From Seonamhaeicola aphaedonensis (GTDB lineage Bacteria; Bacteroidota; Bacteroidia; Flavobacteriales; Flavobacteriaceae): a stretch of 64,000 nucleotides of DNA. The notes under the pieces are model-generated. The model saw only the letters and a list, made by a program, of their open reading frames with translations, was not told where the DNA came from and did no database searches. The DNA lies in assembly GCF_003386195.1 (NCBI RefSeq), contig NZ_QRDX01000003.1, positions 310,001 to 374,000 on the forward strand. Reading direction: 5' to 3'. The position numbers were made by a program, and so were the translations under genes. This document shows, piece after piece, positions 1-64,000 of the stretch. Each line of letters opens with the position of its first letter. Position 1 is the first letter of the stretch.

Positions 1-572
1 TTTATTACCCGAACATCTGGCAGCTCTTTGGTTGTATATTCCGAATTATAAGTAGTCTGAAAGTTTAAATGCACAGGACCTCCTCCGTGTCTAAAACTTT
101 CTAAAATTATTCTATTAACTTTAATCTCGCAGTCAATTAAATCATTATCATCCTTAATAATTGGTAAAGTCAAACTTAACTTAGAAACATCATTGGGTAA
201 TACGCTTCTGTCAATAACCTGAGCAACATGATGCCCCACTTTATAAGTTTCGGGAGTTGCAGTAATAGCAATTATGGGAAGTTTGCGATAATAAGCCTCA
301 GTTAATCCTGGTAAATAATTTCTAGAAGCGGTTGCTCCAGTGCAGCATATAACAACTGGCTCCTTTGTTTCTCCAGCTAAACCACATGCCATATAAGCAG
401 CTGAACGTTCATCTACTGATGAAAATACCTCAAAATAATTATCACTCTGCATACTCGCCACAATAGTCATATTAGTGGTTCCTGGAGACGCCACTACTTT
501 TTTTACGCCATGCTTTTTTAAAAGCGCTATAACCACTAATGCGTTTTTTTCGTTTGAATAAAATTTTTCCAT
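1..572 (-). CDS. Thiamine-diphosphate-dependent enzyme, N-terminal part (cut by window edge)
   Basis: About 190 N-terminal residues are visible, starting from an ATG at 570-572; the rest lies beyond position 1. The sequence looks like the pyrimidine-binding domain of ThDP enzymes of the MenD/acetolactate-synthase type. It has SPGTTN near residue 29, VDERSAAY near 54 (whose Glu would activate the cofactor) and a CTGATASRNY segment near 76. MenD has SPGSRN and a DERSA motif, so this is a relative, but a housekeeping menaquinone role is unlikely beside a flippase and sugar genes. A role in making or decorating an unusual sugar or acid is inference. It is the last visible gene of the minus-strand locus, 15 bp after the preceding epimerase-like gene. 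Confidence 0.7.
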   Translation of the reverse strand, partial: MEKFYSNEKNALVVIALLKKHGVKKVVASPGTTNMTIVASMQSDNYFEVFSSVDERSAAYMACGLAGETKEPVVICCTGATASRNYLPGLTEAYYRKLPIIAITATPETYKVGHHVAQVIDRSVLPNDVSKLSLTLPIIKDDNDLIDCEIKVNRIILESFRHGGGPVHLNFQTTYNSEYTTKELPDVRVI

Positions 573-587
573 ATTCTATTTTAAGAA

Positions 588-1643
588 TTATTTAATATAT
601 CTATTTAAAATATAAGATAGCTTTGGCTTTATTCCTTTTATTTCCTTTAGTGAAGTATGTTCGTTACTAAACTTATCTTTTAAGGCCTCTAATCTCCAAT
701 TTATGCTTAAAAATTCTGGTTTTTTTAAAAACAACTCCAAACAACTTCTTAATCCTTCCTTTAGTTCAATATAATTATGGTCTCCTAATAGTTTGGTAAT
801 TTTAGAGTTATCAAACCTTCTATCATAACATCTATCATATTTAACTTGATAATTATTTTTAACTAGTTCTATAAATTTATTAGACTCTAACAAATATACT
901 TTTGGCAAATATCCTAATTTTTCTTCTAGTATATCCAAATAGATATTTAAAACCTCTCCCCATGAATAAGATGTCCCTGTTGTAATATTATAAGTCTCAC
1001 CAAATGCTTTTCTATTTCCTAAAATAGCAAGAATTCCTTTGGAAACATCTAACCCATGAGTCATAGTTGTTAGCTTATCACAGAGTTCTTTTGAAAAAAC
1101 TATAGCCCTTCCTTTTAATACTCTATAGAGCCACTCTTCTTTTTCTAAAACCCCAAGCTGAAAACGGTTTTCGCTGTAGGTTATGTAAGGCCTTATAATT
1201 GTCCAGTTATTACTTTCTGATTTTTTTAAAACATCTTCTTGTTTTGCTTTTATTAACGAATACTCATCTGTACTTAAAAACTCTTTATCTTCTAAACTAT
1301 CTAATAACCTTAAAGAAGTTTCTGTAAGAGGTGTTTTTGAATTATTAAATACTCTAGCCGAACTCAAATACACGTACTGAGCAGTATTATCTAAAAAAAG
1401 ACTTATTCGCTCGTTAAACTCTAATGAAGAATAAACCATAAAATCAACAATAACATCCCAATTATTACTTAATAATCCCTTAATAAAAGACACATCTTTA
1501 GCATCTCCTTTAACATAGGTTATGTTTTTACAACTAATCTTGTCCCTACGGCTTGTAACTACAACTTGATGATTTAGGCTCTTCAATTGTTTAACTAAAA
1601 AAACTCCCATAGCACCAGTTCCTCCTAAAATTAAAATTTTCAT
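588..1643 (-). CDS. NAD-dependent epimerase/dehydratase (extended SDR)
   Basis: This 351-residue protein has an N-terminal Rossmann motif GGTGAMG (residues 7-13) and a catalytic-type YxxxK (YSLIK). Both are typical of nucleotide-sugar epimerases and dehydratases and of atypical SDRs. The exact substrate cannot be read from the sequence. It overlaps the upstream flippase gene by 4 bp (ATGA), which implies translational coupling. Its place between the flippase and the ThDP enzyme suggests work on a sugar of the same glycan. The region between the nucleotide fold and the C-terminus is poorly conserved compared with GalE or RfbB, so a reductase role is also possible. Confidence 0.75.
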   Translation of the reverse strand: MKILILGGTGAMGVFLVKQLKSLNHQVVVTSRRDKISCKNITYVKGDAKDVSFIKGLLSNNWDVIVDFMVYSSLEFNERISLFLDNTAQYVYLSSARVFNNSKTPLTETSLRLLDSLEDKEFLSTDEYSLIKAKQEDVLKKSESNNWTIIRPYITYSENRFQLGVLEKEEWLYRVLKGRAIVFSKELCDKLTTMTHGLDVSKGILAILGNRKAFGETYNITTGTSYSWGEVLNIYLDILEEKLGYLPKVYLLESNKFIELVKNNYQVKYDRCYDRRFDNSKITKLLGDHNYIELKEGLRSCLELFLKKPEFLSINWRLEALKDKFSNEHTSLKEIKGIKPKLSYILNRYIK

Positions 1644-3190
1644 TTTTTAAATACTTTTCTAATTATTATAATTTTATCAGAAACAATATTACGCACCTTG
1701 TTTCGCATATGTTTATCCATACCAATAAAGTACATGCTTACCGATGAAAAAAGAACACTTAAAACCACTAACAAAAATTTAAGTATTAATTTATCTTCAA
1801 TAAATAATTTAAAGAATGGTAGTAATGGAATTAAAGAACATAGCATTACACCTATAACAGGAACCATTACCTGCTTTAAATATTTACCAATTTGTAATTC
1901 GATTAAATATTTTAAAATTATTAATCGAATTATAAACATAAGTATATTAGCTAAGATGGCAACCAACAAAGTATAGTAAGCATCAAATCCAGACTTAAAT
2001 AAAATCCAAGAAACAAAAAATATCAATATTTGTATTGTTCCTAAAACTAACTCATAAATTTTCATTTTTCCTGGAGCCCTAGCTGCTGTTGTCAAAGGGT
2101 ACCCTATGGCCATTATTAATACTTCTACAAGAGATAATCTACAAAATAGAACAGTCTGCTCAGGAACCTCTTTTAACCAAAGCATTAAAATTGTATCCAT
2201 TGTTAAAAACAATGGTAGAGCGAAAACCCATATTAGAAAAAACGTAAAGCGTGAACCTTTAAAAATTAAGGTAAACATTTCTTCTTTTTTCTCTGCAGCA
2301 TATGCTTTAATAATTGGAGGATATAGGCTCATATTAAAATTTGCTGAGAATAAACCTACTTGGGTAGTTATATTTGTTGCTATCGCCATAGCTGCAACTA
2401 CAATAGGGTTGAAGGTTTGGTTTAATAAAATAATAATACCTTGCCTTCTAAAAACTGTACTTAATTGTCCAAATAGAGTCCAACCTGTAAAATTTATTAA
2501 ATTTTTAAACAGCCCTAAATCCCAATAAAACTTTTTAAATTGGCACTCTTCATATTTTTTTATACACACACTAAGGTAAATACTAAAGTTTATAATAGCT
2601 ACAACACATAAAAGTAAGCCGTACAACTCTAATTTATCCCAAGGTAAATACATCAATAAAACAACAACACCTAGTTTCATTAAAACTTCTATAATAGAAA
2701 TATATGCATAAATTTTCATGTCTTCATGAGCAATTATAATTGCCATAAAAGGCGTATTCAATACCGACATGATGAAAGTAAAAATAGAATAATGAAACAG
2801 TAATATAGCAGAGTCAAACCTATAAGATGGTATTTTTAATTTTTCGGAAACATACCACAAACCTATTGTTTCTAAGAGTAAAAAAGCAATTACACCAATA
2901 GAAATGTAAACTACTAAATTAACAGAAAAAGTTTGTTTTAATTTAACGCTATCGTTACGTCCAATTTCAAAAGAAAAAAAACGCTGAGTTGCAGAAGCCA
3001 TTGTTCCCTTTAAAAAAACAAATAATAAAACAACACCCCCCACAACAGAATAAATCCCATAATCCTCAGGACCTAATACATTTAATACGACTCTAACCGT
3101 ATATAGACTGACAAATAGAATTAATATTTGCCTTATATATAACATTATAGTATTTTTGGCTATACTACTGTTTTTGATTTCCTTTACCAA
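1640..3190 (-). CDS. wzx: Polysaccharide flippase, Wzx/MATE-type
   Basis: A 516-residue integral membrane protein with about 12-14 hydrophobic segments and the N-terminal pattern of Wzx/PST transporters (IAKNTIMLYIRQ, then VRVVLNVLGPEDYGIYSVVGG). Members move undecaprenyl-linked repeat units across the inner membrane. The first usable start is TTG at 3188-3190; a later ATG would remove the conserved amphipathic N-terminus, so TTG is preferred. It is followed with a 4-bp overlap by the epimerase-like gene and preceded by fcl at a 35-bp gap. A Wzx together with a Wzz at 13-14 kb implies a Wzy-dependent pathway; no Wzy is seen in the window. The gene name follows function, not a sequence search. 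Confidence 0.85.
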   Translation of the reverse strand: MVKEIKNSSIAKNTIMLYIRQILILFVSLYTVRVVLNVLGPEDYGIYSVVGGVVLLFVFLKGTMASATQRFFSFEIGRNDSVKLKQTFSVNLVVYISIGVIAFLLLETIGLWYVSEKLKIPSYRFDSAILLFHYSIFTFIMSVLNTPFMAIIIAHEDMKIYAYISIIEVLMKLGVVVLLMYLPWDKLELYGLLLCVVAIINFSIYLSVCIKKYEECQFKKFYWDLGLFKNLINFTGWTLFGQLSTVFRRQGIIILLNQTFNPIVVAAMAIATNITTQVGLFSANFNMSLYPPIIKAYAAEKKEEMFTLIFKGSRFTFFLIWVFALPLFLTMDTILMLWLKEVPEQTVLFCRLSLVEVLIMAIGYPLTTAARAPGKMKIYELVLGTIQILIFFVSWILFKSGFDAYYTLLVAILANILMFIIRLIILKYLIELQIGKYLKQVMVPVIGVMLCSLIPLLPFFKLFIEDKLILKFLLVVLSVLFSSVSMYFIGMDKHMRNKVRNIVSDKIIIIRKVFKK

Positions 3191-3225
3191 AAGGGTATGT
3201 TTAGTTATAGATTATTTATTGTATA

Positions 3226-4302
3226 TCATTTGCCATCAAAGTACCATTCATAAATCCTTTCAATTCCCTCTCTTAACTCAACCCTATGTTTCCACCCCAA
3301 ACCATTTAATTTAGAAACATCAGTTAATTTCCTCATAGTCCCGTCTGGTTTATCTGTATTAAACACCAAACTACCATTAAACCCTATAATATCTTTTATA
3401 CTTTCAGCTAATTCCTTAATAGATACATCTTTTCCTGTGCCAATATTTATGTGCGTATTACGGATTTCTTTTTGGGTTGTTTCAACAGATTGCTTCATTT
3501 CATTCGCAATGACAATATCCTTAAAATCTCTGTTTTCCATTAAAAATACGCAAGCATCAGCCATATCTTCACTCCAAAGAAATTCTCGTTTTGGCTTTCC
3601 AGAACCCCAAATTTCTACACTGTTTTCAGAAACACCAAACTTAGCTAAATACTCTTTGGCCTCATTTATATCCGAAACAGCTAAGTTCTTTATGACCTCA
3701 TCGTATTTTGATTCTGATAATAACTTCGCTAAATGTATTTTACGAATTAAGGCCGGCAAAACATGAGATTTTTCTAGATCGAAATTATCGTTAGGCCCAT
3801 ATAAATTAGTAGGCATCACCGAAATAAAATTGGTGCCGTATTGCAAATTATAGCTTTCACACATCTTTATCCCCGCTATTTTCGCGATGGCGTAAGGTTC
3901 ATTCGTGTATTCTAAAACATCTGTAAGAAGATATTCTTCCTTCATGGGTTGAGGGCAATTTTTAGGATAAATACAAGTGCTTCCTAAAAACAGTAACTTC
4001 TTTACCTTATGAACGTAACTTTGATGAATCACATTGTTTTGGATCATCATGTTTTCATAAATAAACTCTGCACGGTACACATTGTTTGCTACAATACCCC
4101 CTACTTTGGCTGCGGCTAAAAACACATACTCTGGTTGTTCGAGTTCAAAAAAAGAGGCAACAGAAACTTGATTGGTTAAATCTAACTCGTTATGCGTTCG
4201 GGTTATAATATTAGTATAACCTTTATCTTGAAGATTTTTTAAAATCGCACTTCCAACCAACCCTCTATGACCAGCTACATATATTTTAGCATCTTTTTCC
4301 AT
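3226..4302 (-). CDS. fcl: GDP-L-fucose synthase
   Basis: Converts GDP-4-keto-6-deoxy-D-mannose to GDP-L-fucose (3,5-epimerisation, then NADPH reduction). It has the Rossmann motif GHRGLVG (11-17), GSTCIYP (107-113, catalytic Ser 108) and YxxxK at Y137/K141. At 358 residues it is longer than the usual 310-325. The excess sits near residues 260-280, between a conserved MENRDFKD segment and conserved NTHINIGTG, where the DNA carries a dispersed intergenic-type repeat read in frame (3488-3513). The gene lies 5 bp downstream of gmd, its pathway partner, in the same operon. Confidence 0.93.
3488..3513. repeat. Dispersed repeat inserted in frame within fcl
   Basis: On the plus strand the stretch begins GATTGCTTC and ends CGCAATGAC, with ATTGC/GCAAT inverted arms. 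This matches the pattern of a short palindromic repeat that I recall as common between genes in Bacteroidota. Read on the minus strand in the fcl frame it gives [10 protein letters not shown]. Flanking bases to about 3455 and 3520 probably belong to the same insertion, because the protein is longer than the family there. Family membership is from memory, not from a search. Confidence 0.6.
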
Positions 4303-4307
4303 GGTGT

Positions 4308-5426
4308 CTATTCAAAGTAATTCATAATTTTATAACCACCATCTTTAAGATATTGTTCTTTTTTCATAAGCTTGATATCGCTCTGCATCATATCTTTTAC
4401 CAATGCTGGCAAATCGTATTCTGGCACCCAACCCAATTTTTCTTTAGCTTTAGTAGCATCTCCAATTAATAAATCCACTTCTGTTGGTCTAAAATATTTA
4501 GGATCAACCGATAATACTTCTTTCCCAATTGGTAATTGATATTCTGGATTTGTACATGCCTTTACAAACGCTTTTTCATCTACACCCTCACCAAAAAAGT
4601 CTAGCTCAATGCCTACCTCAGCAAAACTCATTTTTACAAAATCTCGAACCGTAGTAGTCTTATTAGTGGCTATTACCCAATCTTCGGCTTCTTTAGCCTG
4701 TAGAATCATCCACATCATTCTAACATAGTCTTTAGCATGTCCCCAGTCTCGCCTAGCATCAAGATTTCCCAGATAAAACTTGTCTTGCAACCCCAATGCT
4801 ATCCTAGAGGTGGCTCTTGTAATTTTACGTGTCACGAACGTTTCTCCTCGAATAGGCGACTCATGGTTAAATAAAATACCATTACAAGCGTAAATACCAT
4901 AAGCCTCTCTGTAATTGACTGTAATCCAATAGGCATACATTTTGGCAACGGCATAAGGACTTCTGGGATAAAACGGTGTTGTCTCAGTTTGAGGTACTTC
5001 TTGCACTTTACCATATAACTCTGAAGTTGATGCTTGGTATATTCTCGTTCTCTTTTCCATACCCAAAAAACGAATGGCTTCTAATAATCTTAAAGTCCCA
5101 ATACCATCTGCATTAGCTGTATATTCAGGCATTTCAAAAGAAACATGTACATGACTCATGGCTGCCAAATTGTAAATTTCATCTGGCTGTACCTCTTGAA
5201 TTATTCTGGTTAAATTGGTACTATCGGTTAAATCACCATAATGTAGAAAAAAATTCTGATTATCTACATGAGGATCTTGATACAAGTGGTCAATCCTATC
5301 GGTATTAAACAAGGATGATCTTCTTTTTACACCGTGAACCACATATCCTTTTTTTAGCAGGAATTCACTTAAATAAGCTCCATCTTGTCCTGTTACACCT
5401 GTAATTAAGGCTATTTTCTTCGTCAT
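4308..5426 (-). CDS. gmd: GDP-mannose 4,6-dehydratase
   Basis: Makes GDP-4-keto-6-deoxy-D-mannose from GDP-D-mannose using bound NADP, the first committed step to GDP-L-fucose. The 372-residue length is normal. Visible motifs are [10 protein letters not shown] (10-19), the catalytic STSE segment (133-136, with Thr and Glu) and YxxxK at Y158/K162. ATG at 5424-5426. The next gene, fcl, follows after 5 bp and completes the pathway. Together they supply L-fucose to the polysaccharide. Confidence 0.96.
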
Positions 5427-5511
5427 CTTTAATTAAATTTTACTGTACCTGTCCAGATTAGATTTTAGTTCAGGCAAAAGTAAGATATTTCCATACTTTA
5501 ACCATGTACTT

Positions 5512-6525
5512 TTAGGTGTTTTTAAAATTCTCTATTAAAACCTTTAAACGCTCAACTGTTTCCCAATCTGAATTATCCCCCGAGTTATAACTAAACCCTT
5601 TTTCTACTTTTTTAGGGTTATAGGTTTTTATAAAATTCTCTACATCCCAAACAGGACAAGGAGGGACAATAGCATAGTAATTTCCCATATCATAAGTATA
5701 AAATGAATCTGAAGCAGAAATCATTTCTTCATGTAATTTTTCACCTGGCCGTATGCCTACAATGGGTTTTTCACAATCTAAACAAATAGCATTGGCAACG
5801 TCCATTATTTTGTATGAAGGGAGTTTGGGAACAAAAATTTCGCCTCCCCACGCCTTTTCTAAGGCGTTTAAAACCATTTTGACGCCATCTAATAACGAAA
5901 TATTGAACCTCGTCATATTAGGATCTGTGATTGGTAATACGCCATCAATAGCCTTCTTTTTTAAAAAGAATGGCACTACAGAACCGTTAGAGCCCATAAT
6001 GTTACCATAACGAACAATCGAAAATATTGTATTTGGTTGCTCTTTAATTACATTATTCGCAGCAATAAAAAGCTTATCAGAAGCCAGCTTCGTAGCCCCA
6101 TACAAGCTCACTGGAGAACAGGCTTTATCTGTCGATAATGCCACTACACGCTTTACATTATTCTTCAAGCAAGCCTCTATCACATTTTGAGCACCTCCAA
6201 TATTGGTTTTAATACATTCTGTAGGGTTTTTTTCAGCCGTATGAACATCCTTCATTGCAGCTGTATGAATCACATAATCTACACCTTCGGTGACCTGCAA
6301 CAACCTCTCCTTGTCTCTAACATCTCCAATGATATAATCAATTTGCGAATATTTTTCCAAAGGAAATTCTTGAGCCATTAAAGCATGTTTCCTTTCATCT
6401 CTTGAAAAAACACAAACCCGTTTAACTTCTGGGGTTGTATCAAGAATGTAGGATGTTAAGGCCTTTCCTAAAGTTCCAGTGCCTCCCGTTATTAAAATGG
6501 TCTTGTCTTTATACTCCAATTTCAT
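5512..6525 (-). CDS. UDP-N-acetylglucosamine 4,6-dehydratase (inverting), PseB/FlaA1 type
   Basis: A 337-residue soluble SDR with GGTGTLG (14-20), the STDKA signature (131-135) and YGATK (Y142/K146). This TDK-YxxxK layout is typical of PseB/WbjB/CapE enzymes, which dehydrate and 5-epimerise UDP-GlcNAc to a 4-keto-6-deoxy-L-arabino-hexulose. That compound is a precursor of pseudaminic acid or of N-acetyl-L-fucosamine/quinovosamine-type sugars. No pseudaminic acid synthase is seen in the window. The 294-bp gap before it holds a mobile repeat (6604-6757), so it may be transcribed separately from the aminotransferase gene. Confidence 0.85.
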   Translation of the reverse strand: MKLEYKDKTILITGGTGTLGKALTSYILDTTPEVKRVCVFSRDERKHALMAQEFPLEKYSQIDYIIGDVRDKERLLQVTEGVDYVIHTAAMKDVHTAEKNPTECIKTNIGGAQNVIEACLKNNVKRVVALSTDKACSPVSLYGATKLASDKLFIAANNVIKEQPNTIFSIVRYGNIMGSNGSVVPFFLKKKAIDGVLPITDPNMTRFNISLLDGVKMVLNALEKAWGGEIFVPKLPSYKIMDVANAICLDCEKPIVGIRPGEKLHEEMISASDSFYTYDMGNYYAIVPPCPVWDVENFIKTYNPKKVEKGFSYNSGDNSDWETVERLKVLIENFKNT

Positions 6526-6819
6526 TGCGTTTTTTAAATTACCCTAAACTAGCTAAGTTAATGTAAAAATCCTTTGTATAATTTGTTACTGCAAAATTCT
6601 GAGTATTTAATGTGAACAATGGATAAGGAATTTATGTTAGTTTGACTGCCAAATCTGTGATTTGGTGTATTTGAACATCGCTCTGCGGAGCTATCGAAAA
6701 CCAATAAATTTCACTCGAAGTAACACTCTAACTCTTAAACATTATTCACATTATTTAGCAAATCTTACTTATCAAAAGAAAGGGACATTTGAACAAGAGA
6801 TTCTGCACTACATTTTATT
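6526..6819. other. Gap between aminotransferase and dehydratase genes, holding a mobile repeat
   Basis: No coding sequence is seen. The middle (6604-6757) is a MITE-like element described separately. On either side the bases are AT-rich without a clear terminator. Confidence 0.6.
6604..6757. mobile_element. MITE-like element, copy A
   Basis: The element has 12-bp imperfect terminal inverted repeats, ATGTGAACAATG at 6610-6621 and CATTATTCACAT at 6740-6751 (one mismatch). It is flanked by the 6-bp direct repeat TATTTA at 6604-6609 and 6752-6757. The interior aligns by eye with copy B (7992-8191) in the same orientation, sharing GGATAAGGAATTTATG, CCAAATCTG, GAGCTATCGAAAACC and TTTCACTCGAAGT. 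It is about 40 bp shorter than copy B because one inner segment is absent. There is no open reading frame, so any movement would need a transposase supplied elsewhere. Confidence 0.75.
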
Positions 6820-7968
6820 TTATTCTGAATGACATTCGTCTAAATATGTTTTAACAACTTCCTTTACTATTTCTTTATCTTTTTTAGTTAAATTTGACCC
6901 CGAAGGTAGACATATTCCCTTTTCAAAAATGGATGCTGCAACACAACCTCCATAAAACGGGTACTCATTAAATATAGGCTGTAAATACAATGGTTTCCAA
7001 ATGGGTTTTGATTCAATAGCATGCTCTTTTAAAACCTTTAACAAATCCATTCCATTTTTACCCTTTTCATTAGACAAAAACTGAATACAGGTCAACCAAT
7101 GATTTGAATGAAAATTTAATGATGGTTCCGAAAAAACTTGAATGAAACGATACGGTTTAAACAATTCCTGATAGAACCTATGATTCTCCCGTCTCTTTCC
7201 CATATAAGAAGATAACGCCTGCATTTGACCTCTTCCTATGCCCGCTGCAATATTACTCATTCTATAGTTATACCCTACTTCACTATGTTGATAAAACAAG
7301 GCTTTATCTTTAGCCTGTGTTGCTAAATAAATAGCCTTCTCTTTCTGTGCTTTTGTTTTGGTAATTAACGCCCCACCTCCAGATGTTGTTATGATTTTAT
7401 TTCCATTAAAGGATATTATTCCAAAATCACCAAAGGTGCCACACTTCTGTCCTTTGTATTCAGCACCTAACGCTTCGGCAGCATCTTCAATTAAAGGGAT
7501 ATTATACTTTTTGGAGATCGCTAATATGTCATCCATTTTAGCAGGCATCCCAAAAATGTGTACTACTATGATGGCTTTTGGTTTTTTGCCCTTTGCTATC
7601 CGATCTAGAATTGCTTCTTCTAAAAGAACTGGATCTATATTCCAAGTCTCTTTTTCGCTATCTACAAAAATAGGGGTCGCCCCTTGATATAATATAGGAA
7701 AGGCAGATGCCGCAAAGGTTAAACTTTGACAAATAACCTGATCACCTTTTTTTACACCGGCTAATATTAATGCTAAATGAATGGCTGCTGTTCCTGAAGA
7801 TAACGCCGTTACATGAACTTCTTGCCCTAAATAGTGTTCTAAATCTTGTTCAAAAAAATTAATATTATCGCCTACAGGCGCCACCCAGTTGGTATCTATT
7901 GCCTCCTGAATGTACTTAAGTTCCTTACCACTCATGTGTGGCGGTGATAATTTGATTTTAAAATTCAT
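6820..7968 (-). CDS. PLP-dependent aminotransferase, PglE/DegT type
   Basis: A 382-residue sugar aminotransferase resembling PglE, which aminates UDP-4-keto-6-deoxy-GlcNAc in bacillosamine synthesis. It starts with the PglE-like LSPPHMSGKELKYI and has EDAAEALG (161-168), the PLP lysine in SFNGNKIITTSGGG (K191) and a closing GICLPSG segment. The retaining 4,6-dehydratase (PglF type), acetyltransferase and phosphoglycosyltransferase that usually accompany PglE are not in the window; the only dehydratase here is the inverting PseB type. Direct copies of the same mobile repeat lie on both sides, so the gene sits in a potentially movable or rearranged unit. A TATCTTTA element about 24 bp before the ATG may be its promoter. 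Confidence 0.87.
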   Translation of the reverse strand: MNFKIKLSPPHMSGKELKYIQEAIDTNWVAPVGDNINFFEQDLEHYLGQEVHVTALSSGTAAIHLALILAGVKKGDQVICQSLTFAASAFPILYQGATPIFVDSEKETWNIDPVLLEEAILDRIAKGKKPKAIIVVHIFGMPAKMDDILAISKKYNIPLIEDAAEALGAEYKGQKCGTFGDFGIISFNGNKIITTSGGGALITKTKAQKEKAIYLATQAKDKALFYQHSEVGYNYRMSNIAAGIGRGQMQALSSYMGKRRENHRFYQELFKPYRFIQVFSEPSLNFHSNHWLTCIQFLSNEKGKNGMDLLKVLKEHAIESKPIWKPLYLQPIFNEYPFYGGCVAASIFEKGICLPSGSNLTKKDKEIVKEVVKTYLDECHSE

Positions 7969-7991
7969 TATTTAATTTTATGCTTGTTTGC

Positions 7992-8191
7992 TAAAGATAC
8001 GTGAATAATGGATAAGGAATTTATGTCAGTTTGAGTGCCAAATCTGCGATTTGGTGTACTTCGACTTCGCTCAGCAGAGCTATCGAAAACCAATAAATTC
8101 CTGTTCGAAATAAGCTTCTCGATACAAAATTTTTTAAAAAATTTCACTCGAAGTGACACTCAAACTCTTAAACATTATTCACGTTAAAGAT
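7992..8191. mobile_element. MITE-like element, copy B, with target-site duplication
   Basis: The element has perfect 12-bp terminal inverted repeats, ACGTGAATAATG at 7999-8010 and CATTATTCACGT at 8173-8184. It is bounded by an exact 7-bp direct repeat, TAAAGAT, at 7992-7998 and 8185-8191. An inner inverted pair, AGTTTGAGTG (8028-8037) and CACTCAAACT (8157-8166), would let the whole unit fold into a long hairpin. It carries no coding capacity. It lies 24 bp upstream of the aminotransferase ATG. Terminal repeats, target duplication and a second copy at 6604-6757 together support a transposed non-autonomous element. Confidence 0.85.
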
Positions 8192-8288
8192 ATAAAAAGA
8201 CGCTTTTAAACCTTATTTTTTATAAATCTGAAATAGATAAAAAAAAGTACTTCCAACAAAAAGATTTATCGTCGCTCATGCTTCGCTC

Positions 8289-8308
8289 CCTGCCTGCCGG
8301 CAGGCAGG
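8289..8308. repeat. 20-bp perfect GC-rich palindrome after the dehydrogenase stop
   Basis: A perfect palindrome, CCTGCCTGCC followed by its reverse complement, lies 14 bp beyond the stop of the minus-strand dehydrogenase gene. It is far more GC-rich than its surroundings. Around it are GTCATTTCAACA-like and GAGCGAAGCATGAGCG-like segments that resemble flavobacterial interspersed repeats. It could act as a transcription terminator or mRNA-stabilising hairpin, but there is no clean T-run. Confidence 0.65.
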
Positions 8309-8322
8309 TGTTGAAATGACAT

Positions 8323-9591
8323 TTATAATCTGGCTGATACAATGTCTCTTGGTAAAATACTCTTGACATCGTAAATAACACAATCTTTGTTTTCTTTAAA
8401 TTTGCCATAGTCAATAGACTTAAACGCGTCATGCCCTACTGCTAACACCACAGCATCATAAGTATAGTCTATTTCCTTTATCAACTCTAAATTGTATTCT
8501 TTCTTCACTTCAAGGTGTAAAGCATGAGGGTCATAAACATCAATAGCTGCTCCAAAACCTTCAAGTTCTCTTACAACATCAATAACTCTAGAATTTCTTA
8601 TATCGGGGCAATTTTCTTTAAATGTTATCCCTAAAACTAAAATTTTGGCGCCTTTAATGATGCTCCCTTTTTCTACTAATAATTTTATAACCTTGTTAGC
8701 TACGTGAACTCCCATATTATCGTTAACACGCCTACCTGATAAAATAACATCGGGATGGTATCCCAAGCTTTCTGCTTTGTGGGTTAAGTAATATGGGTCT
8801 ACACCTATACAATGCCCGCCAACCAATCCCGGGCGAAAGGGCAAAAAGTTCCATTTGGTTCCTGCTGCTTCTAAAACATCCAAGGTATCTATATGTAGTC
8901 TATCAAATATCAGTGCTAACTCATTCATTAAAGAAATATTTAAATCTCTTTGTATGTTTTCAATGATTTTACCTGCTTCGGCTACCTTCATATTGGGTGC
9001 CTTATGAGTCCCTACAGTAACTATTGTTTTATATAAATTATCAACAACTTCGGCTATTTCTGGTGTACTACCTGAAGTGATTTTTACAATATTATGGACT
9101 TTCCTAATCGAATCTCCAGGGTTAATCCTCTCGGGTGAGTAGCCACAATAAAAATCTTTGTTAAACTTTAATCCGCTTGAACTTTCTAATTGGGGCACAC
9201 AAACCTCCTCTGTACAGCCTGGATACACCGTAGATTCGTAGATGACCATATCTCCTTTTGATAAACAAGCACCAACCGTTTGGCTTGCCTGAATTAAAAA
9301 TGATAAATCAGGTCTGTTAAATTCATCTATTGGGGTTGGTACAGTAACGATATAGGTATTTGCATCTTTTATATGTTCTTTACTGGAAGAAAACCTAATA
9401 GACGTCGCTTCATAAAAGTCTGATGCGGTTACTTCTTTGGTATGGTCTACACCTTCATTAAGTTCTTTTACTCTATTTTTATTGACATCATACCCCACAA
9501 CATCAAATCCTTTTTTTGAAAATTCAATACCTAAAGGCAACCCAACATAACCAAGCCCTATAATAGCTATTTTAAAATTTTTAACTTCCAT
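8323..9591 (-). CDS. wbpO: UDP-N-acetylhexosamine 6-dehydrogenase, WbpO/TviB type
   Basis: A 422-residue UDP-sugar dehydrogenase that oxidises C6 of a UDP-N-acetylhexosamine to the uronic acid with two NAD. It has GLGYVG (12-17), VPTPID (84-89), YESTVYPG (118-125) and the catalytic cysteine in GGHCIGVDPYY (C261). The whole sequence closely follows TviB (Vi antigen) and WbpO rather than UDP-glucose dehydrogenases, so UDP-GlcNAcA or UDP-GalNAcA is the likely product. The partner C4-epimerase (TviC/WbpP) is not in the window. Repeats flank it on both sides. Confidence 0.9.
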   Translation of the reverse strand: MEVKNFKIAIIGLGYVGLPLGIEFSKKGFDVVGYDVNKNRVKELNEGVDHTKEVTASDFYEATSIRFSSSKEHIKDANTYIVTVPTPIDEFNRPDLSFLIQASQTVGACLSKGDMVIYESTVYPGCTEEVCVPQLESSSGLKFNKDFYCGYSPERINPGDSIRKVHNIVKITSGSTPEIAEVVDNLYKTIVTVGTHKAPNMKVAEAGKIIENIQRDLNISLMNELALIFDRLHIDTLDVLEAAGTKWNFLPFRPGLVGGHCIGVDPYYLTHKAESLGYHPDVILSGRRVNDNMGVHVANKVIKLLVEKGSIIKGAKILVLGITFKENCPDIRNSRVIDVVRELEGFGAAIDVYDPHALHLEVKKEYNLELIKEIDYTYDAVVLAVGHDAFKSIDYGKFKENKDCVIYDVKSILPRDIVSARL

Positions 9592-9861
9592 ACGTTTTAA
9601 ATGTAACTGAATTTAAATAATACCTGTTATGGATTTTGAGGCAAAAAAACGAAATTAATGTCAGTTCGAGTGATTTTGAGTTATAGAAAACAAAATATAT
9701 TTTGTTTGAAGATACAAGCGAAGCTTAAAAATCGTATCGAGAACTTTTTATCTTACAAAATTCCTAATTCTCGATACAAATTTCACTCATTTCAATCGTG
9801 AAACCCACTCGAATTGACAGAATTTAATCAAAATGCAAACAGGTTTAAGTAATATAACCCC
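9592..9861. other. Gap between rfbD and dehydrogenase gene, holding a third repeat element
   Basis: No gene is seen. Most of the gap is the inverted-repeat-bounded element at 9613-9853. Confidence 0.6.
9613..9853. mobile_element. MITE-like element, third and more diverged
   Basis: Outer inverted repeats are ACCTGTT at 9622-9628 and AACAGGT at 9838-9844, continued inward by ATTTTGA/TCAAAAT. An inner pair is GTCAGTTCGAGTG (9660-9672) and CACTCGAATTGAC (9806-9818) with one mismatch. Flanks are TTAAATAAT (9613-9621) and TTAAGTAAT (9845-9853), a 9-bp near-duplication. The inner arms resemble those of the elements at 6604 and 7992, but the termini differ, so this may be a related family or an older insertion. 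It is non-coding. Confidence 0.6.
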
Positions 9862-10641
9862 TTAACCCAAAACACTATATTTTGGTCTTTTAGCTAAGGT
9901 TTTAAAATGATCTACTTGTATTAATTTTATGTTTTTAATATTCTTTTCTGCCAATATTGATTTAGCAAAATCATACCAGGTCATTTCTTTTTTATCGCAA
10001 AAATGGTATAAGCCATATGGTTTTTGTTTGTCAAGAATTAAATCGAATAAAAACCTAGACAAATTTACCACATCTGTAGGACATCCTATTTGATCTGTTG
10101 TAACAGATATTTCTTTTTCTGTTTTGACCTTATTTAAAATACTTCTGTAAAAGTTATGACCGTACTCTCTACTATATAACCATGATGATCTTATAATAAA
10201 ATACTTTTTTAAAATACGTGCTATATACTGTTCTCCTAACAATTTAGACTTCCCATATTCATTCATAGGGTTCGGAATATCTTTAGTTATATAAGGTGTT
10301 CTTTTTGTACCATCAAACACATAATCAGTCGAAATATGAATTAAAATAACATTGTGTTTTTTACAAACCTCGGCTAAATTCTTAACCGATTCGGCATTGA
10401 TTTTATAAGCTATTTCAGGAGTTATTTCAGCTTGCTCTACATTGGTGTATGCCGCACAATTGATACAGAAATTAAAATTATTTGAAGCAAAACAAGCTTG
10501 TAAGTCATCAATATTGGTAATGTCTAAAGCGGCTTTTGACAGAAAAGTGAAATCAATATCATTCTTCTTTTCAGACTGTAAATCCTGAATTGTTTTCCCT
10601 AATTGGCCTCCAGCACCTGTAACTAAAACATTATTTCGCAT
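9862..10641 (-). CDS. rfbD: dTDP-4-dehydrorhamnose reductase, C-terminally short
   Basis: Reduces dTDP-4-keto-L-rhamnose to dTDP-L-rhamnose. It has TGAGGQLG (8-15), STDYVFDG (104-111) and YxxxK at Y129/K133. At 259 residues it stops just after RPKYSVLG, where the family normally reads RPxxSVLD and continues for about 25 residues of terminal helix. The missing end coincides with a repeat element that begins 9 bp beyond the stop. The catalytic centre is intact, so activity may survive. The start overlaps rfbC by 11 bp. It is the last gene of rfbBACD. Confidence 0.88.
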   Translation of the reverse strand: MRNNVLVTGAGGQLGKTIQDLQSEKKNDIDFTFLSKAALDITNIDDLQACFASNNFNFCINCAAYTNVEQAEITPEIAYKINAESVKNLAEVCKKHNVILIHISTDYVFDGTKRTPYITKDIPNPMNEYGKSKLLGEQYIARILKKYFIIRSSWLYSREYGHNFYRSILNKVKTEKEISVTTDQIGCPTDVVNLSRFLFDLILDKQKPYGLYHFCDKKEMTWYDFAKSILAEKNIKNIKLIQVDHFKTLAKRPKYSVLG

Positions 10642-11182
10642 TTACAATAGCCTCAAAAGTTGGTAATACTTGATCTTTTTCTGAAACAATTAACTTCTCC
10701 TCAGGAAACCTCCAGTCTATATTCAATGTTTTATCATTAAATAAAATGCCCGACTCTGTTGATTTGTTATAATAATTGTCACATTTATATGAAAATATTG
10801 TATTCTCGTCTAAGGCTAAGAAACCATGCGCAAATCCTTTAGGAATGTATAATTGTGTCTTTTCTATATCATCTAGGATAATAGAGAAATGTTGTCCGAA
10901 AGTCTCAGATTTTTTTCTAATATCAACACACACATCGAGTGCCTTTCCTTTAATAACACTTACTAATTTTGCTTGAGCAAATCTGCCTGTTTGAAAATGA
11001 AGTCCTCTTAAAACACCTTTAGCTGATAAGGATATATTATCTTGGACAAAAACGCTTTCAATTCCTGTTTCTTCCTTAAAAACTTTGTCGTTGAAACTTT
11101 CAAAAAAAAGCCCTCTATCATCTCTAAAAATATTTGGTTTAATAACAAAACAACCTTTCAAAGTAGTCTCCTCAACTGTCAT
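10631..11182 (-). CDS. rfbC: dTDP-4-dehydrorhamnose 3,5-epimerase
   Basis: Epimerises dTDP-4-keto-6-deoxyglucose at C3 and C5. The 183-residue length is standard. The cupin shows LRGLHFQ with the catalytic His62 and PKGFAHGF with His119. It overlaps rfbA by 4 bp upstream and rfbD by 11 bp downstream, so the four rhamnose genes are translationally linked. Confidence 0.96.
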
Positions 11183-12048
11183 GAATCTTCTATTAATTGT
11201 TTAAGATATTCGCCATAACCACTCTTAAGCAAAGGAAGTGCTAAGTTATTAAGCTGCTCTTTGTCAATATACCCCATCTTATAAGCCACTTCTTCGATAC
11301 ACCCTATTTTTTGTCCTTGACGCTCTTCAATTACCTGAACAAATTGTGACGCTTGCATTAAAGACTGAAGGGTGCCTGTATCTAACCATGCCGTACCTTT
11401 ATCTAAAATTTGCACGTTTAATTTTCCTTTTTCTAAATAGGATTTATTCACATCAGTAATCTCAAGTTCTCCTCTATTACTTGGCTTTATGTTTTTAGCT
11501 ATGTCAATGACATCATTATCATAAAAATAAATACCTGGAACGGCAAAATGAGATTTTGGCTTTGATGGTTTTTCTTCCAAGGAAATCACTTTGTTATAAT
11601 CGTCAAACTCAACAACCCCATAACGTTGTGGGTCTTGAACATGATACGCAAAAATAACTCCTCCATTAGGATTTATGTGAGACTGAAGCGTTTCCTGCAA
11701 ACCTGAACCATAAAAAATATTGTCGCCTAATATTAAGGCTACACTGTCTTTATCTATGAAATGTTCTCCTAATAAAAAAGCCTCTGCTAACCCATTAGGT
11801 TCCTCTTGAATGGCATATTCGAAACGGCACCCATAATTTGACCCATCACCCAAAAGGTCTTTAAACCTTGATAGGTCTTTAGATGTTGAAATGATAAGTA
11901 TCTCACGTATACCGACAGTCATTAATGTCGTTAACGGATAATATATCATGGGCTTATCATAAATAGGCATCAATTGCTTACTTACCACTTTGGTAAGTGG
12001 ATACAATCGTGTTCCCGAACCGCCTGCCAATATGATTCCTTTCATCAA
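11179..12048 (-). CDS. rfbA: Glucose-1-phosphate thymidylyltransferase
   Basis: Joins glucose-1-phosphate and dTTP to dTDP-glucose, the first step of dTDP-rhamnose synthesis. It is 289 residues, as expected for RmlA. The nucleotide-binding signature [11 protein letters not shown] (residues 9-19) is followed by [17 protein letters not shown]. It overlaps rfbB by 4 bp and rfbC by 4 bp. Confidence 0.97.
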
Positions 12049-13049
12049 CTATATTTTTTAATATACCAATCAACTGTTTTTAAGATCCCTGTTTCAAAAT
12101 TTTCTTCTGCCTGCCACCCTAACTCTTTTTCAATTTTCGATGCGTCTATGGCATATCTAAAATCATGACCTGGTCTGTCATTTACAAAAGTAATTTGGTT
12201 TTTATATGATTGCTTTTTAGGTATTAGTTTATCCAGAATTTCACAAATTGTATTAGCAATATATACATTGTTCCTTTCGTTTCTTCCCCCAATATTATAG
12301 GTTTCTCCAGAAACACCTTTAGTGAATGCTAAATCAATTCCCTTACAATGGTCTTCAACATATAACCAATCTCTAACATTTTTACCATCGCCATAAATTG
12401 GAATAGGTTCATCTGCCAAAGCTTTTCTAATTATTGTAGGAATCAATTTTTCATCATGCTGTTTTGGCCCATAGTTGTTTGAACAGTTTGTTGTTACCAC
12501 ATTCATCCCAAAAGTGTGAAAATAACTTCTAACTATAAAATCTGATGATGCTTTTGAGGCACTGTATGGGCTATTAGGGGCATAAGGTGTTTCTTCAGAA
12601 AACAAACCTGTCTGGCCTAATGTACCATAAACCTCGTCTGTAGAAATATGATGGAATCTTGAGTTTTTATGTGCTTGTTTTACCTGATATGGTGATGCCA
12701 TCCAATAACACTTAGCAATTTCCAACAAGTTAAAAGTACCTAAAACATTGGTATTTATAAACTCATTAGGATTTTCTATAGAATTGTCAACATGAGACTC
12801 GGCAGCAAAATGAATGACACCCTGAAAATTGTACTTTTTAAATAAGCCCTCAACCAACCTTCTATCACAAATATCACCTTCAACAAACGCATAATTTGAT
12901 TGGTTTTCAATTTCTTTTAAATTCCTTAAATCTCCTGCATAGGTTAATTTATCTAAATTGACAATTTTAACAAAAGGGTTTTGTTTTACTAAGTAAATTA
13001 TAAAATTAGAACCTATAAAACCGGCGCCTCCTGTTATTAAAATTGTCAT
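12045..13049 (-). CDS. rfbB: dTDP-glucose 4,6-dehydratase
   Basis: Second enzyme of dTDP-rhamnose synthesis. It has GGAGFIGSN (7-15), STDEVYG (136-142, with the catalytic Thr-Asp-Glu) and YSASK (Y162/K166). The 334-residue length is slightly short but complete. The ATG abuts the stop of the Wzz-type gene directly, so it is expressed in one operon with the chain-length protein. Confidence 0.97.
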
Positions 13050-14117
13050 TTAATTTAATGTTTCTGACTGACTTTTCAAGAATTTAGCAAAACCAATCAT
13101 TGAAAAAACCAGTAAGGTTGCTAAAAACAAAACAATTGGTAAAATAATCTTCTTTTTGTCTGTCCATTTACTTATATCATATCCAGAATTTGGAAAACCT
13201 GCCAATATATTTACTACATTTTTCTTCTCAACTAAAGCTTCGTTAATTTTCAACCTTTGATTTTCCAATTCTAATCGCTTTTCTATAATTTTAGATTCAT
13301 CAACAATAAGATTGGTTGATTCTGCATTTCCCATGTAAAGGTTCGTTCCAGAATTAGGAATCTGCTGTTTTTTAGCCTCACTAATTCTAATCTTTAAATA
13401 TTCTCCTACTAAAGAATCTGTTTTTTCCAACTGGGTCACTAAAACTTTATCTTTGAGGTTTAAATTTAATTTATTTACTTCAAGCAATTCTTGCAAATAA
13501 GGGTTTCCAGAAAGTTGATCTGTAAACGCCTTTTCTATTTTCTTATAAATATTTTTGTCTGTTGAGGCTACCCCAATTCTATGAATTTTAAAATCATATG
13601 GCGTCAGAGATTCTCTATATCTATCATAAGTCATTTCTAACCTTGAAATGGAGTCTAAACGACTATAAAATGTAGAATACTTTTCAGCTATGTTATTTTC
13701 ATCCAAATCAGGCTCAATGTAAAATCCTTTTAATTTTGAAGCTTCACTTGCAGAGATATCAAATAGTTTCGCTAATTCTAAAGTATCCTTATCTACAGAA
13801 GCTAATTGATGTAACTGTTTTAAATTTTCATAAACTTGTCGAGCTGAATTAAAATTGGTTTCAATAAACATATTTGCTCCATATAGTTTATCAGAGCTTT
13901 TGTCTATAACAAACCCTATTAAACCCCCTAACACCAACGCTGCAGCATACCATACAAATCGTTGATATATGTGTATAAAGAGTAATAAAACAACTTTGTA
14001 AATTCCAATAAAAATATTGCCTATGAACTTAAAAAACCTATCAAAAGCATTACCTATAAGTTTAAATAGTTGTCCTAAATCTACCTCTTCAGACTGTTGA
14101 GAATCTTTTTTACTCAT
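13050..14117 (-). CDS. Wzz-type polysaccharide chain-length / co-polymerase protein
   Basis: A 355-residue inner-membrane protein with a transmembrane segment near residues 53-72 and a second near 325-345. Between them lies a periplasmic, helix-rich region containing LQELLEVNKLNLN and coiled-coil-like stretches. This is the plan of Wzz/PCP proteins that set glycan chain length. Sequence identity to known Wzz proteins is low, as usual in Bacteroidota. It lies 12 bp after the DUF6909-like gene and directly before rfbB. Confidence 0.8.
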   Translation of the reverse strand: MSKKDSQQSEEVDLGQLFKLIGNAFDRFFKFIGNIFIGIYKVVLLLFIHIYQRFVWYAAALVLGGLIGFVIDKSSDKLYGANMFIETNFNSARQVYENLKQLHQLASVDKDTLELAKLFDISASEASKLKGFYIEPDLDENNIAEKYSTFYSRLDSISRLEMTYDRYRESLTPYDFKIHRIGVASTDKNIYKKIEKAFTDQLSGNPYLQELLEVNKLNLNLKDKVLVTQLEKTDSLVGEYLKIRISEAKKQQIPNSGTNLYMGNAESTNLIVDESKIIEKRLELENQRLKINEALVEKKNVVNILAGFPNSGYDISKWTDKKKIILPIVLFLATLLVFSMIGFAKFLKSQSETLN

Positions 14118-14129
14118 AATTATATAATG

Positions 14130-15818
14130 TTAGTTTAAAATTTGTTCTAAAATGGTTCTTGTAATTAAATAGGTGGGTTTAACGCCTGTTGTACCTAAAC
14201 CTCCTGAAGCTAACGTTGCCCCAGTTTCTAAGGGGTTATCACTGGCATAATAAGCGTATCTTACTTTTACATCAGACGATATACTGCCTCTTACTTTTGA
14301 AGCTGCTTGAATCGCTTTTTGGTAATGTGCCCCCTCCATTTCCAAACCAATGACTTGCCAAGTAGAGTTGTAAAAGAACTTTAAAATATCCTTGTTTTGA
14401 AGTGAAGTCCCCAAAACAGTAATCATAGCGCCTTCATAAACATCTATGCCTTGCCCTTCTAAATCTGCTTTTTTAAGTTCATTTTCAAAAGGATAATTGT
14501 CTGCGGTTCCTTCAAAAATATGTGCCGATGGAATCATAATATCGCCTTTACCTCCCTCTAAAATACCTGCTTTACCCATTATTGAAATCGATTCTGCATT
14601 CAAAAGAATATTTTCTTTTTTCTTTTTGTAGGGTTTTAAAAGCTCATCAATGGTTTCATAAGCCTGTTCACCAAAAGCATAATCCATTACTAATATAACA
14701 GGTTTCTTTTCTTTTAAAAGATCTACATTAACTTTTATATCGACTTTTGAGGTGTCTATTTTACTAGTATCAAAAATTTGTACATCAATATTAGCACCAG
14801 ACACGTCTTTTATATAAGTCATTCCATTTCGCAACGCAGTGGCATTTACTTTATTGCGTAAAACTATATTTTCCTTTTTGCTTAAAGACTCATACGTTTT
14901 AAAAATATCTACTTTAGATTCTGATGTTTTTAATATTGAATGTGCAAAAATAGTATTCATAACACTATGCATATTTGCACTTATAATATGAATGGGGCGT
15001 TCTATTAAATTATTTTTAAATAAAATATCTTTGATATTATTGGCCCAAATTTCTCCATGAATATGATGTCCAATACGCTCTCTGAGTACAGGGCTAAATG
15101 TTATGGTTCTCTTATTATCATTAACCTGTTCTTCAATAGCTAATTTCCCTAACCAATACACAATGTGTAATAATCTTTCTGGTTGTTTAGCTGTAGAAAA
15201 TTCACTATAGACCTCTTTGATTTCATTAAAAGTACGACCTAAAATATAGGCTACATGCGTAATGGCTACCTCTCTTTCTTCACTTGTTAACTTCTTTTTA
15301 GAAAGAACTGCTTTTTCCAATTTTACCCAATCTCTAGTTGTAAGACCTTCATCGTTTATTAAAACTCGATTACTTATTTTATGGGATTCAATAAAAAGAA
15401 AGGTTAAATGGGTTAGAATATCGTATATCTCAGAACGTCCTCTGGTTATTTCAATATTCATTTGCTCACTATCAATTCTGTAGCAATTTCTGCGTCTTTT
15501 TTCAGGGATGATTGGTTTAAAATGAGAATCGGCGTAACCCTCATCGCTAGTGAGATTAATATAAGTGCACTCTTCTATACCTTCAGGAAGTCTATCTATA
15601 ACATAGAGCAAACCTTCTAATTCGGCTTTCTCGTCACCAATAGACCCGTAAATCTCAGGCCTTAAAAGTAGTAATGAATTCCGAAGCATTTCACCCGAAA
15701 CACCCATGGGTTTGTAGAAACCACGAATAAATAAATGCCGCATGGTAATATACATCCTTTCAATAGCATTCGAGCTCTCTTGAGCCCTCGTTCTTTCGTG
15801 ATGTTTTTTATTACTCAT
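14130..15818 (-). CDS. DUF6909-like protein with nucleoside-phosphorylase-like C-terminal half
   Basis: Function unknown. The ATG at 15816-15818 (562 residues) is preferred over an upstream TTG because a -7 promoter element lies at 15837-15844. The N-terminal half is basic and helical. The C-terminal part has GKAGILEGGKGDIMIP, then GTSLQNKDILKFF and GLEMEGAHYQKAI. The GTS..(D/N) and EMEGA pair is typical of the nucleoside phosphorylase/nucleosidase fold, where that Glu binds ribose. The DUF6909 name is recalled, not searched. It stands first in the operon with the Wzz-type protein and rhamnose genes. Confidence 0.6.
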   Translation of the reverse strand: MSNKKHHERTRAQESSNAIERMYITMRHLFIRGFYKPMGVSGEMLRNSLLLLRPEIYGSIGDEKAELEGLLYVIDRLPEGIEECTYINLTSDEGYADSHFKPIIPEKRRRNCYRIDSEQMNIEITRGRSEIYDILTHLTFLFIESHKISNRVLINDEGLTTRDWVKLEKAVLSKKKLTSEEREVAITHVAYILGRTFNEIKEVYSEFSTAKQPERLLHIVYWLGKLAIEEQVNDNKRTITFSPVLRERIGHHIHGEIWANNIKDILFKNNLIERPIHIISANMHSVMNTIFAHSILKTSESKVDIFKTYESLSKKENIVLRNKVNATALRNGMTYIKDVSGANIDVQIFDTSKIDTSKVDIKVNVDLLKEKKPVILVMDYAFGEQAYETIDELLKPYKKKKENILLNAESISIMGKAGILEGGKGDIMIPSAHIFEGTADNYPFENELKKADLEGQGIDVYEGAMITVLGTSLQNKDILKFFYNSTWQVIGLEMEGAHYQKAIQAASKVRGSISSDVKVRYAYYASDNPLETGATLASGGLGTTGVKPTYLITRTILEQILN

Positions 15819-15836
15819 TTGCGCTTTTTTCAGTGC

Positions 15837-15844
15837 CAAAAGTA
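15837..15844 (-). promoter_or_regulatory. -7 promoter element for the polysaccharide operon
   Basis: On the minus strand it reads TACTTTTG, matching Bacteroidota TAnnTTTG, 18 bp before the ATG at 15818. No convincing -33 TTTG is seen. Confidence 0.5.
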
Positions 15845-15990
15845 CGTTATTTTTTTCATTTAAAAATTCATGAATACTAAATGAAAAATTGCGTATTGAC
15901 AGAGTGTTTACATAATTGACGCTAAATTTCGTATCTTTTTATTTGAACATAATTTAGTTCTTTTAAAGAAAAATGGAGATATTATTTGAT

Positions 15991-17484
15991 TTAATACGTG
16001 TATGGAAAGTCTTCAACTATTTTCCTGTCATTTGATAGTCTAGGTAACTTGTTTTGCCCTCCTAATTTACCGATAGATTTCATGTAGTTTTTAAAACCAC
16101 CTTTCTTTACTCTAGTAATTTTGAGGGTTTGAAGTACCTTGCCTTCAATTAAATCAAAATAATACACATTTTGTTTTTGAAGCGATGCATCAATTTTTTG
16201 GGCAAAAGCTAAAATATCCTCTGGTTCTTTTTCAAACTCAATGAACCACTCGTGATATGGTAATCCCTCTACTGGATTTATTTGAGGCACAACCGTAAAT
16301 TCTGTTACACTTACATCTGCATTAGTCGTTGCTTCTTGCATAGCTTGTTCCACCTCCTTACCTATAACGTGCTCTCCAAATGCAGAGATAAAATGCTTTA
16401 TACGTCCTGAAACAATAACACGATATGGCTCTATTGATGTAAACTCAACCGTGTCACCAATATTATAGGCCCAAAGCCCTGCATTTGTTGAAATTATCAT
16501 CACGTAATTAACTCCAATCTCAACATCTTTAATAGTGATTCGTTTAGGGTTTTTCTTGAAGAACTCATCGGCTTTGACAAACTCATAAAAAATGCCAGAG
16601 TTTAACTGAAGTAGCATGCCTTTTTTATGTTGAGTATCTTGAAATGCAAAAAATCCCTCGCTGGCAGGATATAATTCAATACTATCAACTTGGCGTCCTA
16701 TTAGACTTTCAAACTTAGACCGATACGGTTCATAATTAACTCCCCCGAATATGAATAAATTGAAATTCTTAAAAATATCTCCAACAGGTTTTCCAGTTTT
16801 TTGAACTAATTTTTCAAAATACATCTGAACCCAAGAGGGTATCCCAGAAATTACCGTCATATTTTCTGGCAAAGTTTCTTCAACTATAGCATCTACTTTG
16901 GTCTCCCAATCTTCAATGCAATTGGTTTCCCATGAAGGTAGTCTGTTTTTTTGCAGATACTTAGGTACATAATGTGCTACAATACCAGAAAGCCTCCCCA
17001 ATTTTATACCATTCTTTTCATTTAAAATAGGGCTTCCTTGAAGGAAAATCATCTTGCCGTCAACAAATTTGGTGTTCCCTGTTTCATGAATGTACATTAA
17101 AATAGCATTTCTAGCAGCCTTAACATGACTGGGCATACTCTCTTTTGTTATAGGGATATATTTAGCTCCCGAAGTAGTCCCAGATGTTTTTGCAAAATAA
17201 AGAGGTTTTCCTTTCCAAAGGATATTCTCTTCTCCGGCTACCACCTTTTCCACATAAGGCTTTAAAGCCTCGTAATCTCTTACAGGAACCCTTTTAACAA
17301 AATCTTCATGTGAATTGATACTTACAAAATCATGATCTTTACCAAATTGGGTGCTTGCTGCTGTAGCAATTAATTCCTGAAAAACTTTTTGCTGAGTCTC
17401 AATGGGGTTTTTAGACCACTTAGCAATGCTTTTATAAACACGTTTTGCAAATGGTTTTGCGAGTGCAGATTTTATTGATAGCAT
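15991..17484 (-). CDS. GH3-family acyl-acid-amido synthetase-like protein
   Basis: A 497-residue protein of the GH3 auxin-responsive-promoter family (adenylating enzymes that join carboxylic acids to amino acids; not glycoside hydrolase GH3). Visible motifs are FAKTSGTTSGAKYIPIT (the nucleotide-binding loop), YPASEGFFAFQ and YNIGDTVEF with SGRIKHFISAFGEH, all matching the plant enzymes' ATP motifs in order. The substrate in flavobacteria is not known. The gene abuts the M23 peptidase gene (they share position 17484), implying one transcript. Confidence 0.85.
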   Translation of the reverse strand: MLSIKSALAKPFAKRVYKSIAKWSKNPIETQQKVFQELIATAASTQFGKDHDFVSINSHEDFVKRVPVRDYEALKPYVEKVVAGEENILWKGKPLYFAKTSGTTSGAKYIPITKESMPSHVKAARNAILMYIHETGNTKFVDGKMIFLQGSPILNEKNGIKLGRLSGIVAHYVPKYLQKNRLPSWETNCIEDWETKVDAIVEETLPENMTVISGIPSWVQMYFEKLVQKTGKPVGDIFKNFNLFIFGGVNYEPYRSKFESLIGRQVDSIELYPASEGFFAFQDTQHKKGMLLQLNSGIFYEFVKADEFFKKNPKRITIKDVEIGVNYVMIISTNAGLWAYNIGDTVEFTSIEPYRVIVSGRIKHFISAFGEHVIGKEVEQAMQEATTNADVSVTEFTVVPQINPVEGLPYHEWFIEFEKEPEDILAFAQKIDASLQKQNVYYFDLIEGKVLQTLKITRVKKGGFKNYMKSIGKLGGQNKLPRLSNDRKIVEDFPYTY

Positions 17485-18350
17485 TATTTAAAATCTATAA
17501 AATTTGTTGGATTGATAGGATACCCATCATTCCATAGTTCAAAATGTAAATGAGGTCCTGTTGAAAGTTCACCTGTATTTCCAGCCATAGCAATAACTTC
17601 TCCAGCCTTCACCAAATCGCCTTGCGATTTTGTTAACGATGCATTATGCTTGTAGACCGAAATAAGTCCGTAACTATGTTCTAAAATAATCACATAACCT
17701 GTAGCCACAGTCCATTCAGAGAAAATAACAACGCCATCGGCAGTGGCTTTAACAGGCGTGTCCTTGGACACAACAATATCAACTGCATAATGTTTTTCTT
17801 CTAGGTTATAATGCTCACTAATAGTTCCGCTTACGGGTGGAAATAATACAAAATTGGTTGCTGTGGTAGCTAACTCAAATAGATTATATTTATCTTCTTT
17901 ATCTACCTTTTCTCTTAAAATGGAATCTTCTGCTGTTGGAGCTAAATCTACTTCACTAGCTTCTAATTTCACAGCTTCAATTATAGAATCTTTATTAAAA
18001 TCTGCAGCACTTACATCTCCTTTTAGTACTTTTTTTATCGAACCGTAATACAGTTCATTCATAGCAATGATACGTTGCAGCGAATCAGTTTTAAAACTAA
18101 GTTCTGTTGCCTTATTTTTTAACGCTGTTGACGAATATCCTGGGATATATTCTCGTAATGGTGTAAATGCAATGATAAGATAGGTAATCGTTATAAGAAA
18201 TAAAGCCGACAAAGCCCCCAACACAAATACGTTTAGCCTTGTTAGTTTAAAAGATAAGCGCTCCTCAAAAGTATGCTCATTAAGAATAACAAGCCTGTAC
18301 TTATCAAGTAATTTCCTTTTAATCCTTTTTGGTTCCTTTTTTCTTTTCAT
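17484..18350 (-). CDS. M23-family metallopeptidase, membrane-anchored
   Basis: A 288-residue protein from the ATG at 18348-18350; a TTG three codons earlier is less likely. It has a basic N-terminus, a transmembrane segment near residues 30-52 and a C-terminal LytM domain. The domain shows HYAVDIV (zinc His and Asp), then HNASL and GPHLHFELW with the last histidines. Such proteins cut peptidoglycan cross-links or, when degenerate, activate amidases; here the zinc residues look intact. It lies directly upstream of and abutting the GH3-like gene. Confidence 0.9.
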   Translation of the reverse strand: MKRKKEPKRIKRKLLDKYRLVILNEHTFEERLSFKLTRLNVFVLGALSALFLITITYLIIAFTPLREYIPGYSSTALKNKATELSFKTDSLQRIIAMNELYYGSIKKVLKGDVSAADFNKDSIIEAVKLEASEVDLAPTAEDSILREKVDKEDKYNLFELATTATNFVLFPPVSGTISEHYNLEEKHYAVDIVVSKDTPVKATADGVVIFSEWTVATGYVIILEHSYGLISVYKHNASLTKSQGDLVKAGEVIAMAGNTGELSTGPHLHFELWNDGYPINPTNFIDFK

Positions 18351-18356
18351 TGAAAG

Positions 18357-18364
18357 CAAAAATA
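18357..18364 (-). promoter_or_regulatory. -7 promoter element for the M23 peptidase gene
   Basis: It reads TATTTTTG on the minus strand, only 6 bp before the ATG, which would give a leaderless or nearly leaderless transcript. Confidence 0.4.
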
Positions 18365-18438
18365 AAGAATTTTATGGCAAGACATCTTATGCAAATACTA
18401 AAGTTATACTTTAAACGATATTATTAAACTATAATTAT

Positions 18439-18446
18439 TAACTTTG
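18439..18446 (+). promoter_or_regulatory. -7 promoter element for tatA
   Basis: TAACTTTG matches TAnnTTTG and lies 18 bp before the tatA ATG. Its position also argues against the TTG at 18444, which overlaps it, as the start. Confidence 0.5.
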
Positions 18447-18464
18447 CTTTTTAAATTGATTATT

Positions 18465-18647
18465 ATGAGTTTATATATGTTACCGTTAGCTATTGGACCT
18501 TGGCAAATAGCACTGATTGTTGTTGTTGTTTTGTTGTTGTTTGGAGGTAAAAAAATTCCAGAATTGATGCGTGGTTTAGGTAGTGGAATAAAAGAGTTTA
18601 AAGATGCCAGCAAAGAGGAGAATGATGAAACTAAAGGAAAAGAATAA
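18465..18647 (+). CDS. tatA: Sec-independent protein translocase TatA/TatE
   Basis: A 60-residue protein starting [14 protein letters not shown]. It has one N-terminal membrane helix ([14 protein letters not shown]), the [14 protein letters not shown] hinge and amphipathic helix, and a charged tail. These are the defining features of the pore-forming Tat subunit for folded-protein export. The start at 18465 is chosen because the TTG upstream would lie inside the promoter element. It is monocistronic with a strong terminator 20 bp downstream. tatC is not in the window. Confidence 0.93.
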
Positions 18648-18666
18648 AATTTTATTTTTTATATCG

Positions 18667-18698
18667 AAAAGCCAGCGCGTTGCGCTGGCTTTTTTTTT
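18667..18698 (+). terminator. Rho-independent terminator after tatA
   Basis: GCCAGCGC (18671-18678) pairs with GCGCTGGC (18682-18689) over a 3-base loop, followed by nine T residues. Confidence 0.95.
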
Positions 18699-18719
18699 GT
18701 GTTACTTTATTGTTGAAGA

Positions 18720-19730
18720 TTACTCAATCTTAACAGATTTTATAATTGATTCTAACTCCAGCATGTAATTACGCTTTTCTACTGAGGGAGCAAACACGAA
18801 ACCTTCGATACCGACCCAACGTTTATTAACTTTATCCTCTATGGTATAATTTATAAAAGGCCCTCCCATAAAATCATTTGTTAATTCCCAAATACCCTTA
18901 GTTTCATAGGCAGGTTTGTTATCTACTATGGTTTCTGCGTGGAAAGGCGTATAGGCATCCTCTGTTACCATAAAAGAACTTATTTTATTACCGTTAGCAT
19001 CAACTGTTTCATCTAAGCGCCCTTTAAAATATGCTTGCCCAATAGAGTCTCTAATTTTTATTATTTGAGTTACAGTGCTATCGTTTCGCTTTAAAGCCCC
19101 ATAAGGCAAATCGTAAATCATGATATGGGCATGCCCTGTGGTAATATTTTTTCTAAACCAAAATAGATTATCTTCACTTTTAGCTAAATCATAAATTGAT
19201 GGAAACTGAATGGTTAGCCCTAATTTTTCTTTTATTTTAGTAACGTAATGATGTGGTGATTTAGCCATCTGGCGCTGCCTTTCTTCAATTTCCATGGCTC
19301 TAAATGTATTTACTATTTTTTCAGCATTTTCTGAGATTACATCAATCACATCTTGTTTACTTTTACCTGAAACTGTAATGACTTTTTGTGGTTTGGCATA
19401 AACATTTTCCATTATATCCATTCCTGAATTTCCATCCATCTCTACCTTTAAAATAGTTCTGTTCTTTGTTACAAATCCTGAAAAAACGGAAGGTGGAATC
19501 TGACTCAATGTAAACATGGGTTCGTCCTGCGGAAGTCCGTAAACAATTTGAGTTAGCACTTCTCTAATGGCTTCCCCAACACTACCATTCCATAAGTCAT
19601 TTTCTACAACTACGGAAACATGATTTATATTACCGCTGGAGTCAAAAAGAAATTTGTCAGACGCACTGTTTTTGTCTTTACATGACAATACTAGCAACAA
19701 AACTATGGCCGATAAAAAGATTTTTCTCAT
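18720..19730 (-). CDS. DUF4837-family lipoprotein
   Basis: A 336-residue protein with a lipoprotein signal (LLLVLSCKDK, Cys17). The body matches the DUF4837 family conserved in Bacteroidota as I recall it, for example VVVENDLWNGSVGEAIREVL and a central FPSIYDLAKSEDNLFWFRK. Function is unknown; location is the periplasm or outer membrane. It follows the lytic transglycosylase gene after 25 bp, so the two are probably co-transcribed and may both act at the cell envelope. Confidence 0.85.
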   Translation of the reverse strand: MRKIFLSAIVLLLVLSCKDKNSASDKFLFDSSGNINHVSVVVENDLWNGSVGEAIREVLTQIVYGLPQDEPMFTLSQIPPSVFSGFVTKNRTILKVEMDGNSGMDIMENVYAKPQKVITVSGKSKQDVIDVISENAEKIVNTFRAMEIEERQRQMAKSPHHYVTKIKEKLGLTIQFPSIYDLAKSEDNLFWFRKNITTGHAHIMIYDLPYGALKRNDSTVTQIIKIRDSIGQAYFKGRLDETVDANGNKISSFMVTEDAYTPFHAETIVDNKPAYETKGIWELTNDFMGGPFINYTIEDKVNKRWVGIEGFVFAPSVEKRNYMLELESIIKSVKIE

Positions 19731-19755
19731 CTGTATTTTATAATTTTAAAAGGAA

Positions 19756-21318
19756 TTAACCTTTGGATATTTTAAGTTTCATTCCAGGTTTTAGGTTATT
19801 ACCACTAATACCATTCCAATCTCGAATATTTTGAACAGAAACTCCAGAAAATTTTTGTGAAATGCTCCATAAAGAATCTCCATTCTTTACTGTGTAGATA
19901 ATTACGTCTTCAGAAAGTGGTTTAGTAATGGTTTTCTTTTTGGTTGATGAAGAAGACGAAACCACCTGAGGTGTATAAGGTTTGCGCGGGTAAATTGTAA
20001 GTCTTTGACCAATTTGCAAATCATTATTTCTTAGTCCATTCCATTGTTTAATTTGGCTAACTCTAACGCTGTAGCGTCTTGCAATTTTGCCTAAGTAATC
20101 ACCAGATTGTACTTTGTAACGTACTCTATCTGTAGCATTAAAAAACTGTGGCAATGGCTTTTCTCTTTTTGCAAATTCTTCCTTAACAAAAGCATATATT
20201 TTTTCTTCATTATTTACAAAAGTACCTACAACATCTCGTGGAAGTCTTAAATAATAATGCTCTCCTTTTATAACTGGAATAATATCTAATTTATAGGAGG
20301 GGTTTAAAAATTGAAGTTGCTCTACCGGTGTACCCGTAACTTCGGAAACTTGATCTAGAGTAATCATATTTTTAACTAGAACAGTATCTGTTTCTGTTAA
20401 TGTAAACTCAGGCTTTATTTTTTTAAAACCATGCGCTTCAGCGTATTCAAATATGTACATATTAGCTAAAAAGGCGGGCAAATATCCTGCTGTTTCTCTT
20501 GGTAAATTATGCCTGATGTTCCAATAGTTTTTATAACCTCCCGAACGACGAATAGCCTTAGTTACATTGCCTGGACCCGAATTGTATGCCGCCAGAGCCA
20601 AATCCCAATCGCCAAATATTTCATAAAGTTTGGCTAGGTATTTAGTAGCTGCTTTGGTTGATTTTATAGGATCACTTCGTTCATCAACATAACTACTCAC
20701 ATCTAGGCCATACATTTTACCTGTGCTAAACATAAACTGCCACAACCCAGTTGCACCAACTCTGGATTTTGCTTTAGGTTTTAAGGCAGATTCTACAATA
20801 GCTAAATATTTTATTTCTAAAGGAATATTGGCATTATCTAATTCACGTTCAAACATTGGGAAGTAGAAATGACTTAAGGTTAATAACCTTTGTATTAAAT
20901 CTCTTCGGTGTTTCAAATAGGACTTAATAACACTTTCTAAAGAGGGGCTATACTCAACATTAAAAGGTGTTCTGGCATTAAGCGCTTCTAACCTTGCTTT
21001 TAAAGTATCTGTGGGCAGTTCTGGATACTCAACGTCTTTAAAATCTAATTCTGAAACTGTTTTATAAATGGTATCAAACAGATTATTACTGTAAAGTTCC
21101 TGAAGCCATTTTTCGTCTATATTAGCAGCTAATTCATGGTCCTCTAGCTTCTTAATATCTATACTATCTGTAACCGTTTCAATTGGTTTAACAATTTGCT
21201 TCCCATAAACCAAGGTGTCCTTTACTACAAATGATAACGAATCTATCTCATTTTGTGCAAGAGACAGACAAAATGAAAAACTAAATAAAAATGTAAGTAT
21301 ATAAAAACGAAAAGCCAT
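19756..21318 (-). CDS. Membrane-bound lytic transglycosylase (MltD-like) with two LysM domains
   Basis: A 520-residue secreted protein with a signal peptide (about residues 1-21). The SLT catalytic domain has the catalytic Glu at 176 in AIVESALKPKAKS followed by GATGLWQFM, and AYNSGPGNV further on. Two C-terminal LysM repeats (about 405-448 and 473-517) bind peptidoglycan. The family cleaves the glycan strand to anhydro-muropeptides. The layout is that of MltD. It is co-directional with the DUF4837 gene. Confidence 0.94.
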   Translation of the reverse strand: MAFRFYILTFLFSFSFCLSLAQNEIDSLSFVVKDTLVYGKQIVKPIETVTDSIDIKKLEDHELAANIDEKWLQELYSNNLFDTIYKTVSELDFKDVEYPELPTDTLKARLEALNARTPFNVEYSPSLESVIKSYLKHRRDLIQRLLTLSHFYFPMFERELDNANIPLEIKYLAIVESALKPKAKSRVGATGLWQFMFSTGKMYGLDVSSYVDERSDPIKSTKAATKYLAKLYEIFGDWDLALAAYNSGPGNVTKAIRRSGGYKNYWNIRHNLPRETAGYLPAFLANMYIFEYAEAHGFKKIKPEFTLTETDTVLVKNMITLDQVSEVTGTPVEQLQFLNPSYKLDIIPVIKGEHYYLRLPRDVVGTFVNNEEKIYAFVKEEFAKREKPLPQFFNATDRVRYKVQSGDYLGKIARRYSVRVSQIKQWNGLRNNDLQIGQRLTIYPRKPYTPQVVSSSSSTKKKTITKPLSEDVIIYTVKNGDSLWSISQKFSGVSVQNIRDWNGISGNNLKPGMKLKISKG

Positions 21319-21414
21319 AGTATCTATTCTATATGAATGATAGTATGGCTAAATTCGTGTTTTTTGCGGTAAATAAAAAATTTGATTCCTTAAGTTGTAA
21401 AATCTTTTATTTTT

Positions 21415-21520
21415 ATAAATGCGTTAGCGATTGAAGCAAGTTACCCTGTCTACCTGCGTTATCGCAAGCTAGCGTGTAATGCTTAAAGTACGACCCTGAA
21501 ATTGTTTCAGGGAAGGCCTT
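21415..21520. repeat. Structured non-coding repeat-like stretch after pgk
   Basis: It contains GCGTTAGCGATTGAAGC at its left end, which resembles a Bacteroidota intergenic repeat, and a perfect hairpin CCCTGAAA/TTTCAGGG at 21494-21501/21505-21512. The hairpin lies about 15 bp beyond the pgk stop but has no following T-run, so terminator function is uncertain. Confidence 0.4.
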
Positions 21521-21526
21521 AAAAAA

Positions 21527-22714
21527 TTACTCTAAAATAGCTGCAATTCCTGGAAGTGTTTTGCCTTCTAAGCTTTCTAGCATAGCACCGCCACCTGTAC
21601 TTACATAACTTACCTTATCTTGAAAACCAAATTGCTTAACTGCCGCTACAGAATCTCCACCGCCTACAAGAGAGAACGCTCCATTTTTAGTAGCCTCAGC
21701 TATTGAATTTCCTAAATCTATGGTACCGCCAGCAAAACTTTCCATTTCAAAAACTCCAAGAGGACCGTTCCAAAGAATGGTTTTAGATTCTTTAACTACT
21801 TTATCAAAAATTGCTCTTGATTTTGGTCCAGCATCAACACCTTCCCATCCATCTGGAATGGCATTAATATCACATATTTGCGTATTGGCATTGTTACTAA
21901 AATCATCTGCAGCAATAGTATCTACCGGAATATGTACTTGTACATTTTTTTCTTTGGCTTGCTTTAAAATATTTAAAGCCAATTCTAGCTTATCATCTTC
22001 ACAAATTGAATTACCAATGCTTCCGCCTTGGGCTTTAACAAAAGTAAATGCCATACCTCCACCAATAATTAAATGGTCTACCTTATCTAAAATATTTTCT
22101 ATAATAGTAATTTTTGATGACACTTTTGCTCCACCCAATATGGCTAAAACAGGTTTTTCTCCTGTTTCCATTACTTTTTTAATACTTTCTATTTCTTGTG
22201 CTAATAAACTTCCAAAGCATTTGTCTTTTGGAAAAAACTGTGCTACAATAGTAGTTGATGCATGGGCTCTGTGCGCCGTACCAAAAGCATCGTTTACATA
22301 TATGTCTCCTAATTTAGAAAGCTTTTGTGCAAAGTCAACATCACCTGCTGTTTCCTCTTTATAGTAACGTAAGTTTTCTAATAGTAAAACTTGACCTGGC
22401 TCTAAACTTGCCGCTGCAGCCTCTACATCTTCACCAATACAATCTGGTACAAACTTAACTTCTACACCTAAAACATCTTGTACTTTTTCGACAATATGCT
22501 TTAATGAAAACTCCTCTTGAAATCCTTTTGGACGCCCAAGATGCGACATTAAAATACAGCATCCACCATCCTCTAAAATTTTAATAATGGTTGGTTTTGC
22601 CGATATAATTCTGGTAGCATCAGTAACTTCAAATTTTTCATTCAAAGGCACATTGAAATCTACACGTATTAAGGCTTTTTTATTTTCGAAATTAAAATCG
22701 TTTAGAGTCTTCAT
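21527..22714 (-). CDS. pgk: Phosphoglycerate kinase
   Basis: The glycolytic enzyme that transfers phosphate from 1,3-bisphosphoglycerate to ADP. Its 395 residues cover both domains. Motifs are RVDFNVPLN near the N-terminus, [33 protein letters not shown], and the C-terminal nucleotide site with GGGDSVAAV and STGGGAMLE. It is monocistronic with its own promoter. Confidence 0.98.
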
Positions 22715-22741
22715 TTTTATAATATTAACTTATTAATTCAA

Positions 22742-22749
22742 CAAAAGTA
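22742..22749 (-). promoter_or_regulatory. -7 promoter element for pgk
   Basis: It reads TACTTTTG on the minus strand, 27 bp before the ATG. A TTG at about 22766-22768 may be the -33 element at a 16-bp spacing. Confidence 0.5.
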
Positions 22750-22880
22750 ACTAATTAAACTGCACCAAAAAATGTCTTTTTTAACGAAAACGTTTGAAGT
22801 CGTAAAGATTTTTTAAAAAGTTATTTTTTGTGATGTTAATGACTAAAATAATTAAGAACATCTTAAAACAAATTTCAATA

Positions 22881-22912
22881 AAAAAAACCGTCAAACTTGA
22901 GTTTAACGGTTT
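22881..22912 (-). terminator. Rho-independent terminator for the T9SS protein gene
   Basis: On the minus strand, ACCGTTAAAC pairs with GTTTGACGGT (one mismatch) and is followed by a run of eight T residues. It lies 28 bp after the stop of the gene at 22940. Confidence 0.85.
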
Positions 22913-22939
22913 CATAAAATTAAATAATTTCCTAATTGT

Positions 22940-23788
22940 TTACCTTTTGATAATTTTTGATGATTGAACTATACCTTCAGATACTATCTTCATTATATAA
23001 ATTCCAACAGGATAATTTGTTAAGTCAACAGAATATTGTTTCGATTTGAGCTTTCGCCTCATTAATTCCTTTCCTAATAAATTATAGATAGATATTTCAT
23101 CTAAAACCACATTAGCCTTAAAATTAACATGATTTCTAGTTGGATTTGGACCAAAAGAAAACCCATTAATTAAACCGTCTTTATTGGATAAAGTTGCTGT
23201 TTCAATCTCAAATTTATCAAAACCTAAATACTCATTTCCGTTTTGATACACCACTAATCTCATTCTTACATAATCATGCCCCGAAGGGATATTGTAATTA
23301 AATTTATTCCATCCACGTGAATTAAAATTTCCGTTAGAGGTTGTTTTGAATACATCTTCTTTAAAGTCTGCAGAATTCCAATCTGTAGCATTATCATATC
23401 TTAATTCATAATAGATATAATCTCCTTTATCTAAACCTACATATTGCACTTGAAAAGACAATTCTGCTTCTAATCCGCCTAAATAAATACTATCAAAAGT
23501 CAGAATATGTTCTGGTGAAGCTTGACCTGTTATCTGCTCAGAGTATTCATTATCTAAATCACGTCCTGCTAAAAAACTTGATCCAGAATGCGGTCCTGAA
23601 ATTCTACCATTAGCTCCAGACTGATTTCTCCAAACATCTGTCCCACTATTATTAAAATAAAAAGGGATGTTAGATGAATAGTTCCAATTATCCTCCTCTT
23701 TGTTATCAAAGCCTTGTTTAGCAGACTGTGCATTTAAATAAAATACACAAACAAGAAAAATTACGAATGAAATAGTAGTTCTTTTCAT
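22940..23788 (-). CDS. Secreted protein with type IX secretion sorting domain
   Basis: A 282-residue protein with a Sec signal peptide (about residues 1-20). Its middle is a beta-rich region of a jelly-roll or carbohydrate-binding kind. The C-terminal domain of about 75 residues matches T9SS type A sorting signals, with FGPNPTRNHVNFK, ISIYNLLGKELM and YPVGIYIMKI. The protein is therefore probably exported through the gliding-motility-linked secretion system and released or attached at the surface. The middle domain has no catalytic motif I recognise. It is monocistronic. Confidence 0.87.
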   Translation of the reverse strand: MKRTTISFVIFLVCVFYLNAQSAKQGFDNKEEDNWNYSSNIPFYFNNSGTDVWRNQSGANGRISGPHSGSSFLAGRDLDNEYSEQITGQASPEHILTFDSIYLGGLEAELSFQVQYVGLDKGDYIYYELRYDNATDWNSADFKEDVFKTTSNGNFNSRGWNKFNYNIPSGHDYVRMRLVVYQNGNEYLGFDKFEIETATLSNKDGLINGFSFGPNPTRNHVNFKANVVLDEISIYNLLGKELMRRKLKSKQYSVDLTNYPVGIYIMKIVSEGIVQSSKIIKR

Positions 23789-23926
23789 GGCGTTTTAATG
23801 TTAAACAATTAAAAACTAATAGATTAATGAGGGACTCAAACTTATTACAAAATACAATCACCCCCTATTATATTCGATAATTAGCCTTTTATTTAGGTCT
23901 ATTACATAAACCATTAGCTTTTCTAC

Positions 23927-23934
23927 TATATTTG
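23927..23934 (+). promoter_or_regulatory. -7 promoter element for holB
   Basis: TATATTTG lies only 4 bp before the holB ATG, so the transcript would begin at or next to the start codon. Confidence 0.45.
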
Positions 23935-23938
23935 TTCT

Positions 23939-25093
23939 ATGCTTTTCAAAGATGTTTTAGGACAAGAACATATTAAAAATCATCTTACTCAGAGTGTGGA
24001 TAATGGAAGGATATCACATGCTCAATTGTTTGTTGGTAATGAAGGCTCAGGCACTTTACCTATGGCCTTGGCCTATGCTCAATACATATTGTGTAATAAC
24101 AGGCAAGGTGAAAATAATACAGGAAATGAAGCTTGTAACTTGAAGTTTCAAAATTTATCGCATCCAGATTTACATTTTGCTTTTCCTGTAACGACTTCAG
24201 AAAAGGCTAAAAAACACCCTGTTTCCAGTCATTATCTTGAAGAATGGCGCCAACTGTTAAAAGAACAACCTTACGGAAATCTTTTTGATTGGTACAAACT
24301 ATTGGGAGTGGACAATAAACAAGGGCAAATTGGTGTTGATGAAGCTCAAGATATTATAAAAGCATTATCACTTAAGGCCTATGAAGGAGGTTATAAGATT
24401 ATGCTTATATGGATGGCCGAAAAAATGAATAGCGCCTGTGCTAATAAACTTTTAAAACTTATTGAAGAACCACCAAACAAAACTATTTTTTTACTTATTG
24501 CTGAAGACGAAGAGCAAATAATTAATACTATTAGGTCACGTTGTCAAGTTTTGCATTTTCCCCCCTTAGCTGAAAACGTTATAAAGGAAGCTCTGTTGGA
24601 AAATTATCAAGTAGACGAAGCAGTGGCCACTAAAATAGCACATCAAGCTAATGGTAATTATAATAAAGCTTGCGATTTAGTGTATCAAGACTCTGAGGAC
24701 ATTCAGTTTGAAGAATGGTTTATTTTTTGGGTTCGTAGCGCTTTTAAAGCAAAAGGCAATAAAGCTGCTATTCATGATTTAATTTCTTGGAGTGAGAATA
24801 TTGCTAAAACAGGTCGGGAAACCCAAAAACAATTTTTACAATTTTGCATCGGCTTTTTTAGGCAAGCACTTTTGTTGAATTATAACGCTTCAGATCTGGT
24901 GTATTTAGAACCTAAAACAGAAGCGTTTAAACTAGAAAAATTTGCACCTTTTATTCATGGCAATAATATTTTAGAAATAAGTAATGAATTACAAGACGCT
25001 ATATACCATATTGAACGAAATGGTAATTCTAAAATAATCTTAACCGATTTATCCATAAAACTTACACGTTTGCTTCATAAAAAATCTGCATAG
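23939..25093 (+). CDS. holB: DNA polymerase III delta-prime subunit
   Basis: Clamp-loader subunit. The 384-residue protein starts LFKDVLGQEHIKNHL and keeps the AAA+ fold, with the sensor-like segment VDEAQDIIKALS, ANKLLKLIEEPP and the SRC motif in IRSRCQVLHFP. The usual Walker A is degenerate (GNEGSGTLPMALA), as is normal for delta-prime, which does not bind ATP. It is followed without a gap by the lipid-kinase-like gene at 25094. Confidence 0.94.
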   Translation: MLFKDVLGQEHIKNHLTQSVDNGRISHAQLFVGNEGSGTLPMALAYAQYILCNNRQGENNTGNEACNLKFQNLSHPDLHFAFPVTTSEKAKKHPVSSHYLEEWRQLLKEQPYGNLFDWYKLLGVDNKQGQIGVDEAQDIIKALSLKAYEGGYKIMLIWMAEKMNSACANKLLKLIEEPPNKTIFLLIAEDEEQIINTIRSRCQVLHFPPLAENVIKEALLENYQVDEAVATKIAHQANGNYNKACDLVYQDSEDIQFEEWFIFWVRSAFKAKGNKAAIHDLISWSENIAKTGRETQKQFLQFCIGFFRQALLLNYNASDLVYLEPKTEAFKLEKFAPFIHGNNILEISNELQDAIYHIERNGNSKIILTDLSIKLTRLLHKKSA

Positions 25094-26014
25094 ATGAAGC
25101 TAGCTTTAAAAAAGTGGTTCGTAATTGTAAATCCTACTTCTGGAAACAATACAGCTAAAAAATTATGGCCAGAAATTAAGCGTCTCCTTACACATTATGA
25201 GTTTGATGTTGACTATGCGTTTACAGAATATGAAAGACACAGTATCAAGCTTACTCATAAAGCCCTAGAACTTCACTACAAAAATATTATTTGTGTAGGT
25301 GGTGATGGCACTCTACACAATATTGTAAATGGGATTATGACTCAAAATTATTTCCCCACGTCTGAAATATATGTTGGAGTCATTCCCATAGGAACTGGAA
25401 ATGATTGGGTAAGAACATTTAAAATCTCTAGTCATATTGAATCTGCAATCAAAACTATAAAAAAAGGTCATGTATTAACCCAAGACATTGGGATGATTAA
25501 TTTTATAACCGGCACAAACTCTCCTGAATACTTTATAAATCTTGCCGGTACTGGTTTTGATGGATTTGTGGTTTCTAAAGTAGCCAAAATGAAATACTTG
25601 GGAAAGGTAGCTTACCTGATTGGGGCTCTTGTTAGTCTGTTTTCGTTTAAAAATTTCAACTCTAAGGTAACCGTTAATAATGAAAACGTTTCTGGAAAAA
25701 CATTAATGATACTTATAGGGTTGTGTAAATATTCTGGTGGAGGCATGCAATTAACTGATAATCCGAATCCTTTTGATGGAAAGTTTGATGTAAGTATAGC
25801 CCAAAACTTAAACAAATTTGAAATTATAAAAAATATTCCCAAACTATTCAATGGAAAAATTACTCACTACAAAAAGGTGAAAACTTATAAAACTAGTAGA
25901 CTAAAAGTGGTGTTTAAAAATACGCTCCCTTTTGTTCAGGCAGATGGCGAGTTAATAAGTGAAGGGAATTTTGAAGTAAAAATTATTGAAAAAGCATTTT
26001 CTTTTTATGGCTAA
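25094..26014 (+). CDS. YegS/diacylglycerol-kinase-like lipid kinase
   Basis: A 306-residue protein with the DAGK catalytic domain: IVNPTSGNNTAKKLW at the N-terminus, the nucleotide loop VGGDGTLHNIVNG and PIGTGNDWVRTF. It ends with the beta-sandwich C-terminal domain containing VQADGE. Members phosphorylate diacylglycerol or similar lipids at the inner membrane. It starts on the base after the holB stop and ends with a 4-bp convergent overlap with the TonB receptor gene. Confidence 0.92.
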   Translation: MKLALKKWFVIVNPTSGNNTAKKLWPEIKRLLTHYEFDVDYAFTEYERHSIKLTHKALELHYKNIICVGGDGTLHNIVNGIMTQNYFPTSEIYVGVIPIGTGNDWVRTFKISSHIESAIKTIKKGHVLTQDIGMINFITGTNSPEYFINLAGTGFDGFVVSKVAKMKYLGKVAYLIGALVSLFSFKNFNSKVTVNNENVSGKTLMILIGLCKYSGGGMQLTDNPNPFDGKFDVSIAQNLNKFEIIKNIPKLFNGKITHYKKVKTYKTSRLKVVFKNTLPFVQADGELISEGNFEVKIIEKAFSFYG

Positions 26015-28362
26015 AAATCCATTCTGAACAATAAATTAGGGGTTATCCCTATTGATGATTTATTCACTTCCCTTAAAGCATCTTCATTACTAGCGCCTTG
26101 CCTTCTTTCATAAGTCCTGCTCAATAAATTACTTTTATTGTAAATATTTAATATGGAAAAACCTATCTTACCTTTCCAGTTATCTTTATTAGAGACATTA
26201 AAGGTATATGTGGTTGATAGATCAAGCCTATGATAATCTGGTAAACGAGCTCCATTAACTTCATCATATTCAATTTGAGGGCCGTCTGGTGTATCAATAA
26301 TACCAGTTGCTTTAGTATACGGAATTCCTGTTCTTATATTCCATCCTAATGAAACATTAAAATGGTTCCACTCATAAGTATGAGACCAAGTAAGTTGATG
26401 TGTTATATCTGAGTTTCCAGAAAACTCCTCTCCACTATTTATGTAATCAAAAGAGAAGTCATTGTTTACATAAGAATAACTCAACCAAGTCCTATAGTTT
26501 TGTATTCTCTTCTTAATTAAGACATCCATCCCAAAAACTTCACTTTCTCCTTTTGAAAAGAAATTATCTGAAATTTCAAAACCCAAAGTGTAAGATGTTA
26601 GTCCATTAATTTTTTTGTAATAGGCTTCAATATCAATGTTCCATCCCCTTTTACCAAATATAAATCCAGATGTAAATTGTTTGCTTTTTAAGACAGGAAT
26701 TTCTCCATCTTCAGATAAAACCCAAATTTGATCTTCCAATCCAAACTCCTGAGTATTAAATTCAACCACTTGACTCACTGCCTGATGCAAGGTCTCACCA
26801 GAAACCTTATACTTTAATGAAGATGAAAGGCGTGTTTCAAACTGTACCCTTGGCTCAACAAAAAATTGATTTAAAACCGAAAAATAGTTGGTTCTCAACC
26901 CTGCGTTTAAGAGCCATTTATTAGATCTCTTATATTGATAATCTAAATAAAGAGCGTGGGTGTTATTTGTATTCTCATTAGATTCATTAAAATCTTCTTC
27001 AGGACTTTCACTGTCTGTAAAACTAAGACCATAGTTGACTTTATTTGAAGAAAATTCATACCCAACACCTAAAGTAGTTGGTTCATTTAATTTTAAATTA
27101 GTGTTATACGAAAACCCAAAATCATCAATAGTATTTAACTTTCTTAATTCATCACTAAATTCATCTGTGATACTGTTACCTCCTACATACTCTAAATCAA
27201 ATTTTGAATAGTAAGCGTTGAAATCATGAGAAAATGAATTATTAAAATTATGTTTCCAATTGAGGCTACTTCCTTGATTTGTTATCTCTAATTTATCATT
27301 TGATGCTTCGTCAAACTCTTCAATTAGAAAACCGTAATCTAGTTTATTGTTAGTAAACAAAGTGCTTACAGATAGCTGATTATTTTTATTTGGCTTAACT
27401 AAGGCCTTTATTGTAAAATCTCTAAAGTTAAAAACATCTTTGGTGGTTAATACTTCATCATCTTCAAAAACCTTATTACCTTCAGAAATTTTAGTTTCCT
27501 GAAAAACACGCTTTGAAAGATTTCTAAAAGTTTCCGTATCAAAAATATCTGTTATTGATCGTCTTGCCGATGTTATAATAGCCGCTTGATTACTAATTGG
27601 AGCTTTTAAATAAATGTCGGCATGAGTCATATTTAAACCAGCGCCTCCTTCTATTTTGTTTGGAATGTCATTATCTGATGTTATATCTATAACACCAGAT
27701 ATTCTATTGCCATACTTTGCTCTTGTTCCACTTTTATAAAGTTTAATTTCCTCTGTTATATAGGGATTAAATGCTGATATGGTACCGAAAAAATGCCCAG
27801 AATGATACATTTTTATACCATCCCATAATATCAAATTTTGATCAGGTGTTCCTCCTCTTATGTATAAACCTGAAGCAGTCTCTGTGGGGCTTTGAACCCC
27901 CGGTAGCAATTGAATGCTTTGTAAAACATCGGGTTCTGTTAAACCAGGAAGAATCCCTAGTTTATTGGGTAGTAAAGAAATGGAAGCGTCATCTTTTTTT
28001 TTACTTATTCCAGTGGTTAAGTACTCTTTTATAAGTACCTCTTGCAGTTGTTGGGTGTCTGTTATTCTAGTTTTTCTTGGTTTAACTGTATAATATCTTC
28101 TAGATTGCTTTCTAAAAACTACTGTGGCTTTTTCTTCAAGAATTAGTAAAATCTCATCAAGAGTGGCATTTTCAATGTTTAAACTAATAGTTTTATTGTT
28201 TATGAGATCTGAATTATAGGAAAATTTAATATCAAATTTCTCTTCTATATCTTGAAAAACTTTAACTAATGCGACATCAGAATAATCTAAGGAAACTTTC
28301 TCTTGGGCAAATAGGTTTAATGAGAAAAGGACAAAGACAAAGGTTAATAACTTGATGTTCAT
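26011..28362 (-). CDS. TonB-dependent receptor with N-terminal STN signalling domain
   Basis: A 783-residue outer-membrane receptor. After the signal peptide (about 1-19) comes an STN-type domain (about 20-95: VALVKVFQDIEEKF and LDEILLILEEK). A plug domain follows (LPGVQSPTETASGLYIRGG and LILWDGIKMY), then a 22-strand barrel ending in a phenylalanine (LLFRMDF). STN plus the adjacent FecR and ECF sigma genes indicates trans-envelope signalling: ligand binding activates the sigma factor. The ligand (iron chelator or other) cannot be read from sequence. Confidence 0.93.
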   Translation of the reverse strand: MNIKLLTFVFVLFSLNLFAQEKVSLDYSDVALVKVFQDIEEKFDIKFSYNSDLINNKTISLNIENATLDEILLILEEKATVVFRKQSRRYYTVKPRKTRITDTQQLQEVLIKEYLTTGISKKKDDASISLLPNKLGILPGLTEPDVLQSIQLLPGVQSPTETASGLYIRGGTPDQNLILWDGIKMYHSGHFFGTISAFNPYITEEIKLYKSGTRAKYGNRISGVIDITSDNDIPNKIEGGAGLNMTHADIYLKAPISNQAAIITSARRSITDIFDTETFRNLSKRVFQETKISEGNKVFEDDEVLTTKDVFNFRDFTIKALVKPNKNNQLSVSTLFTNNKLDYGFLIEEFDEASNDKLEITNQGSSLNWKHNFNNSFSHDFNAYYSKFDLEYVGGNSITDEFSDELRKLNTIDDFGFSYNTNLKLNEPTTLGVGYEFSSNKVNYGLSFTDSESPEEDFNESNENTNNTHALYLDYQYKRSNKWLLNAGLRTNYFSVLNQFFVEPRVQFETRLSSSLKYKVSGETLHQAVSQVVEFNTQEFGLEDQIWVLSEDGEIPVLKSKQFTSGFIFGKRGWNIDIEAYYKKINGLTSYTLGFEISDNFFSKGESEVFGMDVLIKKRIQNYRTWLSYSYVNNDFSFDYINSGEEFSGNSDITHQLTWSHTYEWNHFNVSLGWNIRTGIPYTKATGIIDTPDGPQIEYDEVNGARLPDYHRLDLSTTYTFNVSNKDNWKGKIGFSILNIYNKSNLLSRTYERRQGASNEDALREVNKSSIGITPNLLFRMDF

Positions 28363-28435
28363 TTATACTTAATTCAAGAAGGGGCTCCTAAAAATATAAA
28401 TTTAGGACGATTTTGCTAAAATAAGTATAATTTAA

Positions 28436-29365
28436 CTATTGTTTTGAATTAAGTACAATAATTCCTTTTTCATTGTTAACAGTGTAAGACAAATTCATTG
28501 GTGCTGATACGGTCCTTAATGCTAAACTTAAATCTGTATGCGTAAAGGCTCCTGTAAATCTCTTATCTAAATCAATATTTGAAGTATCGAATGTGATTTG
28601 AAATTGATTTTCTAAAGCTACTAACACTTGAGAGATTGGCGCGTTGTAAAATGTACTTTCTCCAGCTAACCAATTAGGTTCATTTAAAGTAAAGTTCCAT
28701 TCTTCAAGACTTTTGTTTATAACTCTAACAGCTTCTCCAGGTAAAAGTATGATAGCCTTTTTCAATGAATTACTAGTAACTCTTACTTTTCCTTCCATGC
28801 ATTGTACTTCAAAATAAGTATCTCTAGAGATTACATTAAATTCAGTTCCTAATACTTCTACAATACCTTCATTTGTCAAAACCTTAAAAGATTCTCCTTT
28901 TTCAACATCAAAAAAGGCTTCGCCTTCTAACTCTAAAGCTCTGTTTGATTTCCAATTTAAAGTCTTATAATATAAATGGGAGTTGGCATTTAATTTTACT
29001 TCAGAATTATCCGGAAGTACAACTGCTAATTGTTCACTAAATCCTGTAGTGAAATGAGACTGCATGTTCATAACATAGAACATACCCAAGGCAACAACCA
29101 CCACAGCGGCAGCATAAGCCCAATTAGGAATTAGTTTTATTATTGGAGTCTTGGAAGTTTTGGGCTTCGCGCTCGTTTGTTCTCTGAGCTTGTTTAATAA
29201 CGCTTGACTGTTAAAAGTAGGAGCTTTTAGTGTTTGGGACGCATCATTAATCTTTTTAAGAACAGGATAATCTTCTGAGTTTTCAAATTTTTTAAGCTCT
29301 TCTTTAGAAAGTTCTCCAGCAATCCATCGAGCTAAAAATTCGTCTTCTTTGATAAATTTTTCCAT
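28436..29365 (-). CDS. FecR-type anti-sigma factor
   Basis: A 309-residue inner-membrane protein. Its cytoplasmic N-terminus (DEFLARWIAGELSKEELKKF) binds sigma. There is one transmembrane segment near residues 80-100 (AYAAAVVVVALGMFYVM), then the periplasmic FecR domain (SEVKLNANSHLYY, GEAFFDVEKGESFKVLT) and a DUF4974-like C-terminal region that meets the receptor. It lies between the sigma gene upstream (54 bp) and the receptor gene downstream (73 bp). Confidence 0.94.
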   Translation of the reverse strand: MEKFIKEDEFLARWIAGELSKEELKKFENSEDYPVLKKINDASQTLKAPTFNSQALLNKLREQTSAKPKTSKTPIIKLIPNWAYAAAVVVVALGMFYVMNMQSHFTTGFSEQLAVVLPDNSEVKLNANSHLYYKTLNWKSNRALELEGEAFFDVEKGESFKVLTNEGIVEVLGTEFNVISRDTYFEVQCMEGKVRVTSNSLKKAIILLPGEAVRVINKSLEEWNFTLNEPNWLAGESTFYNAPISQVLVALENQFQITFDTSNIDLDKRFTGAFTHTDLSLALRTVSAPMNLSYTVNNEKGIIVLNSKQ

Positions 29366-29419
29366 TCTAATTAAAGTTCTTATAATTATAAAACAGTTGA
29401 TTTTGGTTTTACCCTACTT

Positions 29420-29932
29420 TTATATTTTCCCAAATTGTTTTCTTAGCGTAACTAGAGCTAAACTCATTCTTTTTTCAACTGCTTTTAAACTTACTCCCGT
29501 TATTTCAGCAATCTCAGAATATTTCTTTTTATCTATTCTACTTAACAAAAAAACTTCACGTTGCTTTTCTGGTAAATTAGCAATAGCTGTTTTAAGTTTT
29601 TGCATGAATTCCTGCTCTTCTAAAATAAACTGAGGTGTTTCATTACTCACTTTATTTATTTGAGTATTTTGATGCTCTAATACAATTTTCTTATGAGCCA
29701 CTTCATTTAGAAAAATATTTCTGGCCACTGTATATAAAAACGACTTCGCCTTATCAAAAACAACTTTTGAACAATTATTCCATAGCTTTATAAAGGCATC
29801 CTGAACAATATCTTCTGCTTGTTGCTCATCACCACATTTATAATATATATAATTATAAAGCGTTTTGGAGTGCGTATTAAATAGGTACTCATAGGTTACT
29901 TTTTCACAAACAGATTTGGTTTCGCTACTCAT
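29420..29932 (-). CDS. ECF-type RNA polymerase sigma-70 factor
   Basis: 170 residues from the ATG at 29930-29932; an upstream TTG is less likely. Region 2 includes YNYIYYKCGDEQQAEDIVQDAFIKLW, in which the DIVQDAF core is typical. Region 4 has LPEKQREVFLLSRIDKKKYSEIAEITGVS with the helix-turn-helix. It is the first gene of the sigma, anti-sigma and receptor set and presumably activates the receptor operon or other targets. Confidence 0.95.
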   Translation of the reverse strand: MSSETKSVCEKVTYEYLFNTHSKTLYNYIYYKCGDEQQAEDIVQDAFIKLWNNCSKVVFDKAKSFLYTVARNIFLNEVAHKKIVLEHQNTQINKVSNETPQFILEEQEFMQKLKTAIANLPEKQREVFLLSRIDKKKYSEIAEITGVSLKAVEKRMSLALVTLRKQFGKI

Positions 29933-30265
29933 AGAAAGTAAAAGCTTTTTTTTCAAATTTAAAAAAATTAAAGATAGTAGGTAGGGTGTTTTGATTTTAA
30001 ACTGTTTAATATATAAACTAGGGCACTAAAGCCCCAAATAGTGTTCCTAGTTTGCCCCAAAACCCCAAATTTATAATTCTCTTACCTACGTTGTAATGGT
30101 TTAGTATCATGTCTTAATAATGGTTTTAAGATTTGGTTGATTAAACTTAAAAGTTAAGTTACATGATACTTTCAAGTTAAAACTTGAATATGGTTGAGTT
30201 AGCTAATTTGTGCCAAAGCGTGTTCCCCAAATCTATAAGTCTTTGTCACAAATTTGCAGCTTAAA
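29933..30265. other. Divergent intergenic region rich in inverted repeats
   Basis: This 333-bp region separates the sigma gene from the small protein at 30266. It holds four inverted repeats: 30015-30053 (AAACTAGG/CCTAGTTT with CACTA/TAGTG inside), AGTATCATGT (30103-30112) with ACATGATACT (30161-30170), TCAAGTT/AACTTGA (30172-30187), and AATTTGTG (30205-30212) with CACAAATT (30247-30254). CCCCAAA recurs three or four times. No gene is visible. Regulatory sites or remains of a mobile element are both possible. Confidence 0.55.
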
Positions 30266-30688
30266 ATGAATCATCAATTTACAGGTACAATAATTATGAC
30301 TTTATTAACGTCGTATTTCGTGAGTAAGAAGGAAGAATTGAAAAATACAAGTGATGCTGTACTAAGTTTATCCAAGGGCAAAGATTTAAACGGTTCTCCT
30401 GTTTTTGATTTATGGATTTATAGAAATGGTCAAATTACTTATAATGGCATTGAAAATGTAGATAAAATAGGAATACATAATACCTATATACCTTTAGACA
30501 TTGTAAAAAAGATTACAGAATACACTTCGATTATAAGCCCCAAGGAAACAGGAGATAATAAAGGTAGAGACAATTCACTTAACATTGTTAAATACAACAA
30601 TCGGATGCTTGTTTATCAACCATCTAAAGCCAAAGGAAATTTACAAGAATTAAATACACTTTTAGAGAATATAGCAAATAGCATATAA
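30266..30688 (+). CDS. Small DUF6438-like protein carrying a repeat-derived peptide
   Basis: 140 residues from the ATG at 30266; a TTG 12 bp upstream lies in an inverted repeat. The segment PVFDLWIYRNGQITYNGIENV with KIGIHNTYI resembles DUF6438 proteins, which have a PVY-like strand, then YxxG and GxY. The residues before it, SDAVLSLSKG (DNA 30350-30382), look like the translation of a flavobacterial dispersed repeat and may replace the conserved CYGTCP-like lead-in. There is a hydrophobic N-terminus but no clear signal peptide. Function unknown. Confidence 0.55.
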   Translation: MNHQFTGTIIMTLLTSYFVSKKEELKNTSDAVLSLSKGKDLNGSPVFDLWIYRNGQITYNGIENVDKIGIHNTYIPLDIVKKITEYTSIISPKETGDNKGRDNSLNIVKYNNRMLVYQPSKAKGNLQELNTLLENIANSI

Positions 30689-30697
30689 ATATTAAAA

Positions 30698-30751
30698 ATG
30701 ACAATTAAAAGAAGAATGAGGGTTCGTACTTTTATTGTTAACCTCTGCTAA
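30698..30751 (+). other. 17-codon open frame running into a terminator
   Basis: The frame starts at ATG 30698 and encodes a basic peptide beginning MTIKRRMRVRT. It ends at TAA 30749-30751, inside the left arm of the terminator at 30740. This layout resembles a leader-peptide/attenuator module, but no plus-strand gene follows for 7.6 kb, so it may be a remnant or chance. Confidence 0.3.
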
Positions 30752-30776
30752 TTAAATTTAGCAGGGGTTTTTTTTG
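30740..30776 (+). terminator. Rho-independent terminator after the small DUF6438-like gene
   Basis: AACCTCTGCTAA pairs with TTAGCAGGGGTT (one G-T pair) over a 6-base loop and is followed by a long T-run. Confidence 0.9.
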
Positions 30777-30796
30777 TTTTAAAGAACAATAATCTA

Positions 30797-30832
30797 TAAA
30801 AAAAACCTCTTTTAATTGCTTAAAAGAGGTTA
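30797..30832 (-). terminator. Rho-independent terminator for the OmpH-like gene
   Basis: On the minus strand AACCTCTTTTAA pairs with TTAAAAGAGGTT and is followed by eight T residues, 26 bp after the stop of the gene at 30858. Confidence 0.9.
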
Positions 30833-30857
30833 ATTTTTTGATTATTAATTCCTTGAG

Positions 30858-31373
30858 TTATTTTTTATTATACTCTACATCTAATGCTTCCAAGATAGTT
30901 TGAGTTAAATTGTTTTCATCAGTACCATATAATACTGAAGAAGCACCATCGCTAGTACCTAAAATGTAAGTATAACCATTTGCTTTCCCGTAGTCTTTCA
31001 CAAAGTCTTTTACTTTACTAATTAAAGAATCTATTTCAGTCTGAAATGCTTGTGATATCTGTTGCTGCTCCAATTGAATTTTCTGTCCTAACAACTGTTC
31101 TTTTTGTTGTATTTCTTGAGATAATGCTTGAAGCTTAGACTGAGACATTTTCTGTGCCTTCAACTGAGCCTCTTTAAGTTCTATCTGATAAGCAGCTATC
31201 ATACTATCTCTTTTCTTATTAAAGGCATCTTCTCTGCCTTTAAATTTAGCTTCTAAATCTTTCTTTTCCTGAATCTCATTTATTAGTGTTGAATTATCAA
31301 CGAAACCAATCTTTTGTTGTTGGCAAGAAGTAAATACTACTACAACAAAAAGTGCGAAAAAAATATATTTCAT
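30858..31373 (-). CDS. OmpH/Skp-family periplasmic chaperone
   Basis: A 171-residue protein with a lipoprotein-like signal (VVVVFTSCQQQ, Cys17). The KIGFVDNSTLINE start of the OmpH domain follows, then a long coiled coil rich in Gln, Lys and Glu (about 40-120). Skp family members escort outer-membrane proteins through the periplasm. The lipid anchor is a common variation in Bacteroidota. It is monocistronic with its own -7 element and terminator. Confidence 0.9.
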   Translation of the reverse strand: MKYIFFALFVVVVFTSCQQQKIGFVDNSTLINEIQEKKDLEAKFKGREDAFNKKRDSMIAAYQIELKEAQLKAQKMSQSKLQALSQEIQQKEQLLGQKIQLEQQQISQAFQTEIDSLISKVKDFVKDYGKANGYTYILGTSDGASSVLYGTDENNLTQTILEALDVEYNKK

Positions 31374-31394
31374 TTTTAAAATTTTTTAGTCGGA

Positions 31395-31402
31395 CAAATG
31401 TA
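31395..31402 (-). promoter_or_regulatory. -7 promoter element for the OmpH-like gene
   Basis: It reads TACATTTG on the minus strand, 21 bp before the ATG. Confidence 0.5.
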
Positions 31403-31601
31403 ATAAACAAAACTATTCGAAATACTTAAATTAAGCTCGAACTAAGACAATAACTAAAACTTATAACGAAATAAAAGAACTATCGATAACAATTATTGAT
31501 TAAGAATTGAAATAAAGCGTTTTAAGCGTCTTTAAAATTCACACTGAACACATCAATAACAATAATACCAAAACTTGAAATAATGGCTTCAAAAATCGTT
31601 T

Positions 31602-32456
31602 TTAGATATTTTTAATGATATAAATTAAAGAAGATGCTTCTTTTGTCTTTAGTGCTTTCAAATTAGAGAGCGCTCCTATATAAAATCCTTTAATGACATT
31701 CATTTTATCAGTTTTATATTTTTCAGAAAGTAGACTCACATAAAAAGCATCAAACCACATGGGTTTTATTTTTATAACTTGCATTTTCATTTTTGAAAAT
31801 AAACTAGAAACTGAAGACCTATTAAAATGCCAAAGATGTCTAGGTACATCATATGCCGCCCAAAATTCTTTATAGTATTTTGCATCATAGCTTTTAAAAT
31901 TAGGTGCAGCAATAATTAAAACACCATTTGGTTTTAATAGCTTTTGAAAATTTTTTATTTGATTTTCAAGTTGTGGAAGGTGTTCTAAAACATGCCAAAG
32001 GGTAATCACATCAAAACTTGCTTCCTTTAGATCTGAGAAGAGCTTTTCAATTTCAAAAACCGAGTTTGGTGTTTTGGAGTTTGCAATGGCCCTAGCTTTT
32101 TCATTAGGTTCTATACCAAAAACAGTCCAACCATTTCTCTTAGCCATATATAAAAAATCACCTGTACCACATCCAACATCAAGTAAGTTTTTAGATTCTA
32201 AATGAAATGAATTAATTAGAATTACCTTTTTTTTAAGAGCTAATACTCGAACCCAATGATAAACTTTTTCGAATAAGTTGCGTTTAGAATCTGTGTGTGA
32301 AATGTAATCTTCACTCTTATAATATTCTTGTAATTTTTCTTTTTTAGGAGGTGGTGTAGTTTCTAAATAACCGTAAGTAGGATTTTGAATTAACTCAAAT
32401 ATTTCTCCCGAAACAGAATGGTCTTTTACAGTTAAAAAAACAGGCTTTCTATTCAT
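31602..32456 (-). CDS. Class I SAM-dependent methyltransferase
   Basis: A 284-residue protein with motif I LLDVGCGTGDFLY, then FGIEPNEKARAIA, and VITLWHVLEHL as motif II/III. A FWAAYDVPRHLWHFNR segment late in the protein recurs in Bacteroidota methyltransferases next to envelope genes. The substrate is unknown; glycan or small-molecule methylation is possible. A parS-like site lies 44 bp upstream, between this gene and mnmG. Confidence 0.85.
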   Translation of the reverse strand: MNRKPVFLTVKDHSVSGEIFELIQNPTYGYLETTPPPKKEKLQEYYKSEDYISHTDSKRNLFEKVYHWVRVLALKKKVILINSFHLESKNLLDVGCGTGDFLYMAKRNGWTVFGIEPNEKARAIANSKTPNSVFEIEKLFSDLKEASFDVITLWHVLEHLPQLENQIKNFQKLLKPNGVLIIAAPNFKSYDAKYYKEFWAAYDVPRHLWHFNRSSVSSLFSKMKMQVIKIKPMWFDAFYVSLLSEKYKTDKMNVIKGFYIGALSNLKALKTKEASSLIYIIKNI

Positions 32457-32499
32457 TTATGATAAAATCTGAAACAGGATAGTTGTTTAAAAAAACTAT

Positions 32500-32515
32500 T
32501 GTTCCACGTGGAACA
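32500..32515. promoter_or_regulatory. parS-like centromere site 1
   Basis: The 16-bp perfect palindrome TGTTCCACGTGGAACA closely matches the ParB-binding consensus (TGTTTCACGTGAAACA and relatives). It lies between the methyltransferase gene and mnmG. An identical copy is at 34423-34438. Confidence 0.85.
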
Positions 32516-32533
32516 ATAACTCATGCTTTTAGT

Positions 32534-34405
32534 TTAACGCCCCATGTAAACCAACAAAACAGAAATGTCATTTGGTGAAACACCGCTAATTCTTGATGCC
32601 TGAGACACTGTTGTTGGTTGTACTTTTTTAAGTTTTTCTTTTGCTTCAAAACTCATTGACTTGATTTTAGAATAATCGAAATTCTCTGGTATTTTAACAT
32701 ATTCTAATCTATTAAGCTTATCAGCATTGTTCTTTTCTTTGGCAATATAACCCGAATACTTTACTTGTATTTCAGCCTGTTCAATCACTTCTCTGTCTAA
32801 ATTATGTTCCTGAATATACTTTTCAACACTATGCACCTTCCTAACATCATCCATATAAATGTTTGGTCGTGCAAAAATTTTAAACAGTTTTCCAGACTGC
32901 TTTACTGGAGCAGAATTCTTTTGCTTTAATATCGGATTTATAATCTCTGGCTTAACACTAGTGCTTTCAAAAAACGACACAAACTTTTCAGCGCTTTCGT
33001 GCTTTTGCTCCATCCTTCTTAAACGTTTCTCAGATGCCAAACCTAATTTAAAACCTTTAGGTGTTAATCGTAAATCTGCATTATCTTGCCTTAATAATGT
33101 TCTATATTCGGCCCTTGAAGTAAACATTCGATAGGGCTCTTCTGTACCTTTGGTTATTAAATCATCTATTAAAACACCAATATAGGCCTCATCTCTTTTT
33201 AGAGTAAACGCTTCTTGTTCCTGTACTTTTAAACTAGCATTAATTCCAGCTATTAATCCTTGTGAAGCTGCTTCTTCATATCCTGTAGTCCCATTAATTT
33301 GACCAGCAAAATATAAGCCACTAACAATTTTTGTTTCTAAAGTATGTTTTAATTGTGTAGGAGGAAAATAGTCATATTCAATAGCATATCCCGGTCTAAA
33401 AAACTTTACATTTTCAAATCCCACAACAGAACGCAATGCTTTATATTGAACATCCTCAGGTAACGAAGTTGAGAAACCATTCACATATACCTCAACAGTG
33501 TTCCATCCTTCGGGTTCTATGAATAATTGGTGCCTATCTTTGTCAGCAAAACGGTTTATCTTATCCTCAATAGACGGACAATAACGTGGCCCTAAACTTT
33601 TAATCCTACCATTAAACATTGGCGATCTATCAAAACCTTCCCGAAGTAACTCATGTACTTCAGGACTTGTGTATGTCATATAGCAAGAACGCTGCTTTTG
33701 TAATGGTTTTGTAATATCTAAATACGAAAATTTTTCTGGATTATTATCACCAGGTTGCTCTGTCATTTTAGAGTAATCCAACGATCTACCATCTACTCTT
33801 GGAGGCGTACCAGTTTTCATTCTACCTGAGTCAAAACCTAAATCCACCAACTGCTCAGTGATTCCTGTGGCAGCTTTTTCCCCTGCTCTACCACCACCAA
33901 AATTCTTATCTCCTATATGGATAAGACCGTTTAAAAAAGTGCCATTAGTTAATACAACCGCTTTTGATTTAATCTCAACCCCTAATGATGTCTTTATACC
34001 AATAACCTTGTCCCCTTCTATCAATAAACCAGAAACCATTTCTTGATAAAAGTCTAGATTCTTTGTTTGCTCTAACAACAACCTCCAATCTTCAGCAAAA
34101 CGCATTCTATCACTCTGAACTCTCGGACTCCACATTGCAGGTCCTTTTGATTTATTAAGCATTTTAAATTGAATAGCAGATGTATCAGAAACAATACCAC
34201 TATAACCCCCAAGTGCATCAATCTCACGCACGATTTGACCCTTTGCAATACCACCCATAGCAGGATTACAAGACATTTGTGCAATGTTTTGTAAGTTCAT
34301 GGTAACAAGCAATGTTTTACTTCCCATGTTAGCAGCCGCCGCTGCAGCTTCGCTACCTGCATGACCCGCCCCTACAACAATTACATCATAAACATCGTTA
34401 AACAT
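32534..34405 (-). CDS. mnmG: tRNA uridine-34 carboxymethylaminomethyl modification enzyme, FAD subunit
   Basis: Acts with MnmE on wobble uridines of several tRNAs. The 623-residue length is normal. The N-terminal FAD motif [12 protein letters not shown] and the family signature [22 protein letters not shown] are present, as are GTGYEEAA and the MFTSRAEYR region. It is monocistronic. Its 5' leader contains a parS-like site (34423-34438), and another lies just past its 3' end. Confidence 0.98.
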
Positions 34406-34422
34406 TACTAATCTATTTTACT

Positions 34423-34438
34423 TGTTCCACGTGGAACA
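34423..34438. promoter_or_regulatory. parS-like centromere site 2
   Basis: TGTTCCACGTGGAACA, identical to the site at 32500. It lies in the probable mnmG leader, between the -7 element and the ATG, so ParB binding could also affect mnmG transcription. Confidence 0.85.
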
Positions 34439-34455
34439 TGAATAATTTAAGTCTG

Positions 34456-34463
34456 CAAATATA
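34456..34463 (-). promoter_or_regulatory. -7 promoter element for mnmG
   Basis: It reads TATATTTG on the minus strand, 50 bp before the ATG. The parS-like site lies downstream of it. Confidence 0.5.
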
Positions 34464-34479
34464 CACTGAACTTTTCATT

Positions 34480-34890
34480 TCATATAAGCTTTGTTAAGTA
34501 GTAGTTCTCTTTATCACGCATCATTGTAGCTTCAATATCAGACTTGTCTTTGTATCCACAATAATGAAGTATACCATGAATAATTACTCGATGGATTTCA
34601 TCATCAAAAGACACATTGAAATCCCTTGCGTTGTCTTCTACTCTTTCAATTGAAATAAAAATATCACCTTGTATAATTTTTCCTACTGAATAATCAAAGC
34701 TAATAATGTCCGTTAATGTATCGTGATTAAGAAACTCTAGGTTTAATTTGTGTAAATAATCATCATCACAAAATATATAATTTACTTCTTCAATTTTAAA
34801 CCCTTCTTCATGAATAGTCTCTAGAATCCAATCTGAAATTCTACGTTCATTTTGAATTAGAAACTCAGTTTCATAATTAAAATTAATCAT
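34480..34890 (-). CDS. ybeY: Endoribonuclease YbeY (rRNA maturation factor)
   Basis: 136 residues from the ATG at 34888-34890, overlapping the DUF4175 gene by 8 bp. YbeY is a single-strand RNase needed for 16S rRNA 3'-end processing and ribosome quality control. LTDIISFDYS and the metal motif HGILHYCGYKDKSD are visible. The family motif in E. coli ends with a third His (HGxLHLxGYDH), here replaced by Lys-Asp; I recall this as common in Bacteroidota, where the Asp may serve as ligand. Confidence 0.94.
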   Translation of the reverse strand: MINFNYETEFLIQNERRISDWILETIHEEGFKIEEVNYIFCDDDYLHKLNLEFLNHDTLTDIISFDYSVGKIIQGDIFISIERVEDNARDFNVSFDDEIHRVIIHGILHYCGYKDKSDIEATMMRDKENYYLTKLI

Positions 34891-37800
34891 CACTCGTCCT
34901 GAAATATTCTTGTACTTTCTTTCTGTAAATTTGCTGCAAAGGTAGCGCTTGTTTATCTAATATTTCAATAGTATTAAAATATTGTTTTGCTTTAGGAATT
35001 ACATTATTGGGGTTATTTTTAAACTGGTCTTGGTTGGTTTTAGATTCTCTTTTCTCATCCTCACCTTGTTCATGTGTCGCATTTTCTAATTTTAATAACT
35101 GATGTTTAAGTTCCAGCATTTTATTTAGTGCACTATTTGTAAATCCTTTATTTAATAATTCCAATTCAATATCCTCCATTTTTCTAACCAAACTATTGGC
35201 ATTATTACCTAGTCCATCTTTGGCTATTTTATCTTTTAAAGCTCCACGAAGTTGCTGCTGCTGCTGATATATTTCAAATAACAATCCGTTTAATTCTTCG
35301 CTATTACCTTCGCCTTCTCCGTTCTTACTTTTTCCCTCGCTTGGCTTTTCTTTACCCTTATCACCTTTATTTCTCTCACCTTCATTTTGTTCTTTGCCTT
35401 CTTTAGATTTTTTCATGCCTTCCTCTAACATCTTTTGCAATTCTTCTTGACTCATAATGATGTCTGGCAATTGCATATCGCCTTGACCCTTACCTGGAGA
35501 CATACTCAAACTTTCTTGCATATTATCTAATATATCACTTAAAAAATCGGCTAAATTATTGGCTGCTGTTACGGCAAACTGTTGCGCACCTACACCCTGA
35601 TAAAGTTGGTTTTCTGTTAACAAACCCATGGCTTTATCTATATTAAAATAAACCTCTGATATCTCCTTGTTAACCGTTTCTGAAAGCTTTGGCTGACGTA
35701 ATGAAAGTGCAAACAAACTATCATCTATATGCTCAAAATGTTCCTTTAAAGTTTGCTGCTTTTTGAGATAACTAGCAAATTTACTATGGTTTATATCCAC
35801 TCGTTTAAAGTTATCCATAAGATCTTCTTGATCAAAAGAATACAGCACCAAATTATCAAGAATTTGACGCAACATTTCCATATCTTCCTGCAGTTGTTCA
35901 CCTCCTGAGGCGTTCATAGAACTTTGCATACTTTTAGCCATTTGTTTCATTTTCTTGGCGGCATTTTTTTGTCTCTTTTGGGCGTTCTGCTTACTCTGAC
36001 TTTGTTGTTCTTGATTTTGCTTGCCATCGTCGTTTGGTCCTTCCTTATTTTGATTAATTTCTTCCTGTTCGCTCTTTTTTAAATCATCTGTGGCTTGCTG
36101 TTGTTCTTTTTTTATTTCATTTTCTTCTAGCTTATCCTGAGGAATCTCCATAGGTTTTTTTAAAGCTTTATTGTCCTTTTTTAAATCTTCAAGCTCTTTT
36201 GTGAAATCTTCAAATTCTTTGTTTAGTTTTTCTTGATTTTCGGGAGTATTATTTTTATTGTTTTCCTGTGAAAGCTTATCTTGTTCTTCAGATAATTTAT
36301 TTAAATCATCAGCTAACTGCTGAAGTTTCTTTTCTACATAAAAGCGTTTCGTTAACTCTAAAAGTTGTTCTAAACTTCGCTTTTTATTTTTATTTTGTTT
36401 TGCAAGCTCCTCTAGCTTATCAACCAACTCTTCTTTACTAATTTTATCTTTTAGTTTTTCTAATTCTTCAAGTAGTTTTTCATCTTTTTCAAGCTGTTCC
36501 TCATTATCCTTTAAACGCTCTTTTAAATCTTCTTTAAATTCATCTTGAATAATTTCATCTTGAAATTGTTCTAAATTTTCTTTGAATTTTTCATTGAAAT
36601 TTTTCATCATCTGGTCCTGTTGTTTCTGACGCTTTAAAAATGACTCTAATTTCTTTTTATCGTTGAAATTTAAACTTGATTTTTCCTTTTGTGTTCTCGA
36701 TAACTCCTCAAGTGTTTTTTCCTGTTCTTCAAACTTCTTAAAAGATTTGTTCAAATCCTTGATGGTTTTACTCTGGTCACTTAATTGTTTTTGAACCTCC
36801 TCCTCTTTGGTTCGCTTTCTGTAGGTATAAATACTACTTTTTACACTTTTATATTTGTTAACAACATCATTATCAAATACTTGAAAATATAAATTATAGG
36901 AAATACCATCTTGAATTTCTAAGTTATTAGGAAAAGCACTTATAAATTCTGAAACATTTGAGTTACCAATAGGAATATTTTCTGTTTGTTTAGCTTCTTC
37001 ATCGTTAGATGGATAATAAACCAATTGTAATTTATGAAAACCATAATCATCTGTTGCTTGACCAAAGAAATACAATGTTTGCAAATCAAGGGTATCCATT
37101 TGCATTTTGATGTTCAAATCTGGAAATTGGTCTTTAACTACATCTATTCTAAAAGATAAATTCTCATAATTTATCAAATTTTTGTTGCTAGTACTTACAC
37201 GGTAATCTAAATTCTTCAATACGCGCTTAGACGCTTCAAAAACACCCTTATTAGAGGCGCTTAGTTTGAGCGTATCTTCTGCATAAAGATTTACAAAGTC
37301 AGTTGACTTGGTTTCAAATTTCCAGGTAATAGAAGTACCTTCAGGTACTATAGCGTTACCCGTACTCTTTAAGCTTTCGTCTTTCTTTTTTGTATATTTA
37401 GGATAATCTAAATACATCTCAAAACCCAACAGCGATGGCGCTTCAATAATCTCCAAAGCATAGGTTTTAGATGTGACATTATTTGCAGATAACACAAAAT
37501 CTATTGGGGCTTTAGGTTGGGTAAAAGTATGTTCAAACACTCCAACTCCAGTATTGTGCAAAAAGTAAACTTCATTATTATACTCAATTTGAACACTCTC
37601 TGGAATTAAATCCCCTACTGTTCTAACTACCAGTTTATAATCCTTATTTTCTATAGTTTGTAACTTGTCATTTACCACAAAAAACTGAAAAGGTGCTGGT
37701 GGTTCATACTCAGTTTTATAATGAACTACTCTCTTATAACTGTTACTAAACCAATTTAAATTATCGGTTAAAAAAGTAATTAATAGTATTAAAACAGGGA

Positions 37801-38272
37801 TTGCAGCATACTTTAAATACTTTACGTTTTGTTTGAAATTGATGGCCAATTTAAATGGAATGGGCTTTAATTCAAGTGATTTCTGTTCAATACTAGCCAA
37901 TAATAATTCCGATTGGGTGTGGTTTTCATTCAGCTGAAGAACATTCAACAATTTATCGTTCACTTCAGGAAAATGATTGCCAATTATTTTTGAGGCATCC
38001 TTGTAATTAATGCCGGTTTTCAGTTTAAATAATTTTGCAATAGGTGTAATTATAAACTTTATCAAAAGTGCTAATTCTACAGCAATAAATAACCAAAATA
38101 AAACTGTTCTAGCTTTAGTACCCAACCATAAAGCGTACTCAATAAATAAGGTAAACAATAGATACAATAAGCCTATGGCAAAGAACAAAATAACACCTTT
38201 AAGCAATTCATTGGTGTAATATCGCTTTATAAAACCTTCTAGCTTATCCTGTATTTTCCTGAAACTATCCAT
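34883..38272 (-). CDS. DUF4175-like large membrane protein with coiled coils
   Basis: A 1129-residue protein with two N-terminal membrane helices (about 22-44 and 54-76) and a third near 148-165. A beta-rich extracytoplasmic region (about 180-480) follows, then a very long Lys/Glu/Gln-rich coiled coil (about 490-780). The last part is low-complexity, with KEGKEQNEGERNKGDKGK, and ends near EYFRTSDD. This matches the DUF4175 family of Bacteroidota in layout. Function unknown; a structural or envelope role is inferred. It is co-transcribed with ybeY. Confidence 0.75.
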   Translation of the reverse strand: MDSFRKIQDKLEGFIKRYYTNELLKGVILFFAIGLLYLLFTLFIEYALWLGTKARTVLFWLFIAVELALLIKFIITPIAKLFKLKTGINYKDASKIIGNHFPEVNDKLLNVLQLNENHTQSELLLASIEQKSLELKPIPFKLAINFKQNVKYLKYAAIPVLILLITFLTDNLNWFSNSYKRVVHYKTEYEPPAPFQFFVVNDKLQTIENKDYKLVVRTVGDLIPESVQIEYNNEVYFLHNTGVGVFEHTFTQPKAPIDFVLSANNVTSKTYALEIIEAPSLLGFEMYLDYPKYTKKKDESLKSTGNAIVPEGTSITWKFETKSTDFVNLYAEDTLKLSASNKGVFEASKRVLKNLDYRVSTSNKNLINYENLSFRIDVVKDQFPDLNIKMQMDTLDLQTLYFFGQATDDYGFHKLQLVYYPSNDEEAKQTENIPIGNSNVSEFISAFPNNLEIQDGISYNLYFQVFDNDVVNKYKSVKSSIYTYRKRTKEEEVQKQLSDQSKTIKDLNKSFKKFEEQEKTLEELSRTQKEKSSLNFNDKKKLESFLKRQKQQDQMMKNFNEKFKENLEQFQDEIIQDEFKEDLKERLKDNEEQLEKDEKLLEELEKLKDKISKEELVDKLEELAKQNKNKKRSLEQLLELTKRFYVEKKLQQLADDLNKLSEEQDKLSQENNKNNTPENQEKLNKEFEDFTKELEDLKKDNKALKKPMEIPQDKLEENEIKKEQQQATDDLKKSEQEEINQNKEGPNDDGKQNQEQQSQSKQNAQKRQKNAAKKMKQMAKSMQSSMNASGGEQLQEDMEMLRQILDNLVLYSFDQEDLMDNFKRVDINHSKFASYLKKQQTLKEHFEHIDDSLFALSLRQPKLSETVNKEISEVYFNIDKAMGLLTENQLYQGVGAQQFAVTAANNLADFLSDILDNMQESLSMSPGKGQGDMQLPDIIMSQEELQKMLEEGMKKSKEGKEQNEGERNKGDKGKEKPSEGKSKNGEGEGNSEELNGLLFEIYQQQQQLRGALKDKIAKDGLGNNANSLVRKMEDIELELLNKGFTNSALNKMLELKHQLLKLENATHEQGEDEKRESKTNQDQFKNNPNNVIPKAKQYFNTIEILDKQALPLQQIYRKKVQEYFRTSDD

Positions 38273-38380
38273 ATGATTTTATAAAAATAGTATAAATCAC
38301 TAAACCAAAACCTTTAATGTTTGTTAAACCTTTTGTAAGCTAATATTAAAAGCCACAACTAACATTCCAAACATCTTAAA

Positions 38381-39211
38381 ATGAAATATTATTTGTCACT
38401 AATTATTGCCTTGGTATGCACTTCCATTTTTGCTCAAAGTGCATGGACTAAAAAAAAGGGTGAAATATATACCCAACTAGCTTTTACAACAATAAACGAT
38501 TACAACCAAATATTTGGGAATCCCGATTACCAAACTGAGCGTAACCTAACAGATAATACATTTCAGATTTATGGCGAATACGGAATAACAGACAATATTA
38601 CAATTATGGTTAACTTACCTGTAAAGCTAATAGAAGCTGGAAGTTTGGCTAACAATTCAGCATCCATGACAAGTTCCAAGTCTATCACAAGACTTGGTAA
38701 TATTGATATTAGTATAAAACATCTTCTTTCAAATAAAAAATGGATAATCTCTACAGAAATAAATCTGGAAGCAAATACGAGTGCTTTTGATAATTCCTCT
38801 GGGATAAGGACAGGATTTAACGCCTGGTCTTTTACACCAACTATTAACTTTGGCAGAAGTTTTAAAAAATATTACACCCAGGTATATACCGGACTAAACA
38901 TTAGAACAAACGGCTATAGTACTAATTTTAAATTAGGTGGTGAAGTTGGAACTAAACCTCTAAAAAAATTAACTCTCATAGCTTTTGTTGATATTCTAAA
39001 ATCTTTTAAAGATGGTTCGGTGGAAATACCTCCAAACAATTTGCAAACCGCACTTTATATAAACAACCAAGAGTATGGTGCTTTCGGACTTAAAATAATT
39101 GGAGCGCTTGGTGAAAAATATGGCATTAACGCTGGATTTGGTGGCGCTTTTTTTGGTAGAAATGTTGCAAAGTCACCAGCCCTTACTTTAGGGGTATATC
39201 ATAACTTTTAA
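38381..39211 (+). CDS. Predicted outer-membrane beta-barrel protein
   Basis: A 276-residue protein with a signal peptide (about 1-18, ending IFAQSAW). Alternating hydrophobic and polar strands follow (EIYTQLAFTTI, TFQIYGEYGITDNITIMVNLP, KYYTQVYTGLNIR), with a C-terminal strand TLGVYHNF ending in Phe, as in outer-membrane barrels. No family is recognised with certainty. It is divergent from DUF4175 and 61 bp ahead of gltX, which has its own promoter. Confidence 0.7.
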   Translation: MKYYLSLIIALVCTSIFAQSAWTKKKGEIYTQLAFTTINDYNQIFGNPDYQTERNLTDNTFQIYGEYGITDNITIMVNLPVKLIEAGSLANNSASMTSSKSITRLGNIDISIKHLLSNKKWIISTEINLEANTSAFDNSSGIRTGFNAWSFTPTINFGRSFKKYYTQVYTGLNIRTNGYSTNFKLGGEVGTKPLKKLTLIAFVDILKSFKDGSVEIPPNNLQTALYINNQEYGAFGLKIIGALGEKYGINAGFGGAFFGRNVAKSPALTLGVYHNF

Positions 39212-39246
39212 TCTAATCTTTTAGTTAACTATCCTAAATATCCTTT

Positions 39247-39254
39247 TATCTTTG
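39247..39254 (+). promoter_or_regulatory. -7 promoter element for gltX
   Basis: TATCTTTG lies 18 bp before the gltX ATG. A weak TTAG at about 39221 sits where a -33 element is expected. Confidence 0.55.
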
Positions 39255-39272
39255 CAGTCAAATTAATTAATA

Positions 39273-40784
39273 ATGACCAAAAACGTTCGTGTGCGTTTTG
39301 CACCAAGCCCTACCGGACCATTACATATTGGAGGTGTTCGTACGGCACTTTTTAACTATCTATTTGCCAAAAAACATGGTGGTGATTTTATTTTAAGAAT
39401 AGAAGATACCGATCAAAACCGTTATGTTGAAGGTGCTGAAAAGTACATTATTGAGGCCTTGAATTGGTGTGGAATACCTTTTGACGAAGGTCCTGGAAAA
39501 AACGAAAAATATGGGTCTTACAGACAAAGTGAACGCAAAAGCATATATAAACAATATGCACAACAACTTATTGAAAGTGGTCATGCTTACTACGCATTTG
39601 ATACGGCAGAACAACTAGATTTTCACAGAAAAGACCACGAAGCTAAAGGGAAAACGTTTATCTACAATTGGCATAACCGATTAAAGTTGAGTAATTCTCT
39701 ATCGCTTTCTAACGAAGAAGTCAAAGCAAAAATAGAAGCAGGAGAAGATTATGTTATTAGATTTAAGGCGCCTCAAAATGAAAAACTTCATTTAAAAGAT
39801 ATTATTCGTGGTGATATTAAAATTGATACCAACATTTTAGATGATAAAGTACTATTTAAAAGTGATGGAATGCCAACCTATCACTTAGCTAACATTGTAG
39901 ATGATCATCTCATGAAAATCACTCATGTAATACGTGGTGAAGAGTGGTTGCCTTCTTTAGCCTTACATTATCAATTATACCAAGCTTTGGGTTGGGAAAC
40001 ACCAGAATTTGCCCACTTACCTTTAATTTTAAAACCTACAGGCAAAGGAAAACTAAGCAAGCGTGATGGAGATAAATTAGGCTTCCCGGTATTCCCTTTA
40101 CAGTGGGAGGACCCAAAAACACACGACATATCAAGAGGTTATAAAGAAGATGGGTATTTCCCAGAGGCCGTGGTAAACTTTCTTACCTTTTTAGGCTGGA
40201 ACCCAGGAACAGAACAAGAAATTTTTAGTTTAGAAGACCTTGTTAAGGTTTTTGATTTAAACCGTGTGAACAAAGCTGGAGCCCGTTTTGATCCTGATAA
40301 AATTAAATGGTTTAATCACCATTACATGCAAGAGCAACCCGAAAGTGAATTAGCCGAAGCCTTTAAAGAGCAGTATGAACAATTAAGTGATATTGATGTT
40401 AATTATATTGAGTTAGTTATTGGCTTAGTTAAAGAACGTGCTACCTTTGTTTCAGATTTTTGGGATTTGAGTTATTTCTTCTTTCAAGCTCCAAAAAGCT
40501 ATGATGAAAAAGCTTCAAAAAAAGCACTCAAAGAAGATACAAAAGAGATTCTTAACGCTGTTATACAGCTCATTAATGATACGGAAGATTTTACCGTAGA
40601 AAGCCTTCAAACAAATATTAAAGGCTGGATTACTACTAATGAAATAGGTTTTGGAAAAGTTATGATGCCATTACGATTAGCTTTAGTAGGTGCTTTACAA
40701 GGACCAGATGTATTTGATATTATGTTTATGATTGGTAAACCTGAAACCGTGAAGCGTATTCAAGCTGTAATTAAATCTCTGTAA
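39273..40784 (+). CDS. gltX: Glutamyl-tRNA synthetase
   Basis: Charges tRNA-Glu. The 503-residue protein has the class I signature HIGG (18-21, within PTGPLHIGGVRTA) and the KMSKS-type loop KLSKRDGDK (near 263-271). A C-terminal anticodon-binding region follows. It is discriminating in type by context, because a separate glnS is present at 48-50 kb. Confidence 0.98.
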   Translation: MTKNVRVRFAPSPTGPLHIGGVRTALFNYLFAKKHGGDFILRIEDTDQNRYVEGAEKYIIEALNWCGIPFDEGPGKNEKYGSYRQSERKSIYKQYAQQLIESGHAYYAFDTAEQLDFHRKDHEAKGKTFIYNWHNRLKLSNSLSLSNEEVKAKIEAGEDYVIRFKAPQNEKLHLKDIIRGDIKIDTNILDDKVLFKSDGMPTYHLANIVDDHLMKITHVIRGEEWLPSLALHYQLYQALGWETPEFAHLPLILKPTGKGKLSKRDGDKLGFPVFPLQWEDPKTHDISRGYKEDGYFPEAVVNFLTFLGWNPGTEQEIFSLEDLVKVFDLNRVNKAGARFDPDKIKWFNHHYMQEQPESELAEAFKEQYEQLSDIDVNYIELVIGLVKERATFVSDFWDLSYFFFQAPKSYDEKASKKALKEDTKEILNAVIQLINDTEDFTVESLQTNIKGWITTNEIGFGKVMMPLRLALVGALQGPDVFDIMFMIGKPETVKRIQAVIKSL

Positions 40785-40851
40785 ACTGTCGTTAACTAAT
40801 TAAACTCTCTCATTCCCTAATTCTTATTTAGTGAATCATTAAATAGAGCGT

Positions 40852-40859
40852 TAAGTTTG
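40852..40859 (+). promoter_or_regulatory. -7 promoter element for the small secreted protein gene
   Basis: TAAGTTTG lies 22 bp before the ATG at 40882. Confidence 0.4.
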
Positions 40860-40881
40860 TTTTTGATTAAACATTTTTCAG

Positions 40882-41415
40882 ATGAAAAATATACTAGCTT
40901 TAACTCTATTCTTGGTAATGTCATGCCTTTTAAATGGTCAAACAATTTTAAAAGGAAACGTTTGGGATGGTGAATTTAATTATTCTGGAGTTAGTATTTC
41001 TTTAGAAAATACAGAAATATTGAATTTTTCAGATTTTGATGGAAACTTTCAATTGGATATTCCTAAGCGTATTGAAAAAGGTAATGTAATCTTTCAATAC
41101 GTTGATTTAGCAATCAAAATTGAGAACTTCAAATTTAAAACTTCAATTATAGATTTAGGTAAAGTAATTATTCCGCTTTTAAAACATATTGATCCCTCTG
41201 AATACATAAAACTGCCTAAAGAAAAACAAAAAAACATTCAACCGGTTACTTGTTGGGGGCAAATTCTAGGTTATATCAAAAAAGATGTGTTAGAAGAAGA
41301 TAGTCTAATTTTAAACTGTAATAAGAAAATTGAAAACTATTCTTTTAACTCAAAAACAGGAACAATTGTTTTAGACTATTCAGAAATTAGAGACTGTCTT
41401 AAAACGAAATCATAG
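40882..41415 (+). CDS. Secreted protein with transthyretin-like (CarboxypepD_reg) domain
   Basis: A 177-residue protein with a signal peptide (about 1-19, MSCLLNGQT). A carboxypeptidase-regulatory-like fold (about 20-90) follows, with LKGNVWDG, GVSISLENT and FSDFDGNFQLDIP. The C-terminal half (WGQILGYIKKD, LDYSEIRDCL) is not recognised. Such domains usually start TonB receptors; here it stands alone. It ends with a 17-bp convergent overlap with the next gene. Confidence 0.6.
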   Translation: MKNILALTLFLVMSCLLNGQTILKGNVWDGEFNYSGVSISLENTEILNFSDFDGNFQLDIPKRIEKGNVIFQYVDLAIKIENFKFKTSIIDLGKVIIPLLKHIDPSEYIKLPKEKQKNIQPVTCWGQILGYIKKDVLEEDSLILNCNKKIENYSFNSKTGTIVLDYSEIRDCLKTKS

Positions 41416-42082
41416 CCCCAAAAACTAACATGTTCTGGTTTCCTTTAAAGTTTGATTCTCCTCCTGTTGCATCTAAACCCTGACTATTAAGTTTCTTAAA
41501 AATATTGGTAAAACCATAGATATATTGGGCTCTTAGCTTAATGAATTTATATCCAACTGATGCCCCTACCAATCCGTTAAGGTTAAAACGGGTAATAGAT
41601 GAAATATCCTCTGCATTTAAACTGGTATAGTTATTTATGTAATACGCCTTTTGGTCTTCGTTTTTAATCTCTAATTTCCCGTTATATTGAAGCATAGGGC
41701 CTACATCAAGCGTTAAATAACTACCTAGTAGTTTAATATGCCCCAACAAAGCCAGTTGAGCCGCAAACATTTTATATTCAATAAACTCTTCCTGTCCTAC
41801 AATCATTTCTGGCCTTGCTGAAATCTTAATGTTATTCTCAGAAAGTTGCATACCATAACTCATATCATACCACTTATGAGGTAAATCTACAGTTGCAGAC
41901 ATGCCAAATAAAAAACCATCACCTTGCTCAATAATAAAATTATCTGTATCTATACTAAATTTGGTTATGCCACCAAAAACACCTATACCATTTGTGATAT
42001 TATAATTTCTTGGTTGAGCAAAGCCAATTGTAACAAAACATAGTACAAAAGCTACTAATAATATAAATTGATTTTTTTTCAT
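41399..42082 (-). CDS. Predicted outer-membrane beta-barrel protein
   Basis: A 227-residue protein with a signal peptide (about 1-22, TIGFAQP). Repeated amphipathic strands follow, with glycine-rich turns (GVFGGITKF, GMQLSENNIKI, NLNGLVGASVGYKF), and the C-terminal strand is LVFGAMISF. The size and strand pattern fit an eight- to ten-stranded barrel such as PorT-like or OmpW-like proteins. No specific function is assigned. Confidence 0.65.
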   Translation of the reverse strand: MKKNQFILLVAFVLCFVTIGFAQPRNYNITNGIGVFGGITKFSIDTDNFIIEQGDGFLFGMSATVDLPHKWYDMSYGMQLSENNIKISARPEMIVGQEEFIEYKMFAAQLALLGHIKLLGSYLTLDVGPMLQYNGKLEIKNEDQKAYYINNYTSLNAEDISSITRFNLNGLVGASVGYKFIKLRAQYIYGFTNIFKKLNSQGLDATGGESNFKGNQNMLVFGAMISF

Positions 42083-42102
42083 TGAATCTGAAGTTGTCTG
42101 CG

Positions 42103-42110
42103 CAAATATA
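42103..42110 (-). promoter_or_regulatory. -7 promoter element for the barrel protein gene
   Basis: It reads TATATTTG on the minus strand, 20 bp before the ATG at 42082. Confidence 0.5.
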
Positions 42111-42154
42111 ACTTAAATTAGTAACACATTCTTTTAACCATTTAATATATAACT

Positions 42155-43084
42155 ATGGGCTCTTACTTAATTTATCCAATTATTTTTTTAGGATTAATAG
42201 TTTTAATCTCTTCATTCTTTATTGTAAAACAACAAACGGCTGCCATTATTGAACGTTTTGGGCGTTTTCAAAGTATTCGTCATTCTGGACTTCAATTAAA
42301 AATTCCTTTAGTTGACAGAATTTCCGGAAAGGTCAGTTTAAAAATTCAACAACTAGATGTTATTGTTGAAACCAAAACTTTAGACGATGTATTTGTGAAG
42401 TTGAAAGTCTCTGTTCAGTATTTGGTTATTAGAGATAAAGTTTATGAAGCTTTTTATAAATTAGAATATCCTCACGATCAAATAACCAGTTATGTTTTTG
42501 ATGTGGTACGAGCCGAAGTGCCTAAAATGAAGCTTGATGATGTTTTTGTGAAAAAAGACGATATAGCTATTGCTGTTAAATCTGAACTACAAGACGCCAT
42601 GTTAGATTATGGTTATGATATTATAAAAACGCTTGTAACTGATATTGATCCTGATTCCCAGGTAAAGGAAGCCATGAACCGCATTAATGCTGCTGAACGT
42701 GAAAAAATTGCTGCTCAGTTTGAAGGAGACGCACAACGTATTTTAATTGTTGAAAAAGCCAAAGCAGAAGCAGAAAGCAAGCGCCTGCAGGGGCAAGGTA
42801 TTGCAGACCAACGTAGGGAAATTGCTCGTGGATTAGAAGAGTCTGTAGAAGTACTCAACAAAGTTGGTATTAACTCACAAGAAGCCTCTGCATTAATTGT
42901 GGTAACACAACATTATGATACTTTACAAGCTATTGGTGAAGAAACCAACAGCAATCTAATTCTATTACCTAATTCTCCACAAGCTGGAAGCGATATGCTT
43001 AACAACATGGTAGCAAGTTTCACCGCTAGCAATCAAATTGGTGAAGCCATGAAAAAGCAAGCTAAGAAAAAAGACAATGAATAA
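42155..43084 (+). CDS. SPFH/Band 7 (stomatin/QmcA-like) membrane protein
   Basis: A 309-residue protein with one N-terminal membrane helix (about 3-24) followed by the Band 7 domain, with IIERFGRFQSIRHSGLQLKIPLVDRI. A coiled-coil region has RINAAEREKIAAQFEGDAQRI and KAEAESKRLQGQGIADQR. Members form membrane scaffolds and regulate proteases. It overlaps the next gene by 8 bp. Confidence 0.93.
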   Translation: MGSYLIYPIIFLGLIVLISSFFIVKQQTAAIIERFGRFQSIRHSGLQLKIPLVDRISGKVSLKIQQLDVIVETKTLDDVFVKLKVSVQYLVIRDKVYEAFYKLEYPHDQITSYVFDVVRAEVPKMKLDDVFVKKDDIAIAVKSELQDAMLDYGYDIIKTLVTDIDPDSQVKEAMNRINAAEREKIAAQFEGDAQRILIVEKAKAEAESKRLQGQGIADQRREIARGLEESVEVLNKVGINSQEASALIVVTQHYDTLQAIGEETNSNLILLPNSPQAGSDMLNNMVASFTASNQIGEAMKKQAKKKDNE

Positions 43085-43601
43085 ACTTACCAAAACTGTT
43101 ATAATCCTGCTAGTGTTTAGCGGGATTACTTTTGCCCAAACAAGTGAAGAATTGAAGGCATCTGCCTTACGAGATGCTAAAATCACCTCGGAAGCCACTC
43201 TTAAATTTGATTTTGAAACAGTTTTTAAACATACCTATCCACCAATAATCGAAATAATGGTCGGGTATGAAACTGGAATGGAATTTATAAAGTCTACTTT
43301 TGATAAAATGAAAAGTGAGGGTTTTGAATTTGAAAATGCAGACATAATTAGCGTGTCTGATATTGTTTTTGAGCAAGATGAATACCGCTGTTATATTGAA
43401 GGTTTCAATCAAATGAAAATTAACAATATGCTTATAAAAGCTAAAAGTTATATGTTGGGGATTTACAACCCTGAAAAGGAAATTTGATACTTTTTAGAAG
43501 CTAAACAACTAAAAAATCCAGCTATAGCAGATATGATTTTACCCGATTTTAAAACCGAATTAAACATCCCTGATGATGAAATGACAACCGAGCAATTATA
43601 A
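43077..43601 (+). pseudogene. Secreted protein gene interrupted by an in-frame TGA
   Basis: The first 136 codons encode a signal peptide (about 1-20) and an unrecognised small domain, then meet TGA at 43485-43487. The same frame continues without a stop to TAA at 43599-43601, adding 37 residues that look like real protein (YFLEAKQLKNP, then DMILPDFKTEL and IPDDEMTTEQL). A tryptophan codon TGG mutated to TGA is the simplest reading. Start overlaps the SPFH gene by 8 bp. The short form may still be made. Function unknown. Confidence 0.65.
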
Positions 43602-43606
43602 ATTAA

Positions 43607-43645
43607 AAAGACTACTTTAAACACGTGTTAAAAGTAGTCTTTTCA
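43607..43645. terminator. Bidirectional terminator between convergent genes
   Basis: AAAAGACTACTTT (43607-43619) pairs with AAAGTAGTCTTTT (43631-43643). T-runs occur on both strands; it serves the gene ending at 43601 and the one ending at 43666. Confidence 0.8.
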
Positions 43646-43665
43646 ACTATTATAAGTTGTTTTCA

Positions 43666-44010
43666 CTAATCGTTTTTAGTGACTACAGCAACTTCCGTTT
43701 TACTTTCATCAGAATTGCTTTTCCAGGGTTTGTAATTTTTGTATGCTGGCCCCTTTAATTCAGTTCTTTTTGAATTAAAAGCTATTTGAACATATTCTTT
43801 TTTGGAATTGTCTTTCCAAACCTTTCTATTTTTGTACGCTGGACCTGTTAATTTCTCTTGTTTTACGGCTGTATAAACCAACGTAGGTGTACTATTGTCT
43901 TTCCAGGGTTTATAATTTTTGTATGCGGGTCCTTTTAGGTCGTTCTTTTTTTGTGCATAAACCCCAAAAGAAATAAAAACCAATGCTAGTGTGAAAATAA
44001 GTGTTCTCAT
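43666..44010 (-). CDS. Small secreted protein with three GPAYKNxKxWK repeats
   Basis: A 114-residue protein with a signal peptide (about 1-19, FGVYAQKK). It then has three copies of a roughly 16-residue unit, LKGPAYKNYKPWKDNS, LTGPAYKNRKVWKDNS and LKGPAYKNYKPWKSNS, separated by about 20 variable residues. The units are rich in Lys, Tyr, Trp and Pro. No known family is recognised. The repeated aromatic-basic motif suggests binding of a polymer or surface, which is a guess. It is monocistronic. Confidence 0.75.
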   Translation of the reverse strand: MRTLIFTLALVFISFGVYAQKKNDLKGPAYKNYKPWKDNSTPTLVYTAVKQEKLTGPAYKNRKVWKDNSKKEYVQIAFNSKRTELKGPAYKNYKPWKSNSDESKTEVAVVTKND

Positions 44011-44034
44011 AGTCAGTTATTTTTAATTGTTAAT

Positions 44035-44042
44035 CAAATATA
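44035..44042 (-). promoter_or_regulatory. -7 promoter element for the repeat-protein gene
   Basis: It reads TATATTTG on the minus strand, 24 bp before the ATG at 44010. Confidence 0.5.
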
Positions 44043-44108
44043 AACAGACAACACCCTGTTTAGGGTTCATGGAAATCACTTAATTTATATCCGTATTAAT
44101 ACGGATTT

Positions 44109-44744
44109 TTAGCTAATAAGTTTCATTTTAACAGCCTTAATGATAAGTTCTGCAGTGTTTTTAACGTTAAGTTTCTTTAAGATGTTAGCCCGATGCGTCT
44201 CTATAGTTCTTGAGCTAACATAAAGCTCTGCAGCAATTTCCTTAGTTGTGTTTCCTTTTGAGATTAACAGTAAAACCTCTGCTTCTTTTTTGGAAAGTAT
44301 GTCTTCACTAACAGTGTTCTCAGACATGTAGTCAATCATTTTCTCAGATATATTGGGAGAAAAATACTTTTTATCTTCACTAACTATACGAACTACTTTT
44401 ACAAGCTCCTCTTGATCAGTATTTTTTAATAAATAACTAAAAGCCCCCATTTTTGCACATTTGGCTATATAATTTCCATCGTCATGCATAGAAATGATGA
44501 TAGGCTTAACATTGGTATTTACACTCTTGAGTTTATTGAGGGCTTCAAACCCATCCATGTTGGGCATAGTAATATCCAGAAGAACAATGTCTATATCTGG
44601 ATGGGTTTTAACAAACTTAATTAACTCCTCTCCATCACTAACACATTGTACAACCTCAATATCCTCGTGCCTTTTTAGTAGTTCTTTTAAACCATTTCTA
44701 AAAAGCTCATGATCATCTGCTATTACTAATTTAATTGTTTTCAT
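44109..44744 (-). CDS. NarL/FixJ-family response regulator
   Basis: A 211-residue protein with a receiver domain (acidic pair D10/D11, phosphoacceptor D57 in IVLLDITMPNMDG, Lys near 109). The LuxR-type DNA-binding domain (about 145-205) shows LSKKEAEVLLLISKGNTTKEIA and SSRTIETHRANILKKL. It forms a two-component system with the histidine kinase whose stop lies 1 bp upstream of its ATG. Targets are unknown. Confidence 0.95.
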   Translation of the reverse strand: MKTIKLVIADDHELFRNGLKELLKRHEDIEVVQCVSDGEELIKFVKTHPDIDIVLLDITMPNMDGFEALNKLKSVNTNVKPIIISMHDDGNYIAKCAKMGAFSYLLKNTDQEELVKVVRIVSEDKKYFSPNISEKMIDYMSENTVSEDILSKKEAEVLLLISKGNTTKEIAAELYVSSRTIETHRANILKKLNVKNTAELIIKAVKMKLIS

Positions 44745-44745
44745 G

Positions 44746-46350
44746 CTATATGGGTAATTCTATGTCAAAAGTAGTACTCCCTGGTTTAGATTGCATTTGA
44801 ATTTTTCCATTACAAATTTCAACTCGTTCTTTTATGTTAATGATGCCAGAACCCAAGGATACATGATCTTCATTAAAACCCAGTCCATCGTCAAAATAAA
44901 ACAATGATACAAAATCATCAAACTCAGACAATGTAATTCTGATATTTTTGGCTTTGGCATGTTTTAAGGTATTATTAACTAGTTCTTGAGTTATTCTAAA
45001 AATATGAATTTCTTGATTTTTAGTAATATTACTGTTTGCTGGTTTCAAAAGGTCTTCGAAAATAATTGAGATTCCAGAGGCTTTTTTGATGTCTCTTGTA
45101 AAGTTAGTAAGTGCAGCGCCTACACCAAAATCATCCATTATTGAAGGAGATAAGGCATTAGACATAATTCTAATTTCAGAAATAGTATTATCTATTATTT
45201 TTCCCATTTCTAAACGTAAATCTTTATCATCTACATGGTTATCTATGTAAAACTTTAAGGATGTTAATAATGGTCCCAAACCGTCGTGGAGTTCTCTAGA
45301 AAGTCGTTGTCTTTCGTTTTCTAAACCTTCCACCAATTGTCGTTTGTTATTTATACGGCTTATATGCTCATTATTTCTAAACTCTAAAAGCTTGTCTCTC
45401 ATTTTAAGTAAACTCTTTCCTAAAACATCCTTTTTACTTTTAGGAGTATACTGTGTGTTTAAGTTCATACTACCTATCTCTTTCGAAAAATTTACAGCAC
45501 CTTGAAGGGATTTTTTTAAATCAGCTAATGCTTCAAACATTTCATTTATTTCATTGGAATTTTTAGCAAACTTGCTAATTTCATTATAATTACCCCCTGC
45601 CATTTCCTTTAAACTGTTTTTCATGTTTAAAATAGGTTTGATAATGATTCTAGTTAAAAACAGAGAAATTAAAATAACAATTACAATAACTAAAAACATT
45701 AATACAAAGAGTCTCTTTTTTAGGCTTTTTAATGGTGCCTCTACTTCATCCTTATCTATTTCTGAAAGAATTACTAGTTTAAGATTCTCTACTGCAATTA
45801 GCCCATAAACACCATAAACGTCAATATTTCTGTAATCTTTGTATAATCCTTTACCCAATTTATTATTTAAAGCATTGGTTACACCTACTGTTTTTACAAC
45901 AATGTTATGTGGTGTAGAATCTTTAAAGAATCGAGACTGGGTTCGCATTCTGTAATCCTCTCCAACCAGATAGGACTCTCCTGTCTCGCCCATTCCGGTG
46001 CGTTCCAACAAAATGTTCATTATTTTTTTATAAGGAATAGTCCTTACGCGACAATCTCCATCACTAGCATCAACTAATCCAATGGTGAATTCACGATTTA
46101 AATCATATTTAGTAAAATCATAGATGCCGGTTTCTAACACTTTATTGGGTAAGCTTAGTTGTAAAGAATCATCATGAAACATATCATCTGATGAACTCCT
46201 AAAACTCTGCCATTCGGCTTTAATCAACTTTTCTACCTGAAGTCTTTTTAAAGTCTTTATAGAATTTAATTGTTGGAGAATTCTATTTGTTAGTACCTCT
46301 GAAAACTGATTATAAAATGTAATGGATAGCACGATTGCTACCAAAAACAC
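44746..46350 (-). CDS. Sensor histidine kinase, HisKA_3 type, with unusual start
   Basis: At least 534 residues. The N-terminal membrane helix is followed by a periplasmic cache-like sensor domain (about 20-210), a second helix (214-236), a HAMP region, a HisKA_3 dimerisation domain with His355 in SRELHDGLGP, and an HATPase with FDDGLGFN. The only usable start in frame is GTG at 46350, which falls inside the first helix. In-frame residues before it (DISLKSHILLIING) look native, yet no ATG, GTG or TTG precedes them before the stop at 46405-46407. A rare ATT or ATC start upstream is therefore possible. Confidence 0.88.
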   Translation of the reverse strand: MFLVAIVLSITFYNQFSEVLTNRILQQLNSIKTLKRLQVEKLIKAEWQSFRSSSDDMFHDDSLQLSLPNKVLETGIYDFTKYDLNREFTIGLVDASDGDCRVRTIPYKKIMNILLERTGMGETGESYLVGEDYRMRTQSRFFKDSTPHNIVVKTVGVTNALNNKLGKGLYKDYRNIDVYGVYGLIAVENLKLVILSEIDKDEVEAPLKSLKKRLFVLMFLVIVIVILISLFLTRIIIKPILNMKNSLKEMAGGNYNEISKFAKNSNEINEMFEALADLKKSLQGAVNFSKEIGSMNLNTQYTPKSKKDVLGKSLLKMRDKLLEFRNNEHISRINNKRQLVEGLENERQRLSRELHDGLGPLLTSLKFYIDNHVDDKDLRLEMGKIIDNTISEIRIMSNALSPSIMDDFGVGAALTNFTRDIKKASGISIIFEDLLKPANSNITKNQEIHIFRITQELVNNTLKHAKAKNIRITLSEFDDFVSLFYFDDGLGFNEDHVSLGSGIINIKERVEICNGKIQMQSKPGSTTFDIELPI

Positions 46351-46426
46351 CAGCCCATTTATAATTAATAATATGTGAGATTTTAAGCTAATATCCTCAA
46401 GGATTTAATGGATTAAACCAATGTTA

Positions 46427-46434
46427 CAAATATA
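46427..46434 (-). promoter_or_regulatory. -7 promoter element for the histidine kinase/response regulator operon
   Basis: It reads TATATTTG on the minus strand. It places the transcript start near 46420, so the kinase start codon must lie between there and 46350. Confidence 0.5.
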
Positions 46435-46451
46435 ATATATAAAGTAATTTT

Positions 46452-47609
46452 TTACTTAAACGGGTGTCTTTCCTCCCATTTTCGCATGGGGTTCATGTAT
46501 TTAACCACACATTTCATAACCGTATTGGCAATAAGATTATTAGTGTGCTTCAAGTACACATACATGGTATTGGGTTTGGCACCAATAGAGCTTTTAATTT
46601 CCATGGCAGTTCTTGCATAAACAATGGTTTTGAAATTATTCTCAATGCCAAAAAAAGCCATATTAAATAGCATATTTAAATACATCTGATGCTTTTGTTG
46701 AAGTACGTTATTGTAACCTAAAAAATAGGTTTCTAGAATGTCGTAATTAAGTATCAAAGAATAAAAACCAACCAATTCATCTTCCAGAAAATAACCATAA
46801 ACTTTAAAGTTGTCTTTAAGTTGCTGTTTTAAACTTAGAAAATGATTCTTAGCTAGTTTAAATGAATTAACTCTGGCGTTGTCTGACACATTTTCATAAA
46901 GTTCATAAAGTTTATCAGAATGTTTTTCTAAGTAGTATTCATCTAATGCTTTGCAAGTTAAATCTGTACTTTTCTTTCTGGCTGTTTTATATCGTCTTCT
47001 ATATTTTTTGTTGAAGTCTGAAACGAAATTATTTGGCGTTTTCCATGTATCAAGAATATTAAATAGCATGTTAGGTTGTACCTGAACTTTGTACAAATTC
47101 TGCTTCTCAAAAAAAGAGGTACTCTGATGAATAGTATCTGTTTCAAAATAATCCTTAAAAACTATAATTCTAATGTTTTTATTAAAGGTTTGTTTTATTT
47201 CAATGGTTAAATCCGTAATGACTTTTTGAATTGTTCCTAAGAAATCATCTTGAGGAATTTTTTCAGAATTAAAATAAATACCGTGTTGTCCTGTATGCAT
47301 CAAATTACCAACCACTAAAGCATTACCTCGTACAAATTTAGATACTAACTGTTTGCCTATTTGTTTTAAATAATTGTTTGAAGTACGTCTAAAAACATCA
47401 TCTAAATACATTTGAACCCGCTGAATAATGGTAATACCTACCAACGTCTCAGATTCAAAGACACCAATAAAATAGGAGTTAATGTTATTGGGTGATGAAA
47501 CCTCTAATGCTTTTAAAAAAGGTGTTTTTAAAAATAAGTCCCTAACTGGTAAGTCATCCCATTCCGATGGAATTTCAGAAACATTTCGATATATTTTATA
47601 TGTTATCAA
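46452..47609 (-). CDS. GNAT-like acyltransferase (BioF2/FemAB-like)
   Basis: A 385-residue protein with a TTG start at 47607-47609; no nearby ATG is in frame. The C-terminal half has a GNAT-type fold, with VYGYFLEDELVGFYSLILN then TYFLGYN and YLNMLFNMAFFGIE. The N-terminal half (TPFLKALEVSS, SYFIGVFESETLVGI) is of the same kind, giving the double-GNAT plan of FemAB/peptidogalycan-type proteins. The substrate is unknown. A terminator for the upstream gene ends just before it. Confidence 0.7.
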   Translation of the reverse strand: MITYKIYRNVSEIPSEWDDLPVRDLFLKTPFLKALEVSSPNNINSYFIGVFESETLVGITIIQRVQMYLDDVFRRTSNNYLKQIGKQLVSKFVRGNALVVGNLMHTGQHGIYFNSEKIPQDDFLGTIQKVITDLTIEIKQTFNKNIRIIVFKDYFETDTIHQSTSFFEKQNLYKVQVQPNMLFNILDTWKTPNNFVSDFNKKYRRRYKTARKKSTDLTCKALDEYYLEKHSDKLYELYENVSDNARVNSFKLAKNHFLSLKQQLKDNFKVYGYFLEDELVGFYSLILNYDILETYFLGYNNVLQQKHQMYLNMLFNMAFFGIENNFKTIVYARTAMEIKSSIGAKPNTMYVYLKHTNNLIANTVMKCVVKYMNPMRKWEERHPFK

Positions 47610-47612
47610 TAG

Positions 47613-47650
47613 TAAAGAAAAAGACCGAAGTTAATCACCTCAGTCTTTGT
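47613..47650 (-). terminator. Rho-independent terminator for the DUF1761 gene
   Basis: On the minus strand AAAGACTGAGGT pairs with ACTTCGGTCTTT (two G-U pairs), followed by a T-rich tract. Confidence 0.8.
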
Positions 47651-47672
47651 TTATGTTAAAAATACAAAAATA

Positions 47673-48155
47673 TTATACCCATCCACAAATAATTGCACCC
47701 ATAACAGCCATAGTTACTACCCAATACCCCGTGTTAATGAGAATGTATTTAGCGCTTTTTCGCTCAAATAACGCATTCGTACCTAAAATTGGAAGTGCAA
47801 CAAAAATACCTGCAAGTACACCATGAAAAGCCCCATGTTTAAAAGTTCTAAACTCGTTGGCATACTCTGCCATAAAAGCCTCATAAGAAGGTTGAACTCC
47901 TAATTCTCCTTGTGCTAAACTAAACGCTCCCATTTGGTGAATAACCATTGGCATTATTGACATAGCAAGTAGGATAGCAAAAATAAATGCCATAATAAAG
48001 ATTTTAGCCATATTGGCGCCTTTTATCTTTTCTTCACTCATGTCTGCTGCTTTCATCCAAGCAGTTCCAAATACTTTTGGATTATACCAAATAAACCCTA
48101 CAACAAGGGCAGAAATAGCAGCCGCAAGGATTGCTAGAAAATTCATTGATTCCAT
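47673..48155 (-). CDS. DUF1761-family membrane protein
   Basis: A 160-residue protein with four predicted membrane helices (about 5-24, 50-72, 108-128, 137-157). It begins MNFLAILAAAISALVVGFIWYNPKVFG, whose FIWY-(N/S)P element is typical of DUF1761. Function is unknown. It is monocistronic with its own terminator. Confidence 0.85.
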   Translation of the reverse strand: MESMNFLAILAAAISALVVGFIWYNPKVFGTAWMKAADMSEEKIKGANMAKIFIMAFIFAILLAMSIMPMVIHQMGAFSLAQGELGVQPSYEAFMAEYANEFRTFKHGAFHGVLAGIFVALPILGTNALFERKSAKYILINTGYWVVTMAVMGAIICGWV

Positions 48156-48233
48156 GATGATATTTTTTTAGTTAGATATTAAATATAGCTAAAAATATAA
48201 TATAGAATATTTTATTTGTTAAATGATGTAGTA

Positions 48234-50255
48234 TTAAAGTGACTGAACCTCAGCCACTAAAAGGTCATTTTTATCTTCTAAAGCCTTTGCTATAAAGCTA
48301 TTTATAGTTTCGTTTTTTTGTAAACCATTATTAAGCAAAACACCTAATGCTAGTGCTGTTGCAATGCGTGTTCCCACCTTTTTAGCGGCAGTATCAAAAA
48401 GCGGTTCTAGGTCTTCGTAAGTCACATCTTTTGCAAGTTCTAATATTTCAGCCTTAACCTTTTGTTGTTTAGCCTCTGGCAAATTAGTGTACTTCTTTCC
48501 TAATTGTTTAATAACATCAATTGGTTTACGTTGTTGCTGAGGTTTTGGCTGATTTTTAATATTATCTTGAGGCTTATTTAAACTGTGCTCAGTACTAGTC
48601 TTTTTAGCCCAAGTATCTCGCAATCCAACCGTTTTATTGAATATTAAATGTTCTGAATTTGAATCATCATCAACATTAAAATATCCCAAGCGTTGAAACT
48701 GGAACCTATCTCCTACTTTAGCTTCAGCTAAACTTGGTTCTACATATGCTTTTAAGGTTTTCAAGGAATTTGGATTTATAAATTCCATGAAGTCTTTATC
48801 CTGATGTCCATCTGGAGATTCATCCATAAAGAGTCTGTCATATTCCCTAACTTCAGCTTTAAGAGCATGGGCAATAGACACCCAATGTAAGGTTCCTTTA
48901 ACACGTCTTGCTGTATCTTTAGAATATGTGCAATGAATCTCGGTGATATTGCCATCTGTATCTTTTACAACACTTTCAGCCTTGATAATGTAGGCATTTT
49001 TTAACCGAACCTCACCCCCTAATTTCAATCTAAAAAACTTACTACTTGCTTCTTCTTTGAAATCTTCTTTTTCAATATAGAGTTCTCTTGAAAATGGCAC
49101 TTTTCTATAACCTGCCGATTCATCTTCAGGATTGTTTTCAGCATCTAACCATTCTACCTTGTCCTCTGGATAATTAGTGATTACCAATTTTACAGGGTCT
49201 AAAACAGCCATGACTCTTGGCGCTGTTTTATTCAAATCCTCTCGTATACAAAACTCTAAAAGAGACACATCTATAACATTATCACGTTTAGCAACCCCAA
49301 CAGTTTCAACAAACTTTCGTAAAGCATTTGGTGTATAGCCTCTTCTTCGTAAACCCGAAATAGTTGGCATTCTGGGGTCATCCCATCCATTAACCACGCC
49401 ATCATTAACAAGTTGTAATAACTTGCGCTTACTCATAATGGTATAGCTTAAGTTTAATCGTGCAAACTCGCGTTGTTTTGGAGGCAATGGTAAGATCTCT
49501 TTACTGTATTCGTACACAATGTCCCTAAACCAATTATACAGTTTTCTGTGCGGTTTAAATTCCAAAGAACATAATGAATGTGAAATCTGCTCAATGTAGT
49601 CGCTTTCACCATGTGTCCAATCATACATTGGGTAAATACACCAATCATTTCCAGTTCTGTGGTGATGGGCATACATGATGCGATACATAATAGGGTCGCG
49701 CATTAACATATTAGGGTCTTCCATATCAATTTTGGCTCGCAATACATGTGTTCCTGCCTCAAATTCTCCATTCTTCATTCGTGTGAACAAATCAAGATTT
49801 TCAGCAATACTTCTATCTCTATAGGGACTACTGGTACCAACTTGAGTAGGGGTTCCCTTTTGTTCTGCCATGGCTTCACTTGTCTGTGAATCTACATAGG
49901 CCTTTCCATCTTTAATCATTTGAATGGCCCAGTCATAGAGTTGCTGAAAATAATCTGAAGAATACAATTCCTTGTCCCACGAATAACCTAACCAAGCTAC
50001 ATCACGCTTTATAGCGTCTACATACTCTTGTTCTTCTTTAGAGGGGTTCGTGTCATCAAACCTCAGGTTTACTGGAGCATTATACTTTTCACCCAAACCA
50101 AAACTAATCCCAATTGCTTTAGTATGACCAATATGTAAATAACCATTGGGTTCTGGAGGAAACCTGAACCGCAAACTACTTTTAGGCATTCCATTGGTTA
50201 AATCTTCTTCTATAATTTGCTCAATAAAATTAAGCGGTTTTCTTTCTTCAGACAT
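48234..50255 (-). CDS. glnS: Glutaminyl-tRNA synthetase with C-terminal extension
   Basis: Charges tRNA-Gln. 673 residues from the ATG at 50253-50255; an upstream ATG at 50303 lies before the -7 element and is rejected. HIGH motif FPPEPNGYLHIGHTKAI and the KMSKS-like IMSKRKL are present. After about residue 550 come a Gln/Lys/Pro-rich linker and about 95 residues (KPIDVIKQLGKKYTNLPEAK to the end) resembling a YqeY/GatB-type tail that contacts tRNA. E. coli GlnS lacks this (554 residues). Confidence 0.96.
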   Translation of the reverse strand: MSEERKPLNFIEQIIEEDLTNGMPKSSLRFRFPPEPNGYLHIGHTKAIGISFGLGEKYNAPVNLRFDDTNPSKEEQEYVDAIKRDVAWLGYSWDKELYSSDYFQQLYDWAIQMIKDGKAYVDSQTSEAMAEQKGTPTQVGTSSPYRDRSIAENLDLFTRMKNGEFEAGTHVLRAKIDMEDPNMLMRDPIMYRIMYAHHHRTGNDWCIYPMYDWTHGESDYIEQISHSLCSLEFKPHRKLYNWFRDIVYEYSKEILPLPPKQREFARLNLSYTIMSKRKLLQLVNDGVVNGWDDPRMPTISGLRRRGYTPNALRKFVETVGVAKRDNVIDVSLLEFCIREDLNKTAPRVMAVLDPVKLVITNYPEDKVEWLDAENNPEDESAGYRKVPFSRELYIEKEDFKEEASSKFFRLKLGGEVRLKNAYIIKAESVVKDTDGNITEIHCTYSKDTARRVKGTLHWVSIAHALKAEVREYDRLFMDESPDGHQDKDFMEFINPNSLKTLKAYVEPSLAEAKVGDRFQFQRLGYFNVDDDSNSEHLIFNKTVGLRDTWAKKTSTEHSLNKPQDNIKNQPKPQQQRKPIDVIKQLGKKYTNLPEAKQQKVKAEILELAKDVTYEDLEPLFDTAAKKVGTRIATALALGVLLNNGLQKNETINSFIAKALEDKNDLLVAEVQSL

Positions 50256-50284
50256 TTTCTGAGGTATTTCAACTAAATAAGCCC

Positions 50285-50292
50285 CAAAATTA
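50285..50292 (-). promoter_or_regulatory. -7 promoter element for glnS
   Basis: It reads TAATTTTG on the minus strand, 29 bp before the chosen ATG. Confidence 0.5.
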
Positions 50293-50335
50293 AGGAAAAT
50301 CAACCTATTTTAGCCCAATAACTTTAGAAACAATA

Positions 50336-50704
50336 ATGGGAACAATAAAAGTTGAAAACATAAAAGTTTACGCTTACCACGGGTGCTTAAAAGAAGAAAC
50401 AAAAATAGGTAGTGATTACAGGGTTGATTTAGAGGTAAAAGCAGATTTAATAACCTCTGCAATGTCTGATGAGCTTATGGATACGGTTGATTATGTGTTT
50501 TTAAATCGCATCATAAAAGAAGAAATGGCTATTCCATCAAAACTTCTAGAAACTGTTGCAAAACGTATTTTAGATAGAATATTTTCTGAAGATACCATGG
50601 TAAAAAAAGCAACGGTTTGGGTTAGTAAAACAAACCCTCCTATTGGCGGTGATGTGGAGAGTGTAACGATAAAAATGACTGACAGACGTAAAAAGCAGTT
50701 TTAA
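50336..50704 (+). CDS. folB: Dihydroneopterin aldolase
   Basis: Folate biosynthesis enzyme converting dihydroneopterin to 6-hydroxymethyl-dihydropterin. The 122-residue protein has VENIKVYAYHGCLKEE (the conserved hydrophobic-AYHG segment), TVDYVFLNRII, ETVAKRILDRIF and VWVSKTNPPIGG with the Lys-Thr-x-Pro site. It is divergent from glnS and 45 bp before tRNA-Cys. Confidence 0.96.
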   Translation: MGTIKVENIKVYAYHGCLKEETKIGSDYRVDLEVKADLITSAMSDELMDTVDYVFLNRIIKEEMAIPSKLLETVAKRILDRIFSEDTMVKKATVWVSKTNPPIGGDVESVTIKMTDRRKKQF

Positions 50705-50728
50705 ATAAGAAAAAGTTATAAATTTTTT

Positions 50729-50736
50729 TACATTTG
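50729..50736 (+). promoter_or_regulatory. -7 promoter element for tRNA-Cys
   Basis: TACATTTG lies 13 bp before the mature 5' end of the tRNA. Confidence 0.55.
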
Positions 50737-50749
50737 CACCTAAGGTAAG

Positions 50750-50821
50750 GGCGTCATGGCCGAGTGGCTTAGGCACAGGTCTGCAAAACCTGGTACAGCG
50801 GTTCGAATCCGCTTGACGCCT
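50750..50821 (+). tRNA. tRNA-Cys (anticodon GCA)
   Basis: The cloverleaf is complete: acceptor GGCGTCA (50750-50756) with TGACGCC (50814-50820), D-arm, anticodon loop CTGCAAA with GCA at 50783-50785, and T-loop GTTCGAATC. The discriminator base at 50821 is T (U73), the identity base for tRNA-Cys. CCA is not encoded. Confidence 0.97.
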
Positions 50822-50824
50822 CTC

Positions 50825-50858
50825 AAGAGAGATACTTTTTCTAAGTATCTCTTTTTTC
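50825..50858 (+). terminator. Rho-independent terminator after tRNA-Cys
   Basis: AGAGATACTT pairs with AAGTATCTCT and is followed by a T-run. Confidence 0.9.
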
Positions 50859-50934
50859 TTTTAAAAATTTAGTAAGCCATATTTTTATAAAACTCCTTCA
50901 ACAAACAAAAATAATGCTTGTTAAACATTTTCCA

Positions 50935-51630
50935 TTAATCTGGTAGTTTTTCTTTTATAGGGCTTATCTGCTCCAACTTTTCTTTATTCTTCTCATAAGC
51001 TTCAGGAAACAATCCCTGAATCAATAGCAGCACCCCAAAACCTAGAACAACTAAAGCCACTATTTTTTTGGTTTTATAAATTAGGCGTGGGGATAATTTA
51101 TTCTTAATTCTTTTGGCTACTAATATTTTAGCGATATCAACCAATAAATACGTGGCTAGAATAGTTCCCAAAAAAACTAAAACACCATGCTCTGAGGTTG
51201 TTAAAGTATTTGCTAAAGCTATAAAAACAACCCAACCAATAAGCACACCTATATTAATGAAATTGAGTAAAAAACCCTTTACAAACAATCTGCCGTAGCC
51301 TTTTTTAAATTCAACAGCATGATATTCTCTAACAATATCCCTAAACGATTTTGAGGTTTTTATAAATGAGATAATCCCATAAGCAATGAGTAAAGCCCCT
51401 CCAAAAATTAAAAAATTTGGGTCTCCCTTTACCCTATCCAACAGTCTATTGGTACTAAAAAAAGCAACTAGAATAAAGATGATATCTGCCAAAATAACGC
51501 CTAAATCAAAAATCAGGGCGCTTCTAAACCCTTTGGTAGCACCTGTTTCTAACAGTACAAAAAACACTGGGCCAATGGTAAATGCTAGAACAATTCCGAA
51601 AGGAATCGCTGTTAAAATATCATCAAACAT
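50935..51630 (-). CDS. LysE/RhtB-family exporter
   Basis: A 231-residue protein with six predicted membrane helices and the LysE start FGIVLAFTIGPVFFVLLETGATKGFRSAL. Members export amino acids or related metabolites. The tail is charged and ends LEQISPIKEKLPD. It is monocistronic, convergent with the tRNA and divergent from the PUL regulator. Confidence 0.9.
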   Translation of the reverse strand: MFDDILTAIPFGIVLAFTIGPVFFVLLETGATKGFRSALIFDLGVILADIIFILVAFFSTNRLLDRVKGDPNFLIFGGALLIAYGIISFIKTSKSFRDIVREYHAVEFKKGYGRLFVKGFLLNFINIGVLIGWVVFIALANTLTTSEHGVLVFLGTILATYLLVDIAKILVAKRIKNKLSPRLIYKTKKIVALVVLGFGVLLLIQGLFPEAYEKNKEKLEQISPIKEKLPD

Positions 51631-51816
51631 AATTTCTTTGAAGCTTTATTCAATACAAAATAAAGAAATAAAACTAATTATTATATCCAATGGATGTATT
51701 AAATAGAATTGTATTTCTGAGTAGCAAATTACTTTATATAGCTTATAAAATAATAGTCAATTTTCACCCATACAATATTTCTATTTAATAAAAGTAAATA
51801 CCTATTTTTAAGTATT

Positions 51817-51838
51817 TTGTAGTATATTGTATCTACAA
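51817..51838. promoter_or_regulatory. Inverted repeat upstream of the PUL regulator
   Basis: TTGTAG (51817-51822) and CTACAA (51833-51838) form a 6-bp inverted pair with a 10-bp spacer, 25 bp before the regulator start. This could be an operator or leader hairpin. Short inverted repeats are frequent in AT-rich DNA. Confidence 0.25.
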
Positions 51839-51862
51839 CAAGTCTGTATAGTTATAATTTAG

Positions 51863-54673
51863 ATGGGTGTTTATTTAAAATTTCTGTTTACGTTAACTCT
51901 ATTTGTGTGTGTTTCCATTCAAGCACAAGTACTTCCTCCCATACAGGGTTATTCTCCAGAAATGTACGGTGCTGACAATCAAAACTGGTCGGTTTCTCAA
52001 ACCGAAAACGGCTACATTTATGTTGCTAACAATAGTGGATTATTGGAGTTTGATGGCGAAACTTGGCAACTTCATGAATCTCCTAATGGTAAAATACGAT
52101 CGGTAAAAGTTATTGATAATCTGGTTTATACTGGATGTTACAGAGAGTTTGGCTATTGGGGAAAAAATACGACAGGCGTCCTAAACTATACATCTTTATC
52201 AAAAAAACTTAATGTAAATTTTCTTGAAGATGAAGAATTCTGGAATATAATTGCCTTAGATAATTGGATCCTATTTCAATCTTTAAGTCGTATTTACATC
52301 TATAATAAAACAACCCAATCCCTTAATATTATTGATTCTGAATCCGTAATTTATAAAATGTTTGAGGTTGGAAAAGTTGTTTATTTCCAAAAAGTCAAAG
52401 AAGGGCTTTTCAAAATAGAAGGAGGCAAAGCTCAACTTGTAAGTAATCACCAAATTTTTAAAGAAAACTATTTGGTAAACCTCTTTAACTTGAACAATAA
52501 ACTTTTAGTTCAAACAGAAGATAATGGCTTTTATTTGTTTTCTGAAGACCATAGTTTAAATAAGTGGGAAATTAAAGCCAATAATCTATTGTCTAACGTG
52601 AGTGTATATAGGAGTAAAAGGCTTCAAGACTCTAGCTTTATGCTTGGAACAAGGTCTAACGGAATCTTACATATAACACCAAATGGAGAAATTGATTATA
52701 CTATTAATTTCTCTAATGGTTTACTTAATAATACTATTCATGATGTATTTGAAGATTCTGAAAACAATATATGGCTTGCCTTAGAAAACGGCATAAATTG
52801 TATCAATGTAAAATCTCCTTTTGAGTTGTATCATGATAAAGAAGGTAAGTTAGGCACTACATATACCTCCATTTATCACAATAACATCTTATATCTTGGA
52901 ACCAATCAAGGCTTATTTTATAAATCTATCAATGACTCTAATGTGCCATTCAAATTTATTGAAGGTACAGAAGGACCCGTGTGGTCATTGGTAAGTCATC
53001 AAAACACTTTGTTCTGTGGACATAACATAGGCGCTTTAATAATTGAAAACGGAGAGATTAAAAATAAGATAGATATTAATGGTGCTTGGAACATAATTCC
53101 AATTCCTGATGTCTCAAATCAATTATTAGTAGGCAACTATGATGGACTGAGTATTATAGAAAAGAAAGATGATATCTGGAGTTTTAAACATAAAATTCAG
53201 GGTTTCAGTACTTCTAGTAGATTCTTTGAAGTACTGGATAACACTATTTTTGTTAGTCATGAATATAAAGGAGTATTTAAATTAAAAACTAATAGTGATT
53301 TTTCGAAAATAATTGAAACCAAAGAGGAAACATCTGTAGAGCAAGGTTTAAACTCTAGTTTAGTAAAATTCAATGACAAAATTTACTACGCATACAAGGA
53401 CGGTATATATGCCTACGACAAGAAGCAAGAAATATTTATTAAAGATTCTATTATGAGTAATCTGTACAATAAAGAAACATATACTTCTGGTAAGTTAATT
53501 GTAGATGCTCAAAATAAAATGTTATGGAACTTTTCAAGAAAAAAACTAAGCTATATTTCATCAGGTAAACTGAGTTCAAAGCCAACTGTAACAACCATTC
53601 CTTTTTCAGAACTAATTCCCCATGGCTTAACGGGGTCTGAAAATATTTCTTCACTTAATGACCAAAGATATTTAATAGGAACTTCAGAAGGTTATATCAT
53701 TCTAAACTTAAATAAAATCAAACACAAATCTTTTAAAATAGCTCTCAATTCTGTTATTGTGAGTGATATTGAAAATGATATTGTTCAACGTGTTGATAAA
53801 TCTAAATCTAAAGAGTTTAAGAATAAACTTAACAATATAACTTTCAACTTTAGTGTTCCTGAGTATAACAAATATTTAGATACCGAATACCAATATAAAC
53901 TCACAGGACTTTATCCCAACTGGAGTACATGGTCATTTAAATCAAATGTATTTTTCAAAAACTTACCGCATGGTGAATATCATTTCCACGTTAGGGCAAA
54001 AGTAGGTGACACAATTTCCAAGAACACCGAAACCTTTAAGTTTACTATAGATAAACCATGGTATTTAACTAATATTATGGTTTTAGTATACATAATAGGC
54101 GCTCTCATTATAATTATCACAACCCATAATATTTACAAACGTTACTACAGAAAACAGAGAGAAAACCTAATACGAAAAACAGCACGTGAGTTAGAACTAA
54201 AAGAACTAGAAAACAAACAACAACTTATGCGCTTTAATAATGAAAAATTAAGGCAAGATATAGATAACAAAAGTAGAGAATTGGGAATATCTACAATGAA
54301 TATTATTAAAAAAAATGAAATTCTAGGGCGTGTAAAGAAAGAATTGAGTAACATAAACGAAGCAAGCCAGATAAAGAAAGTTATTAGTATTATAGATAAA
54401 AACTTAAATAACACTGATGATTGGAACCTATTTGAAGAAGCGTTTAATAATGCTGATAAGGATTTCCTAAAAAAGATTAAAGGAATGCATCCAGAATTAA
54501 CTACAAATGATCTTAGGTTGTGTACCTACTTAAGGTTGAATCTATCCTCAAAAGAAATAGCGCCTTTATTAAATATCTCCCCTAGAAGTGTTGAAGTTAA
54601 ACGTTATAGGTTGCGTAAAAAATTGAATTTGGAACACGAAGCTAGCCTTTCTGATTACATTTTAGAGATTTAA
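51863..54673 (+). CDS. Membrane-anchored PUL regulator with Y_Y_Y domain and LuxR-type HTH
   Basis: A 936-residue protein with a signal peptide (about 1-21) and a periplasmic beta-propeller of Reg_prop-like blades (about 25-620, e.g. VSQTENGYIYVANNSGLLEFDG). A Y_Y_Y domain (about 640-730, YQYKLTGLYPNWS) is followed by one membrane helix (about 736-758), a coiled coil and a C-terminal helix-turn-helix (about 875-930, LRLCTYLRLNLSSKEIAPLLNIS). There is no kinase or receiver domain, so sensing and DNA binding are in one chain. It lies directly upstream of the SusC gene and probably controls it. Confidence 0.88.
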   Translation: MGVYLKFLFTLTLFVCVSIQAQVLPPIQGYSPEMYGADNQNWSVSQTENGYIYVANNSGLLEFDGETWQLHESPNGKIRSVKVIDNLVYTGCYREFGYWGKNTTGVLNYTSLSKKLNVNFLEDEEFWNIIALDNWILFQSLSRIYIYNKTTQSLNIIDSESVIYKMFEVGKVVYFQKVKEGLFKIEGGKAQLVSNHQIFKENYLVNLFNLNNKLLVQTEDNGFYLFSEDHSLNKWEIKANNLLSNVSVYRSKRLQDSSFMLGTRSNGILHITPNGEIDYTINFSNGLLNNTIHDVFEDSENNIWLALENGINCINVKSPFELYHDKEGKLGTTYTSIYHNNILYLGTNQGLFYKSINDSNVPFKFIEGTEGPVWSLVSHQNTLFCGHNIGALIIENGEIKNKIDINGAWNIIPIPDVSNQLLVGNYDGLSIIEKKDDIWSFKHKIQGFSTSSRFFEVLDNTIFVSHEYKGVFKLKTNSDFSKIIETKEETSVEQGLNSSLVKFNDKIYYAYKDGIYAYDKKQEIFIKDSIMSNLYNKETYTSGKLIVDAQNKMLWNFSRKKLSYISSGKLSSKPTVTTIPFSELIPHGLTGSENISSLNDQRYLIGTSEGYIILNLNKIKHKSFKIALNSVIVSDIENDIVQRVDKSKSKEFKNKLNNITFNFSVPEYNKYLDTEYQYKLTGLYPNWSTWSFKSNVFFKNLPHGEYHFHVRAKVGDTISKNTETFKFTIDKPWYLTNIMVLVYIIGALIIIITTHNIYKRYYRKQRENLIRKTARELELKELENKQQLMRFNNEKLRQDIDNKSRELGISTMNIIKKNEILGRVKKELSNINEASQIKKVISIIDKNLNNTDDWNLFEEAFNNADKDFLKKIKGMHPELTTNDLRLCTYLRLNLSSKEIAPLLNISPRSVEVKRYRLRKKLNLEHEASLSDYILEI

Positions 54674-54891
54674 AGACCCCTACATCAACAAAAAACACCC
54701 ATACAAGACCACAACATTGGCTTATTTCACTCAATTAAAGGGTTTACTTTGTCTTCATAAAACAGTAGTAAAATTAAAGGTTTAACAAAAAAATATGTGT
54801 TTTATTATCATGTATGTTTTTTGTTGGGGTAAAAAATATGAATACAACAATGTTTCGTGCTAAGTTTACATCAAACAAAAACTAAATTAAC
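54674..54891. other. Upstream region of the SusC operon
   Basis: 218 bp of AT-rich sequence between the regulator and susC. It should hold the regulated PUL promoter. TAAGTTTA at 54861-54868 is a possible weak -7 element. No terminator is obvious. Confidence 0.4.
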
Positions 54892-57800
54892 ATGAGACAC
54901 ACGTTCTTAAAGATTCTAACACTCCTCTTCATGGTACACGCATCTGCGCAATCCATAGAGATAAGTGGAAACGTTCAGGACAATTCTGGATTCCCTATTC
55001 CCGGAGTCAACGTAATTGTTAAAAATTCAACCAAAGGAACCGTAACAGATTTTGATGGAAATTTTACACTTTCCAATGTCGAAATAGGTTCAACACTCAC
55101 ATTTAGCTACATTGGCTACGTTACCCAAGAGGTCATTGTTTCAAGTAATGCTCAACTTAACGTAAAATTAGAAGAGGACATTGCTAAACTAGATGAAGTA
55201 GTAGTAATTGGGTACGGTACTCAAACAAAAAAGGAAATTACTGGAGCCGTTTCAGTAGTTGGACCTGAAACGATTGAGAAGCTTAAACCAACAAGAATTG
55301 AGCAAGCGTTGCAAGGTCAGGTAGCTGGTGTAAATATAACCACCAACTCTGGGTCTCCTGGTGCAGGTTCTACCATTAGTATTAGAGGGGTATCTACAAA
55401 TGGTGATAGCCGACCATTGATACTGGTAGACGGAAACGTAGTTGAAGACCTAAGTGTTATTAACCCGAGTGACATACAGAGTATCAACATTCTAAAAGAT
55501 GCAACTGCAGGTATTTATGGCGTTAGGGCAGCAAATGGGGTTATATTAATTACAACCAAAACAGGTAGAAAAGCTATGCCACTCACTATTGAGTATAACG
55601 CTTGGGGTGGTTTTCAACAAACTACACGCAAAATACCAGTTTTAAATGCTACTGAATATGCAGTTATTGTTAACGAAGCTTATGCTGCTGCTGGTAGTAC
55701 GCCTCCTTTTTCAGATTTATCAAGTCTTGGTATTGGAACCGATTGGCAAGATGAGGTCTTTGAATCTGCTCCTGTATTTAACCATAATATTAGCTTTAGA
55801 GGTGGAGGCGAAAAGTCTACTTATTCATACAGTTCATCATTTTTAACTCAAGACGGTATAGTAGGTGGTAAAAAATCCAACTTTTCTCGTTTTACCAATG
55901 CAGCTACTTATAATCTGGACTTTTTAGACAACTTCAAGTTTAAATCAGGTCTTACGCTAACAAGAACCAAAAAGAATAATCTCCCTGAAAGCACCTTAGG
56001 TTCTGTTTTATTTAATGCTCTAAACATGGATCCTACCAAAGCCGTAAGAGATTCTAACGATGAATTTACGTTAGCAAACGGTTTGGGAGCAGAAGTGGTT
56101 AATCCATTGGCACAAATAGCAAATACCTTTAATAGAAATAAAGTGATGAAGCTTAATGGTTTTGCCGGTTTGTCATATAATTTTTTAGATCATTTTACAG
56201 CCGAAGCAAATATTCAATTCAACTATTCGGAAGTTGATACTTATCGTTATGATCCAGAAGATTTTTATGGTACAGGAAAAGTATTTAACACATTTACAAG
56301 CGAGGTTTTTGAAGGGTTTGATATCTTTAGAGATTACACTTTTGACGGGTTTATTAAATATGAAAACACCTTTAATGATGACCATAAATTAAATGTGCTT
56401 TTGGGTACTTCCGTTTTTAAAACTACTGGTGTGTTCTCTGGACGCATAGGTAGAGATTTTCGTGATAACAATCCAACGTCTGCAAGAGTTGATTTAGCTT
56501 TAGATCAAGAAGATATTTTTGAAGAACGTGGGAGCAATCCAAAATTTGATGGCCGATTATTATCATACTTTGCAAGATTACAATACGATTATAAAGGCAA
56601 ATATTTACTATCTGCTGTAATTCGTAGAGATGGTTCTACAAGATTTGGTCCCGGCAATAAGTTTGGGTATTTCCCATCAGGCTCTTTGGGTTGGGTTATT
56701 TCAGATGAAGAATTTATGGGTGATAGTAACTTCTTTGACTTATTAAAGCTAAGAGCCTCTTATGGTATTTTGGGTAATGATAGAATTGGTGATTACCGAT
56801 TTGTCTCTCTTCTAACAGGTGAAGGTACTTATTTCTTTGGAGGAAATGATGCCGAAAATGAAGTCTTTGGAAAAGCTACTGGAGGTATTGCAAATCCTCA
56901 AATTAAATGGGAAAAACAAAAGACGATAGATGTTGGGGTTGACATGCGTATACTTAACAATAAGGTTAATATTACAGCAGACTACTTTAACAGAAGAACA
57001 GAAGATTTATTGGTTTCTCCTCAAGTTTCTGGATTATTAGGTACAGGAGCTGCACCTGTTGTAAATGCTGGAATTGTAGAAAATAAAGGTTTTGAATTTG
57101 CTATTGGTTATTCAGATACCTTAGGTGAAGAATTTAAATTCAACATAAACTATAATATTACTGGACTTAAAAATGAAGTTGTCTCTGTTAGTGGAGAGGG
57201 AGAATTCCTTGAAGGCGGTGCTTTTGGTATATCGCAGCCCGAGATTTCTAGAATGGAAGCAGGTTTTCCTTTAGGTTATTTTATTGGATATAAAACCGAT
57301 GGGGTTTTCCAAACTCAGGATGAGGTAAACAATGCCGCTGTAACAGATATAGCAACACAACCTGGTGACTTAAAATTTGTTGATCAAAATAACGATGGAG
57401 TTATAGATCTAGATGACAGGGTAAATTTAGGCAATCCACTTCCAGATGCCACAATGGGACTTAATATATCATTTGACTACAAACAATTTGATTTTTCTGC
57501 TTATGCTTTTGCTTCTATAGGCAATGAGATTGTGCGTAACTATGAGCGTAATCAGCAATTGGTAAATAAACCTATTTGGTATTTAGATAGATGGACAGGA
57601 TCTGGTTCCACCAATGCTGCACCAAGGCAAACTATTGGTACAAGTCCAAATACTTTGTTTTCTGATTTTTACGTGGAGGATGGTTCGTTCGTTCGCTTGC
57701 AAAATGTACAGTTAGGGTATACTTTTTCAAGTGATAATGAAAACCCTATTTTCGATCAATTCAGGCTATATGTATCAGCAAACAACCTGTTTACATTAAC

Positions 57801-57918
57801 TGAATACCGCGGTTATGACCCAACTGCTGGAACAGGAGCTCCTATTGGCGGAGGTATTGATCAAGGTATATATCCTAGTGCTAGTACATTCTTATTAGGT
57901 ATTAACGTAAAATTCTAA
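54892..57918 (+). CDS. SusC-like TonB-dependent receptor
   Basis: A 1008-residue outer-membrane importer. It has a signal peptide (about 1-20), a carboxypeptidase-regulatory-like domain (about 24-98: GNVQDNSGFPIPGVNVIVK, GTVTDFDGNF) and a TonB-box-like DEVVVIGYGTQ (about 102-112). The plug has QGQVAGVNITTNSGSPGAGSTISIRGVST, and a barrel ends FLLGINVKF. Its partner SusD follows after 10 bp. Within a GH16-containing locus the imported substrate is probably laminarin oligosaccharide. Confidence 0.97.
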   Translation: MRHTFLKILTLLFMVHASAQSIEISGNVQDNSGFPIPGVNVIVKNSTKGTVTDFDGNFTLSNVEIGSTLTFSYIGYVTQEVIVSSNAQLNVKLEEDIAKLDEVVVIGYGTQTKKEITGAVSVVGPETIEKLKPTRIEQALQGQVAGVNITTNSGSPGAGSTISIRGVSTNGDSRPLILVDGNVVEDLSVINPSDIQSINILKDATAGIYGVRAANGVILITTKTGRKAMPLTIEYNAWGGFQQTTRKIPVLNATEYAVIVNEAYAAAGSTPPFSDLSSLGIGTDWQDEVFESAPVFNHNISFRGGGEKSTYSYSSSFLTQDGIVGGKKSNFSRFTNAATYNLDFLDNFKFKSGLTLTRTKKNNLPESTLGSVLFNALNMDPTKAVRDSNDEFTLANGLGAEVVNPLAQIANTFNRNKVMKLNGFAGLSYNFLDHFTAEANIQFNYSEVDTYRYDPEDFYGTGKVFNTFTSEVFEGFDIFRDYTFDGFIKYENTFNDDHKLNVLLGTSVFKTTGVFSGRIGRDFRDNNPTSARVDLALDQEDIFEERGSNPKFDGRLLSYFARLQYDYKGKYLLSAVIRRDGSTRFGPGNKFGYFPSGSLGWVISDEEFMGDSNFFDLLKLRASYGILGNDRIGDYRFVSLLTGEGTYFFGGNDAENEVFGKATGGIANPQIKWEKQKTIDVGVDMRILNNKVNITADYFNRRTEDLLVSPQVSGLLGTGAAPVVNAGIVENKGFEFAIGYSDTLGEEFKFNINYNITGLKNEVVSVSGEGEFLEGGAFGISQPEISRMEAGFPLGYFIGYKTDGVFQTQDEVNNAAVTDIATQPGDLKFVDQNNDGVIDLDDRVNLGNPLPDATMGLNISFDYKQFDFSAYAFASIGNEIVRNYERNQQLVNKPIWYLDRWTGSGSTNAAPRQTIGTSPNTLFSDFYVEDGSFVRLQNVQLGYTFSSDNENPIFDQFRLYVSANNLFTLTEYRGYDPTAGTGAPIGGGIDQGIYPSASTFLLGINVKF

Positions 57919-57928
57919 AAAAAGAGAT

Positions 57929-59413
57929 ATGAAAAATTTAAAATATATATACATACTGTTAGTATCCTTAGTGGTATTTTCCTGTAGCGATGATTTTGTA
58001 GATGTTGCTTCAGAAGACGAAAACTCTGAAGAATTTTTTAATTCAGAAAACGACTATCAACTAGCGTTGGTTGCTGCTTATGACTATTTACAAACAATGT
58101 CGAAGTTTTATCAATTTGCTGAAATAGCCTCCGATAATACCCTATGTGGAGGAGAAAGCGCCACAGACTCTCCTTATATTCAACAAATTGATGATATGAT
58201 TCATACACCTGTCGGACAAGGGGATGGTGGATTAAGAACGATGTGGCAATGGATGTATGAAGCAGTAAACCGCTGCAATTATATTATGGAATTTAAGGAT
58301 AAAACCGATTTCCCCAATAAGACAAGTGTGCTGGCTCAAACCAGATTTTTAAGAGCTTATTACAATTTTACTTTGGTGAAATGGTGGGGTGATGTGCCTA
58401 TGCTTGTGGACAAACGCATTCAGTTTGGTGACCAATTTACAATTGATAGAACCCCAAAAGCAGAAGTTTATGCCCTCATAGAAGAGGATCTAACTTTCGC
58501 TGCTGCTAATCTTCCTTATGTTCAAAATGAAACTGGTAGAATAACCAAAGGAGCGGCCCAAGGACTTTTAGGTAGAGTCTATCTTTATCAAGATAAATTT
58601 GCTGAAGCAGCTAATGTTTTGGAAGATTTAATTAATAATGGCCCTCACAGATTATTAACATCTGCTGAATATCCAAACATGTTTGAGCGTGATTGGGAAA
58701 ACAACATTGAATCTGTTTTTGAAATTCAATATTCAGATGTTGATGGAGGAAGTTTCGAGTGTTTCCAATGTTTGGAAGGAAACTATTCGACTTACTTTAA
58801 TGGCCCTAGAGATTTTGTTGATGCCACCGGAAAATTTGATGCAGGTTATAGTTTTAATGTTCCCACTCAAGAAGTGGTAGATGCTTTTGAGCCTGGTGAT
58901 TTACGATATGAAACTTCCATTTTGGATATAGAACAATATATTCTAGATAACCCTGGCTCTTCTTACAATGAAACTGCTGGATATGAGCAAACAGGTTATT
59001 TTAATAGAAAATATATTGCAAGAAAGGGGGATTTAGATATTGCAGATGCTGCTTTAACCAACCCAGACAACTATAGAGAAATCCGGTTTGCAGATGTTTT
59101 ACTAATGGCTGCGGAGGCGCTTAATAGAGGAGGTATAAGTGACACTAGAGCTCAAGATTATCTTAATCAGGTTCGCAACAGGGCTCTGCTCCCAAGCGTT
59201 TCAACTACGGGGACTAATTTGACTAACGATATTTATAAAGAGCGCAGAGTAGAGCTCGTTGGTGAAGGCCATCGCTTTTTCGATCTAGTAAGAACAGGTA
59301 GAGCAGCACAAGAAATTGAAGGGTTTGTAGCTGGAAAACATGAAGTATTTCCGATACCTATAGAAGAAATTCAATTGTCGGGTAACAGATGGGCGCAAAA
59401 CCCAGGATATTAA
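57929..59413 (+). CDS. SusD/RagB-like glycan-binding lipoprotein
   Basis: A 494-residue lipoprotein (Cys19, followed by Ser-Asp-Asp, an acidic surface-export signal). RagB/SusD features are AAYDYLQTM, the TPR-like helices FLRAYYNFTLVKWWGDVPMLV, KGAAQGLLGRVYLY and the C-terminal ERRVELVGEGHRFFDLVRTG with FPIP. It caps the SusC barrel and hands oligosaccharides in. Confidence 0.97.
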   Translation: MKNLKYIYILLVSLVVFSCSDDFVDVASEDENSEEFFNSENDYQLALVAAYDYLQTMSKFYQFAEIASDNTLCGGESATDSPYIQQIDDMIHTPVGQGDGGLRTMWQWMYEAVNRCNYIMEFKDKTDFPNKTSVLAQTRFLRAYYNFTLVKWWGDVPMLVDKRIQFGDQFTIDRTPKAEVYALIEEDLTFAAANLPYVQNETGRITKGAAQGLLGRVYLYQDKFAEAANVLEDLINNGPHRLLTSAEYPNMFERDWENNIESVFEIQYSDVDGGSFECFQCLEGNYSTYFNGPRDFVDATGKFDAGYSFNVPTQEVVDAFEPGDLRYETSILDIEQYILDNPGSSYNETAGYEQTGYFNRKYIARKGDLDIADAALTNPDNYREIRFADVLLMAAEALNRGGISDTRAQDYLNQVRNRALLPSVSTTGTNLTNDIYKERRVELVGEGHRFFDLVRTGRAAQEIEGFVAGKHEVFPIPIEEIQLSGNRWAQNPGY

Positions 59414-59424
59414 AATAAAAAATT

Positions 59425-61524
59425 ATGAATATGAAAACATTAAAATATATATACGTTTTAAGTATGGCTTTTACATTATTGATTGGCTGTACTGAAGATG
59501 ATAACGATTTGAGTTTTGTTGATGAAGTTGTGGCGCCTACAGAGGTTTCTGCGGTATTCAAAGTAACTCAAGACAACACTGGGGTGGTAACTATCACACC
59601 AAATGCTATTGGTGCGGCTCATTACAACATTACTTTTGGAGATGACACGGCAGAACCTGCAAATGTGGTTCAGGGAGACGGTGTTACGCACACCTATGCT
59701 GAAGGCAATTATGTAGTTAATATAGAAGCTGTTGGGATAACTGGTCTAAAAACAGAAGCTACTCAAAACTTAGAGGTTTCTTTCAAGGCTCCTGAAAATG
59801 TTAACGTAACCATAGAAAATGATATGGCTGTATCAAAACAAGTAAATGTTACTGCCAATGCTGATTTTGCCATTTCCTATGATGTTTATTTTGGAGAAGA
59901 GGGTACTGATGATCCTGTAAGTGCAAACATTGGTGAAAGTATTTCTTATGTTTACCAAGAACCTGGAACCTATACCATTCGAGTTGTGGTAATGGGAGCT
60001 GCCATTGAAACTACTGAATATACTGAAGAATTTACAGTAACCGAAATTCTACAGCCAATTGCATCAGCACCTGAACCGCCTAATCGTGAGGAAACAGATG
60101 TAATTTCTTTGTACAGTACTAAGTATAATGATGTACCGGGCACTAACTTTTTTCCAGACTGGGGACAAGGAGGGCAAGGTAGTTCATGGGCTGAATTTGA
60201 CCTAAATGGAGATAAAATGTTACAGTATATCAATTTGAGTTATCAGGGTGTACAGTTAGCTGATGGAACTTCAATTGATGTTTCAGGAATGAAATACCTT
60301 CACTTAGATGTTTGGACGGCAGACGAGAACATTAGAATTGAAACATCCCTGATCAATAATGCCTCTGGAGATGTTACAGAAAAACCTGTTTGGAGCGATT
60401 TAACTGCTGGTGAATGGACGAGTTTAGATATTCCAATAACCGATTATACAGAACAGGGACTAACAGTAACCGAAATTTTCCAATTAAAATTCGTTGGAGA
60501 TCCATGGGCTGCTGGAACCGTGTTTATAGATAATATTTATTTCTACAAACCTTCAACTGTTGCTGAAGTTCCAGAATATAATGCGCCATCCCCCACTCAA
60601 AATTCGGCTAATGTAGTTTCTATTTTTAGTGATAGTTATACCAATGTTGGAATAAGTGAGTTGAATCCAAATTGGGGACAAACAACAACATTGACGCCTG
60701 TAGATATAAATGGTAACAATATCTGGTTATATGAGGCCTTGAATTATACTGGTATAGTTACGGACTATGGTAATCCTACAGATTTATCTAGTATGGACTA
60801 TGTGCATTTTGATTATTTCACCCCAGATGCTGAAGCATTAGGTTTAAAAATTGTCAATACCGTTGTTGGACAAGAAGATGTTGAATTTGTGTCAAATATT
60901 GTGAGAGGTACATGGGTTAGTGTAACAATACCTATGAGCAGATTTGACATTGATGCTTCTGCTGTTACACAATTACTTTTTGACACCGCCGGAGGTAGTG
61001 CAAAAGTTTATATAGATAATTTATATTTTTATTCTGATGCTTCTTCACAACCAGAAGTAATAGCACCAGTACCAACAATAGCACAGAATGATGTCATTTC
61101 AATTTATAGTGATGCATATACTGGGGTTACTCTCAATGAAGTAAATCCTAACTGGGGACAAACAACTACTTTATCAGATTTCAGTGTTTCTGGAGACAAT
61201 ATTTGGTTGTATCAATCTCTAAATTATTCTGGTATTGTAACAGATTATGGAAATCCTACCGACTTAACTGGAGTTAAGTATCTACATTTTGACTATTACA
61301 CTCCAGATGCAACAACACTTGGTTTTAAAATTGTTAATACGGCATTAGATCCTGTACAAGAAGATATTGTTTTCTTACCTGAAGTAATTACAGGAACTTG
61401 GATTAGCGTTACTATTCCATTGTCTGATTATAATTTAGATTTCTCAAATATTACACAGCTAATTTGGGACACGTCAGGTGTTAGTGCAACCGTGTATGTT
61501 GATAATATTTATTTCCACAATTAA
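59425..61524 (+). CDS. Surface glycan-binding lipoprotein with three tandem C-terminal modules
   Basis: A 699-residue lipoprotein (Cys22, then TEDDND, a surface-export signal). Two PKD/Ig-like domains (about 32-115 and 118-205) lead to three related modules at about 225-374, 395-540 and 556-699. Each starts (D/N)VxSxxS(D/T)xY and holds NxNWGQ or DWGQ, then YxG, and ends VxIDNxYFY. The modules look like carbohydrate-binding beta-sandwiches; the second and third are nearly repeats (TGIVTDYGNPTDL and SGIVTDYGNPTDL). In position it is the SusE/F-like protein of the locus. It lies 11 bp after susD. Confidence 0.85.
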   Translation: MNMKTLKYIYVLSMAFTLLIGCTEDDNDLSFVDEVVAPTEVSAVFKVTQDNTGVVTITPNAIGAAHYNITFGDDTAEPANVVQGDGVTHTYAEGNYVVNIEAVGITGLKTEATQNLEVSFKAPENVNVTIENDMAVSKQVNVTANADFAISYDVYFGEEGTDDPVSANIGESISYVYQEPGTYTIRVVVMGAAIETTEYTEEFTVTEILQPIASAPEPPNREETDVISLYSTKYNDVPGTNFFPDWGQGGQGSSWAEFDLNGDKMLQYINLSYQGVQLADGTSIDVSGMKYLHLDVWTADENIRIETSLINNASGDVTEKPVWSDLTAGEWTSLDIPITDYTEQGLTVTEIFQLKFVGDPWAAGTVFIDNIYFYKPSTVAEVPEYNAPSPTQNSANVVSIFSDSYTNVGISELNPNWGQTTTLTPVDINGNNIWLYEALNYTGIVTDYGNPTDLSSMDYVHFDYFTPDAEALGLKIVNTVVGQEDVEFVSNIVRGTWVSVTIPMSRFDIDASAVTQLLFDTAGGSAKVYIDNLYFYSDASSQPEVIAPVPTIAQNDVISIYSDAYTGVTLNEVNPNWGQTTTLSDFSVSGDNIWLYQSLNYSGIVTDYGNPTDLTGVKYLHFDYYTPDATTLGFKIVNTALDPVQEDIVFLPEVITGTWISVTIPLSDYNLDFSNITQLIWDTSGVSATVYVDNIYFHN

Positions 61525-61534
61525 AAATAAGATT

Positions 61535-62491
61535 ATGAAAAAAATAAAAATCAAATTAGGAATAGTTTTATCTCTTGCTCTATTAATAAATAGTTGTCAA
61601 GACGATGAAGGAGTTGTAGGAGATATTATTGCGCCAAGTAATGTTACTATGAGCGCAGAAATTGTTGGTGTTGATGCTAATAACCCTTATGGAGATGGTA
61701 GTGGATTTGTTAATTTCACAGCATCAGCAGATGGTGCCATAACCTTTAGATATGATTTTGGAGACGGTTCTAAGATTGCTGTTTCTCCTTCGGGAAATAT
61801 AACCCATCAATTTAGCCTTACAGATGTGAACACCTATACGGTAACCGTAATGGCTTCTGGTGTTGGTGGAATTACAACAACCCATTCTATGAATATAGAT
61901 GTGTTTAGCTCTTTTGAAGACGAAGAAGCCAAAAACTTCTTAACAGGAGGTGCTGGCAACAGCAAAACTTGGTATTGGGCAGCAGATAAACCAGGCAATA
62001 TTGGGTTGGGTCCAAACGATGTCATGTCTGGAGGCGAACACACCTATGATTTTTGGTTTAGATCAAACGCATGGCATTCTGATAAACTATGTATGTATGA
62101 TGCTGAATTTGTATTTACACAGTCTGCCGATGGTAAAGTAACTTTTGAACAATTAAAAGATATAGCATATACACCTGGTGATTATGCTGGTTCTATAGGT
62201 GTTGACGGAGACACTTGTCATGGTACAGATGTAGCTCCTACATTAGTTGGTGTTAAAGAAGTAATGTTTACTCCTTCATCTTCTATAGCGACAGAAGACG
62301 CTACTAACCCTGAGTATAGAGGAACAACTATAAATATCTCAGATGGTGGGTTTATGTGCTGGTATGTTGGTGAAGAACTTTCTGGTAGATTAGAAATTAT
62401 TACAATAACAGAAAATGAATTATATGTTAGAATAGAAGAGGGCCCTAGAGCTTGGTATTGTTTATACCAAACAGACAACCCTAACGATTAA
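61535..62491 (+). CDS. PKD-domain lipoprotein, probable glycan-binding
   Basis: 318 residues from the ATG at 61535; an upstream ATG overlapping the previous gene is rejected because the lipoprotein signal begins here (Cys21, followed by QDDEG). One PKD domain (about 30-130) has FTASADGAITFRYDFGDGS. A C-terminal domain (about 140-318) starts LTGGAGNSKTWYWAADKPG and ends RAWYCLYQTD, rich in Trp and Cys. That domain is found in flavobacterial laminarin loci as I recall; its fold is not known to me. It lies 10 bp after the previous gene and before a terminator-like hairpin. Confidence 0.8.
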   Translation: MKKIKIKLGIVLSLALLINSCQDDEGVVGDIIAPSNVTMSAEIVGVDANNPYGDGSGFVNFTASADGAITFRYDFGDGSKIAVSPSGNITHQFSLTDVNTYTVTVMASGVGGITTTHSMNIDVFSSFEDEEAKNFLTGGAGNSKTWYWAADKPGNIGLGPNDVMSGGEHTYDFWFRSNAWHSDKLCMYDAEFVFTQSADGKVTFEQLKDIAYTPGDYAGSIGVDGDTCHGTDVAPTLVGVKEVMFTPSSSIATEDATNPEYRGTTINISDGGFMCWYVGEELSGRLEIITITENELYVRIEEGPRAWYCLYQTDNPND

Positions 62492-62498
62492 TAGCTAA

Positions 62499-62537
62499 AA
62501 AAGTATCGAAGCTACAAGATTGAGCTTCGGTACTTTT
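62499..62537 (+). terminator. Terminator-like hairpin inside the PUL
   Basis: AAAAGTATCGAAGCT (62499-62513) pairs with AGCTTCGGTACTTTT (62523-62537) with one G-T pair. It lies 8 bp after the stop of the PKD lipoprotein gene and 38 bp before the GH16 gene. The trailing T-run is short, so partial read-through is plausible. Confidence 0.7.
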
Positions 62538-62574
62538 ATTCAACAACTTCAAACTAACTAACGGCTTTATTATA

Positions 62575-63672
62575 ATGTTGAATCTAAAATACATTTTCAA
62601 TATAACTCTGGTTTTACTTTTAATAGCCTCATGTTCTAGTGGAGAAGATGCAGATATAACTCTCAATGATCCTGAAATAATCAAGCCGACCAATTTAGTT
62701 TTAACTATTAATGTTGTTGGAACTGATAATAATAATCCTAACGGAGATGGTTCTGGAGTTATCCAATGTACTGCCTCAGCAACCAATGCTGTAAAGTATG
62801 GCTTCAAGTTTGGTAGTGAAGCTGAAATTGAAGATACCGATGGAGCAATACAACACACTTTTTCAACTACAGGTACTAACGAATACCTAATTACAGTGTT
62901 TGCATATTCAATCACCAATCAAACTATAAGTACATTTAAATCTATTAAGGTATTTGTTAAAGCATCTGGTCCTCAATTAATTTGGTCAGACGAATTTGAT
63001 GGTAATGGAATGCCTAATGCTTCTAAATGGACATTTGATATTGGCGATGGTTGTCCAAACTTATGTGGATGGGGAAATAGTGAATTACAGCACTATACAG
63101 ATAGATCTGAAAATGTGAAAGTAGAAGATGGCGTTCTAAAAATTAGTGCAAGAAAGGAGAGTTATCAGGGAGCGCAATATACTTCTGCTAGATTAATAAC
63201 CAAAGGCAAGTTTGAATTTACCTATGGTAAAGTTGATGTGAGAGCCAAACTACCAGCCTCTAAAGGCACATGGCCAGCAATTTGGTTATTGGGTTCAAAT
63301 ATAGACACCGTAGGGTGGCCCGTGTGCGGAGAAATTGACATTATGGAACAAACAGGCGATAACAAAAACAAAGTTTTAGGTACTTGCCATTGGTCTAATA
63401 ATGGTAGTAATGCAAGTTATGGACTTGAAAGCAACATTTCTAATGCTTCCTCAGAGTTTCATGTGTATTCTATGGAGTGGACAGAAACATTCATAAAGAT
63501 ATTTTTAGATGATGTTGAGTTCTATGAAATAACATTGAATGAAAGTTTACCCTTTAACAAAAATTTCTTTCTGATTTTAAATGTGGCCATGGGAGGAACT
63601 TTAGGAGGCACCGTAGATTCAGGTTTTACAGAGGACACTATGGAAATAGATTATGTAAGAGTTTATCAATAG
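62575..63672 (+). CDS. GH16 endo-beta-1,3-glucanase (laminarinase-like) lipoprotein
   Basis: A 365-residue lipoprotein (Cys20, then SSGEDAD). An N-terminal PKD-like domain (about 35-130) resembles that of the gene upstream (NNPNGDGSG against NNPYGDGSG). The GH16 catalytic domain (about 135-365) has LIWSDEFDGNGMPNASKW and ends EIDYVRVYQ. The active site EIDIME is at 253-258, giving nucleophile E253 and acid/base E258; the inserted Met in this motif is typical of laminarinase-type GH16. It would cut glucan at the cell surface for SusCD uptake. Confidence 0.94.
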   Translation: MLNLKYIFNITLVLLLIASCSSGEDADITLNDPEIIKPTNLVLTINVVGTDNNNPNGDGSGVIQCTASATNAVKYGFKFGSEAEIEDTDGAIQHTFSTTGTNEYLITVFAYSITNQTISTFKSIKVFVKASGPQLIWSDEFDGNGMPNASKWTFDIGDGCPNLCGWGNSELQHYTDRSENVKVEDGVLKISARKESYQGAQYTSARLITKGKFEFTYGKVDVRAKLPASKGTWPAIWLLGSNIDTVGWPVCGEIDIMEQTGDNKNKVLGTCHWSNNGSNASYGLESNISNASSEFHVYSMEWTETFIKIFLDDVEFYEITLNESLPFNKNFFLILNVAMGGTLGGTVDSGFTEDTMEIDYVRVYQ

Positions 63673-63782
63673 TAGTTTAGTTGACAGGATTCAAGTAGGG
63701 ATACTACTTCCACATAGTTCCCTTCTTGATGTCCAAAATTAGCTATTTGACGTCAGCTATTTATAATAAAATTAATATAAAC

Positions 63783-64000
63783 ATGAGTAGCACAACATAT
63801 ATAGAAAAAGAAAAAATCACTAACGATGCCTTTGTTAAAGGAGGCTTGGTAACTATTGGAAATGAGGAATATTATAAAATTTCCAATAGTCATCTTATGC
63901 GTCCATTTTTTATGAGTATTGTTTCAGATTCTAACCATTGGATGTTCATATCCAGTAATGGAGGCTTAACTGCTGGTAGAAAAAATAGTGATTTTGCGTT
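63783..64000 (+). CDS. GH94/GH149-like glucan phosphorylase, N-terminal fragment (cut by window edge)
   Basis: 72 codons from the ATG at 63783 to the window end, with no signal peptide. The fragment has KGGLVTIGNEEYYKISNS, MRPFFMSIVSD and HWMFISSNGGLTAGRKN. The last is the type of start seen in cellobiose-phosphorylase-like proteins (W-x-F-x-SNGGLTAGR). A cytoplasmic beta-1,3-glucan phosphorylase of the GH149 type would suit a laminarin locus, but 72 residues cannot separate it from GH94. Confidence 0.55.
   Translation, partial: MSSTTYIEKEKITNDAFVKGGLVTIGNEEYYKISNSHLMRPFFMSIVSDSNHWMFISSNGGLTAGRKNSDFA

Follow-up and report, generated by a model that had tools for sequence, protein, structure and literature searches.

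The start of an aminotransferase gene in a surface-polysaccharide operon of Seonamhaeicola aphaedonensis is preceded by 186 bp lying between two copies of TAAAGAT. Is this stretch a mobile element, what could have moved it, and what did its arrival do to the promoter-like sequence in front of the gene? We addressed these questions in a 64-kb window, the whole stretch of DNA analysed (GCF_003386195.1, contig NZ_QRDX01000003.1, positions 310,001 to 374,000, forward strand), in the genome that it comes from (3.5 Mb, 41 contigs), and in other genomes. Our preferred reading, to which we give a probability of about 0.92, is that this stretch (copy A) and a second one nearby (copy B) are IS982-derived MITEs that were moved in trans, that copy A landed on an ancestral promoter-like box, and that both are probably stranded now. 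The features, in window positions, are as follows.

5512 to 6525, minus strand: PseB-type UDP-N-acetylglucosamine 4,6-dehydratase, downstream gene (TIGR03589, 450.2 bits, cut-off 407.75)
6604 to 6609, no strand: left target-site duplication TATTTA of copy B
6610 to 6751, plus strand: copy B, 142 bp, ends ATGTGAACAATG ... CATTATTCACAT, without 44 bp of interior (copy A 8100 to 8143)
6752 to 6757, no strand: right target-site duplication TATTTA of copy B
6820 to 7968, minus strand: aminotransferase gene between the copies (best NCBIfam model TIGR04181, LegC family aminotransferase, 383.7 bits, below its cut-off of 420)
7992 to 7998, no strand: left target-site duplication TAAAGAT of copy A, single in the empty site of genome G382
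7999 to 8184, plus strand: copy A, 186-bp IS982-derived MITE, ends ACGTGAATAATGGATAAGG ... CTTAAACATTATTCACGT (from inverted ends, repeats, and relatives)
8115 to 8158, minus strand: REP-like unit inside copy A, TGTCACTTCGAGTG ... TATCGAGAAG on the minus strand, a repeat also found alone elsewhere in the genome
8185 to 8191, no strand: right target-site duplication TAAAGAT of copy A, giving with base 8192 the ancestral TATCTTTA box on the minus strand
8323 to 9591, minus strand: nucleotide sugar dehydrogenase, upstream gene (TIGR03026, 402.6 bits, cut-off 189.8)

For the dehydrogenase gene, the TviB model scores higher but stays under its own cut-off. Just past the end of that gene, in the same gap as copy A, there is also a perfect 20-bp palindrome, CCTGCCTGCCGGCAGGCAGG (8289 to 8308), which is GC-rich within an AT-rich region.

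Anatomy of the element upstream of the aminotransferase gene

The site reads TAAAGAT (7992 to 7998), ACGTGAATAATG (7999 to 8010) ... CATTATTCACGT (8173 to 8184), TAAAGAT (8185 to 8191). Its 12-bp inverted ends are perfect, and ungapped extension takes them to 18 nt at 89%. The inner arms (8028 to 8040 and 8154 to 8166) pair over 13 nt at 92%. All three features that the original prediction described at 7992 to 8191 (12-bp terminal inverted repeats, an exact 7-bp TAAAGAT duplication, and inner inverted arms) are present. An 8-bp duplication (TAAAGATA) is an alternative reading, on the assumption that the first A of the element has been lost. Left flanks end in TA before ACGTG in 18 of 22 cases, a count that includes the window and loosely matched pairs; the window's own flank ends in AT. 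Copy A contains no transposase-like frame, and the only open reading frame of at least 60 aa that overlaps it encodes 63 aa on the minus strand (7968 to 8159).

Copy A is the only perfect 12-bp inverted pair in the window (40 to 1,200 bp apart) with an abutting exact direct repeat of 6 to 10 bp. At least one such inverted pair with its direct repeat was also held by 5 of 200 second-order Markov windows. Therefore, the anatomy taken alone, with a chance frequency of about 2.5%, is suggestive and not decisive. The reading as a mobile element is decided instead by a second copy, by relatives with the same ends and direct repeats, and by an empty site.

A second copy lies on the other side of the gene

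A search of the genome with the element gave 30 matches at E ≤ 10. Copy B was the only other whole-length match, in two pieces; the rest were short pieces, and no third full copy was found in the 3.5 Mb at this threshold. The further copy that a transposed unit should have is therefore there, 1.4 kb from copy A, in the same orientation and on the opposite side of the aminotransferase gene. The original prediction had placed the element at the 5' side of this gene. That is correct for copy A, but it is not the whole story, given the sister copy at the 3' side.

Over 138 aligned bases, copies A and B are 91% identical. The 44 bp that copy B lacks are part of a palindrome whose right half it still has, so we read their absence as a deletion in this copy. 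In addition, the two copies differ by an identical C-to-T difference at position 2 of both inverted ends of copy B, which are AT and not AC. We read these ends as mutated AC; two parallel changes at a CpG could have produced them, or AT could be an end variant.

Two copies in the same orientation around one gene, with no further full copy in the genome, might be the ends of a composite transposon that brought the aminotransferase gene into the locus. However, the direct repeats agree on the two sides of each copy, whereas the outer flanks of the pair differ (TATTTA on the left, TAAAGAT on the right), which largely refutes such a transposon. Also, genome G382, in which these three genes follow in the same order, has nothing inserted at the copy A site and no exact 18-bp end anywhere. 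We rejected the composite transposon on its non-matching outer flanks and consider it very improbable. For the same reason, we read copies A and B as two separate insertions.

Among seven genomes of the genus, this one included, four had a match to the element at E ≤ 0.001, and outside S. aphaedonensis these were short pieces with no full copy. Plasmid and phage collections gave no match, and neither did Rfam on positions 6400 to 8450 at E up to 1. No empty site was found for copy B at the loci of G382, G168, G790, and G224, to which its flanks align no better than E 0.08. The gaps between the aminotransferase and PseB genes of G382 and G168 contain sequence other than the copy B flanks.

Copy A sits on a conserved promoter-like box

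Genome G382, from another genus, has the same gene order as the window (dehydrogenase 78%, aminotransferase 73%, and PseB 74%). Upstream of its aminotransferase gene it reads ...TTTTCCTATCTTTA, 23 nt, ATG, with a single TATCTTTA and a single TAAAGAT(A). The window reads ...CTTTTTATATCTTTA, the element, ATCTTTA, 23 nt, ATG. G382 therefore shows the copy A site unoccupied: the sequence that is duplicated in the window stands there once, equally far from the ATG. The original prediction had proposed to look for such a site, with one TAAAGAT, in a close strain. Genus orthologues gave none, and the one that we found is in another genus.

We then read 36 aminotransferase orthologues for TATCTTT(A/G) within 95 bases of the ATG. 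Six of these are at least 65% identical, and one box is present in four of the six: G382, G168, G224, and G790, where it starts 31, 40, 33, and 34 nt before the ATG, respectively. G265 and G040, also at least 65% identical, have no such box within 95 bases. Overall, the box was seen in 5 of the 36 orthologues (the fifth, L148, at 46 nt), and its background is 210 in 20,000 random 95-base stretches of the window. Strict upstream synteny exists only in G382. In G168 the dehydrogenase gene is about 2.1 kb off, and it was not found within the flanks covered at the other orthologue loci.

The −7 consensus of Bacteroidota promoters is TAnnTTTG. Therefore, the TATCTTTA box is probably a conserved internal promoter of the operon. 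It is also older than the element, because it is found in relatives and the sequence of the far flank is still TATATCTTTA; the box is ancestral, and the insertion duplicated it and did not create it. The far side keeps the original box with its upstream sequence. On the near side, the box is rebuilt by the last base of the element, without the original upstream part. The original prediction held that the end base completes a promoter-like element before the ATG. This is literally true, but the box existed beforehand, so it was rebuilt and not newly made. Promoter and terminator scans gave nothing above chance: 9 sites looked like promoters (mean of shuffles 7.8) and 2 like terminators (mean of shuffles 1.3). 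We also considered a general preference of these elements for −7 boxes and found no support for it, in that their other direct repeats do not read TAnnTTT.

An IS982-family element that touches −7/−33 promoter motifs before a gene in a Bacteroidota genome has a parallel in Bacteroides fragilis. According to passages of a review of the family, IS1187 gave both −7 and −33 motifs to a promoterless cfiA gene (PMC7335449). IS1187 supplied both motifs, whereas the −7-like box in the window is ancestral and was duplicated. By eye, we saw no well-spaced −33 motif inside the window element.

The end sequence is present in two phyla

The 19-mer ACGTGAATAATGGATAAGG occurs in 40 stretches of an 84,980-species collection. 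Carriers are Saprospiraceae MAGs, Snuella sedimenti, three Sinomicrobium species, and several Chloroflexi, including Herpetosiphon. Many of the Saprospiraceae matches are no more than about 50 bases from a contig end, a position typical of repeats, which break assemblies. The opposite end varies: read inwards, some stretches have AATGGATAAG, and the rest have AATG(T/C)TTAAG, AATGGTTA, or a different variant. A literature search with the 10-base core GTGAATAATG gave no IS-element titles among the matches listed.

We tested 18 inverted pairs that have at most one mismatch per end and for which 12 bases of left flank could be read. In 12 of the 18, an exact direct repeat of 5 to 7 bp abuts the ends, compared to 10 of 306 cross-paired flanks, and the other 6 have no exact direct repeat of at least 5 bp. 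(With a looser cut, the repeat is present in 12 of 22 pairs.) All 12 repeats begin with TA, and 9 end with it.

Copies A and B therefore have the properties of MITEs. Both are short (186 and 142 bp, below about 300 bp), with inverted ends and no transposase gene. There is more than one copy, two in this genome, besides the stretches elsewhere that carry the 19-bp end. Direct repeats flank both copies, and copy A alone has an empty site in G382.

The ends bound IS982-family transposases

A relative that encodes a transposase between the same ends was found in a Chloroflexi MAG (locus L042). Both ends are present in this 974-bp element, and between them is encoded a protein of 292 aa, with 260.2 bits against the NCBIfam IS982 transposase model NF033520 (cut-off 130) and a match to Pfam DDE_Tnp_1_3. 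By eye, the flanking repeat of the element matches at only 6 of 7 positions. The claim that the unit had transposed and was not just an intergenic palindrome is thus upheld by the second copy, the empty site, and this relative. Shorter remnants exist as well. In the Flavobacteriaceae genome G131, the same left end is followed by a truncated IS982 transposase (L078/L111, 195.3 bits). Internally deleted elements have an IS982 fragment between such ends in the genome of the Sinomicrobium locus L071 (L106, 108.7 bits) and in a Chloroflexi MAG (L052/L107, 60.3 bits), both below the cut-off.

Because such ends bound an element that encodes an IS982-family transposase in the Chloroflexi MAG, we assign copies A and B, on sequence criteria, to IS982-derived MITEs. 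Passages of the IS982 review give AC ends, inverted repeats with 11 to 32 identical bp, direct repeats of 2 to 10 bp when present, and a DDE transposase of about 290 aa, and they state that the transposition mechanism is unknown (PMC7335449). Copy A has AC at both ends, and copy B has AT. The lengths of the inverted repeats also agree with the family, as do those of the direct repeats, which are 7 and 6 bp in the window. The DDE transposase of about 290 aa is represented by L042, whereas the window copies encode none. The published consensus AC(N)6T(N)5TT summarises the positions that are best conserved among 69 elements, of which 57 begin with AC (PMC7335449); the window ends have the AC but depart from it at position 9, where they have no T.

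A tree of 18 IS982 proteins (fragment L107 was left out as too short) grouped two Bacteroidota proteins with these ends together (support 95/93). The L042 protein did not group with the Bacteroidota proteins that have its ends, in a region of the tree without resolution, and the S. aphaedonensis IS982 proteins fell in a distant group. These ends are firmly linked to IS982, but not firmly to a single transposase clade.

The IS982 elements of this genome have other ends

Two IS982 matches in this genome exceed the cut-off, L095 with one stop and L098 with none; a third, L099, is partial and below it. L095 and L098 have the ends ACCCGTTGTGCA and are 29% and 25% identical to the L042 protein over aligned stretches of 125 and 150 aa. 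In the vicinity of L099, neither end type was found within two mismatches. A resident IS982 element as the mobiliser is disfavoured, since its ends differ completely. We found no transposase with ACGTGAATAATG ends in this genome, which suggests that copies A and B are now probably stranded in it.

We also searched 395 Bacteroidota genomes with the L042 protein. Ten matched at E ≤ 1e-40, with 16 loci, of which 12 were inspected for ends (all except L126 and L130 to L132). Seven had readable AC(C/G)TGA-type ends other than ACGTGAATAATG (ACCTGAGTTCGA and similar), one was the L111 locus again, and at four no ends could be read. In the Bacteroidota sampled (397 family genomes by exact end and 395 phylum genomes by protein), we found no intact element that combines these ends with a full transposase.

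In the mechanism that we propose, the element would have been moved in trans by a transposase from an IS982 subgroup whose ends are ACGTGAATAATG. The insertions would have gone into TA-rich sites and duplicated 5 to 7 bp (here TAAAGAT and TATTTA), and copy A would have hit the conserved TATCTTTA promoter-like box before the aminotransferase gene. A REP-like palindrome resident elsewhere in the genome would have been carried between the IS982 ends. Since the far side keeps an intact box and the near side has a repeat of it, a transcript begun upstream would cross a long hairpin. Any effect of copy A on expression is a prediction of this mechanism.

Origin of the two copies

The nearest aminotransferases among the 397 family genomes are those of G382 (73%) and G168 (72%). 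The protein is thus closer to those of other genera (72 to 73%) than to those of its own genus (52 to 63%), as expected for an exchanged polysaccharide locus. G168 is Snuella sedimenti, which has five exact 18-bp ends (G382 has none). Among the loci compared, only L046, L051, and L072, all from this genome, share the window's continuation GAATTTATGTCAG. The identification of G168 is based on the proteins of locus L082, which are identical to those of L046.

Both copies might have arrived together with a polysaccharide segment from a MITE-rich relative and not by hopping within the genome. Such an origin, which is compatible with our preferred reading, would fit two copies in 3.5 Mb that are only 1.4 kb apart, the affinities of the aminotransferase, and the Snuella ends and their continuation. 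However, the G168 aminotransferase locus has no element at this site, and a donor that carries the elements in place was not found. We consider joint arrival a serious possibility, at somewhat less than even odds.

Relation to known IS982-derived elements

In the literature, the only case of IS982-derived MITEs that we found is that of Cardinium, where passages of the report derive MITECca01 and MITECca02 from ISCca4, an IS982-family element (PMC9769881). With ISfinder outside the scope of that search, the exact end may already have a name. In its main text, the IS982 review does not contain the word MITE (PMC7335449). At the level of its published description, MITECca01 resembles the window element. 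It is about 240 bp long, from a Bacteroidota endosymbiont, and mostly intergenic, with IS982-type ends and no transposase gene (PMC9769881). Its authors think that it depends on the parental IS. It has 169 copies with intact parents in the same genome (PMC9769881), whereas the two copies in the window have diverged, and our searches gave no parent whose ends match theirs.

IS982-derived MITEs are therefore already documented, and the window element is a further member of an ordinary kind. What it adds is that short Flavobacteriaceae repeats can be tied to a named transposase family and that a promoter-like box in a surface-polysaccharide operon can be compared before and after an insertion. 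Two points may interest specialists: one end sequence recurs in two phyla around interiors that change, and copy A came down on a promoter-like box that is conserved. The finding is useful for annotation, for the spread of elements without a transposase, and for their effect on operon expression, and it leaves the general picture of mobile DNA unchanged.

A REP-like palindrome between the ends

The core of the REP-like unit, TGTCANTTCGAGTG, occurs 13 times in the genome (copy A's included) and its reversed-pattern control 0 times. By eye, the other REP-like copies inspected stand without IS982-type ends. These observations raise the alternative that the palindrome is itself the mobile unit, moved by a RAYT or similar protein, with the IS982-like ends incidental. 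In a REP/RAYT-type element, the repeated palindrome itself is inserted, without target duplication. Here the interior unit is repeated, but it is the whole element that has direct repeats, at its IS982-type ends; in the 12 of 18 pairs with such repeats, they abut these ends and not the REP unit. Furthermore, Saprospiraceae and Chloroflexi elements with the same ends start with quite different, unrelated interiors, and the Saprospiraceae loci look free of such a palindrome within their outer 45 bases. We regard the palindrome as mobile unit as highly unlikely and retain the IS982-derived MITE, with the palindrome as its cargo.

On the minus strand, the coding direction of the operon, copy A is predicted to fold into a hairpin of −63.4 kcal/mol (z −7.8) and copy B into one of −37.9 kcal/mol (z −4.2). 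A hairpin is expected from inverted ends, so these values are no evidence of function.

The Snuella sedimenti copies have interiors that are similar but rearranged. At locus L074 (2363 to 2521), the segment between the GGAATTTAT arms is, by eye, inverted relative to L046, L051, and the window copies. Tentatively, one IS982 end pair might be a reusable shell, an 18- to 19-bp end that is found from Chloroflexota to Bacteroidota and encloses unrelated, lineage-specific interiors, namely REP-like palindromes in Flavobacteriaceae and other sequences in Saprospiraceae and Chloroflexi. We consider this idea less likely than not. If true, IS982 shells would take up, move, and reshuffle host repeats and leave hairpins in operons, here on a −7 box.

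REP-like repeats are also present in other settings. In the next intergenic gap upstream (9659 to 9819), the window has another REP-like inverted pair, TGTCAGTTCGAGTG ... CACTCGAATTGACA, with no IS982-type ends by eye. Near position 241000 of contig C4 of this genome, REP-like TGTCAGTTCGAGTG ... TATCGAGAAC lie on both sides of a GIY-YIG gene (L004, 1440 to 1860, and L005, 1440 to 1550). The gene between them scores 55.7 bits against Pfam GIY-YIG, and this pairing of a repeat with a nuclease possibly resembles the REP/RAYT association.
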